NCBI RefSeq assembly: GCF_000423465.1
Contig: NZ_KE384023.1
Span: 55,124 to 119,123 of the forward strand
Length of the DNA stretch: 64,000 nucleotides
Direction of reading: 5' to 3'
DNA from: Propionicicella superfundia DSM 22317
GTDB lineage: Bacteria > Actinomycetota > Actinomycetes > Propionibacteriales > Propionibacteriaceae
The translations under genes were made by a program, and so were the position numbers. This document shows, piece by piece, positions 1-64,000 of the stretch (position 1 is the stretch's first letter; each line of letters starts with the position of its first letter). Under the pieces are notes generated by a model. The model did not search any database. It was not told the DNA's origin and saw only the letters and a program-made list of their open reading frames with translations.

Positions 1-43
1 AACGATCGAGCGGCGGGGCCTGGTCACGCAGGGACGGGACGGT

Positions 44-150
44 GGTTGTGTGGTCTGGGGGGCGGTGCCGTGAGCGTGGACGGGACTGGCCCCCGCCGAG
101 CTTGCGAGGCGGGTGGTTGCGAACGGCACCGCCCCCCAGACCACACAACC
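44..150. repeat. Palindromic repeat, family A copy 1
   Basis: A perfect inverted repeat with 28-base arms (44-71 and 123-150). The arms carry the core GTGGTCTGGGGGGCGGTGCC and its complement. The spacer of about 50 bases contains the block CCCCCGCCGAGCTTGCGAGG, which recurs in the other family A copies at 2.5 and 33.2 kb. It lies downstream of the peptidase gene that ends at 285. Bases 151-284 hold short CACGCAGCAGCCCGGA-type repeats and no gene. The element is REP/BIME-like in form; its function is unknown. Confidence 0.85.
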
Positions 151-284
151 GAGCCCAGCGCACCACAGCCCCGGACCACGCAGCAGCCCGGAGCACGCAG
201 CAGCCCGATCTTGAGCGAGATCCCGATCGCGAACGGACCACGCAGCAGCCCGGACCACGCAGTAGCCCGGACCACGCAGCAGTG

Positions 285-2423
285 TCAGGACAAGCCGAGC
301 ACATCCAGCAGCCAGGACAGCTCGTAGGCTCGTTCGCGCCACGCGTTGTACCGGCCGCTCACTCCGCCGTGCCCGGCGGCCATCTCGCACTTCAGCAGGG
401 CGTCGGCGCCGGCGTCGCGCAGCCGCGCCACCCACTTCGCCGGCTCGACGTACAGCACCCGGGTGTCGTGCAGCGACGTCACCGCGAGGATGCGCGGATA
501 GGCGAGACCGTCGCGGACGTTCTCATACGGCGCGTACGACTTCATGTACGCGTAGGCGGCCGGGTCGTGCAGAGGGTCACCCCACTCGTCCCACTCGATC
601 ACGGTGAGCGGCAACGTCGGATCGAGAATGGACGTGAGCGGGTCGACGAACGGCACGGCGGCCAGGACGCCGGCGAACAGCTCCGGCGCGAGGTTGGCGA
701 CCGCGCCCATCAGCAGGCCGCCCGCGCTGCCGCCCTCGGCGACGAGCCGGTCGGGCGTCGTGACTCGCTGAGCGACGAGGTGGCGGGCGACGTCGACGAA
801 GTCGGTGAACGAGTTCCGCTTGTGGTCGAGCTTGCCGTCCTCGTACCATTCACGGCCCATCTCGCCCCCGCCGCGGACGTGCGCGACAGCGAACACGACT
901 CCACGGTCGAGTTCGCTGAGCCGGGCGATCGAGAACGACGGGTCGGTGGATGCCTCATAGGCGCCGTACCCGTACAGGTGGACGGGTCGGGGTGCGTCGC
1001 CGGGATCGCCGAAGGATCGTTTCCAGACCAGCGACACCGGGATCTGCGTCCCGTCGGCAGCGGCCGCCCACAGGCGTCGTTCCCCGTAGTCGGCCGGGTC
1101 GTACCCCCCGAGGACCGGTTGCTGCTTGCGCAGCAGCAGCGCCCCGGTGCCGACCTCGTAGTCGTAGACGGTGCCGGGCGTGACGAACGAGCCGTACCCG
1201 AGCCGCAGCAGCGGAGGCGCCCACTCGGGATTGTCGCCGAGGCCAACGGTGTACAGGGGATCGGCGAACGGGATCTCATAGACGGAGCCACTCGCGTAGG
1301 TGAGGATGCCGACGCGGGTGAGGCCGTCCCGCCGGTACTCGAGGGCGCCGCCGTCGCGGAACGTGGTCAGCCCGAGCAGTCGCACCCCGGGCACGTGCGG
1401 CACCACGACCTGAGGGGGGTCCTGCGGCGCCGCAGTCGGGACGCGCACCAGTTCGAAGTCGCGGGCACCGTCGTTGTGGAGCACGAACAGGGTGTCGGCT
1501 CCATCCACCTCCGCGTGCGAGAGGCTGTACTCGACTCCGTCGCGGCGCGGCCACACGACACGAGGGGCGCCGCGCAGGTCGGCGGCGTCGACGAGCCATT
1601 CCTCGGAGGTGACGGACGATCCCACCTCGATGACCAGGTACCGCTCGCTGCGGGTGAAGGACGCTCCCACCCAGAACCGCTCGTCGGACTCGTGGAAGAG
1701 CCGGGTGTCGGCGTCCGGCGAGGTGCCGAGCTCGTGCAGCCACACCGTGTCGGGCCGCCAGGCCTCGTCGACGGTCGTGTACACGACGAACCGTCCGTCG
1801 GGGGACAGCGTCGCGCCGGCGAACGTCCCGGGGATCTCGTCGGGCAGCGTCGTCCCGGTCGCCAGGTCGCGGATGCGGACGGTGTACCGCTCGTCGCCCA
1901 CCGTGTCGGCCGCGTACAGCATCCGGGTGCCGTCGGGCGTCACGTCGAAGGAGCCGAGGGCGAAGAAGTCGTGCCCGTCGGCCTCGGCATTCGCGTCGAG
2001 CAGCACCACCTCTCCCGGCACGGCGACATCGGGGTCGAGGACGGGCGGCGTCCAGTCGGTGGGCGAGGCCAGCGGCGATCGGCACTGGATCGGGTATTGG
2101 GAGCCCTCGACCGTGCGGCCGTAGTACCACCAGCCGCCGTGCCGTGTGGGAACGGACAGGTCCGTCTCGAGGGTGCGGTCCTTGATCTCGGCGAAGAGGC
2201 GTTCGCGCAGTCCGGCGAGATGGGACGTCCGGGCGGCCGTGTACGCGTTCTCGGCCTCCAGATGGGCGAGGACGGCCGGGTCGTCGGCGTCCCGCAACCA
2301 TTCGTAGGGGTCGACGAACGCGTCGCCGTGATGTCTGCGGACGACGTGGCGTCGCTCGGGCCGCGGTGGCTGTGGCACGGCTTCGCCGCCGGCCGGGGGC
2401 TCCGGCGTTGTCTCGGTGGTCAC
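285..2423 (-). CDS. ptrB: Oligopeptidase B-like serine peptidase (S9 family)
   Basis: A cytoplasmic serine peptidase of the prolyl-oligopeptidase family, closest in motifs to oligopeptidase B, which cleaves short peptides after basic residues. The 712-residue product has the usual family length. The N terminus carries the family motif DPYEWLRD. A beta-propeller fills the first 400 or so residues, and an alpha/beta-hydrolase domain follows. The GYGAYE motif favours oligopeptidase B over prolyl oligopeptidase. The catalytic triad is visible: Ser in GGSAGG (near residue 563), Asp in SLHDTRV, His in AAGHGG close to the C terminus. There is no signal peptide. The frame stays open upstream, but only through repeat DNA, so the GTG at 2423 is chosen because family homology begins about 35 residues later. 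It stands alone, flanked on both sides by family A repeats. Confidence 0.9.
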   Translation of the reverse strand: MTTETTPEPPAGGEAVPQPPRPERRHVVRRHHGDAFVDPYEWLRDADDPAVLAHLEAENAYTAARTSHLAGLRERLFAEIKDRTLETDLSVPTRHGGWWYYGRTVEGSQYPIQCRSPLASPTDWTPPVLDPDVAVPGEVVLLDANAEADGHDFFALGSFDVTPDGTRMLYAADTVGDERYTVRIRDLATGTTLPDEIPGTFAGATLSPDGRFVVYTTVDEAWRPDTVWLHELGTSPDADTRLFHESDERFWVGASFTRSERYLVIEVGSSVTSEEWLVDAADLRGAPRVVWPRRDGVEYSLSHAEVDGADTLFVLHNDGARDFELVRVPTAAPQDPPQVVVPHVPGVRLLGLTTFRDGGALEYRRDGLTRVGILTYASGSVYEIPFADPLYTVGLGDNPEWAPPLLRLGYGSFVTPGTVYDYEVGTGALLLRKQQPVLGGYDPADYGERRLWAAAADGTQIPVSLVWKRSFGDPGDAPRPVHLYGYGAYEASTDPSFSIARLSELDRGVVFAVAHVRGGGEMGREWYEDGKLDHKRNSFTDFVDVARHLVAQRVTTPDRLVAEGGSAGGLLMGAVANLAPELFAGVLAAVPFVDPLTSILDPTLPLTVIEWDEWGDPLHDPAAYAYMKSYAPYENVRDGLAYPRILAVTSLHDTRVLYVEPAKWVARLRDAGADALLKCEMAAGHGGVSGRYNAWRERAYELSWLLDVLGLS

Positions 2424-2533
2424 TCCGCCACCGTAGCCGTCCGTGTGCCACCCGGGCCCGTCTCGCACCCGTCGCGCGCGGATCCGGCGGTCTGTGCCTG
2501 CTGCGTGGTCGGGTCCTCTGGTGCGCTGGGTTC

Positions 2534-2796
2534 GGTTCTGTGGTCCGGGGGCGGTGCCGTTCGCAACCACCCGCCTCGCAAGCTCGGCGGGGGCCAGTCC
2601 CGTCCACACTCACGGCACCGCCCCCCGGACCACAGAACCCACCGTCCCGTTCCTGCGTCGCAAGCTCGGCGGGGGCCAGTCCCGTCCACGCTCACGGCAC
2701 CGCCCCCCGGACCACAGAACCCACCGTCCCGTTCCTGCGTCGCAGGCTCGACGGGGGCCAGTCCACGCTCACGGCGCCGCCCCCCGGACCACAGGA
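2534..2796. repeat. Palindromic repeat family A copy 2, with two tandem half-units
   Basis: A full palindrome (arms 2534-2560 and 2612-2639, one base of length difference in the G/C run) is followed by two further half-units, each ending in GGCACCGCCCCCCGGACCAC or a close variant. The spacing is about 84 bases, so the block is tandem as well as palindromic. It fills most of the gap between the peptidase gene start (2423) and the HTH gene end (2941). Bases 2797-2940 show no gene or recognisable element. Confidence 0.85.
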
Positions 2797-2940
2797 GACA
2801 GCGCGCCGTCGCTGTGGGCGGCTGTCGCGGCTCGCGTTGTTGTCTTCCTGGTCAGGGGGTGCAGCGCGCCGCCCCTGCGTGGTCGGGCCCTCGCGGGTGC
2901 CGGTGGATCTGGCCCCGGTCCGGGTTCGGTCCGCGTCCCC

Positions 2941-3168
2941 TCAGCCCGGGCGCACCTCCAGAAGGTCGCCGACGGTGCAGCCGAGGGCATCGCAGATGGC
3001 GGACAGGGTCGAGAAGCGGATGGCGCGGGCCCGGTCGTTCTTCAACACGGAGAGGTTGACGACGCTGATACCGACGAGGGTCGACAGCCGGGTGAGGGAC
3101 ATGCCGCGGGCGGCGAGCAGTTCGCCCAGGCGGCAGTGGACCCGGTCCCCGTCCTCCTCGGGCGGCAT
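2941..3168 (-). CDS. Small Xre/Cro-type HTH regulator (YozG-like)
   Basis: A 75-residue protein that is essentially one helix-turn-helix domain: LGELLAARGMSLTRLSTLVG, then a recognition-helix region and DALGCTVGDLL near the C terminus, which is the Cro/CI-like DNA-binding fold. Its start codon overlaps the stop of the upstream DUF2975 membrane-protein gene by one base, so the two are translationally coupled. DUF2975 proteins are commonly paired with this type of small regulator. The target and signal are unknown; autoregulation of the pair is an inference. The frame can be extended upstream, but that part lies inside the membrane-protein gene and has no homology. Confidence 0.85.
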   Translation of the reverse strand: MPPEEDGDRVHCRLGELLAARGMSLTRLSTLVGISVVNLSVLKNDRARAIRFSTLSAICDALGCTVGDLLEVRPG

Positions 3169-3923
3169 CAGACGAGCCCCCGGGTGTCGTCGCGGAGCCG
3201 TTCGCCGGCGCGGAACGCCGTGGCGATCAGCGCGAGGCCGAGCCCGCCCAGGAGCGGCCACCAGGGCACGGTGAGCGTGAAGGACTGCATCGGCTCGGGC
3301 CATCCGTACTGTGCGAGCGCCGTGGTCTCGGTGATGGGATGCGAGGCGCTCGCTCCCCAGCCGGCGACGTCCAGGGCCTCGCGGCCTGCCCGCCAAGAGC
3401 CCAGGTCGCCGAGGACGGAGCCGGCGACTCCGCCTGCCGTGACGACGATCGCGGCGACGGAGTGGGCCTTCGACCCCGCGCGGAACGGGTCGTCGGCCTG
3501 GACGGAGCGGGCGAGTTTGAGCGCCAGGAGGCTGACCGCGATGATGGCCCCGGCCTCCGCGAGTCGGCTGAGGGCGAGGAGGATCCGGGTGGTCCACGAG
3601 AGGCCGGTGAGGCTGAGCGTCGCCCGGTCGATGCCCCCGCCGAGGATGGTCGCGCTCGCGGGTGCGAGCTCGATTCCGTCCGCGATGTGCGGGGTGAACG
3701 GCTCGAGCGGGACGGACACGGTCGTCGAGTCGCCCGCCAGGGATGCCAGGACCGGCAGGAGCATCCCCAGCGCTGCGATGGCGATGCCCACCACGGCGGC
3801 GACCTTCACCAGGCCCGGGATCCGGTGGGCGGGCGGCGTGGCACGGACGATGAGGACGACGATCAGGACAGGTGTCGCGACGACGGCGAAGACGAGGATG
3901 ATGCTGAGAGGGTGGACGGACAC
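3168..3923 (-). CDS. DUF2975 family membrane protein
   Basis: A 251-residue integral membrane protein with four apparent transmembrane segments: residues 8-28, about 38-65, about 120-140 plus a following segment, and a C-terminal one near 220-240. It carries the DUF2975-type motif DDPFRAGSKAHS after the third segment. It starts at GTG 3923, with AAGGAGG seven bases upstream. It forms a coupled two-gene unit with the HTH gene directly downstream. The biochemical function of DUF2975 proteins is not known. The pairing with a small Xre-type regulator suggests a signalling or self-regulating membrane module, which is an inference from gene order. Confidence 0.82.
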   Translation of the reverse strand: MSVHPLSIILVFAVVATPVLIVVLIVRATPPAHRIPGLVKVAAVVGIAIAALGMLLPVLASLAGDSTTVSVPLEPFTPHIADGIELAPASATILGGGIDRATLSLTGLSWTTRILLALSRLAEAGAIIAVSLLALKLARSVQADDPFRAGSKAHSVAAIVVTAGGVAGSVLGDLGSWRAGREALDVAGWGASASHPITETTALAQYGWPEPMQSFTLTVPWWPLLGGLGLALIATAFRAGERLRDDTRGLV

Positions 3924-3987
3924 GGTGCCTCCTTATCGATGATCGATATGGTATCGACCGGGAGGTTCACGTGCGTGGCCGGCCTGC

Positions 3988-4458
3988 TCAGGAGTCCGCG
4001 GCGGCCGCGACGAGGGGGAGCAGCTTGTTGTGGAAATGGGTGCGCAGGACGATCTGTGTGCGTGTCCGCGTCACGGCGCCCGACTCCATGATGAGGTCGA
4101 ACACGCGCTGCAGATCGTCGTTGGAGCGGGCGACGATGCGCAGCAGGATGTCGCTGTCGCCCGAGGTCGTGTACATGTCCAGCACCTCGGGAATGTCGCC
4201 CAGCGCGCGCTGCGCCGTCCGGTATCCGACCGCCTGGTCGATCTCGGCGTGGCAGATCGCGGTCACCGGGTACCCGAGGGCGGCCGGATCGACGACGGGG
4301 GCGATCGCCCGGACCACGCCCGACGCGTGCAGTTTTGCGAGTCGTGCCTGCACGGTGGGACGCGCGACGCCGAGGCGGCGGGACGCCTCCAGCACGCTGA
4401 TGCCGGGCTGATCGGTGAACAGCCGGACGATGCGGGCGTCCAGCGTGTCGATGGCCAT
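3988..4458 (-). CDS. Lrp/AsnC family transcriptional regulator
   Basis: A 156-residue feast/famine regulator. The N-terminal winged HTH runs from residue 1 to 55 (LDARIVRLF, then EASRRLGVARPTVQARLAKL). The C-terminal ligand-binding RAM domain follows, with the family pattern VLDMYTTSGDSDILLRIVA near residue 95. It is transcribed divergently from the aminotransferase/ThDP operon that starts at 4653, so it is the probable regulator of those genes and of itself. The start at ATG 4458 has an AGGAAGGAC ribosome site. The likely effector is an amino acid or related 2-keto acid, judged from the family and neighbours and not from the sequence itself. Confidence 0.9.
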   Translation of the reverse strand: MAIDTLDARIVRLFTDQPGISVLEASRRLGVARPTVQARLAKLHASGVVRAIAPVVDPAALGYPVTAICHAEIDQAVGYRTAQRALGDIPEVLDMYTTSGDSDILLRIVARSNDDLQRVFDLIMESGAVTRTRTQIVLRTHFHNKLLPLVAAAADS

Positions 4459-4484
4459 GGTCCTGTCCTTCCTGTGGACGTCCT

Positions 4485-4560
4485 CCCTGAGAACCTTACA
4501 AACTGTCAGATCGATTCCGTGTGTCGAGTGACAATAACTGCATCCTGTCCGGCATCAAGT
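4485..4560. promoter_or_regulatory. Probable divergent promoter/operator between lrp-like gene and aminotransferase operon
   Basis: An AT-richer patch inside a GC-rich gap between divergent genes. It contains CTGTCA and a matching TGACAATAAC about 25 bases further on, an imperfect inverted pair of the kind Lrp proteins bind. Exact promoter elements cannot be assigned with confidence. Confidence 0.35.
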
Positions 4561-4652
4561 GCCTCAGTTGCCGGACGCTCCGGGCAGGCATAGCGTCCGG
4601 AGTGGTCGCCGGTGCGGAGGGGCCGCGCGCGACCGTGGAAGGACGGGTACCC

Positions 4653-5717
4653 ATGACCGGACGCCGAGACGTGGTCGCGTCGCTCCCCTTGTACAAGCAG
4701 GGTGCGATGCCCACGAGTGCCGACGTCGTCAAACTGTCGTCGAACGAGAACCCGTACCCCCCGCTGCCGTCGGTCGTCTCCGCGCTCACCGGCGCGCTCG
4801 GCGCGATCAACCTGTACCCCGACATGGGAGCTGTCCGGCTCCGCTCCGCCCTCGCGCAGCGCTACGGAGTCGCCCCCGGCAACATCGCCGTCGGCGCGGG
4901 GTCGGTCGAGGTGGCCCAGCAGATCGTGCACGCCGTCGCCGGACCGGGTGACGAGGTCGTGTTCGCCTGGCGCTCCTTCGAGGCGTACCCGATCATCACG
5001 CTCATCGCCGGGGCGACCCCCGTCGCGGTGCCGCTGACCGCTGGCGACCGGCACGACCTCGACGCGATGGCGGCGGCGATCACGCCGGCGACGAAGCTCG
5101 TCTTCGTGTGCACCCCCAACAACCCGACCGGAACGGCGCCGAGCGCGGCCGAGGTCGAGGCCTTCCTGACCCGCGTCCCCGCTGACGTCCTGGTGGTGAT
5201 CGACGAGGCGTACGTCCACTTCAACCGGCGTCCCGACGCCGTCTCGGGCATGGACCTGTTCCGCGCTCACGACAACGTCATCGTCCTCCACACCTTCTCC
5301 AAGGCGTACGGCCTGGCCGGGCTGCGCGTCGGGTACGCGGTCGCGCCGGAGCCGATCGCCGACGACCTGCGCCGGGTGTCGGTGCCGTTCGCCGTCACCG
5401 ATCTGGCGCAGACGGCCGCGCTGGCCTCGCTGGACGCCGACCGGGAGCTGTCCGCGCGGGTCGACCGCATCGTCGCCGAACGCGACCGCGTCACGGCCGG
5501 GCTCGCCGCGAGCGGGTGGCCGGTGGGGGAATCGCAGGCCAACTTCGTGTGGCTGCGGGCCGGTGACGACACGGCCCGCGTCGACGCGGCGCTCCGTGAC
5601 GCGGGCGTCCTCGTCCGTGCCTGGGACGGGGAGGGGCTGCGGATCACGATCGGGACGCCCGAGGCCGACGACCGCGTGCTGTCGGTGCTGGCGGGGATCC
5701 GTGAGGTGATCGGATGA
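4653..5717 (+). CDS. HisC-like PLP aminotransferase
   Basis: A class I/II pyridoxal-phosphate aminotransferase of 354 residues, most like histidinol-phosphate aminotransferase. Visible motifs are KLSSNENPYPP (N-terminal substrate loop), CTPNNPTG, VIDEAYVHF (PLP aspartate region) and HTFSKAYGLAGLRVGY with the Schiff-base lysine near residue 216. ATG 4653 is chosen because GGAAGGACGG lies just upstream and homology starts there. The gene ends with a four-base overlap (ATGA) with the thiamine-diphosphate enzyme, so the two are co-translated. With no other histidine genes nearby and an Lrp regulator divergent, it more likely acts on another amino acid (for example an aromatic or branched-chain one) than in histidine synthesis. 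That is inferred from context. Confidence 0.85.
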   Translation: MTGRRDVVASLPLYKQGAMPTSADVVKLSSNENPYPPLPSVVSALTGALGAINLYPDMGAVRLRSALAQRYGVAPGNIAVGAGSVEVAQQIVHAVAGPGDEVVFAWRSFEAYPIITLIAGATPVAVPLTAGDRHDLDAMAAAITPATKLVFVCTPNNPTGTAPSAAEVEAFLTRVPADVLVVIDEAYVHFNRRPDAVSGMDLFRAHDNVIVLHTFSKAYGLAGLRVGYAVAPEPIADDLRRVSVPFAVTDLAQTAALASLDADRELSARVDRIVAERDRVTAGLAASGWPVGESQANFVWLRAGDDTARVDAALRDAGVLVRAWDGEGLRITIGTPEADDRVLSVLAGIREVIG

Positions 5718-7450
5718 CGCCCCGGGTTCGCGACACGGCCGAGCAGGACGGGCTCGCCGGCGCGAGCGCGTCCGTGCTGGGCGGCGAGGCCGAGCCGCCC
5801 GGCCTGCGGCGTCCGGCTCCGGCGCGGGTCCGTACCACGGGCGAGGCGCTCGTGGACGGTCTCGTCGCCCACGACGTCGACACGGTGTTCGGCATTCCCG
5901 GCGTCCAGACCTACCCGCTGTTCGACGCGCTCGCCACGTCCGGGCTGCGCCTGTTCACGCCGCGTCACGAGCAGACCGCCGCGTACATGGCGTTCGGCTA
6001 TGCGCAGTCCACGGGCCGCACGGGCGTGTTCAGCGTCGTTCCCGGCCCGGGGGTGCTCAACGCGTCGGCCGCGCTGCTCACCGCTCTCGGCACGTCGACG
6101 CCGCTCGTCGGGCTCACCGGGGAGATCCCCAGTGACTACGTCGGACGCGGCCTCGGCCACCTCCACGAGATGGCCGACCAGCTCGGGACGGCCCGCGGCT
6201 TCACCAAGTGGACCGGCGCCGTCGACCATCCCGCGGCTGCGCCCGGCGTGATCGCCGACGCGTTCCACGCCGCCCGGTCGGGACGTCCCGGGCCCGTCCT
6301 CGTCGCGTCTCCGTGGGACGTCCTCGCACAGCGGGCCTCGGTGCCGCCCTGCGCTGTGCGCGCGGTCACGTCGCCACTGCCCGATGCCGCAGCCCTCGAC
6401 GCGGCGGCGGCCGCCCTGGCCGGGGCCCGCAACCCGATGATCATGGTCGGGGGTGGCGCCCGGCACGCCGCTGACGGGATCCGGCGCCTCGCCGCGCGGC
6501 TGCAGGCGCCCGTCGTCGCGCACCGGGGCGGGCGCGGCGTCGCCGACAACGACGACCCGCTCGGCTTCACGTCCGCGGAGGGGTTCGAGCGGTGGGCCGA
6601 TACCGACGTCCTGCTGGCGATCGGCTCCCGGCAGGAGCTCGTCTGGTTCCGCTGGCCCGACCGGCCCGACGGGCTCACCGTGATCAACATCGACATCGAT
6701 CCCGTGCAGCACGTTCGCCTCCGGCCGCAGATCGCGGTCACCGCCGACGCGCTCGTCGCGGTCGAGGCGCTGGAGCGGCTGCTCGGGGGCACTGGTCCTC
6801 GCGCGTCAAGGACCGCGGAGTTCGCGGCGGTCCGCGACGCCGTGGCGGCCCGGGCGGCCGGGCTGCAGCCCCACCTGGGTCACCTCGCCGCGATCCGCGA
6901 CGTCCTGCCGCGGGAGGGGTACTTCGTCGAGGAGATCTGCCAGATCGGTTTCGCCTCGACCTTCGGCTTCCCGGTGCACGACCCGCGCCACTTCGTCACG
7001 GCGGGACAGCAGGGGACGCTGGGCTTCGGCTATCCGACGGCGCTGGGCGTCAAGGCCGCGCACCCCGGCGTGCCGGTCGTGTCCGTCAACGGCGACGGCG
7101 GCTTCGGGTTCGGGCTGGCCGAGCTGGCCACCGCCGTCCAGTACGGGCTCGGCGTCGTCGCGATCGTGTTCGACAACGGCGCCTACGGGAACGTGATGGC
7201 CGACCAGGTGCGTATCTACGGACGTCCGTCGGGCAGCACGCTGCACAATCCCGACTGGGTGGCGCTGGCGGCGTCCTTCGGTGCTCGCGGGTATCGCGCC
7301 GGGGATCCCGAGGGCCTGCGGAGGGCGCTTGCCGAGGCGATCGAGCGGGACGAGCCGGCCGTCATCGCGGTGTCCATGCCGTTGGACGTCGATGCGTCCC
7401 CCTGGCCGTTCCTCATGCCCGCGTCCCGGCGCAGCGGCGAGCGCGGCTGA
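5714..7450 (+). CDS. Thiamine-diphosphate-dependent enzyme, acetolactate-synthase-like
   Basis: A 578-residue ThDP enzyme with the three-domain layout of the acetolactate synthase/2-keto acid decarboxylase superfamily. The pyrimidine-binding domain (about 40-205) carries the cofactor-activating glutamate E86 in PRHEQTAAY. A central NAD/FAD-fold domain follows. The pyrophosphate-binding domain has the GDG...N motif (NGDGGFGFG to FDNGAYGN, about 458-490). The first 38 residues are a poorly conserved extension. The start overlaps the aminotransferase stop (ATGA). No regulatory small subunit (IlvN) is nearby, so a true biosynthetic acetolactate synthase is unlikely. A 2-keto acid decarboxylase or carboligase that uses the aminotransferase product is plausible but unproven. 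It converges on the efflux gene, ending 27 bases away. Confidence 0.82.
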   Translation: MTPRVRDTAEQDGLAGASASVLGGEAEPPGLRRPAPARVRTTGEALVDGLVAHDVDTVFGIPGVQTYPLFDALATSGLRLFTPRHEQTAAYMAFGYAQSTGRTGVFSVVPGPGVLNASAALLTALGTSTPLVGLTGEIPSDYVGRGLGHLHEMADQLGTARGFTKWTGAVDHPAAAPGVIADAFHAARSGRPGPVLVASPWDVLAQRASVPPCAVRAVTSPLPDAAALDAAAAALAGARNPMIMVGGGARHAADGIRRLAARLQAPVVAHRGGRGVADNDDPLGFTSAEGFERWADTDVLLAIGSRQELVWFRWPDRPDGLTVINIDIDPVQHVRLRPQIAVTADALVAVEALERLLGGTGPRASRTAEFAAVRDAVAARAAGLQPHLGHLAAIRDVLPREGYFVEEICQIGFASTFGFPVHDPRHFVTAGQQGTLGFGYPTALGVKAAHPGVPVVSVNGDGGFGFGLAELATAVQYGLGVVAIVFDNGAYGNVMADQVRIYGRPSGSTLHNPDWVALAASFGARGYRAGDPEGLRRALAEAIERDEPAVIAVSMPLDVDASPWPFLMPASRRSGERG

Positions 7451-7477
7451 CGGGGCGGGCCGTCCGGGCCGGCGGGG

Positions 7478-8737
7478 CTATGGCGCGTCGGGCCCGGCGA
7501 CGGAGGCGGGCGCGGACAGTCTGTGACCGGCCAGCAGGAATGCCGCATTCGCGACGAGCGAGGCGACGAGCATCGTCGCCGCGAGCGGGATGGCCGTCGT
7601 GCCGCCACCCAGTCCGACCAGGGGAGCGGCGCTGCCCGCGAGGACGAACTGGAGCAGGCCCAGCACGGCCGAGCCCATGCCTCCGGCGCCTTTCACCTCG
7701 TCGAGGGCGAGGGCCGTGGCGTTGCCGAAGACGAGGCCGAGCGCGCCGACGGCGAAGGGCAGGGGAACAGCCAGCCAGTACGCGGGTGCGCCGGTCACGA
7801 CCAGGACCGCCAGCACCGCGATGGCGACCAGGTTGATGAGCAGGCCGGTGCGGGCGAGGGCCACGGGGGAGTGGCGCCGGGTGAGTCGTGCGGAGAATCC
7901 TCCGACGACGGTGAGGGTGAGGGCATTGAGGCCGAACAGGAGCCCGTTCTCCACCTCGTCGAGCCCCATCATGGTCTGGTACAGGAATGGCGACGCGGAG
8001 ATGTAGGCCATCATCGTGGCGAACGCGAAGGCGAACGCGAGCGCGTTTCCGAGGAAGCGGCGTCGGAACAGGGCGCTTACCGGGACGGGTTGTCGGCGTG
8101 CGGTGGCGCGCACCGCCGGTGGCCGGGTCTCGCGGAGGACCAGCAGCGCGGCGGCGAGCGCGAGGACGCCGACCCCTGTCACGACCCACAGGATGCCGCG
8201 CCAGCCGATGCTGCCGGCCAGGACGCTCCCGAGCACCGGCGCGAGTACGGGCGCGATGCCGCCGACGAGCATGAGGAGGCTGAAGGCTCGCGCGGCAGCG
8301 CGTCCGTGGGCCATGTCGGACACCATGGCGCGGCCGACGACCATGCCCGCCGCCCCGCTGAGTCCCTGCACGAACCTGGCGGCGATGAGCAGGCCGATCG
8401 ACGGCGCCAGCGCGGCCAGCGCGCTGGCGGCGACGTAGACGATCGCCCCGGCGAGCAGCGGGCGGAGCCGGCCGATCCGGTCCGAGAGGGGTCCGAAGAG
8501 GAGCTGGCCGAGACCCGCGCCGATGAAGAAGCTCGTCAGAGAGAGTTGCACGCCGGTCGTGCTCGTCTGCAGTTCGGTCACCATCTCGGGGAAGGACGGC
8601 AGATACATGTCCGTCGCGAGCGGAGCCGCCGCCGACAACAGGGCCAGCGTCACCAGCAACGGGGCTGTGAGCCGATCGTGGCCCGGCGCGTCCGCGCCCG
8701 CCGTCGCCTCGGTCGGGACCGTCTCCGTCCGCGTCAT
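7478..8737 (-). CDS. Bcr/CflA-type multidrug efflux transporter (MFS)
   Basis: A 419-residue major facilitator protein with 12 predicted transmembrane helices. Family motifs include ATDMYLPSFPEM at the end of helix 1, GPLSDRIGR in the helix 2-3 loop, and RFVQGLSGAAGMVVGRAMVSD in helix 4-5. This is the DHA1 drug-proton antiporter group (bicyclomycin/chloramphenicol type). The start at ATG 8737 has GAAAGGTGG just upstream. Longer in-frame readings run through the MarR gene and repeats and are spurious. It is divergent from the MarR-type repressor at 8810, separated by 72 bases that hold a palindrome, which implies derepression by a toxic ligand. Confidence 0.9.
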   Translation of the reverse strand: MTRTETVPTEATAGADAPGHDRLTAPLLVTLALLSAAAPLATDMYLPSFPEMVTELQTSTTGVQLSLTSFFIGAGLGQLLFGPLSDRIGRLRPLLAGAIVYVAASALAALAPSIGLLIAARFVQGLSGAAGMVVGRAMVSDMAHGRAAARAFSLLMLVGGIAPVLAPVLGSVLAGSIGWRGILWVVTGVGVLALAAALLVLRETRPPAVRATARRQPVPVSALFRRRFLGNALAFAFAFATMMAYISASPFLYQTMMGLDEVENGLLFGLNALTLTVVGGFSARLTRRHSPVALARTGLLINLVAIAVLAVLVVTGAPAYWLAVPLPFAVGALGLVFGNATALALDEVKGAGGMGSAVLGLLQFVLAGSAAPLVGLGGGTTAIPLAATMLVASLVANAAFLLAGHRLSAPASVAGPDAP

Positions 8738-8767
8738 CTGCCACCTTTCGTCGCCGCACCGACTAGC

Positions 8768-8779
8768 TATGTTAACATA
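8768..8779. promoter_or_regulatory. Palindromic operator candidate TATGTTAACATA
   Basis: A perfect 12-base palindrome in an AT-rich island between the divergent MFS and MarR genes. MarR proteins bind short AT-rich palindromes in such positions, so this is the likely operator for both promoters. TAACATAATCATAT next to it could hold the -10 elements. Confidence 0.6.
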
Positions 8780-8809
8780 ATCATATTGGTTTCTGAGAGG
8801 TGTGTTCGG

Positions 8810-9328
8810 ATGCAGGAATCCGCGCAGTCGCCGGTGATCGCGCAGCGGGACGCCGAGCTGTCCGATGCGCTGGCGGCGGTGGCCGAACTCCTCTTCGCGA
8901 CGTCGCGGAAGCTGCGTCGGCTGGGTCACGATGCCCCGGATGTCGTGGAGCTCACACCGCTCGAGGCGCAGGTCATGCAGCACATCGGCCGCAATCCGGG
9001 GACGACGCCGTCGCGAGTCGCAGCCTGCATCGGGCTGAAGAGCAGCAACGCCTCCGCGGCCCTGCGGGCGCTGGAGAGGCGCGGCTTCATCCGGCGCGAG
9101 GCGGACGCGGTCGATCGGCGCGGCGTCCACCTTCATCCGACTCGTCTCGCCGCGGAGAACCTCACGCTGATGCAGGCCGAGTGGTGGCGAGTGCTCGGTC
9201 CGGTGCTGGGCTCCGGCCAGGAGCTGACCGTCGCCATCGACCTGCTTGCCCGCATCGATGCCGCGCTGGACGCGGCCGCCGCGGGGTCGTCGGACGGATG
9301 TTCCGAGCAGCCGACTCCGCCCGGCTGA
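8810..9328 (+). CDS. MarR family transcriptional regulator
   Basis: A 172-residue winged-helix repressor. The core reads ELTPLEAQVMQHIGRNPGTT, then SRVAACIGLKSSNASAALRALERRG (HTH and recognition helix, about 62-100), then the wing EADAVDRRGVHL. Dimerisation helices flank it on both sides. ATG 8810 has GAGAGG nine bases upstream. It is divergent from the efflux gene and probably represses it and itself through the TATGTTAACATA palindrome between them. The ligand is unknown. Confidence 0.88.
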   Translation: MQESAQSPVIAQRDAELSDALAAVAELLFATSRKLRRLGHDAPDVVELTPLEAQVMQHIGRNPGTTPSRVAACIGLKSSNASAALRALERRGFIRREADAVDRRGVHLHPTRLAAENLTLMQAEWWRVLGPVLGSGQELTVAIDLLARIDAALDAAAAGSSDGCSEQPTPPG

Positions 9329-9467
9329 CCGTTTCCGCCGCCGTCGGCGGCGACCCGCCGAGCCGGAGCGGCAGTCCCCGCAGAGGGAATCGCGGCGCGT
9401 GCCGAACCGGCGGTTCTGGAGCGTTCGGCGGACCGGTCCGGGTCGCGTGCGTGTGGCCACGGCGTGG

Positions 9468-9640
9468 CTGACCGCCAGGTTGCGAGGCATACGGGACCGG
9501 GCAGTCCGAGCGGCATGGGCTGACCGCCACCTTGTGAGGCATACGACCCCCGGATGAGGCGGGGTATGCCTCACAAGGTGGCGGTCACCGCCCGCGGGTC
9601 GCGTCATCGGGCCCGGAATGCCTCGCAACCTGGCGGTCAG
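9468..9640. repeat. Inverted-repeat family B cluster 1
   Basis: Three units of a repeat related to CCGCCAGGTTGCGAGGCATA. Two of them form a perfect 24-base inverted repeat (9521-9544 and 9564-9587) around a 19-base loop; a third unit lies at 9618-9638. The same family recurs at 21.4 and 43.0 kb. The cluster fills the gap after the MarR gene. Bases 9329-9467 contain no gene. Confidence 0.85.
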
Positions 9641-9660
9641 CGGGAGCGCGGCGGCCCTGG

Positions 9661-9748
9661 CGTCGCTACGTTCCGGGCCGCGTCGCTACCCCAAGGCCGG
9701 GACGCTACCGGTCCCCCGGTAGCGTCCCAGCCGGAGCGTAGCGACGCG
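9661..9748. repeat. Nested palindrome, family C copy 1
   Basis: An outer inverted repeat CGTCGCTACG/CGTAGCGACG (9661-9670 and 9737-9746) encloses an inner palindrome around CTACCGGTCCCCCGGTAG. Related copies lie at 33.03 and 33.42 kb. It sits directly after family B and before the C69 peptidase gene end; bases 9749-9844 hold no gene. Confidence 0.8.
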
Positions 9749-9844
9749 GGCCCTCCTCGCCCTATTGAGTGCGTGGGCGGACCCGGACCACAGGACCCGG
9801 ACCGGTTCCCGGCCCACACCGGAGCCGGGAACCGAGACCGTGCG

Positions 9845-11161
9845 TTACACGGCGACGAACCGGTTCGCTCCCAGCTTGGTGTTCCAGTAGGCCCACGCGC
9901 TCTGGAACTCCTTGTCGCCACGCGGCCGCGCCTCCGACTCGGCGGCCCTGGCGAGCCAGGTGTCGATGAAGGCTCGATCCTCGGTGGCGACGTCCTCGCA
10001 GAACGCCTTGCGGACCTCGGCGGACGCACCCTCGATCTCTTCGGCCCTCGCGATCCAGCGGGCCTCCATCTCGTGAAGCTCCGCCGTATAGGCGGCTTCG
10101 TCCAGCTTTCCGGCGACGAACGCCCGGCTGATGCCTTCGCGGCGGATCCAGTCCTCCATCGCCGCCTCCTGCTTGTCGTACGGGAAGACCACTCTCTCGG
10201 AGTACGCGTCGAACCAGAAGGGACGGAAGGGAGCCACGTGCGGGGTCGACATGCCCGTGCCCCAGTAGGTGGACCTGCCCTCGGGGCGGATCACGGCGAT
10301 GAGGCTGGTCGTCGACTGGGAGCCACCCAGCGCGGCCGCGTGCATGCACGGTGCGCTCGCGGGGCTTCCCGTCCACGACTCGTTGCTGTTGTGATTGCGC
10401 AAAGCGGTCTGCATGGTGTGGACGTCGACCTCGCCCCTGGCGGAATGGATGACCCGATCGGTGCATCCGGAACGCAAGGTGCCGCCCATGTTGACCGGGT
10501 GGTCGTGATCCAGATAGGTGGTGGCGAAATTGAAGTCGTCCGCCCCGTCGCACCAGCCCTGCTCGATCGCGAAGCTGATGGCGTCAGGATGGATGCGCTC
10601 GTATTTCGACACGCTCATCACGTTGGAGATCGTCCGGATGTCACGGACCTTTTCGAGAGCCCAGAACTTTCCGGCGGTCTCCAGGATGTAGGCGCCGTCC
10701 GGGTCGGAGACGAGGAAGGTGTTGTGATAGTAGAACTCGCCGTCGAAGGCGCAGTTTCCGCCCTGGCCGTAGGCCGCGAGCAGTTCGATGATGACGTCCA
10801 CGGCCTCTGCGGCGGTGCTGCCGCGTTCGAGACCGAGCCGCAGGAAGTCCATCCCGAGCAGCGCCGGGTCGCCGTAGGGCATCTTCGTCCAGATGGCTTC
10901 GTTGCCGATGACGACTCCGAACTCGTTGACGCCCATCTCGCCGCCCCAGATCCAGGACGGCTTGCTCAGGATCATCGCGTTCGTGTGGGGCGCCTGGTCG
11001 ATCTCGATATAGGTGCACATGACCTTCGAGCCGGGCGCATGGTCGGTTGCCGGAATGAAAGTGAAGTACTGCGGTTCGTTCGGATCGCGATCGCTGTTCT
11101 TTGCGAAGACATTGAATCCTGAACGTGTGGTGTTGGCCAAAGCAATCATTGTGTCACACAT
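9845..11161 (-). CDS. C69 family dipeptidase (secernin/PepD-like)
   Basis: A 438-residue Ntn-type peptidase of family C69/U34. The protein begins MCDTMIAL, so cysteine 2 is the expected nucleophile once the initiator methionine is removed. The family pattern GFNVFAKNSDRDPNEPQ (residues 15-31) follows. WGGEMGVNEFGVVIGNEA and the later DRVIHSARGEVD are further family blocks. Secernin-type members lack long propeptides, as here. The start at ATG 11161 has TGGAGGGACG upstream. It is a single-gene unit. The substrate is probably a dipeptide, but some members of this fold act as acylases, so specificity is open. Confidence 0.87.
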   Translation of the reverse strand: MCDTMIALANTTRSGFNVFAKNSDRDPNEPQYFTFIPATDHAPGSKVMCTYIEIDQAPHTNAMILSKPSWIWGGEMGVNEFGVVIGNEAIWTKMPYGDPALLGMDFLRLGLERGSTAAEAVDVIIELLAAYGQGGNCAFDGEFYYHNTFLVSDPDGAYILETAGKFWALEKVRDIRTISNVMSVSKYERIHPDAISFAIEQGWCDGADDFNFATTYLDHDHPVNMGGTLRSGCTDRVIHSARGEVDVHTMQTALRNHNSNESWTGSPASAPCMHAAALGGSQSTTSLIAVIRPEGRSTYWGTGMSTPHVAPFRPFWFDAYSERVVFPYDKQEAAMEDWIRREGISRAFVAGKLDEAAYTAELHEMEARWIARAEEIEGASAEVRKAFCEDVATEDRAFIDTWLARAAESEARPRGDKEFQSAWAYWNTKLGANRFVAV

Positions 11162-11380
11162 TTACGTCCCTCCAAATCAAACGTAAAGTCGTGTGCTGAC
11201 CCATGAAGGGGATTCCGTCGCCGGGGTGGGTCGAAAACACGGCCGCATCGCCGACTGTCTTTCAGGCTAGCACTCGACAAGGCTTCTGGAGACGGGGCTG
11301 GGAAAAATGCCTACCCTGTGTGCGGATTGCAGATATCTGCTCATATGTGCGCGGTCTGGTTCGATGCTCCCGGCCAGGGA

Positions 11381-11515
11381 AGCGGGCTGGAGCGAGGAGC
11401 CGCGCCGGCCGGGCTTGCCGCGACCGGAAGTCTCGCGCTGGCGTGCGCGGCGATCGCGTTGCTCATCGCAGGCGCCGGGTTCCTCGTGTCCGCGCGACGC
11501 GGCCCCGGACCCGCC
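11381..11515 (+). pseudogene. Remnant of a sortase-anchored surface protein (C-terminal sorting signal only)
   Basis: This short frame encodes a textbook C-terminal cell-wall sorting signal: a small Gly/Pro-rich stretch, LAATG (11414-11428), about 20 hydrophobic residues (LALACAAIALLIAGAGFLV), then the basic tail SARRG. LAxTG is the form recognised by class E-type sortases of high-GC actinomycetes. There is no body upstream: sequence from 11162 to 11380 has a lower GC content, stop codons and no homology I recognise. No stop codon follows the RR tail; the frame runs on into repeat family E. I read it as the 3' end left by deletion of a surface-protein gene. Chance similarity cannot be excluded. 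Confidence 0.45.
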
Positions 11516-11550
11516 AGCCCCGGGTCGTTCCCGGGGCTGGCCGGGCTGCG

Positions 11551-11706
11551 GAGTTGTGTACCTCACGCGGGCGCTCCCGGCCGGAGCGAGCCCCGACCGC
11601 GGAGTTCTGTACCCACTGACGGCCCCCGGCGGGCGCATGAGGGACAAAACACCGCATCCGGGCGGTGGTACCGCCCCGACCGGCCGCATTCGGTACAGAA
11701 AACCGC
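11551..11706 (+). repeat. Repeat family E copy 1
   Basis: A 156-base composite with two units containing GCGGAGTTSTGTACC and a closing half with CATTCGGTACAGAAAACCGC, the inverse of the opening. A copy in the opposite orientation lies at 51.1 kb. Shared blocks include GCGAGCCCCGACCGCGGA and ACCGCATCCGGGCGG (allowing single changes). Bases 11707-11804, up to the glycerol-3-phosphate dehydrogenase gene end, hold no gene. Confidence 0.75.
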
Positions 11707-11804
11707 ACACCGACACGCACCGCGTCCGTCCATGCAGCGTCCCCCCGCCGCGCGCATCCGGGCCGAACCACACCCAGGGAACCGGAAACGACCGATACCC
11801 CCGG

Positions 11805-13538
11805 TCAGAACGCCGCGAAGTCTCCGACCACGTCGGGCACCTGGACGCGTTCCGCGGCGGCCTCCGCGTCGGTGTGGCGCTCTTCGGCGGCCAGCTCGGC
11901 CGCGATCCGGGCACGGTAGGAGGCCTTCTCGGCGTCGGTCCGCTCCGCATCCCACCCGAGGACGCCCGCGGCCAGGTCCGCGACCTCGTCGACGGCCGCA
12001 CCGCCCCGGTCGCGGGCCTCGGAGTTCAGCCGGACCCGGGCGACGAAGATGTCCTCCAGGTGCAGCGCGCCCTCGTGCGTGCAGGCGCGGACGACCTCCG
12101 CCCGCAGGAAGTCCGGCTCGCTCTCCAGCGGCTCGCCGAGCGACGGGTCGGCGTCGATCGTCTCCAGCAGATCGGTGACCTCCGACCCGTACCTGTCCAG
12201 CAGGTGCTGCACCCGGTCCGCGCTGAAGCCGTACCTGTCCTGGATCGCCGCCGACTGGGCGGTCACCGCCGCGAGTCCGTCGGCGCCGAGCAGCGGCGTC
12301 TGCGCCGTCACCGACGGACGGCGTGCGGCGTCCTGCTTGCCGAGCGCGAAGTCGACGGCGTCCTTCGCCATCACGCGGTACGTCGTCAGCTTCCCGCCGG
12401 CGATGACCGTCAGGCCGGGCGCGGCCTCCGTGACGGTGTGCTCGCGGCTGACCTTCGTCGACTTCGACTCGTCCAGCACGTCGGGCTGCAGCAACGGCCG
12501 CAGGCCGGCATACGTGCCGATGATGTCGTCGCGGGTGAGGGGCCGTGCGAGCACCGAGTTCGCGTGATCGAGGATGTAGTCGATGTCCTCGCTCGTCGGA
12601 ACCGGGTGCGCCAGTTCCTCGTGCCAGGCGGTATCGGTCGTGCCGATGACCCAGTACCGCTGCCACGGGATGATGAAGAGAACCGACTTCTCCGTGCGGA
12701 GGAAGACCCCGGTCCTGGCGTTCAGGCGATCACGCGGCACGATGAGATGGACGCCCTTGCTGGCGAGGACCTTCAGGCCGCCGCCCGAACCGGCGAGCCG
12801 CTGCGTCCGCTCGGTCCAGACGCCGGTGGCGTTGATGACGGATGTCGCGCGGATCCGGACAGGCCGGCCCGTCTCCAGATCGGTGGCGACGACGCCGTCG
12901 ACCCGGCCGGTCTCATCGGTCGTGATCTCGGACACCTGCGTGCGACTGGCCGCGTGCGCGCCGTAGCGGACGGCCGTCCGGACGAGCGTGATGACGAGGC
13001 GGGCGTCGTCCACCCGCGCGTCGTAGAACTCGATGGCGCCGACGAGCGCGTCGGGGGCGAGGTCGCCGAAGCGCCGCAGCGCACCCTTGCGCGAGAGGTG
13101 CCGTTGCAGAGGGACGGTCTTGTGGAAGCCGGCGCCGGCGACGGCGAGGGTGTCGTACAGGCCGACCCCGACCGCCGAATACGCCCGCTCGATGACCCGG
13201 GTCTTCAACGGCCACAGGAACGGCTGGGCCTTCACGAGGTGCGGCGCGATCCGGGTCAGCAACAGGCCTCGCTCGGTCAGTGCCTCGGAGACGAGCGCGA
13301 AGTCGAGGTTGTACAGGTAGCGCAGGCCGCCGTGGACGAGCCGGGACGATCGGCTGGACGTCCCCGACGCCCAGTCCTGCGCCTCGACGATGGCGGTTCG
13401 CAGGCCGCGGGACGCGGCGTCGAGCGCGATGCCCGCGCCCGTGACGCCGCCGCCGATGACGAGGACGTCGTAGGTGGTGTCGGCCATGGCCGACAGGTGT
13501 TGGGCTCTCTGATCGGGTGACAACGCGGTGGTGGGCAC
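11805..13538 (-). CDS. glpD: Aerobic glycerol-3-phosphate dehydrogenase
   Basis: An FAD-dependent, membrane-associated enzyme that oxidises sn-glycerol 3-phosphate to dihydroxyacetone phosphate and passes electrons to quinone. The 577-residue product carries the FAD-binding dinucleotide motif DVLVIGGGVTGAGIALDAAS near the N terminus, SSRLVHGGLRYL, and the C-terminal DAO domain (TQTPLLGADG onward). The GTG at 13538 is chosen over the internal ATG (13487) because AGGAGGATC lies directly before it. The gene is monocistronic. It runs divergently from the patatin gene, so lipid-derived glycerol phosphate could feed it, although that link is only positional. Confidence 0.93.
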   Translation of the reverse strand: MPTTALSPDQRAQHLSAMADTTYDVLVIGGGVTGAGIALDAASRGLRTAIVEAQDWASGTSSRSSRLVHGGLRYLYNLDFALVSEALTERGLLLTRIAPHLVKAQPFLWPLKTRVIERAYSAVGVGLYDTLAVAGAGFHKTVPLQRHLSRKGALRRFGDLAPDALVGAIEFYDARVDDARLVITLVRTAVRYGAHAASRTQVSEITTDETGRVDGVVATDLETGRPVRIRATSVINATGVWTERTQRLAGSGGGLKVLASKGVHLIVPRDRLNARTGVFLRTEKSVLFIIPWQRYWVIGTTDTAWHEELAHPVPTSEDIDYILDHANSVLARPLTRDDIIGTYAGLRPLLQPDVLDESKSTKVSREHTVTEAAPGLTVIAGGKLTTYRVMAKDAVDFALGKQDAARRPSVTAQTPLLGADGLAAVTAQSAAIQDRYGFSADRVQHLLDRYGSEVTDLLETIDADPSLGEPLESEPDFLRAEVVRACTHEGALHLEDIFVARVRLNSEARDRGGAAVDEVADLAAGVLGWDAERTDAEKASYRARIAAELAAEERHTDAEAAAERVQVPDVVGDFAAF

Positions 13539-13748
13539 GATCCTCCTTTGGCTTGCGCTCTTCACTCGATATTCCCCAAAGAAACCGTGAAAAACCAGTA
13601 TCTGCACGAACGTGCTGCGGGACACCGTGCAGCGTCGATCCGCTCGCCGCGGGTTCCGTCACGGGGAGGGCGCCGGGCCCTGGACGCGGCAGGTACACCC
13701 ATCGATCCGGGCGTTCGTTCGGCATCGAACGGCGCACATAATGGCCGC

Positions 13749-14834
13749 ATGACAGGAAAGCGTGTGGCCCTGGTTCTGGGCTCGGGAGGGGCACGAGGGT
13801 ACGCCCACATCGGCGCGATCCGGGCGCTCACGGAACGCGGTCACGAGATCGTCGCGGTGTCGGGCACGTCGATGGGCGCGCTGATCGGGGGCCTGCACGC
13901 CGCGGGGAAGCTGGACGACTACGTGGAATGGGTCTCGCCCCTCACGCAGCGGGACGTGCTGCGGCTCATGGACCCCTCGCCGTTCGGCGCAGGCGCGATC
14001 CGGTTGGAACGGGTGCTCTCGCGCATGTCGGAGATCCTGGACGACGCACAGATCGAGGACCTCCCGATCCCGTTCACCGCGGTCGCGACAGACCTGGGTG
14101 CGCGGCGCGAGGTGTGGTTCCAGTCGGGTCCTCTCGATGTGGCGATCCGGGCGTCCGTCGCGATTCCGGGGATGATCATGCCGATCATGGTGAACGGACG
14201 GCTGCTGGTCGACGGCGGCGTCCTCAACCCTGTCCCGGTGGAGCCGGTGATGGGCCTCGACGCCGACTACACGCTGGGTGTCATCCTCAACGGCTGGGAG
14301 CCGCAGGACTTCGGCACCGGGCCCACGATCCAGAGCGCCGCCTCGCGCCCCGCCAGCGAGTGGCTGGATCGCTTCCTCAAGGGGGCGTCGGGCATCTTCG
14401 AGGCCGAGTGGATCTCGGCGGTGCTCGCGCGGTTCGGGGGCAGGGGCCGCGACGACGAGGACGACGCCCGGGGCGTGGAGGCCGAGACGCTCGCCGCCGC
14501 CGAGGGCAAGGCCGCCGCCGAGGACAAGGCCGTCGCGGGGAGGACGGGCAAGGGGGTCGCGAAGGTGACGGCGGAGCATCCCCACCCCGCGTTCGACCCG
14601 CCGCCGTCGGGTCTGGGGATCCCCCAGGTGACCAGCATGGCGATCGACGCGATGAGCGGCCTCATCACCCGGTTCCGGCTCGCCTCCCAGCCGCCCGATC
14701 TGCTCGTGACGGTGCCGGGCAAGGCTGCGCGCACGATGGACTTCCACCGCGCCGACGAACTCATCGACCTCGGCTACCGCCTGACCGTCGACGCTCTCGA
14801 CGCCGCGTTCTCCGAACCCGGCGAGCCGGGGTGA
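13749..14834 (+). CDS. Patatin-like phospholipase (RssA type)
   Basis: A 361-residue serine hydrolase of the patatin family. The three catalytic signatures are present: oxyanion loop GSGGARG (residues 11-17), nucleophile elbow GTSMG, and Asp in VDGGVLNPVP. The core closely matches the bacterial RssA/YchK group, expected to hydrolyse lysophospholipids or acyl esters in the cytoplasm. Between the core and a conserved C-terminal piece lies an acidic/basic low-complexity insert (about residues 235-285, rich in D, E, A, K), possibly a flexible linker. CATAAT ends six bases before ATG 13749 and no ribosome site is seen, so the mRNA is probably leaderless. Confidence 0.85.
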   Translation: MTGKRVALVLGSGGARGYAHIGAIRALTERGHEIVAVSGTSMGALIGGLHAAGKLDDYVEWVSPLTQRDVLRLMDPSPFGAGAIRLERVLSRMSEILDDAQIEDLPIPFTAVATDLGARREVWFQSGPLDVAIRASVAIPGMIMPIMVNGRLLVDGGVLNPVPVEPVMGLDADYTLGVILNGWEPQDFGTGPTIQSAASRPASEWLDRFLKGASGIFEAEWISAVLARFGGRGRDDEDDARGVEAETLAAAEGKAAAEDKAVAGRTGKGVAKVTAEHPHPAFDPPPSGLGIPQVTSMAIDAMSGLITRFRLASQPPDLLVTVPGKAARTMDFHRADELIDLGYRLTVDALDAAFSEPGEPG

Positions 14835-14936
14835 CGCGGACCGCCGGCACGGCCGGGCGGTGCCTGTGCCAAGGCGTCTGCGCTGTCGGCGTGTCCATGC
14901 GCGATCCGCGGTGCTCGTGCGGCGGTAAAGTCAGCT

Positions 14937-15680
14937 ATGCCCATGGATCCGACCGTCGCGCCGCAGACGCGGGCCGAGGAGCTTCTGACCCGGCTGCGGG
15001 CACTGGCCAATCCCGCGAACGTGGCGGGCATGGCGCGGTACGGGATCAACACGTCCGGAACGCTCGGCGTCGCCATGCCGCGGTTGCGGGAGATCGCCCG
15101 CGACTTCCGGACGTTGCGGCGGTCCAACCCCGTCCACGTCCACGAGGTCGCTGAGGCGCTGTGGGCGTCGGGTGTCCACGAGGCGCGCCTGCTGGCCGGC
15201 ATCATGGACGTTCCCACGTTGGTGACGCGCGAACAGGCCGAGCGGTGGGTGGTCGACTTCGACTCGTGGGACGTGTGCGACCAGGTGACCGGCCTCTTCG
15301 CCCAGACGCCGTTCGCGGCCGACCTGGCGACCTCGTGGGCGGGTCGGCGGGCCGACTTCGTGAAGAGGGCAGGGTTCGTCGTCGTCTGCCATCTCGCGGT
15401 GCACGACAAGCAGGCATCCGATGAGGCGATGATCTCCTTCCTGCCGCTGGTGGAGCGCGAGGCGTCCGATGCGCGCCCGTATGTCAAGAAGGGCGTGAAC
15501 TGGGCGCTGCGGCAGATCGGGAAGCGCTCGCCGGGCTGCCACGCCGCAGCGGTGGCCACCGCCGAGCGCATCCTCGACGAACAGGCCGGCTCGCCCAGCG
15601 CCCGGTGGATCGCGCGCGACGCGCTCCGGGAACTGCGCGCAGCCGCCGTCGTCGAACGTTTCCCGGCCACCGACGACTAG
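14937..15680 (+). CDS. DNA alkylation repair protein, AlkD-like HEAT-repeat
   Basis: A 247-residue all-helical HEAT-repeat protein of the AlkC/AlkD superfamily of DNA glycosylases that excise bulky alkylated bases such as 3- and 7-alkylpurines. Family markers include the N-terminal AGMARYGI, the LREIARDF helix, and FDSWDVCDQV holding the Trp/Asp pair equivalent to the AlkD base-cleft residues. PYVKKGVNWALRQIGKR, near residue 180, is the most conserved family block. TAAAGT lies five bases before ATG 14937, so translation may be leaderless. It stands alone downstream of the patatin gene. Activity is inferred from family motifs only. Confidence 0.85.
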   Translation: MPMDPTVAPQTRAEELLTRLRALANPANVAGMARYGINTSGTLGVAMPRLREIARDFRTLRRSNPVHVHEVAEALWASGVHEARLLAGIMDVPTLVTREQAERWVVDFDSWDVCDQVTGLFAQTPFAADLATSWAGRRADFVKRAGFVVVCHLAVHDKQASDEAMISFLPLVEREASDARPYVKKGVNWALRQIGKRSPGCHAAAVATAERILDEQAGSPSARWIARDALRELRAAAVVERFPATDD

Positions 15681-15849
15681 CCACGGGTCATCGGCGGGGG
15701 TCGGATCGCTGGATCGGACCGCCTCGTCGCGGCCTCGGGAACGCTGATCCCCACCGTCATGAGCGCCTTGCCTTTGACCGCCCGGTGCACCTTTGCCCAC
15801 TTGCCCCTAAGGGCTGCCGGGAACTGGTCGTCATGACAGGATGGAGACC

Positions 15850-17337
15850 ATGAGTCAGCGAACCATTGGTGTAACTGAAGTCGCACTGCGGGACGCCCAC
15901 CAGAGCCTGATGGCCACTCGAATGGCCCTCGAAGACATGGTCGATGCCTGCGCGGACATCGATGCTGCAGGTTACTGGAGTGTGGAGTGCTGGGGCGGCG
16001 CGACGTTCGATTCGTGTATCCGATTCCTTAACGAAGATCCGTGGGAACGGCTGCGCACGTTCCGCGAGTTGATGCCCAACACGCGCCTGCAGATGCTGCT
16101 GCGCGGCCAGAACCTGCTCGGCTACCGTCACTACCAGGACATGGTGGTCGACAAGTTCGTGGAGAAGTCGGCCGAATACGGCATGGACGTCTTCCGCGTC
16201 TTCGACGCCCTGAACGATCCCCGCAACCTCGAACACGCCATGGCGGCGGTGAAGCGGGCCGGGAAGCATGCGCAGGGCACCATCTGCTACACGATCAGCC
16301 CCCTTCACACGGTTGAGGGCTATGTGAAGCTGGCCGGGACGCTGCTGGACATGGGCGCCGACTCCATCGCCCTCAAGGACATGGCGGCGCTGCTGCAACC
16401 GCAGCCGGCCTACGACATCATCCGCGGCATCAAAGAGGCCTACGGCGACGACGTCCAGATCAACGTCCACTGCCACTCCACGACCGGCGTGACCCTGGTG
16501 TCGCTGCAGAAGGCCATCGAGGCCGGCGCCGATGTCGTCGACACGGCGATCTCGTCGATGTCGCTCGGCCCGGGCCACAACCCGACCGAGTCCCTGGTCG
16601 CGATGCTGGAGGGCACGCCGTACAAGACCGAGCTCGACATGGACCGGCTCATCAAGATCCGCGACCATTTCTCCACGGTCCGCCCGAAGTACGCGGCGTT
16701 CGAGTCGGCCACGCTGGTCGACACCGACATCTTCAGCTCCCAGATCCCCGGCGGCATGCTCTCGAACATGGAGAGCCAGCTCAAGGCGCAGGGTGCGGGC
16801 GACCGGATCAAGGAAGTGATGGAGGAGGTGCCGAGGGTCAAGGCGGCCGCGGGGCACCCGCCGCTCGTCACGCCGTCGTCCCAGATCGTCGGCACGCAGG
16901 CCGTGTTCAACGTGCTGATGGGCGAGTACAAGGTGCTCACCGGCGAGTTCGCCGACCTCATGCTCGGCTACTACGGCGAGTGCATCGGCCCGCGCGACCC
17001 CGAGGTCATCGAGATCGCACGGCAGCAGGCCAAGAAGGAGCCGATCACGGGCCGTCCCGCCGACTACCTCGAACCCGAGTGGGACAAGCTCGTGGCGGAT
17101 TCGGAGGCGCTCGAGGGCTCCAACGGCACCGAGGAGGACACCCTCACCAACGCCATGTTCCCCGGCGTCGCCCCGAACTTCTTCAAGACCCGCGACGAGG
17201 GCCCGAAGAGCGTCGGCAAGACGCAAGCCCAACTCGATGCCGAGCGGAACGCCGCCGACACCGCGGTCGCCGGACCTATCCAGTACCGGGTGAGCCTTGG
17301 TGGACGCGAGCACTCCGTCGTCGTCGAGCGGGCCTGA
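15850..17337 (+). CDS. Methylmalonyl-CoA carboxytransferase 5S subunit
   Basis: The carboxybiotin:pyruvate transcarboxylase subunit (5S). It takes the carboxyl group from biotin on the 1.3S subunit and places it on pyruvate, giving oxaloacetate. The 495-residue product is very close to the Propionibacterium 5S protein. It has a TIM-barrel HMGL-like domain with the metal site (LRDAHQSL, QINVHCHSTTG), the active-site lysine in ALKDMA, and the C-terminal conserved PYC/oxaloacetate decarboxylase domain. It is the first gene of a four-gene operon and overlaps the region just upstream of 12S. Two starts are possible, 15841 and 15850; 15850 is preferred because AGGATGGAG precedes it, although the spacing is short. 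Confidence 0.94.
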   Translation: MSQRTIGVTEVALRDAHQSLMATRMALEDMVDACADIDAAGYWSVECWGGATFDSCIRFLNEDPWERLRTFRELMPNTRLQMLLRGQNLLGYRHYQDMVVDKFVEKSAEYGMDVFRVFDALNDPRNLEHAMAAVKRAGKHAQGTICYTISPLHTVEGYVKLAGTLLDMGADSIALKDMAALLQPQPAYDIIRGIKEAYGDDVQINVHCHSTTGVTLVSLQKAIEAGADVVDTAISSMSLGPGHNPTESLVAMLEGTPYKTELDMDRLIKIRDHFSTVRPKYAAFESATLVDTDIFSSQIPGGMLSNMESQLKAQGAGDRIKEVMEEVPRVKAAAGHPPLVTPSSQIVGTQAVFNVLMGEYKVLTGEFADLMLGYYGECIGPRDPEVIEIARQQAKKEPITGRPADYLEPEWDKLVADSEALEGSNGTEEDTLTNAMFPGVAPNFFKTRDEGPKSVGKTQAQLDAERNAADTAVAGPIQYRVSLGGREHSVVVERA

Positions 17338-17347
17338 GGGGGAATCC

Positions 17348-18904
17348 ATGACCAAGGCCCACACGATCGAGGAACGGCTCGACCACCTCGTCGACGAGCG
17401 TGAGCGGATGGAGGAGGGCGGCGGCGAGAAGCGGCTCGCGAAACAGCGCGAGAAGGGCAAGATGACGGCGCGCGAGCGCATCGACGCCCTGCTCGACCCC
17501 GACACCTTCCAGGAGGTCGGCCTCTTCCGCAAGCACCGCACCACCACGTTCGGACTGGACAAGGCCGAGATGCCGGCGGACGGCGTCGTGACCGGATCGG
17601 GCGCCGTCTTCGGCCGCCCGGTGCACCTGGCCAGCCAGGACTTCACGGTCGCGGGCGGATCGGCCGGGGAGACCCACTCCGACAAGGTCGTCGAGATGAT
17701 GCAGGCGTCGCTCAAGACGGGCACGCCCTTCGTCTTCATCAACGACTCGGGCGGTGCTCGCGTGCAGGAGGGAATCGACTCCCTCTCCGGGTACGGCAAG
17801 GTCTTCTACAACAATGTGCTGCTCAGCGGCTCGGTGCCGCAGATCTCGATCATCTCCGGCCCGTGCGCCGGAGGGGCGGCCTACTCGCCGGCGCTGACGG
17901 ACTTCATCATCCAGACCCGCAAGGCCCACATGTTCATCACGGGGCCGAGCGTCATCCAGCAGGTGACCGGTGAGGTCGTGACTCAGGACGCGCTCGGCGG
18001 CGCCGATGCGCACATGACCCAGTCGGGCGTCATCCACTTCGTGGCCGACGACGATTCGCAGGCCATCCTCATCGCGCAGAAGCTGCTCAGCTTCCTGCCG
18101 CAGAACAACACCGAGGATCCGCCGATCGTCAACCCCGATCCGGTGGTGGAGCCCGACGAGTCGCTGCGCGACATCGTCCCGGTCGACGGCAAGAAGGGCT
18201 ACGACGTCCGGGAGGTCATCTCGCGGCTGGTCGATCATGGCGACTTCCTCGAGGTGCAGGCGGGGTACGCGCAGAACCTGGTGGTGGGCTTCGCCCGCGT
18301 CGTCGGCCGGACGGTCGGTGTGCTGGCCAGCCAGCCGCAGGTGATGTCCGGTGTGCTCGACATCAACGCGTCCGACAAGGGTGCGCGGTTCATCCGCTTC
18401 TGCAACGCCTTCAACATCCCGCTGCTGAACCTCGTGGACGTCCCCGGCTTCCTGCCGGGCGTCGCCCAGGAGCACGGCGGCATCATCCGGCACGGCGCGA
18501 AGATGCTGTTCGCGTATTCGGCCGCGACGGTGCCGAAGGTGACGGTGGTGCTTCGCAAGGCCTACGGCGGCGCGTACATCGCGATGTGCTGCAAGGATCT
18601 GGGTGCCGATGCCGTGTTCGCGTGGCCGACGGCCGAGATCGCGGTCATGGGTGCCGAGGGTGCGGCCAACGTGGTCTTCCGCAAGGAGATCGAGAAGGCC
18701 GACGATCCGGATGCCCGGCGTGCGGAGCTGGTCGAGGAGTACCGCGAGACGTTCTCGACGCCGTTCATGGCGGCTTCCCGAGGGCTGGTCGACGACATCA
18801 TCGACCCCGCCGACACGCGTCGCGAGATTGCGATGGCGTTCGAACTGTTGATCAACAAGCGCGAGCTGCGGCCGGCCAAGAAGCACGGCAACATGCCCGT
18901 CTGA
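17348..18904 (+). CDS. Methylmalonyl-CoA carboxytransferase 12S subunit
   Basis: The CoA-ester half of transcarboxylase. It moves the carboxyl group from (S)-methylmalonyl-CoA to biotin, releasing propionyl-CoA. The 518-residue protein has two crotonase-fold halves as in PccB/MmdA. The N half carries DSGGARVQEGIDSL and SGPCAGGAAYSPAL (oxyanion hole). The C half carries VDVPGFLPGVAQEHGGIIRHGAKML and KAYGGAYIAM. ATG 17348 is chosen over an upstream in-frame start inside 5S because AGGGGGAA lies directly before it. The coding order 5S, 12S, small protein, 1.3S implies one mRNA and stoichiometric assembly. Confidence 0.95.
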   Translation: MTKAHTIEERLDHLVDERERMEEGGGEKRLAKQREKGKMTARERIDALLDPDTFQEVGLFRKHRTTTFGLDKAEMPADGVVTGSGAVFGRPVHLASQDFTVAGGSAGETHSDKVVEMMQASLKTGTPFVFINDSGGARVQEGIDSLSGYGKVFYNNVLLSGSVPQISIISGPCAGGAAYSPALTDFIIQTRKAHMFITGPSVIQQVTGEVVTQDALGGADAHMTQSGVIHFVADDDSQAILIAQKLLSFLPQNNTEDPPIVNPDPVVEPDESLRDIVPVDGKKGYDVREVISRLVDHGDFLEVQAGYAQNLVVGFARVVGRTVGVLASQPQVMSGVLDINASDKGARFIRFCNAFNIPLLNLVDVPGFLPGVAQEHGGIIRHGAKMLFAYSAATVPKVTVVLRKAYGGAYIAMCCKDLGADAVFAWPTAEIAVMGAEGAANVVFRKEIEKADDPDARRAELVEEYRETFSTPFMAASRGLVDDIIDPADTRREIAMAFELLINKRELRPAKKHGNMPV

Positions 18905-18916
18905 GGTGGGGTGACG

Positions 18917-19162
18917 ATGTCCGAAGAAGAACTCAAGGCACAGCTCACGGCGCTGACCAAGAGGATCGCGCAGCTCGAGAAGCAGGTCGCGTCCCTCAGC
19001 AAGGAGATCCCTGAGGATCACATCGTGGCGATCGCCGCCGCGGTGGCCGGCTATCTCGGCCATCGCGCGAAGATCCGCGCGGTGCGGTTCAGCTCGACGC
19101 GTGGCTGGGTCACCGGCACGCGCCGGGCGCAGCAGGAACATCAACCTATGCATCTGCGCTGA
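18917..19162 (+). CDS. Small transcarboxylase-associated protein
   Basis: An 81-residue protein between the 12S and 1.3S genes. Residues 5-35 form a probable coiled coil (LTKRIAQLEKQVASLSKEI), followed by a short conserved-looking core, VAIAAAVAGYLGHRAKIRAV. It resembles in size, position and layout the small accessory subunits of biotin-dependent decarboxylases and acyl-CoA carboxylases (delta/epsilon chains). It may help hold the 12S core and biotin carrier together. It is not one of the three classical subunits, and I do not know a demonstrated function. The start follows GAGGTGGGG; a GTG two codons upstream is possible. Confidence 0.75.
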   Translation: MSEEELKAQLTALTKRIAQLEKQVASLSKEIPEDHIVAIAAAVAGYLGHRAKIRAVRFSSTRGWVTGTRRAQQEHQPMHLR

Positions 19163-19180
19163 CCGGGAAGGAAACCCAAG

Positions 19181-19543
19181 ATGAAGCTCAAGGTGACCGT
19201 CAACGGGACGGCGTACGAGATCGATGTCGAGGTCGAGGAGGAGGAGCGCAGCCCGCTGGGCGCCATCGTGTTCGGTGGTCCGGGTGCGGCGCCGACCGCT
19301 CCGACGACGGCCTCCGTTCAGGCGGCGAGTGCGAGCGCGGTCGTGGCCCCGCTGGCCGGGTCCGTGTTCAAGATCCTCGTCGAGGAAGGCGAGGAGATCA
19401 CGGCGGGCCAGGTGCTCGTCGTCCTCGAGGCCATGAAGATGGAGACCGAGATCACTGCTCCGTACGCGGGCAAGGTCGCGAAGATCCTCGTGGGCGTCGG
19501 CGACCCGGTCCAGGGTGGGCAGGGGCTCGTCGAGCTGGCCTGA
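19181..19543 (+). CDS. Methylmalonyl-CoA carboxytransferase 1.3S biotin carrier subunit
   Basis: The biotin carboxyl carrier that shuttles the carboxyl group between the 12S and 5S active sites. It has 120 residues. The N-terminal third ([20 protein letters not shown]) is the segment known to bind the other subunits. An Ala/Pro/Thr linker follows, then the biotinyl domain with EAMKMET, lysine 86 being the biotinylation site. The preceding AGGAAA ribosome site is 18 bases after the small gene. A strong terminator follows the stop codon, so this is the last gene of the operon. Confidence 0.95.
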
Positions 19544-19577
19544 TCGAGCCGTCGCCGGCACGGCGACGAAGCTGACG

Positions 19578-19613
19578 CGAATGCCGTCCGCACCTCGGTG
19601 CGGGCGGCATTCG
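19578..19613 (+). terminator. Terminator of the transcarboxylase operon
   Basis: A 17-base-pair stem, CGAATGCCGTCCGCACC with its complement (one G:T pair), and a two-base apparent loop, 34 bases after the 1.3S stop. There is only a weak T stretch after it, as is common in high-GC actinomycetes. Confidence 0.8.
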
Positions 19614-19618
19614 TTGTC

Positions 19619-19873
19619 GATCGGTCCTTGAGCAGCCCATCCCGGTCCTTGAGCAGCCCATCCCGGTCCTTGAGCTTGTCGAAAGGACATGGTGTGGTGC
19701 CGGTGGTTTCGACAGGCTCAACCACCGGATCCTGGTGCTCAACCACCGGATCCTGGTGCTCAACTACCGGTCCTTGAGCTCGCCACCGGTCCTTGAGCCC
19801 GCCACCGGTCTTTGAGCTCGCCACCGGTCCTTGAGCAGCCCATCCCGGTCCTTGAGCTTGTCGAAAGGACCTT
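19619..19873. repeat. Repeat family D cluster 1 (CCTTGAGC / TGTCGAAAGG type)
   Basis: Nine or more interspersed units of GGTCCTTGAGC(A/T/C)..., including GTCGAAAGGACC, CGACAGGCTCAACCACCGG and truncated forms such as GGTCCTTGAGCTCGCCACC. The units are tandem but unequal, so this is neither a CRISPR nor a simple satellite. They fill the gap between the operon terminator and the phosphoglycerate mutase gene. Translation in any frame gives low-complexity artefact proteins. Bases 19874-19975 carry the gpmA promoter. Confidence 0.85.
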
Positions 19874-19975
19874 GCCGATTCTCCCGTGCAGGCGCCGAAG
19901 TCGCGCGGTTCCGCACGAGTGTCCGAGGTCACTCACCGGGCAACGTCCGGCAGCGGTGGACAGTAGGCTGCCGAC

Positions 19976-20725
19976 ATGACGTCGAAACTGATTCTGCTTC
20001 GCCACGGCGAAAGCGAATGGAACGCCAAGAACCTGTTCACCGGCTGGGTGGACGTCGACATCAACGAGAAAGGCATCGCCGAGGCCAAGAAGGGCGCGAC
20101 GCTGCTGGCCGAGAACGGGCTGCTCCCGGATGTCCTGCACACGTCGGTGCTGCGGCGAGCCATCCACACTGCGTACCTCGCCCTGGACGGCTGCGATCGG
20201 CATTGGATCCCCGTGCGCCGCTCGTGGCGGCTCAACGAGCGCCATTACGGCAAGCTGCAGGGGCTCAACAAATCCGAGATCCGCGATCAGTTCGGCGAGG
20301 AGCAGTTCATGCTGTGGCGCCGCTCGTACGACACCCCGCCGCCGCCCATCGACATCGACAACGAGTTCTCGCAGTTCCGCGACCCGCGGTACGCGTCGCT
20401 GCCGACCGAGGTCCGGCCGCTGACCGAGTGCCTCGCCGACGTCGTCGTGCGGATGCTGCCCTACTGGTACGACGCGATCGTCCCCGACCTGCGCGACGGC
20501 AAACTGGTGCTCGTCACCGCCCACGGCAACTCTCTGCGGGCGCTCGTCAAGCACCTGGACGGGATCTCCGATGAGGACATCTCCGGTCTGAACATCCCGA
20601 CCGGCATCCCGCTGCTGTACGAGCTGGACGACGACCAGAAGGTCCTCAACCCCGGTGGCCGGTACCTCGACCCCGACGCCGCGGCGGCGGCGATCGAAGC
20701 CGTCAAGAACCAGGGCAAGAAGTAG
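19976..20725 (+). CDS. gpmA: 2,3-bisphosphoglycerate-dependent phosphoglycerate mutase
   Basis: A glycolytic and gluconeogenic enzyme interconverting 3- and 2-phosphoglycerate in the cytoplasm. The 249-residue protein has the phosphohistidine motif [10 protein letters not shown] (His 10), the substrate loop [14 protein letters not shown], and the second catalytic histidine in [15 protein letters not shown]. The length matches dPGM enzymes. TAGGCT is placed exactly six bases before ATG 19976 and no ribosome site is visible, so the transcript is probably leaderless. A hairpin follows 15 bases after the stop. It is monocistronic. Confidence 0.95.
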
Positions 20726-20740
20726 TCCTGCAGCACCGAC

Positions 20741-20777
20741 GGGGATGCGGAGCGAGATCGTGCTGTTCCGCATCCCC
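20741..20777 (+). terminator. Terminator after gpmA
   Basis: An inverted repeat GGGGATGCGGA ... TCCGCATCCCC (11 base pairs, 15-base loop) beginning 15 bases after the gpmA stop codon. Confidence 0.75.
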
Positions 20778-20864
20778 GCACCACCCTTTCGAGGGGTGTG
20801 CGCTCACTTCTCGGCCTCGGCGGACGGCTCGTGCGACGCAGCTCCGGGGGTGGCGCGAGGCGGA

Positions 20865-21233
20865 TCATGCCAGGGGCGTTGCGGTGTGGTCGTCGAGGCG
20901 CAGAATCAGTGCGCCCTCCAGGGGCGCTTCGGGCGCGGCGATGAAGCCGAGCCGCTGGTACAGGCGTCCGGCCGGGTTTCCGTCCTCGACGCTCAACGTG
21001 ATCGCGCCGAGTGAGCCCGCGCGAGAGACGTCGATGGCATGCGAGAGGAGGTACCCGAAGTCGCCACGCTCGGGAACCAACCCGGTGTAGTGCGCGAGCC
21101 CGGGCTCGCCCAGCACGTCAGCCATCGAGAAGCGCCCTTCACCCCAGTTCAGATTCAGAAGGGTCGCTTCGCGCAGGATCGGTGAGTCCATGGGGCTCAG
21201 CGCGCGCATCATCGGGGAGTCGCGCCGAAACAT
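20865..21233 (-). pseudogene. GNAT acetyltransferase with internal deletion
   Basis: The frame encodes both ends of a GNAT-type N-acetyltransferase but not its middle. The N-terminal part (MRALSPMDSPILREATLLNL to HYTGLVPERGDFG) is followed directly by the last helix and strand, LGAITLSVEDGNPAGRLYQRLGF. The central strand-4/helix-3 block that binds acetyl-CoA (R/Q-x-x-G-x-G/A) should lie between them and is absent, a loss of roughly 50-60 residues in frame. The remaining 120 or so codons are open. The product cannot bind acetyl-CoA in the normal way and is probably inactive. The true start could be 21233, 21212 or 21209. Confidence 0.6.
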
Positions 21234-21375
21234 GATGGTTCACCTCGGGTCGTGCCGGCGGAGAGACGTTCGCGTGCAGCGTCGCCGGGTCCAAGACACG
21301 GTGGGCCCCTCTACGAAGGACCGGTTCCGACGCCGGGGCACAAGGCTGCTGATCGGACGGGGTCCCTTTGGCCGG

Positions 21376-21546
21376 TTGACCGCCGGTTTGTCGGGGCATC
21401 GGGCCGGTTGTCGGAGTCGGTGCGGCCTCCCCCGCCAGGTTGCACGGGGTATGCGGCCCGGATTCGGCGTCGTATGCCGTGCAAGGTGGCGGTGACTTCT
21501 CGCGGGCTGCGGCATCGCAGCCGGTATGCCTCGCAACCTGGCGGTC
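21376..21546. repeat. Inverted-repeat family B cluster 2
   Basis: Four degenerate units related to CCGCCAGGTTGCGAGGCATA, arranged head-to-head (for example CGCCAGGTTGCACGGGGTATG facing GTATGCCGTGCAAGGTGGCGG). They are more diverged than the copies at 9.5 and 43.0 kb. The gap 21234-21702 holds nothing else except the ybjQ promoter at its end. Confidence 0.75.
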
Positions 21547-21690
21547 CGGGTCCGGTCCGGGGCGTGCGGACGTCTCTGATCCCCGCTGAGCCTCACGTGT
21601 GTCCTGCGGTCGGGGAGGCGGGCGTGAGGGACAGGTCTGGCCCCGACCGGGTCGCCATTCGCCCGACGCCGCGGGTTCTCGGCGTCCGCT

Positions 21691-21702
21691 TACACTCGCC
21701 TC
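21691..21702 (+). promoter_or_regulatory. -10 element for leaderless ybjQ-like gene
   Basis: TACACT is followed by six bases and then the ATG at 21703. Transcription should start on or next to the start codon. There is no Shine-Dalgarno sequence. Confidence 0.6.
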
Positions 21703-22077
21703 ATGCTGATCGTCACGACGAACGACATCCCGGGATTCCGCATCGAGTCCGTCCTGGGCGAGGTGATGGGCATGACGGTGCGCAGCGCACACTTCGGGGC
21801 CAACTTCACCGCCGGCTTCCGGGCGCTCGGCGGGGGCGAGATCACCGAGTACACCAAGCTCGTCTACGAGTCCCGCAACGAGGTCATGAACCGGATGTGG
21901 CAGGAGGCCGTGAACCGCGGCGCGAACGCGATCGTGGCCTGTCGGTTCGACACCGGCGACATCGCGAGCACCTTCACCGAGATCTGCGCGTACGGCACCG
22001 CGGTCGTCGTGCGCCCGCTCGCGCAGGGCGAGCCGGGCGCGACGTCCCAGTCCATCGCGGAGGCAGCGCAACGCTGA
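21703..22077 (+). CDS. YbjQ/UPF0145 family protein
   Basis: A 124-residue protein of the YbjQ (DUF74) family. Family hallmarks are the opening MLIVTTNDIPGFRIESVLGE, the motif GGEITEYTKLVYESR, and MWQEAVNRGANAIVACRFDT. Homologues form small symmetric pentamers; a heavy-metal-binding role has been suggested from the fold, but no reaction is established. The last 15 or so residues are variable. The transcript is probably leaderless (TACACT six bases upstream). It is an isolated gene, converging on phoU across a long repeat array. Confidence 0.88.
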   Translation: MLIVTTNDIPGFRIESVLGEVMGMTVRSAHFGANFTAGFRALGGGEITEYTKLVYESRNEVMNRMWQEAVNRGANAIVACRFDTGDIASTFTEICAYGTAVVVRPLAQGEPGATSQSIAEAAQR

Positions 22078-22087
22078 TCCACGGCGG

Positions 22088-22815
22088 TTCCTGAGCCTCG
22101 ACGGTCGGTCCTTGAGCCTGTCGGAAGGGTCCTTGAGCTTGTCGAAAGGCTCCTTGATCCTGTCGAAAGGCTCCTTGAGCTTGTCGGAAGGGTCCTTGAG
22201 CTTGTCGAAAGGGCTGTGAGCCGTCGCGGTGGCTTCGGCAGGCTCAATCACCGGGCCCCAAGTCGGTCCTTGAGCTTGTCGAAAGGACGTTGTCGTCGCG
22301 GTGGCTTCGACAAGCTCAACCACCGGGCCCCAAGTCGGTCCTTGAGCTTGTCGAAAGGGTCCTTGAGCTTGTCGAAAGGACGTTGTCGTCGCGGTGGCTT
22401 CGACAGGCTCAACCACCGGACCCCAAGTCGGTCCTTGAGCCTGTCGAAAGGGGTCCTTGAGCTTGTCGAAAGGACGTTGTCGTCGCGGTGGCTTCGGCAA
22501 GCTCAACCACCGGGCCCCAAGTCGGTCCTTGAGCCTGTCGAAAGGGCGTTGCCGTCGCGGTGGCTTCGGCAGGCTCAACCACCGGGCCCCAAGTCGGTCC
22601 TTGAGCTTGTCGAGAGGGGTCCTTGAGCTTGTCGAAAGGACGTTGAGCCGTCGCGGTGGCTTCGGCAGGCTCAACCACCGGGCCCCAAGTCGGTCCTTGA
22701 GCTTGTCGAAAGGGGTCCTTGAGCTTGTCGAAAGGACGTTGAGCCGTCGCGGTGGCTTCGGCAGGCTCAACCACCGGGCCCGAGCTCAACCGCCAAGCCC
22801 GATCTCAACCACCCG
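22088..22815. repeat. Repeat family D cluster 2 (long array)
   Basis: About 730 bases of alternating blocks. One is GGTCCTTGAGCTTGTCGAAA (or GAGCCTGTCGAAAGG). The other is GGTGGCTTCGGCAGGCTCAA followed by CACCGGGCCCCAAGTC. The two are in opposite sense, giving many hairpins, and about eight composite units are present with a near-regular period of about 110 bases in the second half. It separates the convergent ybjQ and phoU genes and may act as a bidirectional terminator. The open frames across it are composition artefacts. Confidence 0.9.
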
Positions 22816-22830
22816 GTTCAGTGACGGTGT

Positions 22831-23496
22831 TCAGGCGATCGTCCAGTGCTCGCCCTCGGGCTGCGTGCCGGTGACGATGTAGATCACCCGGCGCGCCATG
22901 AGGACGGCGTGGTCGGCGATCCGCTCGTAGTACCGGCCGAGCAGCGCCACGTCGACGGCGGCCTCGATCGAGTGCGGCCACTCGCCGTCCAGCATCACCC
23001 GGAAGTGAAGACGACGCAGTTCGTCCATCTCCTCGTCACTGTCGGCGAGGCTCTCGGCGTCCCGGACGTCGCGTTCGCTCAGCGTGCGTCCGGCGGTCGT
23101 GACCATCTCCTCGGCGACGGTCGCCATGCGCCGGAAGTTCTGCGTGAGGCTCTCGGGGACGGCGTGCTCGGGGTACCTCATCCGTGCGATCTTGGCGATG
23201 TGCGCGGCGAGGTCGCCCATCCGCGACAGGTCGCCGACCATGCGGATGGCAGCGACGACGATCCGCAGTTCTCCGGCCACAGGCGCTTGGCGGGCGAGGA
23301 GGCTGAAGCACCGCGTCTCCAGGTCGTCGGCCATCGCGTCGACCTCGTCGTCGTCGGAGATGCACTGCTCGGCGACGGTGAGGTCTGCACTGAGCAGGGC
23401 CTGGGTGGCGGCCATGAGGGCGCCCCGCACCCGTTCGCTCATCGCGACGAGGTCGTTGACGACCGTGTTGAGTTCGTCGTGGTAGGTCTCTCGCAT
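22831..23496 (-). CDS. phoU: Phosphate uptake regulator PhoU
   Basis: A cytoplasmic all-helical protein that tells the SenX3/PhoR kinase the state of the Pst phosphate transporter, repressing the regulon when phosphate is ample. It has 221 residues in two PhoU three-helix repeats. The metal-binding acidic patches are visible as SDDDEVDAMADDLE and LLGRYYERIADHAVLMA. ATG 23496 has GTGGAG seven bases upstream; a start 12 codons earlier is possible but unsupported. It is divergent from senX3-regX3, with a PHO-box array between them reading towards phoU. No pst genes lie within the window. Confidence 0.92.
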   Translation of the reverse strand: MRETYHDELNTVVNDLVAMSERVRGALMAATQALLSADLTVAEQCISDDDEVDAMADDLETRCFSLLARQAPVAGELRIVVAAIRMVGDLSRMGDLAAHIAKIARMRYPEHAVPESLTQNFRRMATVAEEMVTTAGRTLSERDVRDAESLADSDEEMDELRRLHFRVMLDGEWPHSIEAAVDVALLGRYYERIADHAVLMARRVIYIVTGTQPEGEHWTIA

Positions 23497-23590
23497 CTCG
23501 CTCCACTTCTCTGCCCGGCTGCTTCGCCGCACGCTGCGTTGCGCAAAGCCTGCCCGGCCACCGTAGCGTCCCGGCCGTCATCCGCCCAAG

Positions 23591-23624
23591 GCTCGTTGAA
23601 CCCCTGGTGAACTGTGCATGAACA
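23591..23624 (-). promoter_or_regulatory. PHO-box array (three 11-base direct repeats)
   Basis: On the minus strand GTTCA occurs three times with exactly 11-base spacing (plus-strand TGAAC at 23597, 23608 and 23619); the middle unit is GTTCACC. This is the classic actinobacterial PHO box bound by PhoP/RegX3-type response regulators. It lies about 100 bases upstream of phoU, in the orientation of phoU. Confidence 0.72.
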
Positions 23625-23695
23625 TCGGCCGGGCGCCGACGCCGGGGATGAACCAACGATCACCTGGCCCGCTCCGGTCCACTTAAGATCGGGCT

Positions 23696-24817
23696 GTGGA
23701 TCCGATCGCGGCGAGTGTCCTGGCACTGTTCGCAGGGTTGGCGATCGGCGCCGGAGGCTCGTGGCTGGCCCGGCGCCGGGCCGCGGAACAGACGGACGTC
23801 CCTGTCGCACCCTCGATCGCGGACCTGGTGCCGCTCCTGGAGTCCGCAGTCCTGTGGGTGGGGGAGCATGACGAGATCCTGTCGGCCAGCCCGCGCGCCG
23901 TCTCGCTCGGCGTCGCTCAGGGAACGCGGGTCGGCAGCGCGCCCCTGCTGGAGGCGGTCCGCGAGGCACGCAGGACCGGCATCGCGACGGAGGTCCAGGT
24001 CAGTCTCAGCCGTGGTCTGGGAGTGTCTGTGGACCTGCTCGCCCACGTCAGCCCCGCCGCCGATCAGTCCGTGTTCGTCGTCGCCGTCGACAAGGCGCAG
24101 GAGGAGCGGGTGATGGTCGCGGTGCACGACTTCGTCGCCAACACCAGCCACGAGCTGAAGACGCCCGTCGGCGCGATCGCGCTGCTCGCCGAGGCGCTGT
24201 CCCAGGAGCCGACAGATGCCGCGATGGTCGAGCGATTCTCGGGGAGGATCCTGACCGAGACGACACGCCTCACCGAACTGGTCTCTCAACTCATCGCCTT
24301 GTCCCGGCTCCAGTCCGCCGATCCGATGCTCAGCGCCACGGACGTCCGGGTCGGTGATCTCGTCGGTGCGGTCCTGGCGCGGTTCGGCACCCTCGCCGGG
24401 CAGTGCGGGGTCCAGATCGCCAGGGCCGGGGACCTCGATCTCGTGATCCACGGCGACCGCGAACAGTTGGAGACGGCCTTGGCGAATCTCGTCCACAACG
24501 CCATCGCCTATTCGTCCGACCATGCCCGGGTCACGGTGAGCGTCCGCACGGCGGTCCGCGACGGGACCGATGTCGTGGAGCTCGCCGTCACCGACAACGG
24601 CATCGGCATCGCCGACGACGAACAGGAGCGGGTCTTCGAGCGGTTCTACCGGGTCGACTACGCCCGGTCCCGGGACAGCGGCGGCACCGGTCTCGGGCTG
24701 CCCATCGTCCGGCACATCGCCCAGGCACACGGCGGCGACGTGACACTGTGGAGCCAGGTCGGCAGAGGCTCCACCTTCACCATCAGGATCCCGACGCACG
24801 GAAAGGGAGGCGCGTGA
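23696..24817 (+). CDS. senX3: Phosphate-sensing histidine kinase SenX3
   Basis: The sensor kinase of the phosphate two-component system. It has 373 residues: one N-terminal transmembrane segment (about 4-24), then a degenerate PAS-like region (about 40-130), a HisKA domain with phospho-accepting His in VANTSHELKTPVG, and an HATPase domain with NLVHNAIAYS, TDNGIGI and GGTGLGLPIV. A single membrane helix plus PAS and no large outer domain is typical of SenX3/PhoR kinases that sense through PstSCAB-PhoU. The GTG start at 23696 lies six bases after TAAGAT, so the message is probably leaderless. It overlaps regX3 by four bases (GTGA). Confidence 0.9.
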   Translation: MDPIAASVLALFAGLAIGAGGSWLARRRAAEQTDVPVAPSIADLVPLLESAVLWVGEHDEILSASPRAVSLGVAQGTRVGSAPLLEAVREARRTGIATEVQVSLSRGLGVSVDLLAHVSPAADQSVFVVAVDKAQEERVMVAVHDFVANTSHELKTPVGAIALLAEALSQEPTDAAMVERFSGRILTETTRLTELVSQLIALSRLQSADPMLSATDVRVGDLVGAVLARFGTLAGQCGVQIARAGDLDLVIHGDREQLETALANLVHNAIAYSSDHARVTVSVRTAVRDGTDVVELAVTDNGIGIADDEQERVFERFYRVDYARSRDSGGTGLGLPIVRHIAQAHGGDVTLWSQVGRGSTFTIRIPTHGKGGA

Positions 24818-25491
24818 CGCGCGTACTGATCATCGAGGACGAGGAGTCCTACCGCGAGGCGACCGCCTACATGCTGCGCCGTGAGGGCTACGAGGTGCTG
24901 GAGGCGGCGACCGGACCGGCCGGACTGGAGGCCTTCGAGCAGTCCGGAACCGACATCGTCCTGCTCGACCTCATGCTCCCGGGAATGGCGGGCTCGGAGG
25001 TGTGCCGCCGGATGCGGCAGCACTCGAACGTGCCCATCATCATGGTGACCGCTCGCGACAGCGAGGTGGACAAGGTGGTCGGGCTGGAGATCGGCGCGGA
25101 CGACTACGTCACGAAACCGTTCAGCCACCGAGAGCTGGTCGCCCGCATCAGGGCGGTGCTGCGCCGTGGCCAGGACGTCGACCTCGTCCCCGACATCGTC
25201 GAGGCCGGAGGCGTTCGCCTGGATGTGGAGCGGCACGAGGTCACGGTTGCGGGGAGTCCGGTGAGGCTGGCGCTCAAGGAGTTCGAGTTGCTCGAACTGC
25301 TCCTGCGCAACGCCGGTCGCGTTCTGACGCGCGGCCAGCTCATCGACCGGATCTGGGGCTCGGACTATGTGGGCGACACCAAGACCTTGGACGTCCACGT
25401 CAAGCGGCTCCGGGCGAAGATCGAGGCCGACCCGGCCCATCCGAAGTTGCTCGTGACGGTGCGCGGGCTCGGGTACAAGTTCGACGCCTGA
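24814..25491 (+). CDS. regX3: Response regulator RegX3
   Basis: An OmpR/PhoB-family DNA-binding regulator that receives phosphate from SenX3 and switches on phosphate-starvation genes. It has 225 residues. The receiver domain has the acidic pocket IIEDEES, phospho-acceptor Asp in LLDLMLPG, and the conserved lysine in VTKPFSH. The C-terminal winged helix ends LDVHVKRLRAKIEADP to VRGLGYKF. It starts at GTG 24814 inside the senX3 stop, with AAAGGGAGG upstream. It probably binds the PHO-box array in front of phoU. Confidence 0.93.
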   Translation: MTRVLIIEDEESYREATAYMLRREGYEVLEAATGPAGLEAFEQSGTDIVLLDLMLPGMAGSEVCRRMRQHSNVPIIMVTARDSEVDKVVGLEIGADDYVTKPFSHRELVARIRAVLRRGQDVDLVPDIVEAGGVRLDVERHEVTVAGSPVRLALKEFELLELLLRNAGRVLTRGQLIDRIWGSDYVGDTKTLDVHVKRLRAKIEADPAHPKLLVTVRGLGYKFDA

Positions 25492-25629
25492 CCCCGGCTC
25501 GCCGCGAGACGCGGGCGGCGGGGTCGAACCGCCTCGCGGCGCGAGGCACGTGCTCGGGAGGCGGGCGGGGGCGTCCACGGAGGCCCCCGCGGTGCGGACC
25601 CCGCGGCGGCGGCGCTAGCCTATTCGGAC

Positions 25630-26589
25630 GTGAGCGATATCGCCGTCTTCAGCGGGTCCGCCGACCCGGATTTCGCGCAGGAGATGTGCGACCTTCTCGG
25701 GGTCTCCCTCTCGCCGCACCGCACGACGCGTTTCAGCAACGACTGCCTGCAGGTGCAGTTGCGGGCGAATTGCCGCCGGCGCGACGTGTACATCGTCCAG
25801 CCGCTGGTCCCGCCGGTGCAGGAGAACCTCATGGAGCTCCTCCTCATGTTGGACGCGGCGCGCGGCGCCTCGGCGTCCCATGTCAACGCGGTCATTCCGC
25901 ACTTCTCGTACGCGCGTTCCGACAAGAAGGACGCGCCGCGGATCTCGATCGGCGCCAAGCTCGTCGCCGACCTGCTGGCCGCCGCCGGTGCGACCCGTGT
26001 CGTGACGATGGCGCTGCACACCCAGCAGGTGCACGGGTTCTTCAGCGTTCCGGTCGATCATCTGACCGCCATCGGCGTCCTCGCCGGGCACTTCCGCGAC
26101 CGCGATCTGTCCCGCACAGTCGTCGTGTCGCCGGATTTCGGCAACGCCAAGGTCGCCGGGGACTTCGCACACCGGCTGGGCGTTCCGATGGCGGCCGGTT
26201 CGAAGCGGAGACTGTCCGACGATCGCGTGGTCATCGATGCGATCGTCGGGGATGTGCGGGGCAGGGACGTCATCGTGCTCGATGACGAGATCGCCACGGC
26301 GGGGTCGATGATGGAGCTCATCAGCCGGCTCGTCGAGGAGGACGTCGGCCGGATCTCGCTGGCCTGTACCCATGGGCTGTTCACCGGCCGGGCGGTGGAG
26401 CGGCTGACGTCCGAGCCCCGTATCGCGGAGATCGTGACGACGAACACCGTCCCGCGGCCGCCGGGATTCGACCTTCCCAACCTCGTTCAGCTCTCCGTCG
26501 CGCCGCTGTTCGCCGAGGCGGTGCGACGCATCAATTGCGGCGAGTCGGTGAGCAGTCTGTTCTCGCCCGAGAACACCTACGGCGCCTGA
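25630..26589 (+). CDS. prs: Ribose-phosphate pyrophosphokinase-like protein
   Basis: A PRPP synthetase family protein of 319 residues with two type I phosphoribosyltransferase folds. The N-terminal motif SDIAVFSGSADPDFA and the catalytic loop region PHFSYARSDKKDAPRISI are conserved. The PRPP-binding signature is VIVLDDEIATAGSM. The usual SPDxGGxxRA segment reads VVSPDFGNAK, so the protein belongs to a side branch and may be a second, specialised PRPP synthetase rather than the housekeeping one. TAGCCT eight bases before GTG 25630 is a possible -10. It lies alone downstream of regX3. Confidence 0.85.
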   Translation: MSDIAVFSGSADPDFAQEMCDLLGVSLSPHRTTRFSNDCLQVQLRANCRRRDVYIVQPLVPPVQENLMELLLMLDAARGASASHVNAVIPHFSYARSDKKDAPRISIGAKLVADLLAAAGATRVVTMALHTQQVHGFFSVPVDHLTAIGVLAGHFRDRDLSRTVVVSPDFGNAKVAGDFAHRLGVPMAAGSKRRLSDDRVVIDAIVGDVRGRDVIVLDDEIATAGSMMELISRLVEEDVGRISLACTHGLFTGRAVERLTSEPRIAEIVTTNTVPRPPGFDLPNLVQLSVAPLFAEAVRRINCGESVSSLFSPENTYGA

Positions 26590-26616
26590 GGCGCCCGCAG
26601 GCGCGACAGGGGCCGC

Positions 26617-27159
26617 TCAGCCGCGGGTCGACGGCGTGGCGGACGTGGTCGCCGGCGGCACCGGCGTGACCGAGGAGAAGTCCTTCGCCTCGGTGTCCAG
26701 GATGAGGGTCTGCACCGTGGCGGATGCCCCCGAGGCGAACGTGAAGGTGAGCTCGGCCGAATAGCCGGCGGTGAGGTCGGGCGAGGTGACCATGATGCCC
26801 GTCGTCCCGAAGGTGAGATCGAGGACGTCGCCGGCCGGCACGGCGATCGGAGCGCCGGTGACCCTGAAGGCGGTGCCCGTGTCCCCGTCGGGGGTGAACG
26901 GGTGCCCGTCGACGGACACGAGCCTGTCGGCGGCGGGGCTCGTGACGGCGCCGGTCACACGGGCGGTGTGCTCCCCTGTCGCGACCAGGGCGATGTCGCG
27001 GATCTTCACCTGCCCGGCGTCAGTATTCACGCCCTGACCAGGGGAATCCACCTGAAGAGTCTGGACGTCGAAACCACAGCCGGCGAGTCCGAGGGAGAGC
27101 GTTGCGGCGAGCGCGATCGCGCCCGTGGCCTTGGCGAGCGGTACAATGGACGATCGCAT
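26617..27159 (-). CDS. LpqE-like lipoprotein
   Basis: A 180-residue secreted lipoprotein. A lipoprotein signal peptide (Arg near the N terminus, hydrophobic core, lipobox LAGC with the cysteine at about residue 28) is followed by a single beta-rich domain and a Pro/Thr/Ser-rich C-terminal tail. Mycobacterial lpqE sits beside carD in the same divergent arrangement, which is the main reason for the name; similarity is weak and the function of LpqE is unknown. ATG 27159 is chosen over one 13 codons upstream because GAGGAG lies eight bases before it. Expected location is the outer face of the membrane. Confidence 0.7.
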   Translation of the reverse strand: MRSSIVPLAKATGAIALAATLSLGLAGCGFDVQTLQVDSPGQGVNTDAGQVKIRDIALVATGEHTARVTGAVTSPAADRLVSVDGHPFTPDGDTGTAFRVTGAPIAVPAGDVLDLTFGTTGIMVTSPDLTAGYSAELTFTFASGASATVQTLILDTEAKDFSSVTPVPPATTSATPSTRG

Positions 27160-27269
27160 CCGGTTACTCCTCGTGTCGGCCCGGGGTGGCCCGAGCATAC
27201 ACGTTGGCGGTTGTCAACCCCCAAATGGGCCTCTGGCTAGCGCAAACACTACCGAGGGTACACCCGGCG

Positions 27270-27278
27270 TGCTACACT
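27270..27278 (+). promoter_or_regulatory. Extended -10 promoter of carD
   Basis: TGCTACACT, that is TG-n-TACACT, lies 26 bases before the carD start codon. GGAAGGGG (27285-27292) is the ribosome site, so this mRNA has a leader, unlike many neighbours. Confidence 0.6.
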
Positions 27279-27303
27279 GGTCGTTGGAAGGGGTCACATC
27301 AAT

Positions 27304-27789
27304 ATGACTTTTGCTGTCGGCGAAACAGTGGTCTACCCCAATCATGGGACGGCTGTCATCGAGGCTATCGAAACTCGCACGATCAAGGGTGAAGAAAGGT
27401 CTTTTCTCGTCCTGCGAATCGTCGGGCAGAGTGATTTGGTCGTTCGTGTCCCTGCGAACAACCTCGACCTTGTCGGCGTTCGCGACGTTGTCGACGCCGA
27501 CGGTCTGGAGCGAGTCTTCAACGTCCTTCGCGCGCCGCACACCGAGGAGCCCGCGAACTGGTCGCGCCGGTACAAGGCGAACCTGGAGAAGCTGCACTCG
27601 GGCAACGTGATGAAGGTCGCCGAGGTCGTGCGCGATCTGTCGCGCCGCGAGCGCGAGCGCGGCCTGTCGGCGGGCGAGAAGCGCATGCTCGCGAAGGCCC
27701 GTCAGATCCTCGTCTCCGAGCTGGCGCTGGCGGAGCGGGTCGAGGAGGAGCGCGCCGAGGTGCTGCTCGACGAGGTCCTCGCCAGTTGA
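27304..27789 (+). CDS. carD: RNA polymerase-binding regulator CarD
   Basis: An essential-type global regulator that binds the RNA polymerase beta subunit and stabilises open complexes at housekeeping promoters. The 161-residue protein has the N-terminal Tudor-like RNA polymerase interaction domain ([20 protein letters not shown]) and a helical C-terminal DNA-binding domain with the conserved [16 protein letters not shown], whose tryptophan wedges into the upstream edge of the bubble. The length matches the mycobacterial protein. It is divergent from the lipoprotein gene and followed by a hairpin shared with the convergent ispF. Confidence 0.96.
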
Positions 27790-27843
27790 ACTGACGCCTC
27801 CGACGCCGCCACGACCGAAGGCGGCAACGCGGTCTTGATCGTG

Positions 27844-27884
27844 CGATCCCGGGCGTGACGCGTGTCGTCACGATCCCGGGATCG
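27844..27884. terminator. Bidirectional hairpin between carD and ispF
   Basis: A stem CGATCCCGGGCGTGACG pairs with CGTCACG plus CCCGGGATCG (two-base bulge, five-base loop). It lies between two convergent genes and could stop transcription from both sides. Confidence 0.75.
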
Positions 27885-27899
27885 GTCGCGACGGTCAGG

Positions 27900-28379
27900 T
27901 CACCGTTCGGTGATCAGCGCGGTCGCCACCGCCGCCACACCCTCGCCTCTGCCCGTGAGCCCGAGGCCGTCGGCGGTCGTGGCGCTCAGGGTCACGCGGG
28001 CGCGCAGAGCGTCCCCCAGCACCTGCTCCGCCTCCGCCCGGCGGGCCCCGAGGCGCGGGCGGTTGCCGATCACCTGGATCGCGACGTTGCCGATCTCGAA
28101 CCCTGCCGCGCGGACACGCGCCGCCGCCTCCGCGAGGAACACGACGCCGTGCGCATCGGCCCATCGTGGCTCGGACGTTCCGAAGTTGCTGCCCATGTCG
28201 CCGAGGCCCGCCGCGGAGAAGAGCGCGTCGCAGGCGGCGTGCGCGGCCACGTCCCCGTCGGAGTGTCCCCGGAGTCCGCACGGCTCCGCGGGGAAATGGA
28301 GCCCGGCGAGCCACATGGGGACGCCTGCGGCGAGGGCGTGGACGTCGGTGCCGATCCCGACACGCAGGTCACTCGCCAT
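27900..28379 (-). CDS. ispF: 2-C-methyl-D-erythritol 2,4-cyclodiphosphate synthase
   Basis: The fifth enzyme of the MEP isoprenoid pathway. It cyclises CDP-ME 2-phosphate to the cyclodiphosphate with loss of CMP. It has 159 residues. Zinc ligands Asp and His are in GIGTDVHAL, and the third His in [11 protein letters not shown]. The CMP-binding C-terminal part includes [14 protein letters not shown]. It overlaps the 3' end of ispD by 11 bases, so the two are translationally coupled. This IspD-IspF order is common in actinomycetes. Confidence 0.95.
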
Positions 28380-29124
28380 GGTGCACGTGCCGCAGCAGCC
28401 GGCGTCCGGAGTGGTGGCCGATGGTGTTGCGGATCTTCCACAGCGCGTTCGCGACGGTGAGGTCGGTGGGCTCGGTGATCTTCATCGCCAGGCGCGACCC
28501 TTCGATGAGCGTGACGGGGTGGCCGAGGGCTTCCGCGCAGGACACATCGTCGGTGAAGGACGTCTCCGACTCGGCGGCCGCGGCGTGCGCCTCGCAGATC
28601 ACGTCGAGCGGGAAGCCCTGAGGCGTCTGGATGGCCCGCAGGCGTGAACGATCCACGACCGCGCTCGTCGCGGGGTCGTCGCCGATCATGCGAACCGAGT
28701 CCGCGAGCGTCACGACCGGGGTCACCGCCTTCGCCCCGCCTGCGACCGCGGCGATCACGTCGGCGACGACAGACGCGGGCACCATCGGGCGCACGGCGTC
28801 GTGGATCAGCACGACCTCCGTAGAGGCGAGGTGCTCGTCGGAACGGATCGCATCGAGCCCGTTGCGCACCGACTCCTGCCGGCTGGATCCGCCCATGGCG
28901 ATCGTCACGGGAATCGGCGAGACGGCGAGTTCGGCAGTCAGGTGGTGAGCGGTGTCGGGATTCAGGACGACCACGGCATCGGTGCAGCCGCCGGCGGCGA
29001 GAGCCTCGATGGACAGGCCGATGAGGGCCTTCCCGGTGAGTCGGAGCGCCGGCTTGGGCGTTGAGCCGCCGTACCGGAGCCCAAGCCCCGCAGCGACGAC
29101 GAGGGCGACGACGGGCTCGGGCAT
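28369..29124 (-). CDS. ispD: 2-C-methyl-D-erythritol 4-phosphate cytidylyltransferase
   Basis: The third MEP pathway step: transfer of CMP from CTP to MEP. The 251-residue protein has the nucleotide loop [19 protein letters not shown], the conserved [10 protein letters not shown] and AIQTPQGF, and a C-terminal EPTDLTVA. The ATG at 29124 is preferred over the GTG at 29142, because TAAACT lies seven bases before it (leaderless pattern) and the family start fits [10 protein letters not shown]. It starts 10 bases after the isomerase-like gene, so it may be read from an upstream promoter too. Confidence 0.94.
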
Positions 29125-29134
29125 ATTGCCGAGT

Positions 29135-29854
29135 TTAGCCACAGCGCTGGTCGCGGTGCTCCCGCACCGCGACGTAGAGGCTCGAGAGCACCGCGCGGCG
29201 GTCGGACGCCTCGACGATGAACGTCGTCCCTCCTGTGCCGTCGGCGCCTGAGGCGAGCGCGCGCGCCGCGTCCGCGGGACCGGAGACCCCGGCCGCCTGG
29301 ATGACGAGGATCGACGGGTCGATGTCCTTGACGAGGGCGGTGGTGCGCACCGCGTAGGCGGTGTCGGTCATCGCCCCGCTGGCGATCTGCGCGGTCGGCT
29401 CGCAGATCATGATGTCGGGCCCGAGGCAGGCGACGGCGCGGCACTGGGCGTCGCTGTCGGCGCAGACGATGCTGAGCAGTCCCGCTTCACGGGCCCGGCC
29501 GATGGACGCGTCGAGATCTGCCACTGTGAGGGGGTGCTCGGCGTGGTTGAGCACCACCGCGCGTGCGCCCGCCTCGGCCAGGGACTCCGGCAGGACGTGC
29601 CCCATTCCGCGGCCGGGACGAAGCGGGTCCATGTGCTGTGCCGTCACGGTGAGGTGGGTCGTGGCCTCGGCCACCAGCCGCAGGTCGGCGTGCTGCGCCG
29701 TGAAGAGCGTGTCGATGCCGAACGCGGCTGCCAGTTCGTCGGTCAGCACGGCCAGCTCCCGGACCGCCGCCCCGGTGAGGTATGCCTTGGAGTTCACGAT
29801 CAGGAAGGGCGCGCGAAAGCCGATGCGCTCCGCCTGCCGTCGTGTGGTCCCCAT
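29135..29854 (-). CDS. Archaeal-type triose-phosphate isomerase-like protein
   Basis: A 239-residue TIM-barrel protein resembling the short archaeal form of triose-phosphate isomerase rather than the 250-residue bacterial TpiA. Counterparts of the active site are Asn/Lys in IVNSKAYL, the His in VLNHAEHPL, and the Glu in ICEPTAQIASG. The C-terminal phosphate-binding loop appears as GADGTGGTTF. Expected reaction: dihydroxyacetone phosphate to glyceraldehyde 3-phosphate, or the same isomerisation on a related sugar phosphate. It precedes ispD-ispF on the same strand, whose pathway consumes glyceraldehyde 3-phosphate, and is divergent from the PTS operon. ATG 29854 has GAGGAGG upstream. A normal TpiA probably exists elsewhere. 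Confidence 0.75.
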   Translation of the reverse strand: MGTTRRQAERIGFRAPFLIVNSKAYLTGAAVRELAVLTDELAAAFGIDTLFTAQHADLRLVAEATTHLTVTAQHMDPLRPGRGMGHVLPESLAEAGARAVVLNHAEHPLTVADLDASIGRAREAGLLSIVCADSDAQCRAVACLGPDIMICEPTAQIASGAMTDTAYAVRTTALVKDIDPSILVIQAAGVSGPADAARALASGADGTGGTTFIVEASDRRAVLSSLYVAVREHRDQRCG

Positions 29855-29956
29855 GGCGCCTCCTCGCGATCATCCAGGGCCACTATGCCCGGCGCGGGAC
29901 GCTCTCGCCTGGGAACCGGATTCTCCACGGGGGGCTGGCGGTGGCGAAACCGGTGT

Positions 29957-29964
29957 GCTACCGT
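29957..29964 (+). promoter_or_regulatory. Probable promoter (-10 region) of the PTS operon
   Basis: GCTACCGT, with TG one base before it (TG-TGC-TACCGT context), lies about 20 bases upstream of the antiterminator site, so the transcript would include the whole RAT/terminator leader. Confidence 0.4.
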
Positions 29965-29985
29965 GCTCGCGAACGAAAGTTCACG

Positions 29986-30014
29986 GGATTGTTACCCCAT
30001 CGAGGGGCAAGACC
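29986..30014 (+). promoter_or_regulatory. RAT site (ribonucleic antiterminator) for LicT/BglG-type regulator
   Basis: A 29-nucleotide element with the exact layout of BglG/SacY/LicT RNA targets: GGATTGTTAC, a CCC-ATCGA-GGG hairpin, then GCAAGACC. Its 3' end (AAGACC) is also the 5' arm of the terminator hairpin that follows. Binding of the antiterminator and formation of the terminator are therefore mutually exclusive. The gene for such a protein lies downstream at 32152. Confidence 0.88.
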
Positions 30015-30053
30015 TGGGATGCACGAAGGTGCGTCTCAGGTCTTTTTTGTTTT
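30009..30053 (+). terminator. Leader terminator overlapping the RAT
   Basis: A 16-base-pair stem with GAAG loop (AAGACCTG... pairing with ...CAGGTCTT), followed by TTTTTTGTTTT. It is a strong intrinsic terminator between the promoter and the PTS gene, controlled by the overlapping RAT. Confidence 0.9.
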
Positions 30054-30076
30054 CCGGAAGGAACGGAGGTCTGACA

Positions 30077-32104
30077 ATGGAGTCCGGAACGAAACAGAAC
30101 ACGGCCGAACGGATCGTCGACGGCGTCGGCGGGGCCGACAACATCCTCGGGCTGACGCATTGTGCGACGCGGCTGCGCTTCGAACTGAAGGACGCATCGG
30201 GCGTCGAGCAATCGACCATCGAGGCGATCCCCGGAGTGATGGGCGCCGTGCCCCAGAGCGGGGACCGGTATCAGGTGGTCATCGGCGGAGCCGTGCAGAC
30301 CACGTTCAACGAGATCGTCAACCTGCCCCAGATGCGGGGCGTGGCCACGGGGGGCAGCGACGCCGACGTGAAGGCGGCGGCACGGGCGCAGGGCCCGCGG
30401 GGCCGCTTCGCCTGGCTCGACTCGTTCTTCGAGTTCCTGTCGGACTCGTTCCGTCCGGTCCTCGGCGCCCTGCTGGGGGCGTCGCTGTTCATCACGTTCA
30501 TGGCGTTGATGGCGACCCTGAAGGTGATCCCGGCCTGGAATGCGCCCGGGGTGACGCTGGAGCCGTCGTGGCAGTTCATCAACTTCTGCTGGCAGGCCGT
30601 GTTCATCTTCCTGCCGCTGATGGTGGCCTACAACGCGAGCAAGAAGGTGAACGCCGATCCGTGGATCGGGTTCGCGGTCATGGCCGTGCTCATGCTGCCG
30701 GGGTTCACCGCGCTGGGGACGTCGGCGACCGAGATGACCGTGTTCGGGTCGGCGGTGAAGGTCGTGCACATCTTCGGACTTCCCCTGACGATCTTCGACT
30801 ACAGTTCGCAGGTGTTCCCGCCGCTGCTGATGGCGGGAGTGCTCGGGCCGCTGTACAAGGGCCTGAAGAAGATCATTCCCGAGAACGTGCAGCTCATCTT
30901 CGTGCCGTTCCTGTCCATGCTGATCATGATCCCGCTGACCGCGTTCGTCATCGGTCCGATCGGCGTCTACGCCGGCGCAGCGGTGTCGGGGGCGCTCAAC
31001 GCGATCAACAACTTCTCGCCGTTCATCTTCGCGATCCTGATCCCGCTGCTCTACCCGTTCATGGTGCCGCTCGGACTGCACTGGCCGATCAACGCGATCA
31101 TGCTGCTCAACATCCAGACGCTCGGCTACGACTTCATCCAGGGGCCGATGGGCGCGTGGAACTTCGCCTGCTTCGGCGCCACCGCCGGGGTGCTGTTCCT
31201 GTCCGTTCGCGACAAGGACGCCCAGATGAGGCAGACCGCGACGGGCGCGCTCGCCGCCGGCCTGCTGGGAGGTATCTCCGAGCCGTCCCTGTACGGCATC
31301 CATCTCCGCTTCAAGCGGATCTATCCGCGCATGCTCGTGGGCTGCTTCACCGGTGGCCTCGTCATGGGCCTGGGCAGCCTGTTCGGGCTCAAGATCAAGA
31401 CCAGCGCGTTCGTGTTCACCTCCCTGCTCACCATTCCCGCCTTCGATCCGATCGGCCTGTACGCCCTCGGCGTCCTCGCGGCCTTCGTCGTGGCGATGGT
31501 GCTCGTCATCGTGTCCGACTACCGCACTCCCGAGCAGAAAGCCGAGGCTCTCGCGGCTCGTGAGCAGGCCGAGGCCGATCTGGCGCAGGCCGAGTCCGCA
31601 TCCGCCCCTGTCGCGGCGGTCCCCGCAGGCGGGGTGGCCACGCTCGTCCGCACGAGTGCTCTCGTCGCACCCGTCGCCGGTCGCGTCCTGCCGCTCGCCG
31701 AGGTCGGCGACAAGGTGTTCGCCTCCAAGGCTCTGGGCGACGGCGTCGGCATCGTGCCGAGCGAAGGCCGCGTCGTGGCTCCGGTCGCCGGCGTCCTGGT
31801 GACGGTGCACAAGAGCGGCCACGCCTTCGGGATCAAGACCGACGACGGCGTGGAGGTGCTCGTCCACGTCGGGATCGACACGGTTCGGATGGGCGGCGAG
31901 GGCTTCGACGTCAAGGTGCAGAAGGGCCAGCGGGTCGAGGTCGGCGACGTGCTCGTCGAGGTCGACCTCGACGCGGTCGCGGCCGCCGGTTTCGACCCGA
32001 CCACCGTGGTGGTCGTCATCAACACCAAGTCCCTGGCCGCGGTCGAGCCGCAGGCGCATGGCGAGGTTGCCCGCGGTGAGGCCATTATTGGTGTCACCCC
32101 GTGA
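30077..32104 (+). CDS. PTS beta-glucoside-type EIIBCA permease
   Basis: A three-domain sugar phosphotransferase permease of 675 residues that imports and phosphorylates a glucoside. EIIB (1-90) has the phosphocysteine C29 in LTHCATRLRF. The membrane domain EIIC (about 105-455) has about ten transmembrane segments and the loop motif GISEPSLYGIHLRFKR. A charged Ala/Glu linker (490-520) leads to EIIA (about 535-675), with the phosphohistidine near residue 597 in VLVHVGIDTV. ATG 30077 has GGAAGGAACGGAGG upstream. Control by RAT/LicT points to an aryl-beta-glucoside or similar sugar; no phospho-beta-glucosidase gene lies nearby, so the true substrate is uncertain. Confidence 0.92.
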   Translation: MESGTKQNTAERIVDGVGGADNILGLTHCATRLRFELKDASGVEQSTIEAIPGVMGAVPQSGDRYQVVIGGAVQTTFNEIVNLPQMRGVATGGSDADVKAAARAQGPRGRFAWLDSFFEFLSDSFRPVLGALLGASLFITFMALMATLKVIPAWNAPGVTLEPSWQFINFCWQAVFIFLPLMVAYNASKKVNADPWIGFAVMAVLMLPGFTALGTSATEMTVFGSAVKVVHIFGLPLTIFDYSSQVFPPLLMAGVLGPLYKGLKKIIPENVQLIFVPFLSMLIMIPLTAFVIGPIGVYAGAAVSGALNAINNFSPFIFAILIPLLYPFMVPLGLHWPINAIMLLNIQTLGYDFIQGPMGAWNFACFGATAGVLFLSVRDKDAQMRQTATGALAAGLLGGISEPSLYGIHLRFKRIYPRMLVGCFTGGLVMGLGSLFGLKIKTSAFVFTSLLTIPAFDPIGLYALGVLAAFVVAMVLVIVSDYRTPEQKAEALAAREQAEADLAQAESASAPVAAVPAGGVATLVRTSALVAPVAGRVLPLAEVGDKVFASKALGDGVGIVPSEGRVVAPVAGVLVTVHKSGHAFGIKTDDGVEVLVHVGIDTVRMGGEGFDVKVQKGQRVEVGDVLVEVDLDAVAAAGFDPTTVVVVINTKSLAAVEPQAHGEVARGEAIIGVTP

Positions 32105-32151
32105 GAGGAGCGCGCGCGTGATGCCGGACCCGAGTCGTCGCGGGACCTGAC

Positions 32152-32997
32152 ATGAGGATCGCGCGTGTCTTCAACAACAACATCGTCCTCGCGTTGGACG
32201 ACGCGGATCGCGAGGTGATCCTGACCGGCCGTGGCCTGGGTTTCCAGGCCCGGCCGGGGCAGGACGTCGACGAGAACCTGGTGGCCCGGGTCTTCGTGCC
32301 GATGGACGGGCGGGATCCGGACCACCTCGCGCAGTTGCTGGCCGGCATTCCGCCCGAGCACATCCATCTGGTCGGCCGGGCACTCGCGGAGGTCGGCCTC
32401 GACACCGTCGCACGCAACCCCGCCCTCGTCATCGCGCTGGCCGATCACGTCAGCTTCGCCCTGCGCCGGGCGGCGCTCGGGAAGGACCTCGAGTACCCGC
32501 TGCTCGCCGAGGTGCAGCATCTCTACACCGAGGAGTACGCCCAGGCGGGGGCGCTTCTCACGGCGATCAACCTGCACAGCGACATTCCTCTGCCCGACAG
32601 CGAAGCGGTGGGTCTCGCGCTGCACCTGGTGAACGCGGGATTCGCGAGCGGGGACCTGTCGTACACCTACAAGATGACCGGCGTGATCCAGCAGATGGTG
32701 ACGGTGATCGAGCAGTCGTTCGGCCGGACGCTCGAGACGAGCAGCGTCAGCGTCGGGCGGTTCATCACCCACCTGCGCTACCTGTTCGTCCGGATCCATC
32801 AGCACCGACAGCTCAGCGATGAGCATTCGGCCGTGGGCGCGGCGATCCGCGAGGCCTATCCCGAGGCCGCGGAATGCTCCCAGCGGCTGGCCGGGATGCT
32901 CGAGTTGCGGCTCGGGGCGTCCATCTCGGGCGACGAGGTCTCCTACCTGTCGCTCCACGTGGCCCGTGTCGTCGCCGACACGGGCGAGGAACCCTGA
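32152..32997 (+). CDS. BglG/LicT family transcriptional antiterminator
   Basis: An RNA-binding regulator of 281 residues. The N-terminal CAT domain (1-55; MRIARVFNNNIVLA, GRGLGFQARPGQ) grips the RAT hairpin. Two PTS-regulation domains follow (PRD1 about 65-170, PRD2 about 172-281). Conserved histidines are present in LTAINLHSDIPLP, GRFITHLRYLFVR and SLHVARV. In the absence of substrate the EIIB domain is expected to phosphorylate PRD1 and inactivate it; with sugar present it binds the leader RAT and lets transcription pass into the PTS gene and itself. It starts 47 bases after the PTS gene. Confidence 0.93.
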   Translation: MRIARVFNNNIVLALDDADREVILTGRGLGFQARPGQDVDENLVARVFVPMDGRDPDHLAQLLAGIPPEHIHLVGRALAEVGLDTVARNPALVIALADHVSFALRRAALGKDLEYPLLAEVQHLYTEEYAQAGALLTAINLHSDIPLPDSEAVGLALHLVNAGFASGDLSYTYKMTGVIQQMVTVIEQSFGRTLETSSVSVGRFITHLRYLFVRIHQHRQLSDEHSAVGAAIREAYPEAAECSQRLAGMLELRLGASISGDEVSYLSLHVARVVADTGEEP

Positions 32998-33028
32998 GCG
33001 GCGACGGTACCGACAGGGGAAACCCTGC

Positions 33029-33114
33029 CGTAGCTACCCTTCGGCCGGGACGCTACCGGGGGACCGGTAGCATCCCGGCCTTGGCGTAGCGGCCTGTCCC
33101 GAAGGGTAGCTACG
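33029..33114. repeat. Nested palindrome, family C copy 2
   Basis: Outer arms CGTAGCTACCCTTCGG and CCGAAGGGTAGCTACG enclose the inner palindrome GCTACCGG-GGGA-CCGGTAGC. It lies just after the antiterminator gene and could serve as its terminator. Confidence 0.85.
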
Positions 33115-33165
33115 TCGGGGCGACGACGGCTCGGTCCGGTCCCTTGTGGGTCCGGTCTGGTTCGG

Positions 33166-33412
33166 TCCTGTGGTCCGGGGATCGGTGCCGTTCGCAACCA
33201 CCCGCCTCGCAGGCTCGGCGGGGGCCAGTCCCGTCCACGCTCACGGCACCGTCCTCCCGGACCACAGGGCCACGGGTGTGGTTCGCGACCACTCGCCTCG
33301 CAAGCTCGGCGGGGGCCAGTCCCGTCCACGCTCGCGGCACCGTCTTCCCGGACCACAGGGCCACGGGTGCGGTTCGCAACCACCCGCCTCGCAGGCTCGG
33401 CGGGGGCGAGGA
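33166..33412. repeat. Repeat family A copy 3 (tandem)
   Basis: One palindrome opening with CCTGTGGTCCGGGGATCGGT and two further half-units, each with the core CGCCTCGCA(A/G)GCTCGGCGG and ending in CCGGACCACAGGGCCAC. The half-unit period is about 94 bases. It sits between two family C copies, so two repeat families are interleaved in this gap. Confidence 0.85.
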
Positions 33413-33420
33413 GGCTCCGG

Positions 33421-33506
33421 CGTAGCTACGCTCCGGCCGGGACGCTACCGGGGGACCGGTAGCGTCGCGGCCTTGGCGTAGCGGCCTGTCCCGAAGGGTA
33501 GCTACG
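33421..33506. repeat. Nested palindrome, family C copy 3
   Basis: Nearly identical to the copy at 33029: CGTAGCTACGCTCCGGCCGG at the left, CCCGAAGGGTAGCTACG at the right, and the inner GCTACCGGGGGACCGGTAGC. A few bases differ. It completes the gene-free gap 32998-33529. Confidence 0.85.
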
Positions 33507-33529
33507 CGGGTCTCGGTGTGGCTCGGCGG

Positions 33530-34759
33530 TCAGCGCACGGCGTCGTCGGAGGCGGTGAAGGTGTTGCAGACGCCGACCGAGGTCGTCGCCAGACCCTTCT
33601 CGCCCCACGCCTGCCGCGTCCTGCCGAGCCCGTGGTTGCCCCACACCGTCGACTTGCCGGTCAGCACGTCGTCGCCGATGGCGTAGAACGTGTCGGAGAT
33701 GTCCTGCCGATCGGCGTCGGTGATGCCGCGGCTGCGCGCGACCGAGTTGAGGAAGATGCCGTCGAGGCAGTCCGCCTGGACCTCGAGCCGCCGCTGGTAG
33801 ACGTCCCCCTCGCGCTCGGGCAGGTCGTAGGCCTCGAGCTTCGCCGCGGCCAGAATCCCGGTGCGGCCCTGCAGCGCATGTCCGAACTCGTGGCCCAGGA
33901 TGATGTCGAGCGCGAGCCGGCTCGAGCGGAGGCTGCTCGGCAGGATGTCCAGGACGTTGTCGGCGAAGTACACCTGCTGATCGGCCATGCAGTAGAAGGC
34001 ATTCTGATCCGACGCCTTGCCGCACTTGGTGGTGATGGACGTCGAGTACACCGTGACGGTCGGGCGCGGCAGGGTGTACCCGGCCTTCTGGACGGTGGTG
34101 TCCCAGACACGCATCAGGCACGCGGTGAGCTCGTTGAGATACGCCTCCTGGGTGGAGTTGGACGCCGTCCTCGGTGCGATGTCGTCGACGTCGCAGCGCA
34201 CGGGCGACGGGACGGTCTGGTCGTAGAACGGGTTCGACTGCATCGTCGCCGAGTACTCGGTCTCGGCGGGGATCGGGACCTGGTCGGGATTCGTGTCGGC
34301 CGCCGGCGGCCGGTAGTCCTCGTTCTGGTAGTCGCCGGTGACCTGCGCCTCACCCCGGAACAGCCTCACGGCCACGATGCCGGCGAGAGTGACGAGACAC
34401 ACCGCGACGAGTACCACGAGGACGGTGCGCAGCGGGTTGCGCCGGGGCGGTGTGGGCGGCGGCTGGTACCCGGCGTACTGGCCCATCATCGGCGGGTAGG
34501 CGGTGGGCGTCCGGGTGCCCTGCCACGATGCCGTGGACGGCTGCCCGTAGGACTGCGGGCCGATGACCGGAGCGCCCCAGACGGGCTGCCCCTGCGGCGG
34601 GCCCCAGACGGGCTGACCCTGCGGAGGGCCCCAGCCCGGCTGACCCTGCGGCGCACGGCCCTGCTGTGCGCCCCAGACGGGCTGCTGCTGGCCCCAGGTC
34701 TGGGGGCTCTGCGGCCATCCACCCTGCCCTTGCGGCGGCCGCCACGGCTGCTGTGTCAC
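33530..34759 (-). CDS. Putative neutral zinc metallopeptidase (YpfJ family)
   Basis: A 409-residue membrane-anchored protein. The N-terminal 100 residues are Pro/Gln/Gly/Trp-rich with repeats of QGQPVWGPP, probably cytoplasmic and unstructured. One transmembrane segment (about 112-132) follows, then an extracytoplasmic catalytic domain with the zinc motif HEFGHALQGR (H-E-x-x-H). Family blocks include YCMADQQVYFADNVLD and the downstream QADCLDGIFLN, which supplies a third ligand. The substrate is unknown. The GTG at 34759 lies six bases after TACGCT, fitting leaderless translation. Confidence 0.87.
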   Translation of the reverse strand: MTQQPWRPPQGQGGWPQSPQTWGQQQPVWGAQQGRAPQGQPGWGPPQGQPVWGPPQGQPVWGAPVIGPQSYGQPSTASWQGTRTPTAYPPMMGQYAGYQPPPTPPRRNPLRTVLVVLVAVCLVTLAGIVAVRLFRGEAQVTGDYQNEDYRPPAADTNPDQVPIPAETEYSATMQSNPFYDQTVPSPVRCDVDDIAPRTASNSTQEAYLNELTACLMRVWDTTVQKAGYTLPRPTVTVYSTSITTKCGKASDQNAFYCMADQQVYFADNVLDILPSSLRSSRLALDIILGHEFGHALQGRTGILAAAKLEAYDLPEREGDVYQRRLEVQADCLDGIFLNSVARSRGITDADRQDISDTFYAIGDDVLTGKSTVWGNHGLGRTRQAWGEKGLATTSVGVCNTFTASDDAVR

Positions 34760-34921
34760 GCGCTCAGCGTAGTCGGACCGGGGTTCTCAGACGAGAAGGC
34801 CGGGAGCCGACACTCACGACCGAGGCGCACAGGCAGGGCCGGGCGCCCCCGCGTGGGATAGAGTCCTGCGCGAGACCAGGCGGCGGCCCGGCCGGCCGCC
34901 AGCGAGTGCCGAGGAGTGCAG

Positions 34922-36622
34922 ATGGTGAGGTCGCACGGAGCCCGGCGACGGGTCCGAGCCGCGTTGTTGCTGTCGGTCGCGGGGCTGTTCTGGCTCGTCG
35001 CCGCGCCGATGGCTCACGCCCAGGACGAGCTTGCGGCGTACAACGCGACGGTGAAGGTCCTCCAGGACGGACAGTTGCAGGTCACCGCGACCCTCGACCC
35101 GTCCGGCTCCTTCCCCTCGACCGTCACGCAGCGGTTCGCGACCCGCGAACGCGTCCTCGACAACAGCGAACGCGTCTTCGAAGTGTCCAACCTCAAGGCC
35201 GTCAACGGGGACACCGACCTCGCGGCCGAGGTCTCGCAGGACGGCGACTACACCGTGCTGTCGGTTCCGACGGGCGGGCTGTCCGGCTCGGTGACCCTCA
35301 CCTACACGGTGCGCGGCGCGGCGCTGCGCCAGGCCGACGGCTCGACACTCGTCCAGTGGCGCGTCCTGCAGGGCCTCTCGGCGGGGGTCGAGTCCGTCGA
35401 CGTCACCGTCACGTCCGAAGCGGCCGTGCTGGAGGTCGACTGCGTGTCCGGCCCGCCGAGCGCTCCCAGCACCTGCTCGTGGTTCCAGGGCGGAACGCAT
35501 GATACTCCCGACCCCACCTTCCATGACGGCCCGCGCGGGGCGGGCGAGATCGTCGCGCCGTCGGTCCGCTATCCCGGGTCGAGCGTCGCGGCCAACGAGA
35601 CGGTCGTCGAGCTGTGGAGCCTCGACCGGGCGTTCCGGCCCGGCCTGGCCGAACTGCTGACCGCATTCGGGCTGCTGGTGCTCGGGGGCGCCGCGCTCTA
35701 CGCGCTGCACCGCCGCATCGGCCGCGACGCGACGTCCCTCGAAGACCCGACCGTGGTGGCCTCCTTCCGCCCCGTGGGGGCGGGGGCGAGCGAGTTCGTC
35801 GTCGCGAACGACGTCCGCCCCGGCATGGTCGGCACCCTGCTCGACGAACGGGTCGACCCGGTCGATGTCACCGCGAGCGTCCTCGACCTCGCGGTGCGCG
35901 GCTACCTCCTCATCACGGAGCTACCGCGCGAGAGCGACTACGCGCCGACAGACTGGACGTTCACCCGCACCGACCGCGCGACCGACGATCTCGCGCCCTA
36001 CGAGTCGGCGATCCTGGACGCGGTCGCGCCGGCCGAGGGGCGGCTCACGGTGTCCGAGATCGGGCCTGCGGTGGTCGACGCCGTGCCGCGGATCCAGTCC
36101 GAGCTCTACGACGAGGTCGTGTCCCGCGGCTGGTTCGCCAAGCGCCCCGACGACACCCGCAGCCTGTGGGGACGTCTCGGCTGGATCGTCCTCGCCGTCG
36201 CGGCGGTCGCGACGGTGGTGCTCGTGGCGTTCACGACCTTCGGGCTCGTCGGGCTCGCGATCGTCCTGCTCGCGCTGGGGCTGCTGTTCGTCGCGCAGGA
36301 GATGCCGTCGCGAACGGCGGCCGGCACCTCGGTGCTGGCCGGGCTGCGCGCGCTGCAGGCCGAACTGCTCACACACCCCACCGACGAGGCCCCGGCGGGC
36401 AGGGAGTACGAGCAGCTCTCGCGCGTGCTGCCCTATGCCGTCGTCCTCGGCGGTCAGGACCGGTGGATCCGTGCGCTCGTCGCTGCCGACGACGACGCGG
36501 GTGTCGCCGACCCGACCGACCTGGACTGGTACCACGCGCCCGCCACCTGGCATCTGCAGGATCTGCCGGGATCGTTGCGGAACCTGCTCACCACGTTGCA
36601 GGGCACGTTGTTCAGCCGCTGA
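34922..36622 (+). CDS. DUF2207 family membrane protein
   Basis: A 566-residue secreted/membrane protein. A signal peptide (cut near AHAQDE) is followed by a beta-rich outer domain (about 35-230), a transmembrane segment (about 240-260), a cytoplasmic region with winged-helix-like blocks (VTASVLDLAVRGYLLI), then a hairpin of two hydrophobic segments (about 410-455) and a C-terminal cytoplasmic tail. This is the usual DUF2207 layout; the function of the family is unknown. GAGGAG lies five bases before ATG 34922. The neighbouring zinc peptidase is divergent, and the pair may share a surface-related role, which is only suggested by position. Confidence 0.83.
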   Translation: MVRSHGARRRVRAALLLSVAGLFWLVAAPMAHAQDELAAYNATVKVLQDGQLQVTATLDPSGSFPSTVTQRFATRERVLDNSERVFEVSNLKAVNGDTDLAAEVSQDGDYTVLSVPTGGLSGSVTLTYTVRGAALRQADGSTLVQWRVLQGLSAGVESVDVTVTSEAAVLEVDCVSGPPSAPSTCSWFQGGTHDTPDPTFHDGPRGAGEIVAPSVRYPGSSVAANETVVELWSLDRAFRPGLAELLTAFGLLVLGGAALYALHRRIGRDATSLEDPTVVASFRPVGAGASEFVVANDVRPGMVGTLLDERVDPVDVTASVLDLAVRGYLLITELPRESDYAPTDWTFTRTDRATDDLAPYESAILDAVAPAEGRLTVSEIGPAVVDAVPRIQSELYDEVVSRGWFAKRPDDTRSLWGRLGWIVLAVAAVATVVLVAFTTFGLVGLAIVLLALGLLFVAQEMPSRTAAGTSVLAGLRALQAELLTHPTDEAPAGREYEQLSRVLPYAVVLGGQDRWIRALVAADDDAGVADPTDLDWYHAPATWHLQDLPGSLRNLLTTLQGTLFSR

Positions 36623-36707
36623 AGCGAGCAGCACGCGCCCGACCGGCGCGGCGCCGGATCCCACGGAGAAGTGACCGCCGTCGGACCCGGTCGCCCCGTG
36701 CTGCTGC

Positions 36708-38147
36708 TCAGAGCTCCAGTCCCGGATACAGCGGGTTCGCGTCCAGCAGTTCGGCCGCCGCAGCCCGCGTCCGCTCCGCGATCCCGGCGGGCAGGAGCAC
36801 GTTGGCCTTCGACGGCGTCCCGGCCTTGGTCGTCGCCGGCTCGGCCGCGGCGAGGACATCGGCGATGAGCCCCGCGACCTGGACGAACTCGTCGGCGCCG
36901 AACCCGCGGCTGGTCAGGGCCGGCGTCCCGATGCGGACACCGCTGGTGTACCAGGCGCCGTTCGGGTCGCGCGGCACCGAGTTGCGATTGGTGACGATCC
37001 CGGCCTCGAGGAGCGCGGTCTCCGCCTGCCTGCCGGTGACGCCGAAGCCGCTGACGTCCAGGAGGACGATGTGGTTGTCGGTGCCGCCGGTGACGAGCGT
37101 CACGCCACGTGCGGCCAGAGCCTCGGCGAGCGTCTGCGCGTTGTCGGCCACCGCCTGCGCGTAGGTCGCGAACGCGGGCGTGCGTGCCTCGGCGAGCGCG
37201 ACGGCCTTCGCGGCCATGACGTGGCCGAGCGGGCCGCCGAGCACCATCGGGCAGCCGCGGTCGATGAACGGGGCGTACTCCTCGGTCGACAGCAGGAGGC
37301 CGCCGCGAGGACCGCGCAGGGACTTGTGCGTCGTGGTGGCGACGATGTCGGCGTAGCCGACGGGGTTCTCCTCGCCGGTGAACACCTTGCCGGCCACGAG
37401 ACCGGCGAAGTGGGCCATGTCGACGAACAGGGTGGCGCCGACCTCGTCGGCGATCTCGCGCATCTTCGCGAAGTTCACACGGCGCGGGTAGGCCGAATAC
37501 CCGGCGACGAGGATCAGCGGCTTGAACTCCCTCGCGGTGGCCCGCAGCGCGTCGTAGTCGATGAGGCCGGTCTCGGGGTCTGTGCCGTAGGAGTGCTGCT
37601 GGAACATCTTGCCCGAGATGTTGTGGCGGAAGCCGTGCGTGAGATGCCCGCCGGCGTCCAGGGACATGCCCATGACCCGCTGCCGCCCGAACTCCGCGCG
37701 CAACTCCTCCCAGTCCGCCTCGGACAGGTCGTTCACCGTCTTCGCGCCGAGGCGCTCCAGCGTCGGGGACTCGATGTTCTTCGCGAGGATCGCCCAGTAC
37801 GCCACGAGGTTGGCGTCGATGCCGGAATGCGGCTGCGCGTAGGCGTACTCGGCTCCGAACAGTTCGCGGGCGTGCTCGGCGGCGACGGCCTCGACGGTGT
37901 CGATGTTCCGGCAGCCGGCGTAGAACCGCTTGCCGACCGTGCCCTCTGCGTACTTGTCGGACAACCAGGTGCCCATCGTCATGAGCACGGGAAGCGACGC
38001 ATAGTTCTCGGAGGCGATGAGCTTCAGGGACGCGCGCTGGTCGGCGAGCTCCTGGCGGGTGGCCTGCGCGATTCGCGGCTCCACGGATTCGATGACGGAC
38101 AGCGCCTGCCGGTAGACGCTGGATGCGGTCGCGGCGAGATCGGCCAC
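36708..38147 (-). CDS. glyA: Serine hydroxymethyltransferase
   Basis: A PLP enzyme that interconverts serine and glycine and supplies one-carbon units to tetrahydrofolate. The 479-residue product is about 60 longer than E. coli GlyA. The family start ([11 protein letters not shown]), [22 protein letters not shown] and the PLP lysine in [13 protein letters not shown] (near residue 270) are all conserved. The extra length lies mainly between [17 protein letters not shown] and [12 protein letters not shown]-type motifs ([20 protein letters not shown] onward), a long variant seen in some actinomycetes. The GTG start at 38147 has AAGGAGG upstream. Confidence 0.94.
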
Positions 38148-38189
38148 GGGTTACCTCCTTGGAATGTTCGCCTCCAACCTAACGGAGGA

Positions 38190-39620
38190 TCAGCGGGAGG
38201 TCGCCACTTCTCGCGGCCCGCCCGCCCACTCGGCGAGGAACCCGGCGATGGCCGGGATCGCCCGCTCGAGGGTGGCCGGACGTCCGAGAGGCAGACGCAG
38301 ATGCGTCGTCCAGTTGTCGGTGGGGGAGAAGTGGGAGCCGGGGATCACGACGATCCGGGCGCGAGCCAGCCGCGCCGCGAGCGCCACGGTGTCGGTGTGG
38401 GCGTCGACCCACAGGCAGGCCCCGGCGTCGGGCACCGAGTACGTCCACCCCGGCAGATACTCCGACAGCAGGCCGACGGTGAGGTCGCGGGTGTGCGCCA
38501 GTTCGGCGCGGCGCAGGTCGCGCGCCTCGGCGGCCAGCGGGAGCAGTTCCGCGGCAAGCACCTGTGACGGGACGCTGCCGGCGAGGTCGGTCGTCACCCG
38601 CCGGTCGATCGCCGCGTCGAGGACCTGCGCGCTCCCGCGGATCCACCCGACGCGGATGCCGGCCCAGAAGAGTTTCGTCAGCGACCCGATGCTGATGGAC
38701 AGCCCGGGCGGCACCAGCGCCCCGAGGTGTCCGGGGTGCTGACCGGCATGGAGGTCCGCCGTCGATCCGTCGTCGATCGTCGGGAGCTGCGTGCGGGCGA
38801 TGACGTCGGCGACCTCGCGTCGCCGACGTGGACTCCACGTGACGCCGGTCACGTTGTGGGCCGTCGGCAGGACGTACAGCAGCCGCGCGCCGTCACGGCG
38901 CACCGCCGTCTCGAGAGCCAGCGGGTCGATGCCCTCCTCGTCGCACGGGACTCCCACGACGCGCGCCTCCCGGCGCCCCAGCACATCGAGGGCGCCGCGG
39001 TAGGTGGGGTCCTCCACGAGCACGGTGTCGCCGGGCTGGACGAGGACGTCGGCGACGATCGACAGCGCATGGTGTGAGCCGTTCGTGAGCACGATGTCGT
39101 CGGTCGTGGTCGCGAGCCCCTGCTCGCTGTAGGCGGCCGCGACGGCCTCCCGTGTGGACTCCAGCCCGCGCGGGACGAACCGGTCGAGCAGCAGTGACTC
39201 GCGCACCGACGCCGTCCACGGCCCCCGCAGCGCCCGGCTCAGCAGCGGCGAGGCGGGGAGGGCGCCGCTGCTCAGGTCGAGCGGGGTGTCGGGAGCCGCA
39301 TAGGTCCGCAGCCGGTCTCCGTGCCAGTCGGGAGCGCACCGCTGCGAGGACATGCGCACGCGCGTCCCGGCGCCGTGGCGCGTCGACACCCAGCCCTCGT
39401 CCTTCAGCGTGTCGTAGGCCGCGCCCACGGTCATCCGGCTGACCGCGAGAACGCGCGCCAACTCCCGCCGTGAGGGGAGCACGCTGCCGGGCGTGAGGCC
39501 CCCTTCGGCCAGCACGTCCCGCAACGCGTCGGCGAGGAGCGTGTGCAGGGCACCCTTGCCGAGATCCCACCCCGCGAGCTGGCGGGCCAGGTGGTTCGGA
39601 GCGATCCTCGATCCGTCCAT
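38190..39620 (-). CDS. MocR/PdxR-type GntR regulator with aminotransferase domain
   Basis: A 476-residue chimeric regulator: N-terminal GntR winged helix (about 20-95; SVLPSRRELARVLAVSRMTV), a linker, then a full fold-type I aminotransferase domain (about 120-470) with the PLP lysine in SIGSLTKLFWAGIRVGW. MocR proteins use bound PLP or an external aldimine as effector. It is divergent from the Tm-1-like operon and so is its likely regulator; a GCCACT-N8-AGTGGC repeat lies between them. ATG 39620 has AGGAGG upstream. A role in vitamin B6 control (PdxR) would require pdxST nearby, which is not seen here. Confidence 0.88.
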   Translation of the reverse strand: MDGSRIAPNHLARQLAGWDLGKGALHTLLADALRDVLAEGGLTPGSVLPSRRELARVLAVSRMTVGAAYDTLKDEGWVSTRHGAGTRVRMSSQRCAPDWHGDRLRTYAAPDTPLDLSSGALPASPLLSRALRGPWTASVRESLLLDRFVPRGLESTREAVAAAYSEQGLATTTDDIVLTNGSHHALSIVADVLVQPGDTVLVEDPTYRGALDVLGRREARVVGVPCDEEGIDPLALETAVRRDGARLLYVLPTAHNVTGVTWSPRRRREVADVIARTQLPTIDDGSTADLHAGQHPGHLGALVPPGLSISIGSLTKLFWAGIRVGWIRGSAQVLDAAIDRRVTTDLAGSVPSQVLAAELLPLAAEARDLRRAELAHTRDLTVGLLSEYLPGWTYSVPDAGACLWVDAHTDTVALAARLARARIVVIPGSHFSPTDNWTTHLRLPLGRPATLERAIPAIAGFLAEWAGGPREVATSR

Positions 39621-39706
39621 GAGACCTCCTGCGCATCGTCATCCGGAGGCTTCGTCCCATCCTCGCACGGCCGCACCCGCCGGAGGGTCCCGGATGAGAA
39701 CCGTTG

Positions 39707-39726
39707 CCACTAGCCCACAAGTGGCC
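39707..39726. promoter_or_regulatory. Inverted repeat, candidate MocR operator
   Basis: GCCACT-N8-AGTGGC in the gap between the divergent MocR-type gene and the Tm-1-like operon. TTGCCA overlapping its left arm could be a -35 element for the operon. Confidence 0.45.
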
Positions 39727-39785
39727 ATTGGGCGCGCGGAGCCCGGCCGCTTGGCTGAACCCACTGACACACAAGGAGGTGGATC

Positions 39786-41033
39786 ATGCCGGATGTCGTC
39801 GTCGTCGCGACCGTCGACACGAAGGGCCGCGAGGCGCAGTACATCCTCGAGCAGCTTGCGATCGCCGGAGCGAGCGCTCGGGTCATCGACATCGGAGTGC
39901 TCGGGACCACGTCGGAGGTCGATGTCCCCATCGCCGTCCCGGCGGACGAGGTGGCCGGGCTGGGCGGAGAGTCTCTCGAATCGCTGCGTACCGGCAGCGA
40001 ACAGGGAGGAGCGCGCGGCCACGCGCTGGAGGTCATGACGAAGGGGCTCGCCGCAGCCCTGCGGCGGGAACTGGACGCCGGACGGCTGGGCTGCGTGCTC
40101 GGCATCGGCGGTTCGTCCGGGTCGTCGGTGATCGGCGGTGCCCTCCAGGCGCTGCCCGTCGGGGTGCCGAAGCTGCTGGTCTCGACCATGGCCAGCGGGG
40201 ACGTGTCCCCGTACGTGGGCATCCGGGACGTCACGCTCATGTACTCGGTCACCGACATCGCCGGGCTGAACCGCATCTCGCGCGTGGTGCTGCGCAACGC
40301 CGCCCGCGCAGCGGCGGGGATGGCGGCTCCCGACGGCGCGGCCGGCGGGACGCAGACCGAGGAGTTGCCGCTCGTCGGCATCTCGATGTTCGGCGTCACC
40401 ACGCCGGCGGTGATGGCGGTGCAGGCCGGGCTGGAGCGTGCGGGCTTCGAGACGAACGTCTTCCACGCCACGGGTGCCGGCGGCCGGGCGATGGAGGGGC
40501 TGGTCGCCGACGGGCTCATCGACGCGGTGGTCGATCTCACGACGAGCGAGCTCACCGACGAGCTCGTCGGGGGTGTGCTGAGCGCCGGTCCGGAGCGGAT
40601 GGAGGCGGCCGGCAGGCGAGGCATCCCACAGGTGCTCGTCCCCGGCGCGCTGGAGATCGTCAACTTCGGAGCGGAGCCCACCGTGCCCGCGGCCTTCCGG
40701 ACGCCGGAGCGCCGACTGCACGTGCACAACAGCGCCGTGACGATCGTGCGGACGAACATCGAGGAGAGCCGCGAGCTGGGCCGGATCTTCACCGCGAAGG
40801 CGAACCTGGCCGTCGGTCCGACGACGGTCGTCCTGCCGCTGAAGGGGCTCTCGGCGCTGGATGCGCCCGGCGAGCCGTACGAGGACCGCGCCGCCGACGA
40901 TGCCCTGTTCGCCGAGATCAGGGCGGGACTGCGCCCGGAGGTGAAGCTCGTCGAGGTGGACGCGGCGATCAACGAGCCGACGTTCACCGACGCCGTCCTG
41001 GCGGAGTTCGCCGCGGCCTGGGAGCGCCGATGA
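39786..41033 (+). CDS. Tm-1-like ATP-binding domain protein (UPF0261)
   Basis: A 415-residue protein of the UPF0261 family, homologous to the N-terminal half of the tomato antiviral protein Tm-1. It begins VVVVATVDTKGREAQYILEQ, the family signature. LGIGGSSGSSVIGGALQALP is the glycine-rich loop, and the HATGAGGRAMEGLV block follows. The fold is a two-domain Rossmann-like ATP-binding protein; no bacterial reaction is established that I know. AAGGAGG lies upstream of ATG 39786. Its stop overlaps the next gene by four bases (ATGA). In plants the partner TIM-barrel domain is fused to it; here it is encoded by the next two genes, supporting a shared complex. Confidence 0.86.
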   Translation: MPDVVVVATVDTKGREAQYILEQLAIAGASARVIDIGVLGTTSEVDVPIAVPADEVAGLGGESLESLRTGSEQGGARGHALEVMTKGLAAALRRELDAGRLGCVLGIGGSSGSSVIGGALQALPVGVPKLLVSTMASGDVSPYVGIRDVTLMYSVTDIAGLNRISRVVLRNAARAAAGMAAPDGAAGGTQTEELPLVGISMFGVTTPAVMAVQAGLERAGFETNVFHATGAGGRAMEGLVADGLIDAVVDLTTSELTDELVGGVLSAGPERMEAAGRRGIPQVLVPGALEIVNFGAEPTVPAAFRTPERRLHVHNSAVTIVRTNIEESRELGRIFTAKANLAVGPTTVVLPLKGLSALDAPGEPYEDRAADDALFAEIRAGLRPEVKLVEVDAAINEPTFTDAVLAEFAAAWERR

Positions 41034-41812
41034 GTGCCGAACCACTCATCGCCGTGGGGGTGGGCTGCGGACTGACCGCGGCCGGAGCCGTTGCGGGCGG
41101 GGCGGATCTGCTGGCCTGCTACTCGACGGCCGTGTACCGCTCCCGCGGACTGCCGTCGGTCCTGGCGTTCCTGCCCTACGAGGATCCGAACAGGGCCGTC
41201 GCCGACGTCCTGCCCGATGTCGTCGCCGCGGCGGGGACCGTCCCGGTGTTCGCGGGGATCGGGGCGCACGACCCGCGTTGGCGGCCCGGCGACCTGGTCC
41301 GGGCCCGGCTCGACCAGGGCGCGGTGGGTGTGATGAACGAGCCGTTCGTCGGGGTGTACTCCGGCGATCTGCGGACGCAACTGGAGGCCGCGGGCCTGGG
41401 CTATGCGCGGGAGCTCGACCTCGCCCGCGAGGCGACGCGAGCGGGGGCACTGGTGCTCGGCTGGGCATGGAACCCCCAGGAGGCCGCGGCGATGGCGGCG
41501 ACCGGGGCCAGCCACGTGGGGCTGATGCTCGGCATCACCGCGGGCGGGCGCCTCGGGTCGGAGCCGGGCGTCGCGCTCGCCGAGTCGCTGGACCTGCTGG
41601 CCGAGATGGCGGCGGCGGCGCGGCGGGAGAACCCGGACGCGATCACGATCGTCCACGGCGGGCCGCTGCACGATCCGGAGGGCGTGGCCAAGGCTCTCGC
41701 CCACTCGGGCGCCGACGGGTATCTGGGTGGCTCGTCGCTGGAGCGGCTGCCGGTGCTCGAAGGCATGAGCGCGGCCGTGCGGGCCTTCCGCGGCGCCCTC
41801 GCCCGCACCTGA
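41030..41812 (+). CDS. PEP-hydrolase-like TIM-barrel protein, paralogue 1
   Basis: A 260-residue protein of the phosphoenolpyruvate hydrolase-like family (TIM barrel, C-terminal domain type of Tm-1). Conserved segments are IAVGVGCGLTAAGAVAGGAD, LAFLPYEDPNRAV, GVMNEPFVGVYSG, and the C-terminal IVHGGPLHDPEGVAKAL. It overlaps the UPF0261 gene by four bases and is 48 bases from a second paralogue. Alignment by eye shows the same block order in both, including LL(A/G)xYxSxxYR and VMNxPxVG, but the first copy is shorter and lacks the ICGSDP block. Hydrolysis of PEP by this family is an annotation label; I cannot confirm the substrate. Confidence 0.8.
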   Translation: MSAEPLIAVGVGCGLTAAGAVAGGADLLACYSTAVYRSRGLPSVLAFLPYEDPNRAVADVLPDVVAAAGTVPVFAGIGAHDPRWRPGDLVRARLDQGAVGVMNEPFVGVYSGDLRTQLEAAGLGYARELDLAREATRAGALVLGWAWNPQEAAAMAATGASHVGLMLGITAGGRLGSEPGVALAESLDLLAEMAAAARRENPDAITIVHGGPLHDPEGVAKALAHSGADGYLGGSSLERLPVLEGMSAAVRAFRGALART

Positions 41813-41860
41813 CCGCGGGCATCGTAGGAGATTTCGACAACAACGAAAGGGACAACAACC

Positions 41861-42712
41861 ATGGCTGTTCACTACACGCGCGAGCAGGTTCTCGCCCGCC
41901 TGCGGGCCGAGATCGACGCGGGACGCCCCGTCGTCATCGTCGGCGCGGGAACCGGCATCTCGGCGAAGTTCGCCGAGCGAGGCGGAGCCGACCTGATCGG
42001 CGTCTACAACTCGGGCAAGTACCGCATGGACGGGCACGGCTCGCTGGCCGGGCTCATGCCCTACGGCGACGCCAACCAGATCGTCATCGACCTCGGCGCG
42101 CGCACCGTCCTCCCGGTCGTCAAGGAGACGCCCGTCATCGGCGGCATCTGCGGGTCGGACCCGACCCGGGAGATGCGCACCTACCTGGCGGAGTTGCAGC
42201 GGCTGGGCATCGCGGGCGTCATGAACTTCCCGACGGTCGGCCTCATCGACTGGGACAGCAAGTACCGCCAGGAACTGGAGAGCACCGGCATGGGGTACGA
42301 CCAGGAGATCGAGGCGCTGAAGATCGCCAAGGAGCTCGGACTGTTCACGATGGGCTACGCCTTCCGGCCCGAGGAGGGCGCGATGGTCGGCGCTGCCGGG
42401 ATGGACGTCGTCATCGCCCACATGGGCCTGACCCGCGGCGGGTCGATCGGATCGACGATCTCGAAGGAGGAGGACCTGGCGCAGGCGGCGAAGCTGGTCG
42501 ACGCCATCGGCGACGCGGCCCGGGCGGAGAACCCCGACATCATGGTCTTCTGCCACGGCGGCGCGATCGCGTACCCGCCCGACACGGCCTACATGTACGA
42601 GCACACCCAGGCCGTCGGGTTCCTGGGCGCGTCGAGTGCCGAGCGGATCCCGGTGGAGGAGCCGCTGCGCGCGGCGACGGCGGCCTTCAAGGCGGCGTCC
42701 CTGCGGCGGTGA
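41861..42712 (+). CDS. PEP-hydrolase-like TIM-barrel protein, paralogue 2
   Basis: A 283-residue member of the same family as the gene before it. It opens VVIVGAGTGISAKFAERGGADLIGVYNSGKYR (split motif positions 25-56), followed by GLMPYGDANQIV, GGICGSDPTREM, GVMNFPTVGLIDW, and VFCHGGAIAYPPDT. GGGSIGSTIS-like and MGLTRGG residues probably form the phosphate site. It is the third gene of the operon, with AACGAAAGG upstream. The best-conserved family version is this one; paralogue 1 may be a regulatory or specialised partner. The three proteins together probably carry out one unknown conversion. Confidence 0.83.
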   Translation: MAVHYTREQVLARLRAEIDAGRPVVIVGAGTGISAKFAERGGADLIGVYNSGKYRMDGHGSLAGLMPYGDANQIVIDLGARTVLPVVKETPVIGGICGSDPTREMRTYLAELQRLGIAGVMNFPTVGLIDWDSKYRQELESTGMGYDQEIEALKIAKELGLFTMGYAFRPEEGAMVGAAGMDVVIAHMGLTRGGSIGSTISKEEDLAQAAKLVDAIGDAARAENPDIMVFCHGGAIAYPPDTAYMYEHTQAVGFLGASSAERIPVEEPLRAATAAFKAASLRR

Positions 42713-42952
42713 CGATCAGGCGGGGCGGTCGCGTACCGCCCCGCCCCCGGCGCGGGCATTGTCTCTTGCGGAGGTAGGCGCCGCGCTCGGCCGGGTGCGT
42801 GTCGCCCCGCTCCGCGCGGGCGTGGTCCACGCAGCGCTGCCGCGACCCGGACACCGTGGGCCGGGCTGCAGCTTTGCGCAACGGCCGGCGTCCAAGGTCG
42901 CGCCGTGCAGCGGCGTGCCCACGGACGTCCCGGCCCAGGCATGAGGCGGAGC

Positions 42953-43127
42953 GCTGACCGCCAGGTTGTGCGGGCTCCGAGGGACGGTCCGAGGGGCGCG
43001 TCTCGCTGACCGCCACGTTGTGCGGCATACGAGCTGCGAATCCGCGCCGGTATGCCTCAGAACCTGGCGGTCAGCCTTCCGCGGCGCGCCAACCCGGCCG
43101 GTATGCCTCGCAACCTGGCGGTCAGCC
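42953..43127. repeat. Inverted-repeat family B cluster 3
   Basis: Two units in the forward sense (CTGACCGCCAGGTTGTGCGG and GACCGCCACGTTGTGCGGCA) face two in the reverse sense (GGTATGCCTCAGAACCTGGC and GGTATGCCTCGCAACCTGGC), forming a large head-to-head palindrome. The gap 42713-43405 otherwise holds no gene I can support; its second half (43128-43405) is lower in GC than the surroundings and may be a degraded gene. Confidence 0.85.
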
Positions 43128-43405
43128 TGTTCGGCTGTGTCATCAGGCAGAACCAGCGGAGGAGTCGGAAGCCGACGGGGTCGATGTCGCGTCGCGGGTG
43201 GTGCGGACGATGCGTGGTTCGCCGCCTGCGGGATCACGCCGAACTGAAGACGCTCGTGCTTCTTGACGTTGGCTGCAGCGCGCCGGCCGAAGGAGTTCGA
43301 TATCCTCGTTTCGCCGCAGATGACGAAACGCCACTGATGCATGCATTGCGCTCTTGGTGGCCGCACCCGAGGGGGATCGCCTTGATCACAAACGAACGCG
43401 TTCCG

Positions 43406-43818
43406 ATGACCCAGTTCGGAGTGGACATGGCAGCGCCTCTCGCGCTCGGCTACATGGCTCTCGGCGCCGGGGGGGGGCCTTGCTTGGCAGCGCGCAGATT
43501 GCCGTGATCCTGCCAGGCGTCGCGCTTGCCGCCCTCATGTTCTACGCCGCGTTTGCCCCGGACGCCCTGTTGACGAAGCCTGCACATGGACCCCACGGCA
43601 TCGCCCTGCCTGTTGTCGCTCTCGCCGTCGCGCTGATCGGAGCCCCGATCATCGGCATCGTGCTCGGTCATGTGAGCCGGCATCAGATCCGCACACGGGG
43701 CGGTGACGGTGACGGCATTGCTCTTGCCGCACTTGTCATTGGCTACGTCGTTCTCTCCCTGGAACTCACCGCAATGATCTGGTTCTGGGCGGCCATCGTC
43801 AGATGGGCTACTGCTTAG
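43406..43818 (+). pseudogene. DUF4190-like membrane protein, frameshifted in a G9 tract
   Basis: Two overlapping frames together encode one small membrane protein. The first (from ATG 43406, MTQFGVDMAAPLALGYMALG) reaches a run of nine G (43469-43477) and then stops at 43507. The second continues from the same point as LLGSAQIAVILPGVALAALM and carries two more hydrophobic segments around GHVSRHQIRTRGGDGDGIAL, the DUF4190 pattern (GxxxxxxIxRTGxxGxGxALAGxxxG). One extra G, or two fewer, would join them into a protein of about 137 residues with three or four membrane segments. The tract may be a phase-variable switch, a real inactivating slip, or a sequencing error. Confidence 0.6.
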
Positions 43819-44089
43819 CCCGCAGTGTTCACTGCACATCCCTTGGCCGCGCGCACGTGTCTCACTTACACGCACAGAGCAGCATCGCTGCCCACACCCG
43901 ACGACACGGAGCGACACTCACGCGGATGATCACGATCTGTGGGACGACGAAGAGCGTGGTTCGGGCGGACCTCCGGCGCGCCGATGAGCGAAGTCCGTGC
44001 ACGCCGGCACCCAGGAGCCCGCAGGCCTCCCCAGCCGTCGGGCCCGCGGGTTACCGTGGGGTCCGGATCAGGAGACGAAGGAGTCGCTG

Positions 44090-45598
44090 ATGGGCACGTA
44101 CGTCATAGGTGTGGACAACGGCGGGACCGTCACGAAGGCGTGTCTGTACGACGCCGAGGGGAGCCTGCTGGGGACGGCCTCGGTGAAGGTTCCGACGCTC
44201 ACGCCTCATCCGCTGTGGACCGAACGGGACACCGAGGCGCTGTGGCAGGCCAACATCAGCGCGATCCGCCAGTGCATCGCCGCGGCGGGCGTGGACCCGG
44301 CCGAGGTCGCCGGGCTCGCGTTGACCGGGCACGGCAACGGCATGTACCTGTCCCGTGCGGATGGCTCGGCCCCATGGAACGGGATCATCTCGACCGACGG
44401 CAGGGCGCAACCCTACGTGGACGCCTGGCACGCGCGTCCCGACTTCGACGAGCGGGCGCGGCGCAAGACGCTGTCGAGCGTGTGGGCCGGTCAGCCGGTC
44501 GCGCTGCTGGCCTGGATGGACGAGCACCACCCCGAGGTGTTCGACGACACCGCCTACGTCTTCATGGCGAAGGACTACGTCCGCTTCCGTCTCACCGGCG
44601 AGGCGGCGTTCGAGGAGACCGACGCGTCGTTCGTCGGCGTCATGGACATCACGCGGCGCGTCTACGACCGTGACCTGCTCGACTTCTTCGGCGTGGGCCG
44701 GTGGATCGACAAGCTGCCCCCGCAGGTCCCGTCGACGGCGATCGCGGCCAGGCTGACCGCCGAGGCCGCCGCCCTGACCGGCCTGCCCGAGGGGACGCCG
44801 GTCGCCGGCGGCTGCGCCGACATCGCCGCGTCCGCGCTCGCCAGCGGCGTCGTGTCGCCCGACAAGCTCGCGGTCGTCACCGGCACGTGGAGCATCAACG
44901 AGTACGTCACCACCGAGCCGAGCCCCGACTCGGCTCCCTTCCTCACCGCCGTGTACCCGGTGCCGGGCACGTGGCTCGTGCTGGAGGCGTCCCCGAACGG
45001 CGTGTCCAACCTTGAGTGGTACCTGCGGTCCGTGCTCAAGCCGCTCCTGGCGCGCTTCGGTGCCGAGCCCGGCGACGGGGACGTCTTCGCCGCCTGCGAG
45101 CAGATGATCGGCGAGATCGAGCCGAGCCTCGACGACCCGTTCTTCGTGCCGTTCATCAACGGCAGCGGGGTCGTCCCCGACGGACGCGCCGCGTTCGTCG
45201 GCCTGCTCACACTGCACGACGTGCGGCACCTTGTGCGGGCGGTGTACGAGGGCGTCGTCCTCAGCCACCTGTACGACATCCGGCGGCTGCGCGGGTACGC
45301 CACGCTTGCCGACACGGCGACGTTCACCGGGGGCGCCGCGAACTCGCCGATGTGGACGCAGATGTTCGCCGATGCCATCGGGTCTCCGCTGCAGGTCGTG
45401 GACGCCCCCGAGGCCGGCACGCTCGGCGTCGCGATCATGGCGGCGGTGGCGGTCGGGATGTGGCCCGACGTCGTGACCGCCGTGTCCAGGATGACGCGCG
45501 AGCCGCGCCAGGTCGTCACCCCCGACCCGGAGAGGACCGCCTTCTGGGAACAGCGGTACGAGCGCTTCGCGGCGTACCTGGAGACGCAACGCGGCTGA
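44090..45598 (+). CDS. FGGY family carbohydrate kinase
   Basis: A 502-residue sugar kinase of the ASKHA fold. The phosphate-binding loop is VIGVDNGGTVTKACLYD at the N terminus, the catalytic-domain junction ALTGHGNGMYL follows, and the adenosine motif FTGGAANSPMWTQMFADAIG is near the C terminus. It is closest in feel to LyxK/XylB-type kinases acting on pentoses, ketoses or their alcohols. ATG 44090 has GAAGGAG upstream. It stands alone, 1.4 kb from the Tm-1-like operon and beside no transporter, so the substrate is open. Bases 43819-44089 hold no other gene. Confidence 0.88.
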   Translation: MGTYVIGVDNGGTVTKACLYDAEGSLLGTASVKVPTLTPHPLWTERDTEALWQANISAIRQCIAAAGVDPAEVAGLALTGHGNGMYLSRADGSAPWNGIISTDGRAQPYVDAWHARPDFDERARRKTLSSVWAGQPVALLAWMDEHHPEVFDDTAYVFMAKDYVRFRLTGEAAFEETDASFVGVMDITRRVYDRDLLDFFGVGRWIDKLPPQVPSTAIAARLTAEAAALTGLPEGTPVAGGCADIAASALASGVVSPDKLAVVTGTWSINEYVTTEPSPDSAPFLTAVYPVPGTWLVLEASPNGVSNLEWYLRSVLKPLLARFGAEPGDGDVFAACEQMIGEIEPSLDDPFFVPFINGSGVVPDGRAAFVGLLTLHDVRHLVRAVYEGVVLSHLYDIRRLRGYATLADTATFTGGAANSPMWTQMFADAIGSPLQVVDAPEAGTLGVAIMAAVAVGMWPDVVTAVSRMTREPRQVVTPDPERTAFWEQRYERFAAYLETQRG

Positions 45599-45629
45599 GG
45601 GCCGCTGTCGGTGGAGGGGAAGTGCCGCG

Positions 45630-46661
45630 TCAGACGGCGTCGAGCAGGCCGACGATCAGCAGGCCCGCGAGCGGCAGCAGGGACAGGCCGAGCCCGACCG
45701 CGTTGAACCACCGGCTGTCGCGCAGGATCGCCACGTATTCGCGGATCGTCGCGCTCGGCCAGTAGTAGCCGGCCGTCGCGGACCCGAGGCTGTAGCCGGG
45801 TATGCCCACGCGTCGCATGAGCAGCGCGGCCCGGAACGCGTGGAAGCTGTTCGTCACGACGGCCACTCGGCCCGTGATCAGGCGGGCGGCGAGGACACGG
45901 GCCGTGTTGGCCAGGTTCTCCTCCGTCGTGCGTGAGCGGTCCTCCTCGGCGATGCGGTCGGGATCGACGCCGTGCTCGACGAGGTACTCGCTCATCGCGT
46001 GGGCTTCGGCGCGGGTCTCGTCATCGCCCTTGCCTCCCGACGTGATCATGAGCGGGTCCCGGCCGGCGAGCCGGGCGCGTTCCAGCACGGCCCGCCCCCG
46101 GTCGAGCCGGCTGGCGAGCAGCGGCGGCACACGGCCCCCGACGAGCCCCGATCCGAGGACGACGATCGCCTCGACCGGCCGTCCCCACCGCTTCGTGCAC
46201 GCCTGGTAGAGCTGCGAGTAGCCGAGATACGCGACGAAGCCGAAGGAGAGGTAGCCGACCGGCAGACCGAGCAGGAGGAGGAACAGGAACACCTGGCTCA
46301 GCGACAGCATGACCGAGGCGATGCCCAGGCCCACGTAGCCGAGGATGGCGATCCCGAGCAGCAGCGAGAGCAGGTTCGCCAGGTGCCGGCCCTCCTTGCG
46401 CACCATGGTGAGCCCGTTCAGCACGAGAACCACTCCGAGCACGATCACCAGGGCGAGCAGGAGGAGGAAGAGACCGAGCACCACCCACACCCCGAGATCC
46501 GGCGTCTCGCTGGCCACGGTGAGGACGATGACGAGCAGGTACAGCGCGCTCAGCAGGACCGCGGCGGCCAGCGCCAGGCCGATGCGCAGCTTGCGCGGGT
46601 CGCGCCACGCACTCACGGCGGCCGCGACCACGAGAACGAGTGGCATGATCCAGGGCTCCAC
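45630..46661 (-). CDS. YdcF/SanA-like DUF218 membrane protein
   Basis: A 343-residue membrane protein. Five N-terminal transmembrane segments (residues 1-165) are followed by a cytoplasmic or periplasmic DUF218 domain. Motifs are AIVVLGSGLVGGRVPPLLA, LMITSGGKGDDETRAEA, EEDRSRTTEENLANT and VTNSFHAFRA. One more hydrophobic segment ends the protein. DUF218 proteins such as YdcF and SanA are linked to envelope integrity and may bind nucleotide-like ligands; the reaction is not known. The GTG at 46661 is preferred to the ATG 24 bases upstream, because TAGGCT ends seven bases before it, the leaderless pattern seen elsewhere in the window. Confidence 0.82.
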   Translation of the reverse strand: MEPWIMPLVLVVAAAVSAWRDPRKLRIGLALAAAVLLSALYLLVIVLTVASETPDLGVWVVLGLFLLLLALVIVLGVVLVLNGLTMVRKEGRHLANLLSLLLGIAILGYVGLGIASVMLSLSQVFLFLLLLGLPVGYLSFGFVAYLGYSQLYQACTKRWGRPVEAIVVLGSGLVGGRVPPLLASRLDRGRAVLERARLAGRDPLMITSGGKGDDETRAEAHAMSEYLVEHGVDPDRIAEEDRSRTTEENLANTARVLAARLITGRVAVVTNSFHAFRAALLMRRVGIPGYSLGSATAGYYWPSATIREYVAILRDSRWFNAVGLGLSLLPLAGLLIVGLLDAV

Positions 46662-46767
46662 GCCCCGGAGCCTACCGATGCCCACGGCGGGACGCCCCGG
46701 TGCCGGTCCTTCCGGTCGTGGCGGGGGCGTCCTTCCGGTCGTGGCACCGCGTTCCTACACTGGCCGG

Positions 46768-47166
46768 ATGCCGCATCCGCTCATGTTCGCGCCGGACGAT
46801 CCGCTGCTCGCGCGGCTGCGCGGGATCGCGTTCGCCCTGCCGGGCGCACGGGAGAAGCTGTCGCACGGGCATCCCGCCTTCCACACGGTGAAGGTGTTCG
46901 CCTATTTCGGGGGCTCGCAACGGATCGGCGGCGAGTGGGTTCGGCACGAGCGCGCCGTGCTGTTCCTTCCCGAGCCGGGGCTGGGCCCGGCGCTGCGTGC
47001 CGACCCTCGCACGTGGGTGCCCGCCTACCTCGGTCCGGCCGGATGGCTCGGCCAGGATCTGGGCGGCCACACCGACTGGGAGGAGGTCGCCGAGTTCGTC
47101 GAGGGGTCGTACCGGCAGACGGCGCCGCGGCGACTCGTCGCCGACCTGGACGTCCGGGGCACCTGA
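46768..47166 (+). CDS. MmcQ/YjbR family protein
   Basis: A 132-residue protein of the MmcQ/YjbR (CyaY-fold, DNA-binding-like) family. The typical pattern is LPGAREKLSHGHPAFHTVKVFAYF (split: ALPGAREK, HGHPAF, VKVFAYFGG), then WVPAYLGPAGWLGQDLGG and a C-terminal helix YRQTAPRRLVADL. The family resembles the DNA-binding domain of some regulators but no function is proved. TACACT ends exactly six bases before ATG 46768, so translation is probably leaderless. Confidence 0.85.
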   Translation: MPHPLMFAPDDPLLARLRGIAFALPGAREKLSHGHPAFHTVKVFAYFGGSQRIGGEWVRHERAVLFLPEPGLGPALRADPRTWVPAYLGPAGWLGQDLGGHTDWEEVAEFVEGSYRQTAPRRLVADLDVRGT

Positions 47167-47256
47167 GGCGGTGAACCGGTCGTCCGGTCGTGTCCGCCTC
47201 GCGCCGGTGTCGTCCGGCGCGCCGGACGCGCGGCGATCGCGTACTACGCTCCACGC

Positions 47257-48246
47257 ATGGTGGCGAAGACGGCAGACGAGGCCGGCGACGGCGTGCGCCC
47301 CCGTCGTGTCCTGTGCCTGGGCGAGGCGCTCATCGACGTCGTCGTCCGCGAAGGAGCCGAGCCGGTCGAGCATGTGGGCGGCAGTCCGCTGAACGTGTCC
47401 ACCGGGCTCGCGAGGCTGGGGCACGCCGCGAGCATCTGCGCATGGTGGGGGCGCGACGACCGCGGGCACCGGCTCGCCGAAGCCGCGGCAGCGGCCGGGG
47501 CACGCGTGGAACCCGGCAGCGACGGCGCGGCCGCGACGTCCGTCGCCTACGCGCGGGTCGACCGGGACGGGCGGGCCTCCTACACCTTCGATCTGACCTG
47601 GGACGTCCCGGGCATCGCCGGTCTGGACCTCGTCGACCACCTGCACACCGGCAGTATCGCGGCGACGCTCGAACCGGGCGGGGCGAAGGTCGTCGGCGTG
47701 GTCGGCCGCGCGCGGCGGACGGCGACGGTCTCCTACGATCCGAACATCCGGCCCGCGATCATGGGGACGCCCGGACAGGTGCTGGCCCGCGTCGAGGATC
47801 TCGTCGGTCTCTGCGATGTCGTGAAGGCCTCCGACGAGGACCTCGCCTGGCTGTATCCGGAGGAGCCCGTCGAGGACGTCCTGCGCCGCTGGGCGGGTCT
47901 CGGGCCTGCACTCGTCGTGTGCACCCGTGGGCCGTGGGGTGCCTACGCGCTGCTGCGCGGCAACCGCGATCTGCTCGTCGTGGACCCGTTGACCGTGCCG
48001 GTGGCCGACACGGTGGGTGCCGGCGACTCGTTCATGGCCGGGCTCGTCTCGGGCCTGCTGGAGGCCGGGCTTCTCGGCGGTGCGGACGCCCGGCGGCGGC
48101 TGCGCGGCGCGGACTGGTCGCAGGTGCAACCCGCCCTCCACCGGGCGGTGGTGACGTCGGCGATCACCGTGAGCCGCGCCGGGTCGTACGCACCGACCCT
48201 CGCAGAGGTCCGCGACCTGCAGGACGCAGACCCGCTCCTGTCGTAG
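47257..48246 (+). CDS. PfkB family carbohydrate kinase (fructokinase-like)
   Basis: A 329-residue ribokinase-superfamily enzyme. It has the N-terminal signature VGGSPLNVSTGLARLG, a lid region, SYDPNIRP, and the C-terminal PfkB signature DTVGAGDSFMAGLVSG with the catalytic Asp in GAGD. Motif spacing and SYDPNIRP resemble bacterial fructokinases; a substrate such as fructose or another ketose is likely. TACGCT ends six bases before ATG 47257, the leaderless pattern. It is a single gene followed by the third family D array. Confidence 0.88.
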   Translation: MVAKTADEAGDGVRPRRVLCLGEALIDVVVREGAEPVEHVGGSPLNVSTGLARLGHAASICAWWGRDDRGHRLAEAAAAAGARVEPGSDGAAATSVAYARVDRDGRASYTFDLTWDVPGIAGLDLVDHLHTGSIAATLEPGGAKVVGVVGRARRTATVSYDPNIRPAIMGTPGQVLARVEDLVGLCDVVKASDEDLAWLYPEEPVEDVLRRWAGLGPALVVCTRGPWGAYALLRGNRDLLVVDPLTVPVADTVGAGDSFMAGLVSGLLEAGLLGGADARRRLRGADWSQVQPALHRAVVTSAITVSRAGSYAPTLAEVRDLQDADPLLS

Positions 48247-48249
48247 ACC

Positions 48250-48665
48250 GGTGGCTGAGCTTGTCACCACGGTGGTTGAGCTTGTCGAAACCCTGGGTCC
48301 TTTCGACAGGCTCAAGGACCCCCGTCCTGGTGGTTGAGCTTGCCAGCTACGGTGGTTGAGCTTGTCGAAACCAAGGACCCTTTCGACAGGCTCAAGGACC
48401 CTTTCGACAGGCTCAAGGACCCCCGCCGTGGTGGTTGAGCTTGTCGAAACCCCGGGTCCTTTCGACAGGTTCAAGGGTCCTTTCGACAGGCTCAGGGACC
48501 CCCGCCGTGGTGGTTGAGCTTGCCAGCTACGGTGGTTGAGCTTGTCGAAACCCCGGGTCCTTTCGACGGGCTCAAGGATCCTCTCGACGGGCTCAAGGGT
48601 CCTTTCGACAGGCTCAAGGGCCCTTTCGACAGGCTCAAGGGCCGGTGGCTGAGCCTGTCGAAGCC
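48250..48665. repeat. Repeat family D cluster 3
   Basis: About 415 bases made of GGTGGTTGAGCTTGTCGAAA and GTCCTTTCGACAGGCTCAAG units in alternating sense, with seven or more units. The family is the same as in the arrays at 19.6 and 22.1 kb. It separates the convergent pfkB-like and rlmB genes. Confidence 0.9.
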
Positions 48666-48673
48666 AGCAGGCG

Positions 48674-49627
48674 TCAGCCGCGGGCGCGGGCGATCTCGTA
48701 CAGCGCGATCCCGGCAGCGACCCCCGCGTTGAGGGACTCGATCGCCGACGAGATCGGGATCGATGCCAGGACGTCGCAGTGCTCGCGCACGAGCCGGGAC
48801 AGGCCGGTCTCCTCGGACCCGACGACCAGCACGACGGGATCGGACAGGTCCACCGCGGCGAGGTCGGTCTCGGCCTCCCCGGCCAGTCCGACGATGGTGA
48901 AGCCCGCCTTGGCGAACGTCTCGAGCGAGCGGTTGAGATTCGTCGCCCGCGCGATCGGCAGCCGGGCCGCAGCGCCCGCGGAGGTCTTCCACGCCGCGGC
49001 CGTCACGGACGCCGCGCGACGTTCGGGGATGACCACCCCGACCGCTCCGAACGCAGCGGCCGACCGGATGATCGCTCCGAGGTTGCGGGGGTCGGTGATC
49101 GCGTCGAGGACGACGACGAGCGCCGGGGCGTCGGAGTCGATCGCTGCGTCGAGGATGTCCGCCGGGTCCGCGTACTCGTAGGCGGGCAACTGCAGCGCGA
49201 CGCCCTGGTGGACGGCGCCGTCGGTGAGACGGTCGAGCTCGTGCCGGGTGGTCTGCAGCAGGGGGATGGACCGGGCCGCCGCGGTCTTGAGGATCTCGGC
49301 GATGCGGTCGTCCCGTTCGATCCCCTCGGCGACGTGGAGCTGCCGCACCGGCAGGTCCGCGCGCAGCGCCTCCAGGACCGGGTTGCGGCCGGCGACCCAT
49401 TCCGGCCCCGCGCGTCCGGACCTCTTGGCGCGCGGCGCCCGTTGCTGTCCCTGTGACGATCCGGTCTTGCGATATGCCTTGTGGTAGGGGCGGTCCTCGG
49501 CCTTCGGGGTCGGTCCCCTGCCCTCCAGCGACCGCCGGATGCGCCCTCCCGAGCCGGCGGTGTTGCCCTGTCCGGTGCCCTTGCCGCGTTTGCGCACCGC
49601 GCCTTTGCGCTGACTGTTGCCGGCCAT
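48674..49627 (-). CDS. rlmB: 23S rRNA methyltransferase RlmB-like (SpoU family)
   Basis: A SPOUT-class 2'-O-ribose methyltransferase expected to modify a guanosine in 23S rRNA. The 317-residue protein has a long basic N-terminal tail (1-70; RKRGKGTGQGN, AKRSGRAG), the substrate-binding L30-like domain beginning EWVAGRNPVLEALRAD, and the SpoU knot with motif 1 LDAITDPRNLGAIIRSAAAFG, motif 2 LVVGSEETGLS and motif 3 IPISSAIESLNAGVAAGIAL. It begins one base inside the cysS stop, so the two are coupled; this cysS-rlmB order is a classic actinobacterial pair. Confidence 0.93.
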   Translation of the reverse strand: MAGNSQRKGAVRKRGKGTGQGNTAGSGGRIRRSLEGRGPTPKAEDRPYHKAYRKTGSSQGQQRAPRAKRSGRAGPEWVAGRNPVLEALRADLPVRQLHVAEGIERDDRIAEILKTAAARSIPLLQTTRHELDRLTDGAVHQGVALQLPAYEYADPADILDAAIDSDAPALVVVLDAITDPRNLGAIIRSAAAFGAVGVVIPERRAASVTAAAWKTSAGAAARLPIARATNLNRSLETFAKAGFTIVGLAGEAETDLAAVDLSDPVVLVVGSEETGLSRLVREHCDVLASIPISSAIESLNAGVAAGIALYEIARARG

Positions 49628-51033
49628 CAGCGGCTCAGGCTCCAGCGCGCGCCCGAGGGCGTGTCCTCGATCTTGACGCCGAGGGCGCCGAGTTGATCGC
49701 GGATCGCGTCGGCCGCCGCGTAGTCCTTGCGGGCGCGGGCGTCCTGCCGCTGTTGCAGCAGGGATGCGACGAGGCCGTCGACGACCGGCTTGAGGTCGGC
49801 CCCGGCCCCGGTCGTGCTCGCCCACACCTCGTCGGCGGGGTCGAGGCCGAACACGCCGAGCATGCCGAGCACGTCCCCGAGCGCCGCACCCACGGCCTCG
49901 GCGTCGCCGGTCTCAAGGGCGACGTTGCCGTCGCGGACCCGCTGGTACACGACCGCCATGGCGGCCGGCGTCGCCAGGTCGTCGTCCATCGCGGCGGCGA
50001 ACGCGGCCGGCACCGGCAGCGGCTCGGACGGCGCCACCTCGGCGGCCCGCTCCAGGAAGGAGTCGATGCGGGCCAGCGACGCGGTCGCCTCCGCCAGCGA
50101 TGTGTCGGACAACTCCACCGCGGACCGGTAGTGGGGCGCGGCGAGGTACAGGCGGACGGCGCGCGCGGGGAAGCGTTTCGTGACCTCTGTTACGCGCGCG
50201 GTGTTGCCCAGCGACTTCGACATCTTCTCGCCGGCGGCCGTCACCCAGGCGTTGTGCATCCAGTACCGGGCGAAGGGGTATCCGGCCGCCGTCGACTGGG
50301 CGAGCTCGTTCTCGTGATGGGGGAAGCGCAGATCGATCCCTCCGCCGTGGATGTCGAACGTCGCGCCGAGGTACTTCCCGGCCATCGCCGAGCACTCCAG
50401 GTGCCAGCCGGGACGACCCGGCCCCCACGGCGACGGCCAGGACGCGGTCGGCGGATCGGTGGGGCCGGAGCCCTTCCAGAGGGCGAAATCGCGAGGGTCC
50501 CGCTTGCCGCGCGGGTCGGCGTCGGCGGCCGGCTCCATCTCGCCGACCTTCTGCCCGGAGAGGCGCCCGTAGTCGGGCCAGGACAGGACATCGAAGTACA
50601 CGTCCCCCGAACCGTCGGGCGCGACGTAGGCGTGGCCGCGCTCGATCAACCGCTGGGTGAGCGCGAGCATCTCGGGAATGTGCCCCGTCGCGCGCGGCTC
50701 GTATGTGGGGGGCGTGCAGCCGAGCGCGGCGTAGGCCGCGTGCAGTTCGCGCTCGTAGTGGTACGCGTGTGCCCACCATGGCACCCCCCGCGCGGCCGAC
50801 TTGGCCAGGATCTTGTCGTCGATGTCGGTCACGTTGGCGACGACCGTGACCTCGTACCCCGAGGACGTGAGCCAGCGGCGCAGGACGTCGAAGACGACCT
50901 CCTTGCGGATGTGGCCCAGGTGCGGGGCGCCGTCGACGGTCATCCCGCAGTGGTAGATCGAGACCTTGCCGGGGATGGTCGGCACGAACTCGGTGACCGC
51001 GCGGGTGGCGCTGTCGTACAGATGGAACGTCAC
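49627..51033 (-). CDS. cysS: Cysteinyl-tRNA synthetase
   Basis: A class I aminoacyl-tRNA synthetase that charges tRNA-Cys. It has 468 residues. The HIGH-type motif is APHLGHIRK and the KMSKS loop is EKMSKSLGN. Zinc ligands appear as YHCG, HLECS and PHHENE. The C-terminal anticodon-binding DALR-like region ends with [12 protein letters not shown]. Its size separates it from the shorter mycothiol ligase MshC. The GTG at 51033 lies six bases after TAGACT, so translation is probably leaderless. Confidence 0.95.
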
Positions 51034-51102
51034 CCCAGAAGTCTAGAGGTTCGGCGCCGCCGCCTCCGCCGCGGCGTCCGTCCGGGCGCCGGTGCCGACG
51101 TG

Positions 51103-51270
51103 CGGTCTTTCTTACCGAATGCCGTCGGTCGGAGCGATCGGACCGCCCGGATGCGCGGTTCTGCACCCGATGCGCCCTGCAGGCGCCGTCATTGGGTACA
51201 GAAGTCCGCGGTCGGGGCTCGCTTCGGCGTGGAGCGCTCTCATAAGGTGAAAAACTCCGCCGCCGACGCC
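51103..51270 (-). repeat. Repeat family E copy 2 (opposite orientation)
   Basis: The reverse complement matches the block at 11.55 kb over about 155 bases: GCGAGCCCCGACCGCGGA, TTCTGTACCCAATGACGG (CACTGACGG in copy 1) and CGCATCCGGGCGG are shared, with many point changes. It fills the gap between the DUF4032 gene end and cysS. Confidence 0.75.
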
Positions 51271-51275
51271 TCTCT

Positions 51276-52655
51276 CTAGTTCTTCGGGCCGCGCAGTCTC
51301 CGCAGGGTGTCCAGGTCGAGGACGGCGGGCTCGGTCGCGTTCTCGCCGGCGTCGTCCTCCCAGGGGTCGTACGGCGTCTCCTCGTCGTCCACGTACCCCT
51401 GCGACGGGTCGTACGGGTTGACGAGAGCCTGCGCGTCGTCGGGCTGGATGAGCGTCACGCTGTCGGCGGACAGCTCCTCGTCGGGCAGGCTCGTGAGCAC
51501 GTCGTCGATGTACCCGTGCACGGCCTCGGTGAGCGGGACCTCCCGGCGTTCGCGCTGGGACTGGTACCAGCGGTAGTCGAGCACCTCGTGGTAGATCTGC
51601 GCCGGGTCGCGTTTGCCCATCAGATCCTTCGGGATCGCGTTGACGACGGGCTCGAAGCTGGTGGCCAGCCATTGGTGGGCGGCCACGGCCTCGTCGGTTC
51701 CTTGGAGGTTGTTGCGGGCGCGATAGGTGTCGAGGTCGTTGAGCAGCCGCCGCGCCTGGTTCTCCTCGGTGTCGAGGCCGGTCAGGCGCATGAGGCGTCG
51801 CGAGTGGTGGCCGGCGTCCACGACCTTCGGCTGGATCCGGATCGTCTTCCCGGCCGTGGAGATGTCGAGCTCCGCGACGTCGAAACCCAAAGCGTTGAGT
51901 CGCCGCACACGCCCTTCGATGCGGTCCAGTTCCCGCTCGGGGAACTCCTCGACGCCGGTCAGCTCGGACCACAGCTCGCGGTACCGGGTCTCGATGGTCT
52001 CGACGAGCTGCAACGGGTCGAGGGACGGGTCGAGCATCCCGCCCGCCTGCAGGTCGGAGAAGTCGCCGAAGAGGTTGGTCACCGCGATGCTCAGATCGTG
52101 CTCGCGCTGGCCGGTCGTGAGGTCGGCGTGCATCTCGCCGGTCTCGGCATCCACCAGATACGCGGCGAACTCGCCGGCGTCCCGCCGGAACAGGATGTTG
52201 GACAGCGACACGTCGCGCCACATGAACCCGATCAGATGGAGCCGGGCCAGGAGGACGACCATCGCGTCGACGAGGCGGCTCACCGTGTCCTGACGGACAC
52301 CGACGGAGAACAGCGAGCGGTACGGCAGCGAGAACTGCAGGTGCCGCGTGATGAGCACCGACTCCAGTTCGCGTCCGTCGGCGCGATGACGCTGCGTGAC
52401 GACCGCCAGGGGTTCGACCGCCGGGGTGCCCAACCGGGTGAGGTCCTGCAGCAGACGGTACTCGTGGAGCGCGACCGGTTCGACGATCTCTTTCGCCGCG
52501 TAGACCGACTCGCCGACACGGATGAACCGCACGACGTGCCGGGACAGGCCGCGGGGGAGCGCGACCAGGTGTTCGGTGGGCCACTCCGCCAGCGGCGTCC
52601 CCCAGGGCAGGGGGATCAGCCGCGAGTCTGGCCGCGACGACAGAAACCTGGGCAC
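51276..52655 (-). CDS. DUF4032 domain, kinase-like protein
   Basis: A 459-residue cytoplasmic protein common in actinomycetes. The N-terminal half has a lipopolysaccharide-kinase/Rio-like kinase fold: the lysine region SVYAAKEIVEPVALHEYRLL, a catalytic-loop-like MWRDVSLSNILF (Asp, Asn) and LVDAETGEMH in place of DFG. The C-terminal half is DUF4032 (helical; AHQWLATSFEPVVNAIP, YHEVLDYRWYQSQRERREV), ending in an acidic tail. No substrate is known. GTG 52655 is selected over a TTG two codons earlier because TAGAAC ends six bases before it. Confidence 0.85.
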   Translation of the reverse strand: MPRFLSSRPDSRLIPLPWGTPLAEWPTEHLVALPRGLSRHVVRFIRVGESVYAAKEIVEPVALHEYRLLQDLTRLGTPAVEPLAVVTQRHRADGRELESVLITRHLQFSLPYRSLFSVGVRQDTVSRLVDAMVVLLARLHLIGFMWRDVSLSNILFRRDAGEFAAYLVDAETGEMHADLTTGQREHDLSIAVTNLFGDFSDLQAGGMLDPSLDPLQLVETIETRYRELWSELTGVEEFPERELDRIEGRVRRLNALGFDVAELDISTAGKTIRIQPKVVDAGHHSRRLMRLTGLDTEENQARRLLNDLDTYRARNNLQGTDEAVAAHQWLATSFEPVVNAIPKDLMGKRDPAQIYHEVLDYRWYQSQRERREVPLTEAVHGYIDDVLTSLPDEELSADSVTLIQPDDAQALVNPYDPSQGYVDDEETPYDPWEDDAGENATEPAVLDLDTLRRLRGPKN

Positions 52656-52732
52656 GCCCAAGTTCTACACCATGCCGGCGCCCCTGCCCCATGGAGTCCG
52701 GCGGCGAAGGCGGAGAGACACGCCGGACGGGC

Positions 52733-52759
52733 GAAGGCCCCGGCGATGCCGGGGCCTTC
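52733..52759. terminator. Terminator downstream of the ugpC-like gene
   Basis: A perfect 12-base stem GAAGGCCCCGGC / GCCGGGGCCTTC with a three-base loop. It lies 65 bases past the ugpC-like stop on the minus strand. Confidence 0.75.
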
Positions 52760-52823
52760 CTCACAGTCGCGTGGTGGTGATGCGCCTGCCGCCGGCTCGT
52801 GCTCGACGGCGGAGCGGCGCGGT

Positions 52824-53915
52824 CTACAGCCGGTTCTGCGTCTTCTCCGAGAAGACGTGGACGGCGTCGGCATCCCGGGCGGCGAGCTTGACGACCGAAC
52901 CCATCTGCGGCGACTGACGGGTCGAGACGCGGGCGACGAGCTGCTGCCCCGCGGTGCCGTCGGCCTGCTCGTCGCCGACGAGGGTGCCGTACACGTAGCC
53001 GTCGGCCCCGGTCTCCTCGACGACGCTGACCTCGAGGCTGATGCCGTCGTCGGCGATCGTGAAGTTCTCGGGACGGATGCCGATGATGAGCGTCGTCTCG
53101 TCGCCGGCCTTGGCCAGCGTGTCGCGGGGGACGGGGACGACGTAGTCGCCGACCCTGACACCGCCCTCGGTGACTGTGCCGGTCAGCAGGTTCATGGCCG
53201 GCGAACCGATGAAGCCGGCCACGAAGACGTTGACCGGCTTGTCGTACAGCGCCATCGGGGTGTCGACCTGCTGCAGGAGGCCGTCCTTGAGGACCGCGAC
53301 GCGGTTGCCCATGGTCATGGCCTCGACCTGGTCGTGCGTGACGTACACGGTCGTGACACCCAGCTTGTTCTGCAGGGACGCGATCTGCGTGCGGGTCTGG
53401 ACACGCAGCTTGGCGTCGAGGTTCGACAGGGGCTCGTCCATGAGGAAGACCTGCGGCTCGCGGACGATCGCGCGGCCCATGGCGACGCGCTGCCGCTGGC
53501 CACCGGACAACGCCTTCGGCTTGCGGGCGAGGAAGTCCTTGAGCCCGAGCAGATCGGCGGCGGCGGCGACGCGGCGCTCCCGCTCGTCCTTGGGCACGTT
53601 CTGCATCTTGAGCGCGAAGCCCATGTTGTCGGCCACGGTCATGTGCGGGTAGAGCGCGTAGTTCTGGAACACCATCGCGATGTCGCGATCCTTGGGCGGC
53701 AGGTGGGTGACGTCGCGGTCACCGATCCAGATGGAGCCCGAGTTGACCTCCTCCAGCCCGGCGAGCATACGCAGCGAGGTGGTCTTGCCACATCCCGAGG
53801 GTCCGACGAGAACCATGAACTCGCCGTCGCCGATCTCGAGGTTCAGCTTGTCGACCGCCGGACGGTCGGCACCCGGATAGACCCGGGTTGCATCCCGGAA
53901 GCTGATAGTTGCCAT
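52824..53915 (-). CDS. ugpC: Sugar ABC transporter ATPase, MsmK/UgpC type
   Basis: A 363-residue ATP-binding subunit shared by carbohydrate importers. It has Walker A GPSGCGKTTSLRML, Q-loop, signature LSGGQRQRVAMGRAI, Walker B VFLMDEPLSNLDAKL and switch His in VTHDQVEAM. The C-terminal third is the TOBE regulatory domain (DYVVPVPRDTLAKAG onward). The sugar ABC operon at 57.8-61.1 kb encodes a binding protein and two permeases but no ATPase, so this is its probable energy source, and perhaps that of others. The ATG at 53915 is preceded by TATACA only five bases upstream. Confidence 0.93.
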   Translation of the reverse strand: MATISFRDATRVYPGADRPAVDKLNLEIGDGEFMVLVGPSGCGKTTSLRMLAGLEEVNSGSIWIGDRDVTHLPPKDRDIAMVFQNYALYPHMTVADNMGFALKMQNVPKDERERRVAAAADLLGLKDFLARKPKALSGGQRQRVAMGRAIVREPQVFLMDEPLSNLDAKLRVQTRTQIASLQNKLGVTTVYVTHDQVEAMTMGNRVAVLKDGLLQQVDTPMALYDKPVNVFVAGFIGSPAMNLLTGTVTEGGVRVGDYVVPVPRDTLAKAGDETTLIIGIRPENFTIADDGISLEVSVVEETGADGYVYGTLVGDEQADGTAGQQLVARVSTRQSPQMGSVVKLAARDADAVHVFSEKTQNRL

Positions 53916-53960
53916 TTTCTTGTATAGCCCTTTCCACGGGCAGGTACGTGCCCGACGATC
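53916..53960 (-). promoter_or_regulatory. Promoter region of the ugpC-like gene
   Basis: TATACA (minus strand, 53926-53921) lies five bases before the start codon. An imperfect palindrome CGGGCAGGTACGTGCCCG (53937-53954) overlaps the expected -35/spacer and may be an operator. Bases 53961-54138 hold no gene. Confidence 0.4.
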
Positions 53961-54138
53961 CGTAGTGGAAAAAACGCGACTGCAAAACGCATCCTGCCAC
54001 GCCGCGGGGGCAGCTTCAACGAAACGCGAATTCTCCTTGAACGTTGGGGTCCGGCCGATGGCCCTGCCCGGGGCCCGCCGCGCGGACGCCTCCGGGGCGT
54101 CGCGGCCGCCGTCCCGAAAGGCCGTCGGCGAGGATCGC

Positions 54139-55515
<1,377 letters not shown>

Positions 55516-55548
55516 GCTCCGATTCTGCCCCCGGCTATCCTCAGGCGC

Positions 55549-56409
55549 ATGGTCGCCGATCCAACCGAGCCGTCGCCGGACGTCATCGATCCCGTCGCGC
55601 CCGCGCCCGACGGCGGCCTGCCCGGTGGCGACGAGCCCCGATCGCCCGCCACGGCGGATGCCACGGACGGGGCGCCCGCGGCCGACGACGCGGAGATCGA
55701 GCACTGGTGGCAGGCCGAGGGCATGCCGTGGCAGGGGCGCAAACCCGGGCGCCGCGACATCGCGTGCATGGCGCTGATCTTCGCGGTCGCGGCGTATTCG
55801 CTGGTGATGCTGCCGCTGCGTCCGGTGATGCTCGGCTTCACCCCCCATCTGCTCGCCGGGCTCGGCTATCGCACCGGCGTCGTCATGATCGGCGCGCTCG
55901 CGGCCACGGGTGACCCGTGGTGGCCACTGCTGCTCGTGCTGGCCTCCCTCATGGCGATGAAGTTCGACTGGATCTACTGGTGGGCCGGCAAGCTGTGGGG
56001 CCGGGGCATCATCGAGATGTGGTCCGGGCGCTCCGCCCGGGCGCGGAAGCGCAATGCCCGCGCCGAGCGGCTCGCCCTGAAGTACGAGACGCTCGCGATC
56101 CTGCTCACCTATCTGCCGATCCCGCTGCCGGCGGCGGTCATCTACGCCGTCCTGGGGTGGGCGGGCACCAGCCTGCGCAAATTCCTCGTCGTGGACGCGA
56201 TCGGCGCGGTGCTCTCGACGGCGGCCTACATGGGGCTGGGGTTCCTCCTCGGCGCCCCCGCGGTCCAGCTCATCGAGCAGTACAACACGTACCTGTGGTA
56301 CGTGAGCCTCGCGATCGTCGTCGTCATGGTCGGCAGCGTCATCCTCAACGAGCGCCGGCGGGCCCGTGCCCGCGACACCGATGACGAGACGACGGTCACC
56401 GAGAGCTAG
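55549..56409 (+). CDS. DedA/VTT-domain-like membrane protein
   Basis: A 286-residue integral membrane protein. An acidic, Pro/Ala-rich cytoplasmic N terminus (1-60) is followed by hydrophobic segments near 70-95, 105-130, a conserved amphipathic stretch FDWIYWWAGKLWGRGIIEMW, then 185-215 and 230-270. The cytoplasmic loop RKRNARAERLALKYETLAIL and the motif YLPIPLPAAVIYAVLGWAG are typical of DedA/SNARE-associated (VTT) proteins, thought to be lipid scramblases or carrier-lipid flippases. TATCCT is seven bases before ATG 55549. Confidence 0.82.
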   Translation: MVADPTEPSPDVIDPVAPAPDGGLPGGDEPRSPATADATDGAPAADDAEIEHWWQAEGMPWQGRKPGRRDIACMALIFAVAAYSLVMLPLRPVMLGFTPHLLAGLGYRTGVVMIGALAATGDPWWPLLLVLASLMAMKFDWIYWWAGKLWGRGIIEMWSGRSARARKRNARAERLALKYETLAILLTYLPIPLPAAVIYAVLGWAGTSLRKFLVVDAIGAVLSTAAYMGLGFLLGAPAVQLIEQYNTYLWYVSLAIVVVMVGSVILNERRRARARDTDDETTVTES

Positions 56410-56538
56410 TCCGCACCGGTCGCGGGCGACGCTTTCGGCCGCCGATCCGCGCCCGCGGGTCCGCAGCGTCCCGCGCCCGGCGTCGCGCGGGTCCCCGGGC
56501 CGCGCGGCACGGTGTCACGCCGTTCCTGCGCGGCGGCG

Positions 56539-57570
56539 TCACTGTCCGGGAGGGGGCAGGGTGGACGAGCGCTGGACCAGTGGGCAGGGCAGGAGCGTGC
56601 GGGCCGGCAGGGACGACACGGTGGAGCTCAGCGCGTGCGTCGCGGCGAGCCGTCCCATCTCGTAGAAGGGCAACCGCACGGTGGTGAGGCTCGGTGCGAT
56701 GTCGGCAGCCAGCGGCTCGTCGTCGTACCCCACGACCGACACCTGCTCGGGCACCCGGATGCCCAGCCGGGCGAGGGCGAGGTAGGCGCCACCGGCCATC
56801 TGGTCGTTGCCCATGATCAGGGCGGTGGGGCGCCGTCCCTTTCGGCTCATGAGCTCGTAGGTCAGTTCGTATCCGGAGTCGAGCCGGTAGTTCCCGGTCA
56901 GGACCGTGGCCTCGTCGGGGTCGCGATCGGCCGCGACCAGCGCCGCGCGGAACCCGGCGATCCGCTTCTTCGTGGCCCACGCGCCGGGTCGTCCGGTGAG
57001 GAACGCGATCCGCTCGTGCCCGAGGCCGAGAAGGTGCTCGACGGCGGCGCGTCCTCCACCCTCCTCGTCGGGCAGCACGGCCGGGATGCGATCGTCCTTG
57101 GTGAAGGCGTTGACCAGCAGGACGGGGACGTTCTTGGGTGTGCTGGGGAAGGCCACCTTCCGGGTTCCGACCGACGCGTAGATCACCGAGTCGACCTGGC
57201 GGTCGAGCAGATCGTGGAGCGCGTTCTTCAGCCGGGAGGGGTTCCGCGTGGTGTTGACCATCAGCATCAGCGAGTTGCGCTCCCAGGCGGTGTCGTGGAT
57301 GCCGGAGATGAGTGGGCCGGAGAAGTTGTGGGTCGCGATGTCCTCGGTGATGAAGCCGATCGTGTGGGACTGGCCGAGGCGCAGGCTCTGGGCGGCCCGA
57401 TTGGGGCGGTAGCCGAGCTGCTCCACGGCGGCGAGGACGCGGGCGCGCGTCTCGGCGCTGATCTTCGCGTCCCGGCCCGACAGGACCAGTGACACGGTCG
57501 TCGGCGACACGCCGACCACTTTGCCCACGTCGAGCAGTGTGGGGCGGGACGCCCCGGCCGACTCCGCCAC
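56539..57570 (-). CDS. LacI family transcriptional regulator
   Basis: A 343-residue sugar-responsive repressor. The N-terminal HTH (5-28) is TLLDVGKVVGVSPTTVSLVL followed by the hinge helix PNRAAQSLR. The periplasmic-binding-protein-like core (65-335) has HTIGFITEDIAT and DEEGGGRAAVEHLLGLGHERIAFL. It is divergent from the ABC operon at 57820, with a TAAATCGATTTA palindrome in the operon promoter region, so it probably represses that operon until its sugar binds. The GTG at 57570 has AAAGGAG upstream. Confidence 0.9.
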   Translation of the reverse strand: MAESAGASRPTLLDVGKVVGVSPTTVSLVLSGRDAKISAETRARVLAAVEQLGYRPNRAAQSLRLGQSHTIGFITEDIATHNFSGPLISGIHDTAWERNSLMLMVNTTRNPSRLKNALHDLLDRQVDSVIYASVGTRKVAFPSTPKNVPVLLVNAFTKDDRIPAVLPDEEGGGRAAVEHLLGLGHERIAFLTGRPGAWATKKRIAGFRAALVAADRDPDEATVLTGNYRLDSGYELTYELMSRKGRRPTALIMGNDQMAGGAYLALARLGIRVPEQVSVVGYDDEPLAADIAPSLTTVRLPFYEMGRLAATHALSSTVSSLPARTLLPCPLVQRSSTLPPPGQ

Positions 57571-57744
57571 TGGGCAACTCCTTTCCCCGCTGGTTCACCG
57601 TCCGTTGTGACCCGCTGAGCACGGTACCCGCGTGGTTGCACGGTCTCATGCCCTTCAGTGCCGGCTCGCAGGGTAGCCGTAACGATTGGATAACGAACAC
57701 CATTCCAGCTTGACTGCTCACTTGTTGGGGGACAGTCTGCTGGC

Positions 57745-57756
57745 TAAATCGATTTA
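57745..57756. promoter_or_regulatory. LacI-type operator candidate
   Basis: TAAATCGATTTA, a perfect palindrome with central CG, as in LacI-family operators. It overlaps a plausible -10 (TAAATC), with TTGTTG 17 bases upstream as -35 (57722-57727). Binding would block the promoter of the sugar ABC operon. Confidence 0.6.
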
Positions 57757-57819
57757 CCTCGCAGCGTGGCGAGCGTTACGCTGCACATCTGTTCACGTCG
57801 ATGGAGATGGAGGAGCAAG

Positions 57820-59130
57820 ATGCGCAAGGCACGTATCGCAGCAGCGATGGCGATGGCAACGGCCCTGGTCATGGCGACGAGCGGTTGCCTCGGGGGTGGT
57901 GGCACCAGCCAGACCTCCCAGGAGGAGACCGCCAAGACCGAGATCACGGTCATGTACGCATTCGGCGGCGAGCAGAACACAGCCTTCCGCAAGGACCTGG
58001 ACGCGTGGGCGTCGCAGAACGGGCTGAAGATCAACTACATCCAGTCCGACACCTTCCCGGCGCTGATCCAGTCGAAGGTCGCCTCCGGCGATGTCCCCGA
58101 CATCGCCATCTTCCCGCAGCCGGGCATTCTCAAGGGGCTGGCGGAGAAGGGCAAGCTGGCCAAGCTGTCCACGCAGACCGACGTCGAGTCGATCAAGGCC
58201 GACATCCTGCCCGGCTTCCTCGACGCCGCCACCGTCGACGGCGAGGTGTACGGCGCGCCGATCTCGATGAACGTCAAGAGCCTGTACTGGTACAGCAAGA
58301 AGAACTTCGCCGCGAAGGGCTACACCGTCCCCAAGACCGAGGCAGAGCTCGAAGCGCTGATCGAGAAGGTCAAGGCCGACGGCGTGGCGCCGGTCTGCTA
58401 CGGCATGGAGTCCGGTTCGGACACCGGCTGGCCCGCCACGGACTGGATCGAGGACTACATGCTCCAGACCAACGGCGCCGAGGTGTACGACAAGTGGGTC
58501 AACCACGAGGTGAAGTTCGACAGCGACGAGGTCCGCAAGGCGTTCGACGTCTACACCAAGATCATCATGACCGACGGCAACGTGTACGGCGGCGCGAAGA
58601 AGTCGGCGTCCGTGGCCTTCGCCACCGCGCTCAACCCGATGTTCGGCGACAGCCCGAAGTGCTACTTCGGCAAGCAGGGCAACTTCATCACCCAGAGCGG
58701 GTTCTTCCCCGACGCCATCAGCAAGAACCTCGACGAGGAGGTCGGCGTCTTCGAGACCCCGACCGTCAACGGTGAGCATCCCGTGCTCGGCGGCGGCGAC
58801 CTGGCCGCGGCGTTCACGATGAACGACAAGAACGTCAAGAAGGTCATGGACTTCCTGACCAACGACGCCAGCTTCGGCACCAACCTCGCCGCGACCGGGT
58901 CCGTGCTGTCGCCGCACAAGTCGTTCGACGCCAGCAAGTACCCGAACGACACGATCCGCGAGGTCGTGACGATCGCGCAGAATGCCACGGTGTTCCGCTT
59001 CGACGGCTCCGATCAGATGCCCGCGGCGGTCGGCGCCAAGTCCTTCTGGACGAACATGGTCGACTACACCTCCGGAACCCAGGATCTCACCGCGACGCTG
59101 AAGGCGATCGACGCCTCCTGGCCGTCCTGA
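57820..59130 (+). CDS. Sugar ABC transporter substrate-binding lipoprotein (AglE-like)
   Basis: A 436-residue family 1 solute-binding protein. The lipoprotein signal ends in the lipobox ATSGC (Cys 23), followed by a Gly/Ser/Thr linker. The mature part has ITVMYAFGGEQNTAFRKDLD, typical cluster D/AglE features, and a hinge region with YGMESGSDTGWPATDW. AglE-type proteins bind alpha-glucosides such as sucrose, trehalose or glucosyl-polyols. The RBS GGAGGAGC precedes ATG 57820. It is the first gene of a four-gene operon behind the LacI operator; it captures the substrate at the outer face of the membrane. Confidence 0.92.
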   Translation: MRKARIAAAMAMATALVMATSGCLGGGGTSQTSQEETAKTEITVMYAFGGEQNTAFRKDLDAWASQNGLKINYIQSDTFPALIQSKVASGDVPDIAIFPQPGILKGLAEKGKLAKLSTQTDVESIKADILPGFLDAATVDGEVYGAPISMNVKSLYWYSKKNFAAKGYTVPKTEAELEALIEKVKADGVAPVCYGMESGSDTGWPATDWIEDYMLQTNGAEVYDKWVNHEVKFDSDEVRKAFDVYTKIIMTDGNVYGGAKKSASVAFATALNPMFGDSPKCYFGKQGNFITQSGFFPDAISKNLDEEVGVFETPTVNGEHPVLGGGDLAAAFTMNDKNVKKVMDFLTNDASFGTNLAATGSVLSPHKSFDASKYPNDTIREVVTIAQNATVFRFDGSDQMPAAVGAKSFWTNMVDYTSGTQDLTATLKAIDASWPS

Positions 59131-59209
59131 TCATCCGTTCCTCGATCACCCGTCCGAGTGGCCCGGTTGGCAGACCGGGCCACTCGGCTCCAATCGAAAG
59201 GACCCACCC

Positions 59210-60193
59210 ATGATCGAGAAAGCCGGCGGCGCGCTGCTCGCGGTGATCATCGGCCTGGCGGGAGCCGTCGTCCTCTTCTGGCTGCTGGACCGGCTGGTCC
59301 ACCTGCTGCCCGGCAAGTGGGAGGAGCGGCTCAAGCCGTACGCCTACCTGCTGCCGGCCGTGGCGGCCATCGGACTGTTCCTGATCTACCCGGCCGTCAC
59401 GACGGTCTACGCCAGCTTCCTGAACGACGACTCGACCGAATGGGTCGGCGTCAAGAACTACGTCGGGCTGTTCGGCAGCGAGCCGTTCCTCTCGGCGCTG
59501 GTGAACAACGTCCTGTGGATCGTCTTCGTCCCTGCGAGCATCGTCGCGCTCGGCATGCTCGTCGCGGTTCTCGCCGACAAGATGCACCCCACCGGCGAGA
59601 AGATCGCGAAGTCGTTCATCTTCCTGCCCATGGCCATCTCCATGGTCGGTGCGTCGACGATCTGGCGGTTCATCTACGCCTACCGCCCCGAGGGCGAGGC
59701 CCAGGTCGGTGTCCTCAACGCCATCGTGATGGCCTTCGGCGGGGAGCCGCAGGCGTGGCTGCAGATCGAGGACTTCCGGTTCAACACCGCGCTGCTGATG
59801 ATCGTCTACATCTGGACCCAGGTCGGCTACGCGATGGTGCTGCTGTCCGCAGCGATCAAGGCCGTGCCCGAGGACACCATCGAGGCGGGCCGGATCGACG
59901 GTGCCGGCGAGGTCGCGATCTTCTTCCGGATCATCGTCCCGCAGGCGTGGCCGACCGTCATCACGGTCTTCATCACCGTCCTGATCGGCGTCATGAAGGT
60001 CTTCGACATCGTGTTCGCGATGACCAACGGCAACTTCAACACCGACGTGATCGGCAACGCGTTCTTCAACGCTCTGTTCTTCGAGATGAGCCAGGGGCGA
60101 GCGGCGGCCATCGTGGTCGTCCTCATGGTCGCGGTGATCCCGATCATGGTCTACCAGGTCCGTCAGTTCCGTAAGCAGGAGGCCAACTCGTGA
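59210..60193 (+). CDS. Sugar ABC transporter permease (MalF/AglF-like)
   Basis: A 327-residue membrane subunit with seven or eight transmembrane segments (an extra N-terminal one at about 5-25). The EAA loop that contacts the ATPase is EAGRIDGAGEVAIFFRIIVP (near residue 220). KPYAYLLPAVAAIGLFLIYP begins the conserved core. It is 79 bases after the binding protein and overlaps the next permease by four bases (GTGA). The preceding GAAAGGACC is the ribosome site. Confidence 0.93.
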   Translation: MIEKAGGALLAVIIGLAGAVVLFWLLDRLVHLLPGKWEERLKPYAYLLPAVAAIGLFLIYPAVTTVYASFLNDDSTEWVGVKNYVGLFGSEPFLSALVNNVLWIVFVPASIVALGMLVAVLADKMHPTGEKIAKSFIFLPMAISMVGASTIWRFIYAYRPEGEAQVGVLNAIVMAFGGEPQAWLQIEDFRFNTALLMIVYIWTQVGYAMVLLSAAIKAVPEDTIEAGRIDGAGEVAIFFRIIVPQAWPTVITVFITVLIGVMKVFDIVFAMTNGNFNTDVIGNAFFNALFFEMSQGRAAAIVVVLMVAVIPIMVYQVRQFRKQEANS

Positions 60194-61083
60194 CCACCGC
60201 AGTCATCCCCGCACCGGCGAAGAAGGACGATTCCAAGGACAAGCGGCGCGGCCGGGCCGGCTGGCTCATCGAGACGATCGTCGTCCTGCTCTGCGTGGCC
60301 TGGACGATCCCGACGCTGAGCCTGGTCATCACGTCGTTCCGCCCGCCCGAGCTGGCCGACAACTCCGGCTGGTGGACGTGGTTCGCCAACCCGTTGCAGC
60401 TCACCCTGGACAACTATCAGGGCGTCCTGGACAACGCGTCGAACCCGATGGGCACGGCGTTCGTGAACAGCCTCGCCATCGCCGTCCCGTCGACGATCAT
60501 CCCGATCCTCATCGCCGCGTTCGCCGCGTACGCCTTCACGTTCATGGAGTTCCGGGGGCGCGACGTCCTGTTCATCATCGTGGTCGGGCTCCTCGTCGTG
60601 CCCAACCAGGTGGCACTCGTCCCCCTCTCGGTGCTCTTCGAGCAGTGGGGCCTGCAGGGGCAGTTCGTCACGGCGTGGCTGGCACACGCGGGCTTCGGAA
60701 TGCCGCTGGCCGTGTACATTCTGCGCAACTACATGGCCACCCTGCCCAAGGCGGTCACCGAGTCGGCGAAGATCGACGGCGCCTCGCACTTCCAGATCTT
60801 CTGGCGGCTGATCGTCCCCATGTCGTGGCCGGCGCTCGCGTCGTTCGCCATCTTCCAGTTCTTGTGGGTCTGGAACGACCTCCTGGTGGCGCTGATCTTC
60901 ATCGGCCCCGGCGAGAACCAGCCCATGACCATCGCCCTGGCAAGCCTGCTGGGGACCCGCGGCGTGGGGTGGCAGCTCCTCACCGCAGGCGCATGCCTGA
61001 CCATGCTCGTGCCGCTGATCGTGTTCCTGTCGCTGCAGCGGTTCTTCATCCGCGGCCTCACCGCAGGGGCCGTCAAGGGCTGA
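60190..61083 (+). CDS. Sugar ABC transporter permease (MalG/AglG-like)
   Basis: A 297-residue partner permease with six transmembrane segments. A charged N-terminal tail (PAKKDDSKDKRRGRAGW) precedes TM1. The EAA loop is ESAKIDGASHFQIFWRLIVP. It starts at GTG 60190 inside the stop of the upstream permease. With the MalF-like protein and the binding protein it makes an importer that lacks its own ATPase; the MsmK/UgpC-type protein at 52.8 kb probably supplies it. Confidence 0.93.
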   Translation: MTTAVIPAPAKKDDSKDKRRGRAGWLIETIVVLLCVAWTIPTLSLVITSFRPPELADNSGWWTWFANPLQLTLDNYQGVLDNASNPMGTAFVNSLAIAVPSTIIPILIAAFAAYAFTFMEFRGRDVLFIIVVGLLVVPNQVALVPLSVLFEQWGLQGQFVTAWLAHAGFGMPLAVYILRNYMATLPKAVTESAKIDGASHFQIFWRLIVPMSWPALASFAIFQFLWVWNDLLVALIFIGPGENQPMTIALASLLGTRGVGWQLLTAGACLTMLVPLIVFLSLQRFFIRGLTAGAVKG

Positions 61084-61188
61084 GCTCGGGCGGATGTGCC
61101 CGGCGTCCTCCGGTCCCGCACGGCGGGCCGGGGGACGCCCGATGTCCGGTACCGACCCCTCCGGGGACTGCGCGAAGGAAGGACGGAG

Positions 61189-63789
61189 ATGGAGTCTGAC
61201 GAGCTGACGGGGATGACCGGGATCCCGACCGGCGACATGCCTGGGGACAAGGTGCAGATCACGCAACGGCACGTGGACGGCGCGCGGGCGATCCTCCCCA
61301 GGCTGAACGCGCTGCTGGCGCCCGTGCTGGCCGACCCGGCGCGGCGCGCGGTGGTGGCGGTCCATGGCGGGTCGGGAGTCGGCAAGTCCGAGATCGGGGC
61401 GCTCCTGGCCCATCACCTGCGCCAGCGGGGAGTCGGCGCGTACGTCCTGTCGGGAGACAACTACCCGCGCCGTATCCCTGCCGCGAACGACGCCGAGCGG
61501 CTCTGGCGGTTCCGCGTCGCGGGGGTGCGGGCGCTTGCCGCGTCGGGCGCGTACGGCGCCGAGGAGAAGGCCGCGCTGGCCGCGCTCCAGGCTGCCGGGC
61601 AGGACGCCGACCGTGCGCTGTCGTACCGGCACCCATGGCTCCGGGTGTACCAGCGCGCCGGCGGGGCGGCGCTGCGCCGGTACATCGGAACACCTGACGA
61701 GATCGACTTCGACGAGGTGAACGGCATCCTCGACCGCTTCCATGCAGGGGCGGCCACCCTCACTCTCAAACGCATGGGTCGCACGCCGGATCATCTGTGG
61801 TACGACGACGTCGACGTGTCGGGTTCGCGCGTCATCGTCCTCGAATGGACGCACGGCAACAGCGCGTTCCTGCGGGGCGTCGACATCTCCGTCCTCCTCC
61901 ACAGCACGCCGGAGGAGACGCTCGCCCATCGGCGCGCCCGCGCCCGTGACGGTGCCATCGACAGCCCGTTCACCACGTTCGTCCTCGGCATCGAGCAGGA
62001 GTTGCTGGGGGCCCGGGCCGCGCAGGCGCAGATCGTGCTCAGCCGATCGGGCGAGTTGATGGACGAGGCCGGCCGGGCCCGTCTCGCGAGCAGGCCCCTG
62101 CCGGACGCGGGCCCGCTGCTCAACGTCTATCCCGACAGTCTGGCCGGGCGCCTCGCCGGGACGGTGGACCTCGTCCGGCACCCGGCCGTGGCCGGCGCGT
62201 TCGCCTCGGTCTACCTGCTGCCGAGCGTGTTCAACACCGACCTCGACCGAGGCTTCTCGGTCATCGACTACTCGCTGAGCCGTGGCCTGGTCGGTGACGA
62301 CGACCTGCCGGCCCTCGCCGCGGCGGGCCTGGACCTGAAACTCGACGTCGTCCTCAATCACGCGTCCGTCCTCTCGCCGCAGTTCCAGGATCTCCTGGCC
62401 CACGGACAGGACTCGCCCTACGCCGACTTCTTCATCGACTGGAACGCCTTCTGGGAGGGTTACGGGGAGATGACCCCCGGCGGGTACGTCCAACCCCGCC
62501 CCGAGATCATCGCCGACATGTTCTTCCGCAAGCCGGGGCTGCCGATCCTGATGGTGCGGATGCCCGACGGCCAGGAGGTGCCCTACTGGAACACCTTCTA
62601 TCAGGAGGTCCGGTACTCCGTCCCCGACGTGACGGACCTCATGTCGGCGGCCGGACTGCAGTACCGCGGCGCCGAGGTTCTGGCCGGGCGCGTCGCGGCC
62701 GCCCTCGAGTCCGACGAGGGGCCCGGCGGTGTCGACTTCACAGGGTTCGAGGACGTCCGGGACGTGGTCGTGGACCTGCTGGAGTCGCGGCGGCGCTACC
62801 TCGGGCAGATGGACCTCAACATCGCATCGGACAAGGTGTGGGAGTTCTATGCCGACGTCTTGGACACGCTGGCGTCCTACGGCGCGTCGATCGTCCGCCT
62901 GGACGCGTTCGCGTACGCGCCCAAGGAGCCCGGCGCGAGGAACTTCCTCAACGAGCCCGGCACCTGGGACCTGCTGGCCCGGGTGAGGGAGCTGGCCGAT
63001 GCCCGGGGGCTCACGCTGCTGCCCGAGATCCACTCCCGCTACGACGAGGGCGTCCACGAGCGGATCGCGGAGCAGGGCTTCCTGACCTACGACTTCTTCC
63101 TGCCGGGTCTCGTCATCGATGCGTTCGAGCGGCGCGACGGGACGGTCCTGCGGCGCTGGGCGGACGAACTGGTCGGCAAGCGGCTGCGCACCGTGAACAT
63201 GCTCGGCTGCCACGACGGGATCCCGCTGCTGGACCTGCGGGGGCTGCTGGACGACGACCGGATCGACGAGCTCATCTCGACCGTCGTGGCGCGAGGTGGC
63301 CACGTGAAGGACCTGCACGGGCAGAAGCAGGTGTACTACCAGGTGAACGCGACGTACTACAGCGCGCTCGGGGAGTCGGACGCGCGGCTGCTGCTGGCGC
63401 GGGCCATCCAGGTGTTCATGCCCGGCAAGCCACAGGTGTGGTATCTGGATCTGTTCGCCGGTCCCAACGACCACGCGGCGGTCGAACGCGCCGGGGCGGG
63501 CGGGCACAAGGAGGTCAACCGCACCAACCTCACCGCCGCCGAGGTCGCGGCCGGGCTGACGCGGCCGGTCGTCCGGCGGCAGCTCGACCTGTTGCGGTTC
63601 CGCACCACGTTTCCGGCGTTCGGGTTCGACGCGTCCTGCGAGGTCGGCGGCGAGGAACCGCACGAGGTGCGCCTCACCTGGCGTCGCGGTGGCTACACGG
63701 CCGAGCTCGCAGCGGATCTGGCGCGCGAGTCGTTCACGGTTCGCGGGTTCGGGCCCGACGGCGACGAGGTGTACGCGTTCGAGGCGTAG
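61189..63789 (+). CDS. P-loop kinase-like domain fused to GH13_18-type sucrose-phosphorylase-like enzyme
   Basis: An 866-residue two-domain protein. Residues 25-300 form a P-loop nucleotide kinase-like domain: Walker A GGSGVGKS (60-67), then LSGDNYPRR resembling uridine/adenylylsulfate kinase folds, and VIVLEWTHGNS. Residues 310-866 are a sucrose-phosphorylase-type glycoside hydrolase family 13 (subfamily 18) barrel. It has LDVVLNH (384-390 region), nucleophile D572 in VRLDAFAYA, acid/base E613 in LPEIHSRYD, and transition-state D676 in GCHDGIP. YQVNATYYSALG and the C-terminal beta domain match sucrose phosphorylases. The usual acceptor-site INRHYY reads VNRTNLT, so the acceptor is probably not plain fructose. 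It is the last gene of the ABC operon, and GAAGGAAGGACGG precedes ATG 61189. Likely role: phosphorolysis of an imported alpha-glucoside to glucose 1-phosphate, with phosphorylation of the other moiety or of the substrate. Confidence 0.8.
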   Translation: MESDELTGMTGIPTGDMPGDKVQITQRHVDGARAILPRLNALLAPVLADPARRAVVAVHGGSGVGKSEIGALLAHHLRQRGVGAYVLSGDNYPRRIPAANDAERLWRFRVAGVRALAASGAYGAEEKAALAALQAAGQDADRALSYRHPWLRVYQRAGGAALRRYIGTPDEIDFDEVNGILDRFHAGAATLTLKRMGRTPDHLWYDDVDVSGSRVIVLEWTHGNSAFLRGVDISVLLHSTPEETLAHRRARARDGAIDSPFTTFVLGIEQELLGARAAQAQIVLSRSGELMDEAGRARLASRPLPDAGPLLNVYPDSLAGRLAGTVDLVRHPAVAGAFASVYLLPSVFNTDLDRGFSVIDYSLSRGLVGDDDLPALAAAGLDLKLDVVLNHASVLSPQFQDLLAHGQDSPYADFFIDWNAFWEGYGEMTPGGYVQPRPEIIADMFFRKPGLPILMVRMPDGQEVPYWNTFYQEVRYSVPDVTDLMSAAGLQYRGAEVLAGRVAAALESDEGPGGVDFTGFEDVRDVVVDLLESRRRYLGQMDLNIASDKVWEFYADVLDTLASYGASIVRLDAFAYAPKEPGARNFLNEPGTWDLLARVRELADARGLTLLPEIHSRYDEGVHERIAEQGFLTYDFFLPGLVIDAFERRDGTVLRRWADELVGKRLRTVNMLGCHDGIPLLDLRGLLDDDRIDELISTVVARGGHVKDLHGQKQVYYQVNATYYSALGESDARLLLARAIQVFMPGKPQVWYLDLFAGPNDHAAVERAGAGGHKEVNRTNLTAAEVAAGLTRPVVRRQLDLLRFRTTFPAFGFDASCEVGGEEPHEVRLTWRRGGYTAELAADLARESFTVRGFGPDGDEVYAFEA

Positions 63790-63803
63790 GCGCCGGCGCG
63801 GCG

Positions 63804-64000
63804 TCAGGCGGCCGCGGGGGAGCCGAACAACGCGACGATGAATCCGCTGGTGCCGGGGTAGGGGAGCAGATCCCAGGTCGAGAACAGGTGATGGCGGACG
63901 AGCCGGGCCTGCTCGGCGTCGGCGAGGAACTCGTCGAACTCGTACCCGCGACCGGCGCCGAAGCCGACGACAAGTCGTCCGGTGGGGGCGAGCGCGGCGC
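63804..64000 (-). CDS. Class I SAM-dependent methyltransferase, C-terminal end (cut by window edge)
   Basis: Only the last 65 codons are present: LAPTGRLVVGFGAGRGYEFDE, DAEQARLVRHHLFSTWDLLP and a final strand FIVALFGSP. These are the end of a Rossmann-fold methyltransferase in which the target is unknown. It is convergent with the kinase-phosphorylase gene, with 14 bases between the stops, and the rest lies beyond 64000. Confidence 0.65.
   Translation of the reverse strand, partial: AALAPTGRLVVGFGAGRGYEFDEFLADAEQARLVRHHLFSTWDLLPYPGTSGFIVALFGSPAAA

Follow-up and report, generated by a model that had tools for sequence, protein, structure and literature searches.

A probable LicT/BglG-type antitermination switch in front of an apparently mosaic, most likely glucose-specific PTS permease gene in Propionicicella superfundia

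The window (the whole stretch of 64,000 nucleotides analysed here, positions 55,124 to 119,123 of contig NZ_KE384023.1 of P. superfundia DSM 22317) probably contains a transcription attenuator of the LicT/BglG type governing two genes, one for its own antiterminator and one for a PTS permease whose sugar is most likely glucose. Seen directly in the sequences are the RAT (ribonucleic antiterminator), the terminator, the overlap between the two, the gene order, the domain make-up of the proteins, the co-occurrence of RAT and antiterminator, and the covariation within the RAT. The features are as follows.

29956..29964, + strand: predicted extended -10 promoter element, TGCTACCGT, proposed from the sequence
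29971..29982, + strand: small hairpin GAAC-GAAA-GTTC, 3 nt 5' of the RAT, at the predicted transcript start
29986..30014, + strand: RAT, 29 nt, GGATTGTTACCCCATCGAGGGGCAAGACC, read directly
30009..30048, + strand: intrinsic terminator, 16-bp stem and T-run, from sequence and folding
30063..30069, + strand: likely ribosome binding site, ACGGAGG, proposed from the sequence
30077..32104, + strand: gene for an EIIBCA PTS permease, 675 aa, most likely glucose-specific, apparently mosaic
32152..32997, + strand: BglG-family antiterminator gene, 281 aa, CAT-PRD1-PRD2, from profile and domain matches

A preliminary description of this DNA had proposed a RAT and terminator sharing AAGACC, a PTS gene behind them and the antiterminator as the next gene but one. 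Direct reading and the folding statistics of the terminator confirmed the RAT and terminator, and the EII gene (30077-32104) does lie directly 3' of it, followed by the antiterminator gene (32152-32997). All 16 of the 16 pairs in the terminator stem, AAGACCTGGGATGCAC/GTGCGTCTCAGGTCTT (30009-30044, with the T-run continuing to 30048), are formed, two of them as G-U, and the fold of -28.5 kcal/mol (z -6.5) was equalled in stability by none of 200 shuffles. The AAGACC at 30009-30014 is common to this stem and the RAT. The RAT hairpin alone is unremarkable in stability (z -1.15, 30 of 200 shuffles equally stable), which fits a structure dependent on its protein and is the reason why covariation, rather than stability, was used as evidence for the RAT. 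Its core, GGATTGTTAC, occurs once in the 3.62-Mb genome, compared with no occurrence of the reversed control word. At the gathering score, Rfam reported nothing at the switch; seven weak matches (E up to 10) all fell far below their gathering scores and were taken as chance, including the best of them by E-value, sraL (19.4 bits against a gathering score of 39, E 0.017). The sole Rfam match in the window at the gathering score was an msiK RNA (RF01747; 53922-53980, minus strand, 63.3 bits). A gene whose translation reads as triosephosphate-isomerase-like lies divergently from the switch on the minus strand (29135-29854).

The antiterminator matches Pfam CAT_RBD (65.6 bits) followed by two PRD stretches, and its CAT domain is the only one found in the genome (3.62 Mb in 23 contigs, 98 % complete). 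It scores 219.1 bits against the LicT equivalog NF046042 (curated cut-off 300) and 191.6 bits against the GlcT equivalog NF047357 (curated cut-off 320), below the cut-off in each case, and NCBIfam gave an equivalog call neither for this protein nor for the EII; both LicT and GlcT are among its relatives in the PDB. When aligned to LicT, it retains N10, G26, R27 and F31, which we take to be the residues that contact the RNA, and histidines 99, 158, 207 and 269 are near the expected PRD places and presumably match the PRD sites in role. Directly 3' of the gene (33018-33506) are two 97-nt copies (91 % alike) of an element with inverted repeats, which flank 91-nt tandem repeats, of which two are full copies (92 % alike) and a third is partial.

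A survey of the Propionibacteriaceae, the family to which the window belongs, covered 198 genomes and used the RAT pattern TTGTTAC-N(4-24)-GGCAAGACCT, which gave 47 matches in 44 genomes against two matches of the reversed control. A CAT domain was found in 67 of the 198. RAT and CAT occurred together in 43 genomes, a RAT only in one (G001, an assembly of 540 contigs), a CAT domain only in 24, and neither in 130, though the genomes are related and the Fisher value for this co-occurrence therefore overstates the case. The 24 genomes with a CAT domain and without a strict RAT may have variant RATs or other targets. For 43 of the 47 RATs, a CAT gene on the same strand lay within 5 kb (2.0-2.7 kb downstream for 35, further downstream for seven and upstream for one), and four had no CAT gene on their own contig.

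A search by similarity to PtsG, independent of the antiterminator, kept 80 of 332 loci. The query was a sequence taken to be that of the Corynebacterium glutamicum protein; C. glutamicum itself is absent from the 80, and the nearest loci kept are relatives at up to 87 % identity. An antiterminator gene was present at eight of the 80, all eight having a RAT with no more than one mismatch before the EII, and a RAT with up to two mismatches was found at none of the 72 loci without an antiterminator, two of which span less than 6 kb; the pattern used in counting mismatches permits G or A at position 26. Ten RAT-like matches with three mismatches, in nine of the 72 loci, were taken as chance. RATs were also seen at L117, L147, L148 and L150, as well as at L232, where no antiterminator lies within 1.5 kb. 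Among more distant antiterminators, no RAT was found at L045 and L046 (28-31 %), and at L043 (32 %) only a RAT-like site with four mismatches.

Thirty RATs were followed by a T-run and 25 of these, 23 of them distinct, were aligned; L124 (a copy of L034), L147, L148 and the two of L150 were left out. Eight pairs were placed according to the LicT RAT structure, a hairpin with two asymmetric internal loops. Over the resulting 182 cells, 99.5 % were paired and 11 were changed on both sides, neither value being reached in any of 500 shuffles; the counts of pairs and of pair types were equalled or exceeded in 11 and 19 of the 500, respectively. Changes on both sides were confined to two pairs of the upper stem, the second of which reads U-A in 12 RATs, C-G in ten and U-G in one, and four of the five lower pairs are invariant. 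The overlap between RAT and terminator stem was present in the 25 aligned loci, which had been chosen for the T-run after the RAT. Taken with the terminator fold and the co-occurrence, this covariation lends good support, at the level of sequence, to the LicT/BglG-type switch with a cognate antiterminator that the preliminary description had put forward.

Several loci depart from the simple arrangement. Outside the family, L225 and L229 appear, by eye, to keep the outer part of the RAT before the EII with a long insert in the apical stem and GCAAGGCC, and an inverted repeat directly upstream. L150, from Cellulomonas sp. RIT-PI-Y 76, has two oppositely oriented RATs (3594-3623 and 3771-3800) separated by about 150 nt, one of which equals the consensus with zero mismatches. 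Raineyella antarctica (G104; loci L132 and L146) has a switch-controlled EII and a further EII of the same type at which no RAT was found.

In the literature on this family (PMC6148471, PMC9981650, PMC1489936), the cognate EII is described as phosphorylating the regulator and keeping it off, which the substrate reverses, HPr-P acting on PRD2 usually helps, and the active protein binds the RAT and blocks the terminator. Binding, phosphorylation and induction at the present locus are modelled on these relatives. Transcription would start near 29970. Without substrate, phosphorylated EIIB would phosphorylate PRD1 of the antiterminator, the terminator would form and most transcripts would end near 30048. 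Uptake of the sugar would drain phosphate from the permease and leave PRD1 dephosphorylated, upon which the antiterminator would dimerise and its CAT domain clamp the RAT; the RAT would then retain AAGACC, the terminator stem would lose six pairs, and read-through into the permease and antiterminator genes would follow. The position of the antiterminator gene behind the terminator would make the circuit self-reinforcing. The word TGNTANNNT or TANNNT, at a spacing comparable to that of the predicted -10 element, is present, as a raw count, in 41 of 45 RAT contexts.

Of 45 distinct RAT contexts, 36 have a hairpin of at least four pairs whose end is 0-8 nt 5' of the RAT; shuffling (200 sets) gave 20.6 +/- 3.0 and never more than 31. 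Hairpins of at least five pairs occur in 23 of the 45, against 7.5 +/- 2.3 after shuffling (never more than 15), and windows further upstream gave 17 to 27 of 45. This count leaves out the sites of L040 and L043, which miss the regular expression, contexts with less than 80 nt upstream and repeated contexts; the hairpins of L028 and L029, 9 and 11 nt before the RAT, were scored as misses. The 36 hairpins comprise 31 different arm pairs, so the sequence varies and the pairing stays. Single hairpins prove little, given the kinship among the contexts and a chance expectation of more than half as many hits. That of the window, a short one of -3.7 kcal/mol (z -1.9), was equalled in stability by 25 of 200 shuffles, and of six Corynebacterium copies, three (L109, L110 and L111) have none and three (L117, L125 and L148) have only 4-pair stems. 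Over the 28 nt preceding the RAT, folding energy averages -6.75, compared with -3.43 +/- 0.28 for letter shuffles, but a stretch 53-80 nt upstream that was taken as a control likewise gave a low value (-5.51), and we therefore relied on the positional count and not on the mean energy. The hairpins start approximately where the transcript would start, judging from the predicted extended -10 element. Our guess is that they shield the 5' end of the leader or, by slowing the polymerase, give the protein time to find the RAT.

The frequency of hairpins close to the predicted 5' end (36 of 45 contexts) would also fit a stabilising leader, and the title of a 2015 survey of RATs by Gordon et al. reportedly asks whether RATs do more than antitermination. 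It is conceivable on these grounds that binding of the RAT chiefly does something else, for instance stabilise or localise the mRNA, and that the terminator is a constant attenuator, but we consider this very improbable because antitermination most readily explains why RAT and terminator overlap in the 25 aligned loci, although these were selected for their T-runs. Even harder to credit is a relic, in which the RAT is defunct and the terminator is a plain attenuator or serves an upstream gene: RAT and antiterminator are intact and conserved together, and the nearest upstream gene-like long reading frame runs the opposite way and would have no use for a terminator at 30009-30048.

There is somewhat more to be said for an alternative that keeps the antitermination switch and changes the sugar, which would then be a beta-glucoside, sucrose, trehalose, glucosamine or similar, handled by an enzyme outside the glycoside hydrolase families GH1 and GH4. 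The EII, for which a genome search at E up to 1e-5 gave a single match, has as its best full-length NCBIfam match the beta-glucoside EIIABC family TIGR01995 (E 1e-153), and its EIIA is closer to that of bgl-type permeases than to that of glucose-type permeases lacking the switch. The TIGR01995 match, however, is below the cut-off (513.1 against 614.7 bits). It is the EIIC that sets the substrate of a PTS permease, and the window EIIC shares an identity of 0.56-0.59 (mean 0.57) with Corynebacterium PtsG-like proteins against 0.23-0.32 (mean 0.28) with bgl-type proteins; for glucose-type EIICs with a RAT in general the values are 0.52-0.61 (mean 0.57) and 0.21-0.32 (mean 0.28). A quick EII tree with a midpoint root likewise placed the window type with the Corynebacterium PtsG-like proteins and away from the bgl type. 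The weak link in the case for glucose is the anchor, a sequence taken to be that of C. glutamicum PtsG, together with the absence of C. glutamicum from the 80 loci. No match to GH1 or GH4 was found in the 98 %-complete genome by searches that were positive in seven and six, respectively, of 14 control genomes, and a phospho-beta-glucosidase of the usual families therefore appears to be lacking. A GH1 gene is in the locus in all seven bgl-type cases (L037-L042 and L044) and was found beside none of the 19 window-type loci (the window, L027-L036, L109-L111, L117, L118 and L123-L125, of which L124 repeats L034). Eight of these 19 (L030, L032, L036, L109, L110, L111, L123 and L125) have genes for HPr and EI downstream of the antiterminator. 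Both proteins are also found in the window's genome, where one of four HPr matches adjoins EI and the remainder accompany fructose-type, glucitol-type and DhaM-like genes, named from reading their translations. In C. amycolatum, C. vitaeruminis and C. lactis, the window-type EII is the single match at E up to 1e-10, in assemblies for which no completeness is given. Glucose is thus most likely the sugar as judged by these comparisons, another sugar being unlikely, and the preliminary description, which held that the sugar could not be deduced and suggested growth on aryl-beta-glucosides as a check, was too cautious on the first count and probably pointed in the wrong direction on the second.

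The trees of the permease and of the antiterminator disagree. In the whole-EII tree, the window and L033 fell in a clade with ten EIIs that lack the switch (99/98), a pairing of the window with L027 was rejected at p 3e-64 and a grouping of the window with the switch-controlled EIIs drew a weaker rejection (p 0.03), though here and in the AU tests below the groups were named after the trees or identities had been seen and rejections are weaker than the p values suggest. In the antiterminator tree, the window groups with L027 (95/89), and grouping with L033 was rejected (p 0.0019). The conflict arises because the identity of the window EII switches sides along the protein. Over residues ~120-360 it is 0.66-0.83 to the ten switch-less EIIs and 0.42-0.61 to seven switch-controlled ones, whereas from residue ~480 the corresponding values are 0.34-0.56 and 0.57-0.76. 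An EIIC tree placed the window and L033 with the ten switch-less rows (100/99; opposite grouping rejected, p 3e-7) and an EIIA tree brought all 17 rows with a RAT together (100/100; opposite grouping rejected, p 1e-9); EIIB trees, of 79 columns, do not discriminate the sides (p 0.41 and 0.47). When bgl rows were added to the EIIA tree, the EIIAs with a RAT did not form one clade, although a single clade was not rejected (p 0.397), and a placement of these and the bgl EIIAs on one side was neither recovered nor rejected (p 0.246), the long bgl rows L149 and L044 falling elsewhere. L108, which has neither RAT nor antiterminator, has an EIIC on the switch-controlled side and an EIIA on the switch-less side.

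The EII trees left out L042 and L124 (the copy of L034, from R. antarctica). Nine Corynebacterium loci of the C. glutamicum type were included in the 52-row EII tree and four of them in the 32-row trees, which left out L110, L121, L122 and L127 as near-copies; the second antiterminator tree left out L042, L043 and L044. L127 is on a contig filed as Stenotrophomonas maltophilia that is probably a contaminant, its EII adjoining that of Microbacterium hominis in the tree.

Mean identities follow the same division. The window EIIC averages 0.76 to the switch-less glucose-type proteins and 0.28 to the bgl type, and its EIIA 0.54 (0.50-0.58) to the bgl type and 0.44 (0.39-0.50) to the switch-less glucose type, with the bgl group taken without L149 and L044; the EIIAs of all glucose-type rows with a RAT average 0.51 and 0.43, respectively. 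Residues 588 and 629 were picked on 40 rows and counted on 98. All 18 antiterminator-linked rows of the glucose type read T or S and V at these positions, all eight bgl-type rows T or S and V or A, and all 72 switch-less rows L or M and F. L074, from the Corynebacterium pacaense assembly, has its EII in two reading frames and was left out of this count. As L110 was the only one of the 58 further rows to have a RAT, a second sample was drawn from 394 genomes over the class, in which 13 loci, 12 besides that of the window, matched at E up to 1e-100. In that sample the two-letter rule is imperfect: four antiterminator-linked loci read TV, TV, TV and GV, and eight loci whose 1.5-kb flank lacks an antiterminator read LF (five), VF (two) and LV (one); one of the eight, L226, repeats L120 by coordinates. 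EIIA identity to the window did not overlap between the two sets (62.6-67.7 % for the four linked loci against 45.7-51.5 % for the eight unlinked), and EIIC identity was higher in seven of the eight unlinked loci. Among 28 loci chosen for a CAT domain, an EIIA is seen in the flank of 17, reading TV in 13, SV in two and SA in two, several of them repeats of earlier rows.

From these comparisons, the window EII appears to be a mosaic with an EIIC of the switch-less type and an EIIA of the switch-controlled type, and the type of EIIA appears to track the presence of an antiterminator, also in the small second sample. We tentatively suggest that in actinobacteria the RAT, EIIA and antiterminator gene may move as a package while the EIIC is exchanged within the gene, and that the window EII could be such a chimera. 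The association of EIIA and antiterminator could be simple linkage of neighbouring genes, which needs no functional bond; the RAT, however, is at the end of the gene opposite to the junction of EIIA and antiterminator, which mildly favours a functional bond. In the SacX/SacY system, the antiterminator is active without the EIIA that feeds the EIIB of SacX, according to PMC6148471. If the suggestion of a package is right, the unit whose signal sets the antiterminator would include the EIIA, and a swap of the core could put a permease under the switch. The mosaic EII leads to a testable idea of how regulators and permeases remain matched when permeases are exchanged.

PTS antitermination is known mainly from Firmicutes and enterobacteria. 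The same overlap of a near-consensus RAT with a terminator is seen in licT-bglPH of Bacillus subtilis, bglGFB of Escherichia coli and licT-bglP of Streptococcus mutans, and in the LicT/BglG-SacY family a CAT-PRD1-PRD2 antiterminator is likewise encoded beside the EII it serves. The window differs from these systems in the glucose-type core of its transporter and in that no GH1 or GH4 was found in its genome, and the window-type RAT reads GCAAGACC, in 23 of the 25 aligned RATs, where the consensus has GCAAAACC. In S. mutans the RAT begins 4 bp from the transcript start (PMC1489936), whereas the window seems to place a small hairpin between the two.

PtsG of C. glutamicum, which is regulated by SugR, has the same EIIBCA layout and an EIIC akin to that of the window, but the C. 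glutamicum-type loci among the 72 have no antiterminator, no RAT with up to two mismatches and an EIIA of another type. In PMC2222622, C. glutamicum ptsG is described as encoding a glucose-specific EIIBCA, and strain ATCC 13032 as having only a pseudogene of a BglG-family antiterminator, with other isolates seeming to have working copies. An antiterminator-controlled glucose-type EII in actinobacteria was not reported in the literature searched, which was seen in part and lay mostly outside subscription journals. The mechanism of the switch is known; its placement on a glucose-type actinobacterial transporter is little described, and by the RAT count about one in five genomes of a single actinobacterial family (44 of 198) has the switch, apparently often on a glucose-type PTS.

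A parallel in function is GlcT-ptsGHI of B. subtilis, in which a glucose-type EII is likewise under antiterminator control, and genes for HPr and EI follow at eight of the 19 window-type loci. The GlcT RAT is longer than LicT-type RATs, whereas that of the window is short and of the LicT type, its antiterminator gene is downstream of the EII, and by profile score the protein is nearer to LicT (219 bits) than to GlcT (192 bits), below both cut-offs. The domain order also differs, the window EII being EIIBCA and B. subtilis PtsG EIICBA (PMC6148471). At this locus, a GlcT-like role would thus be performed by LicT-like parts.
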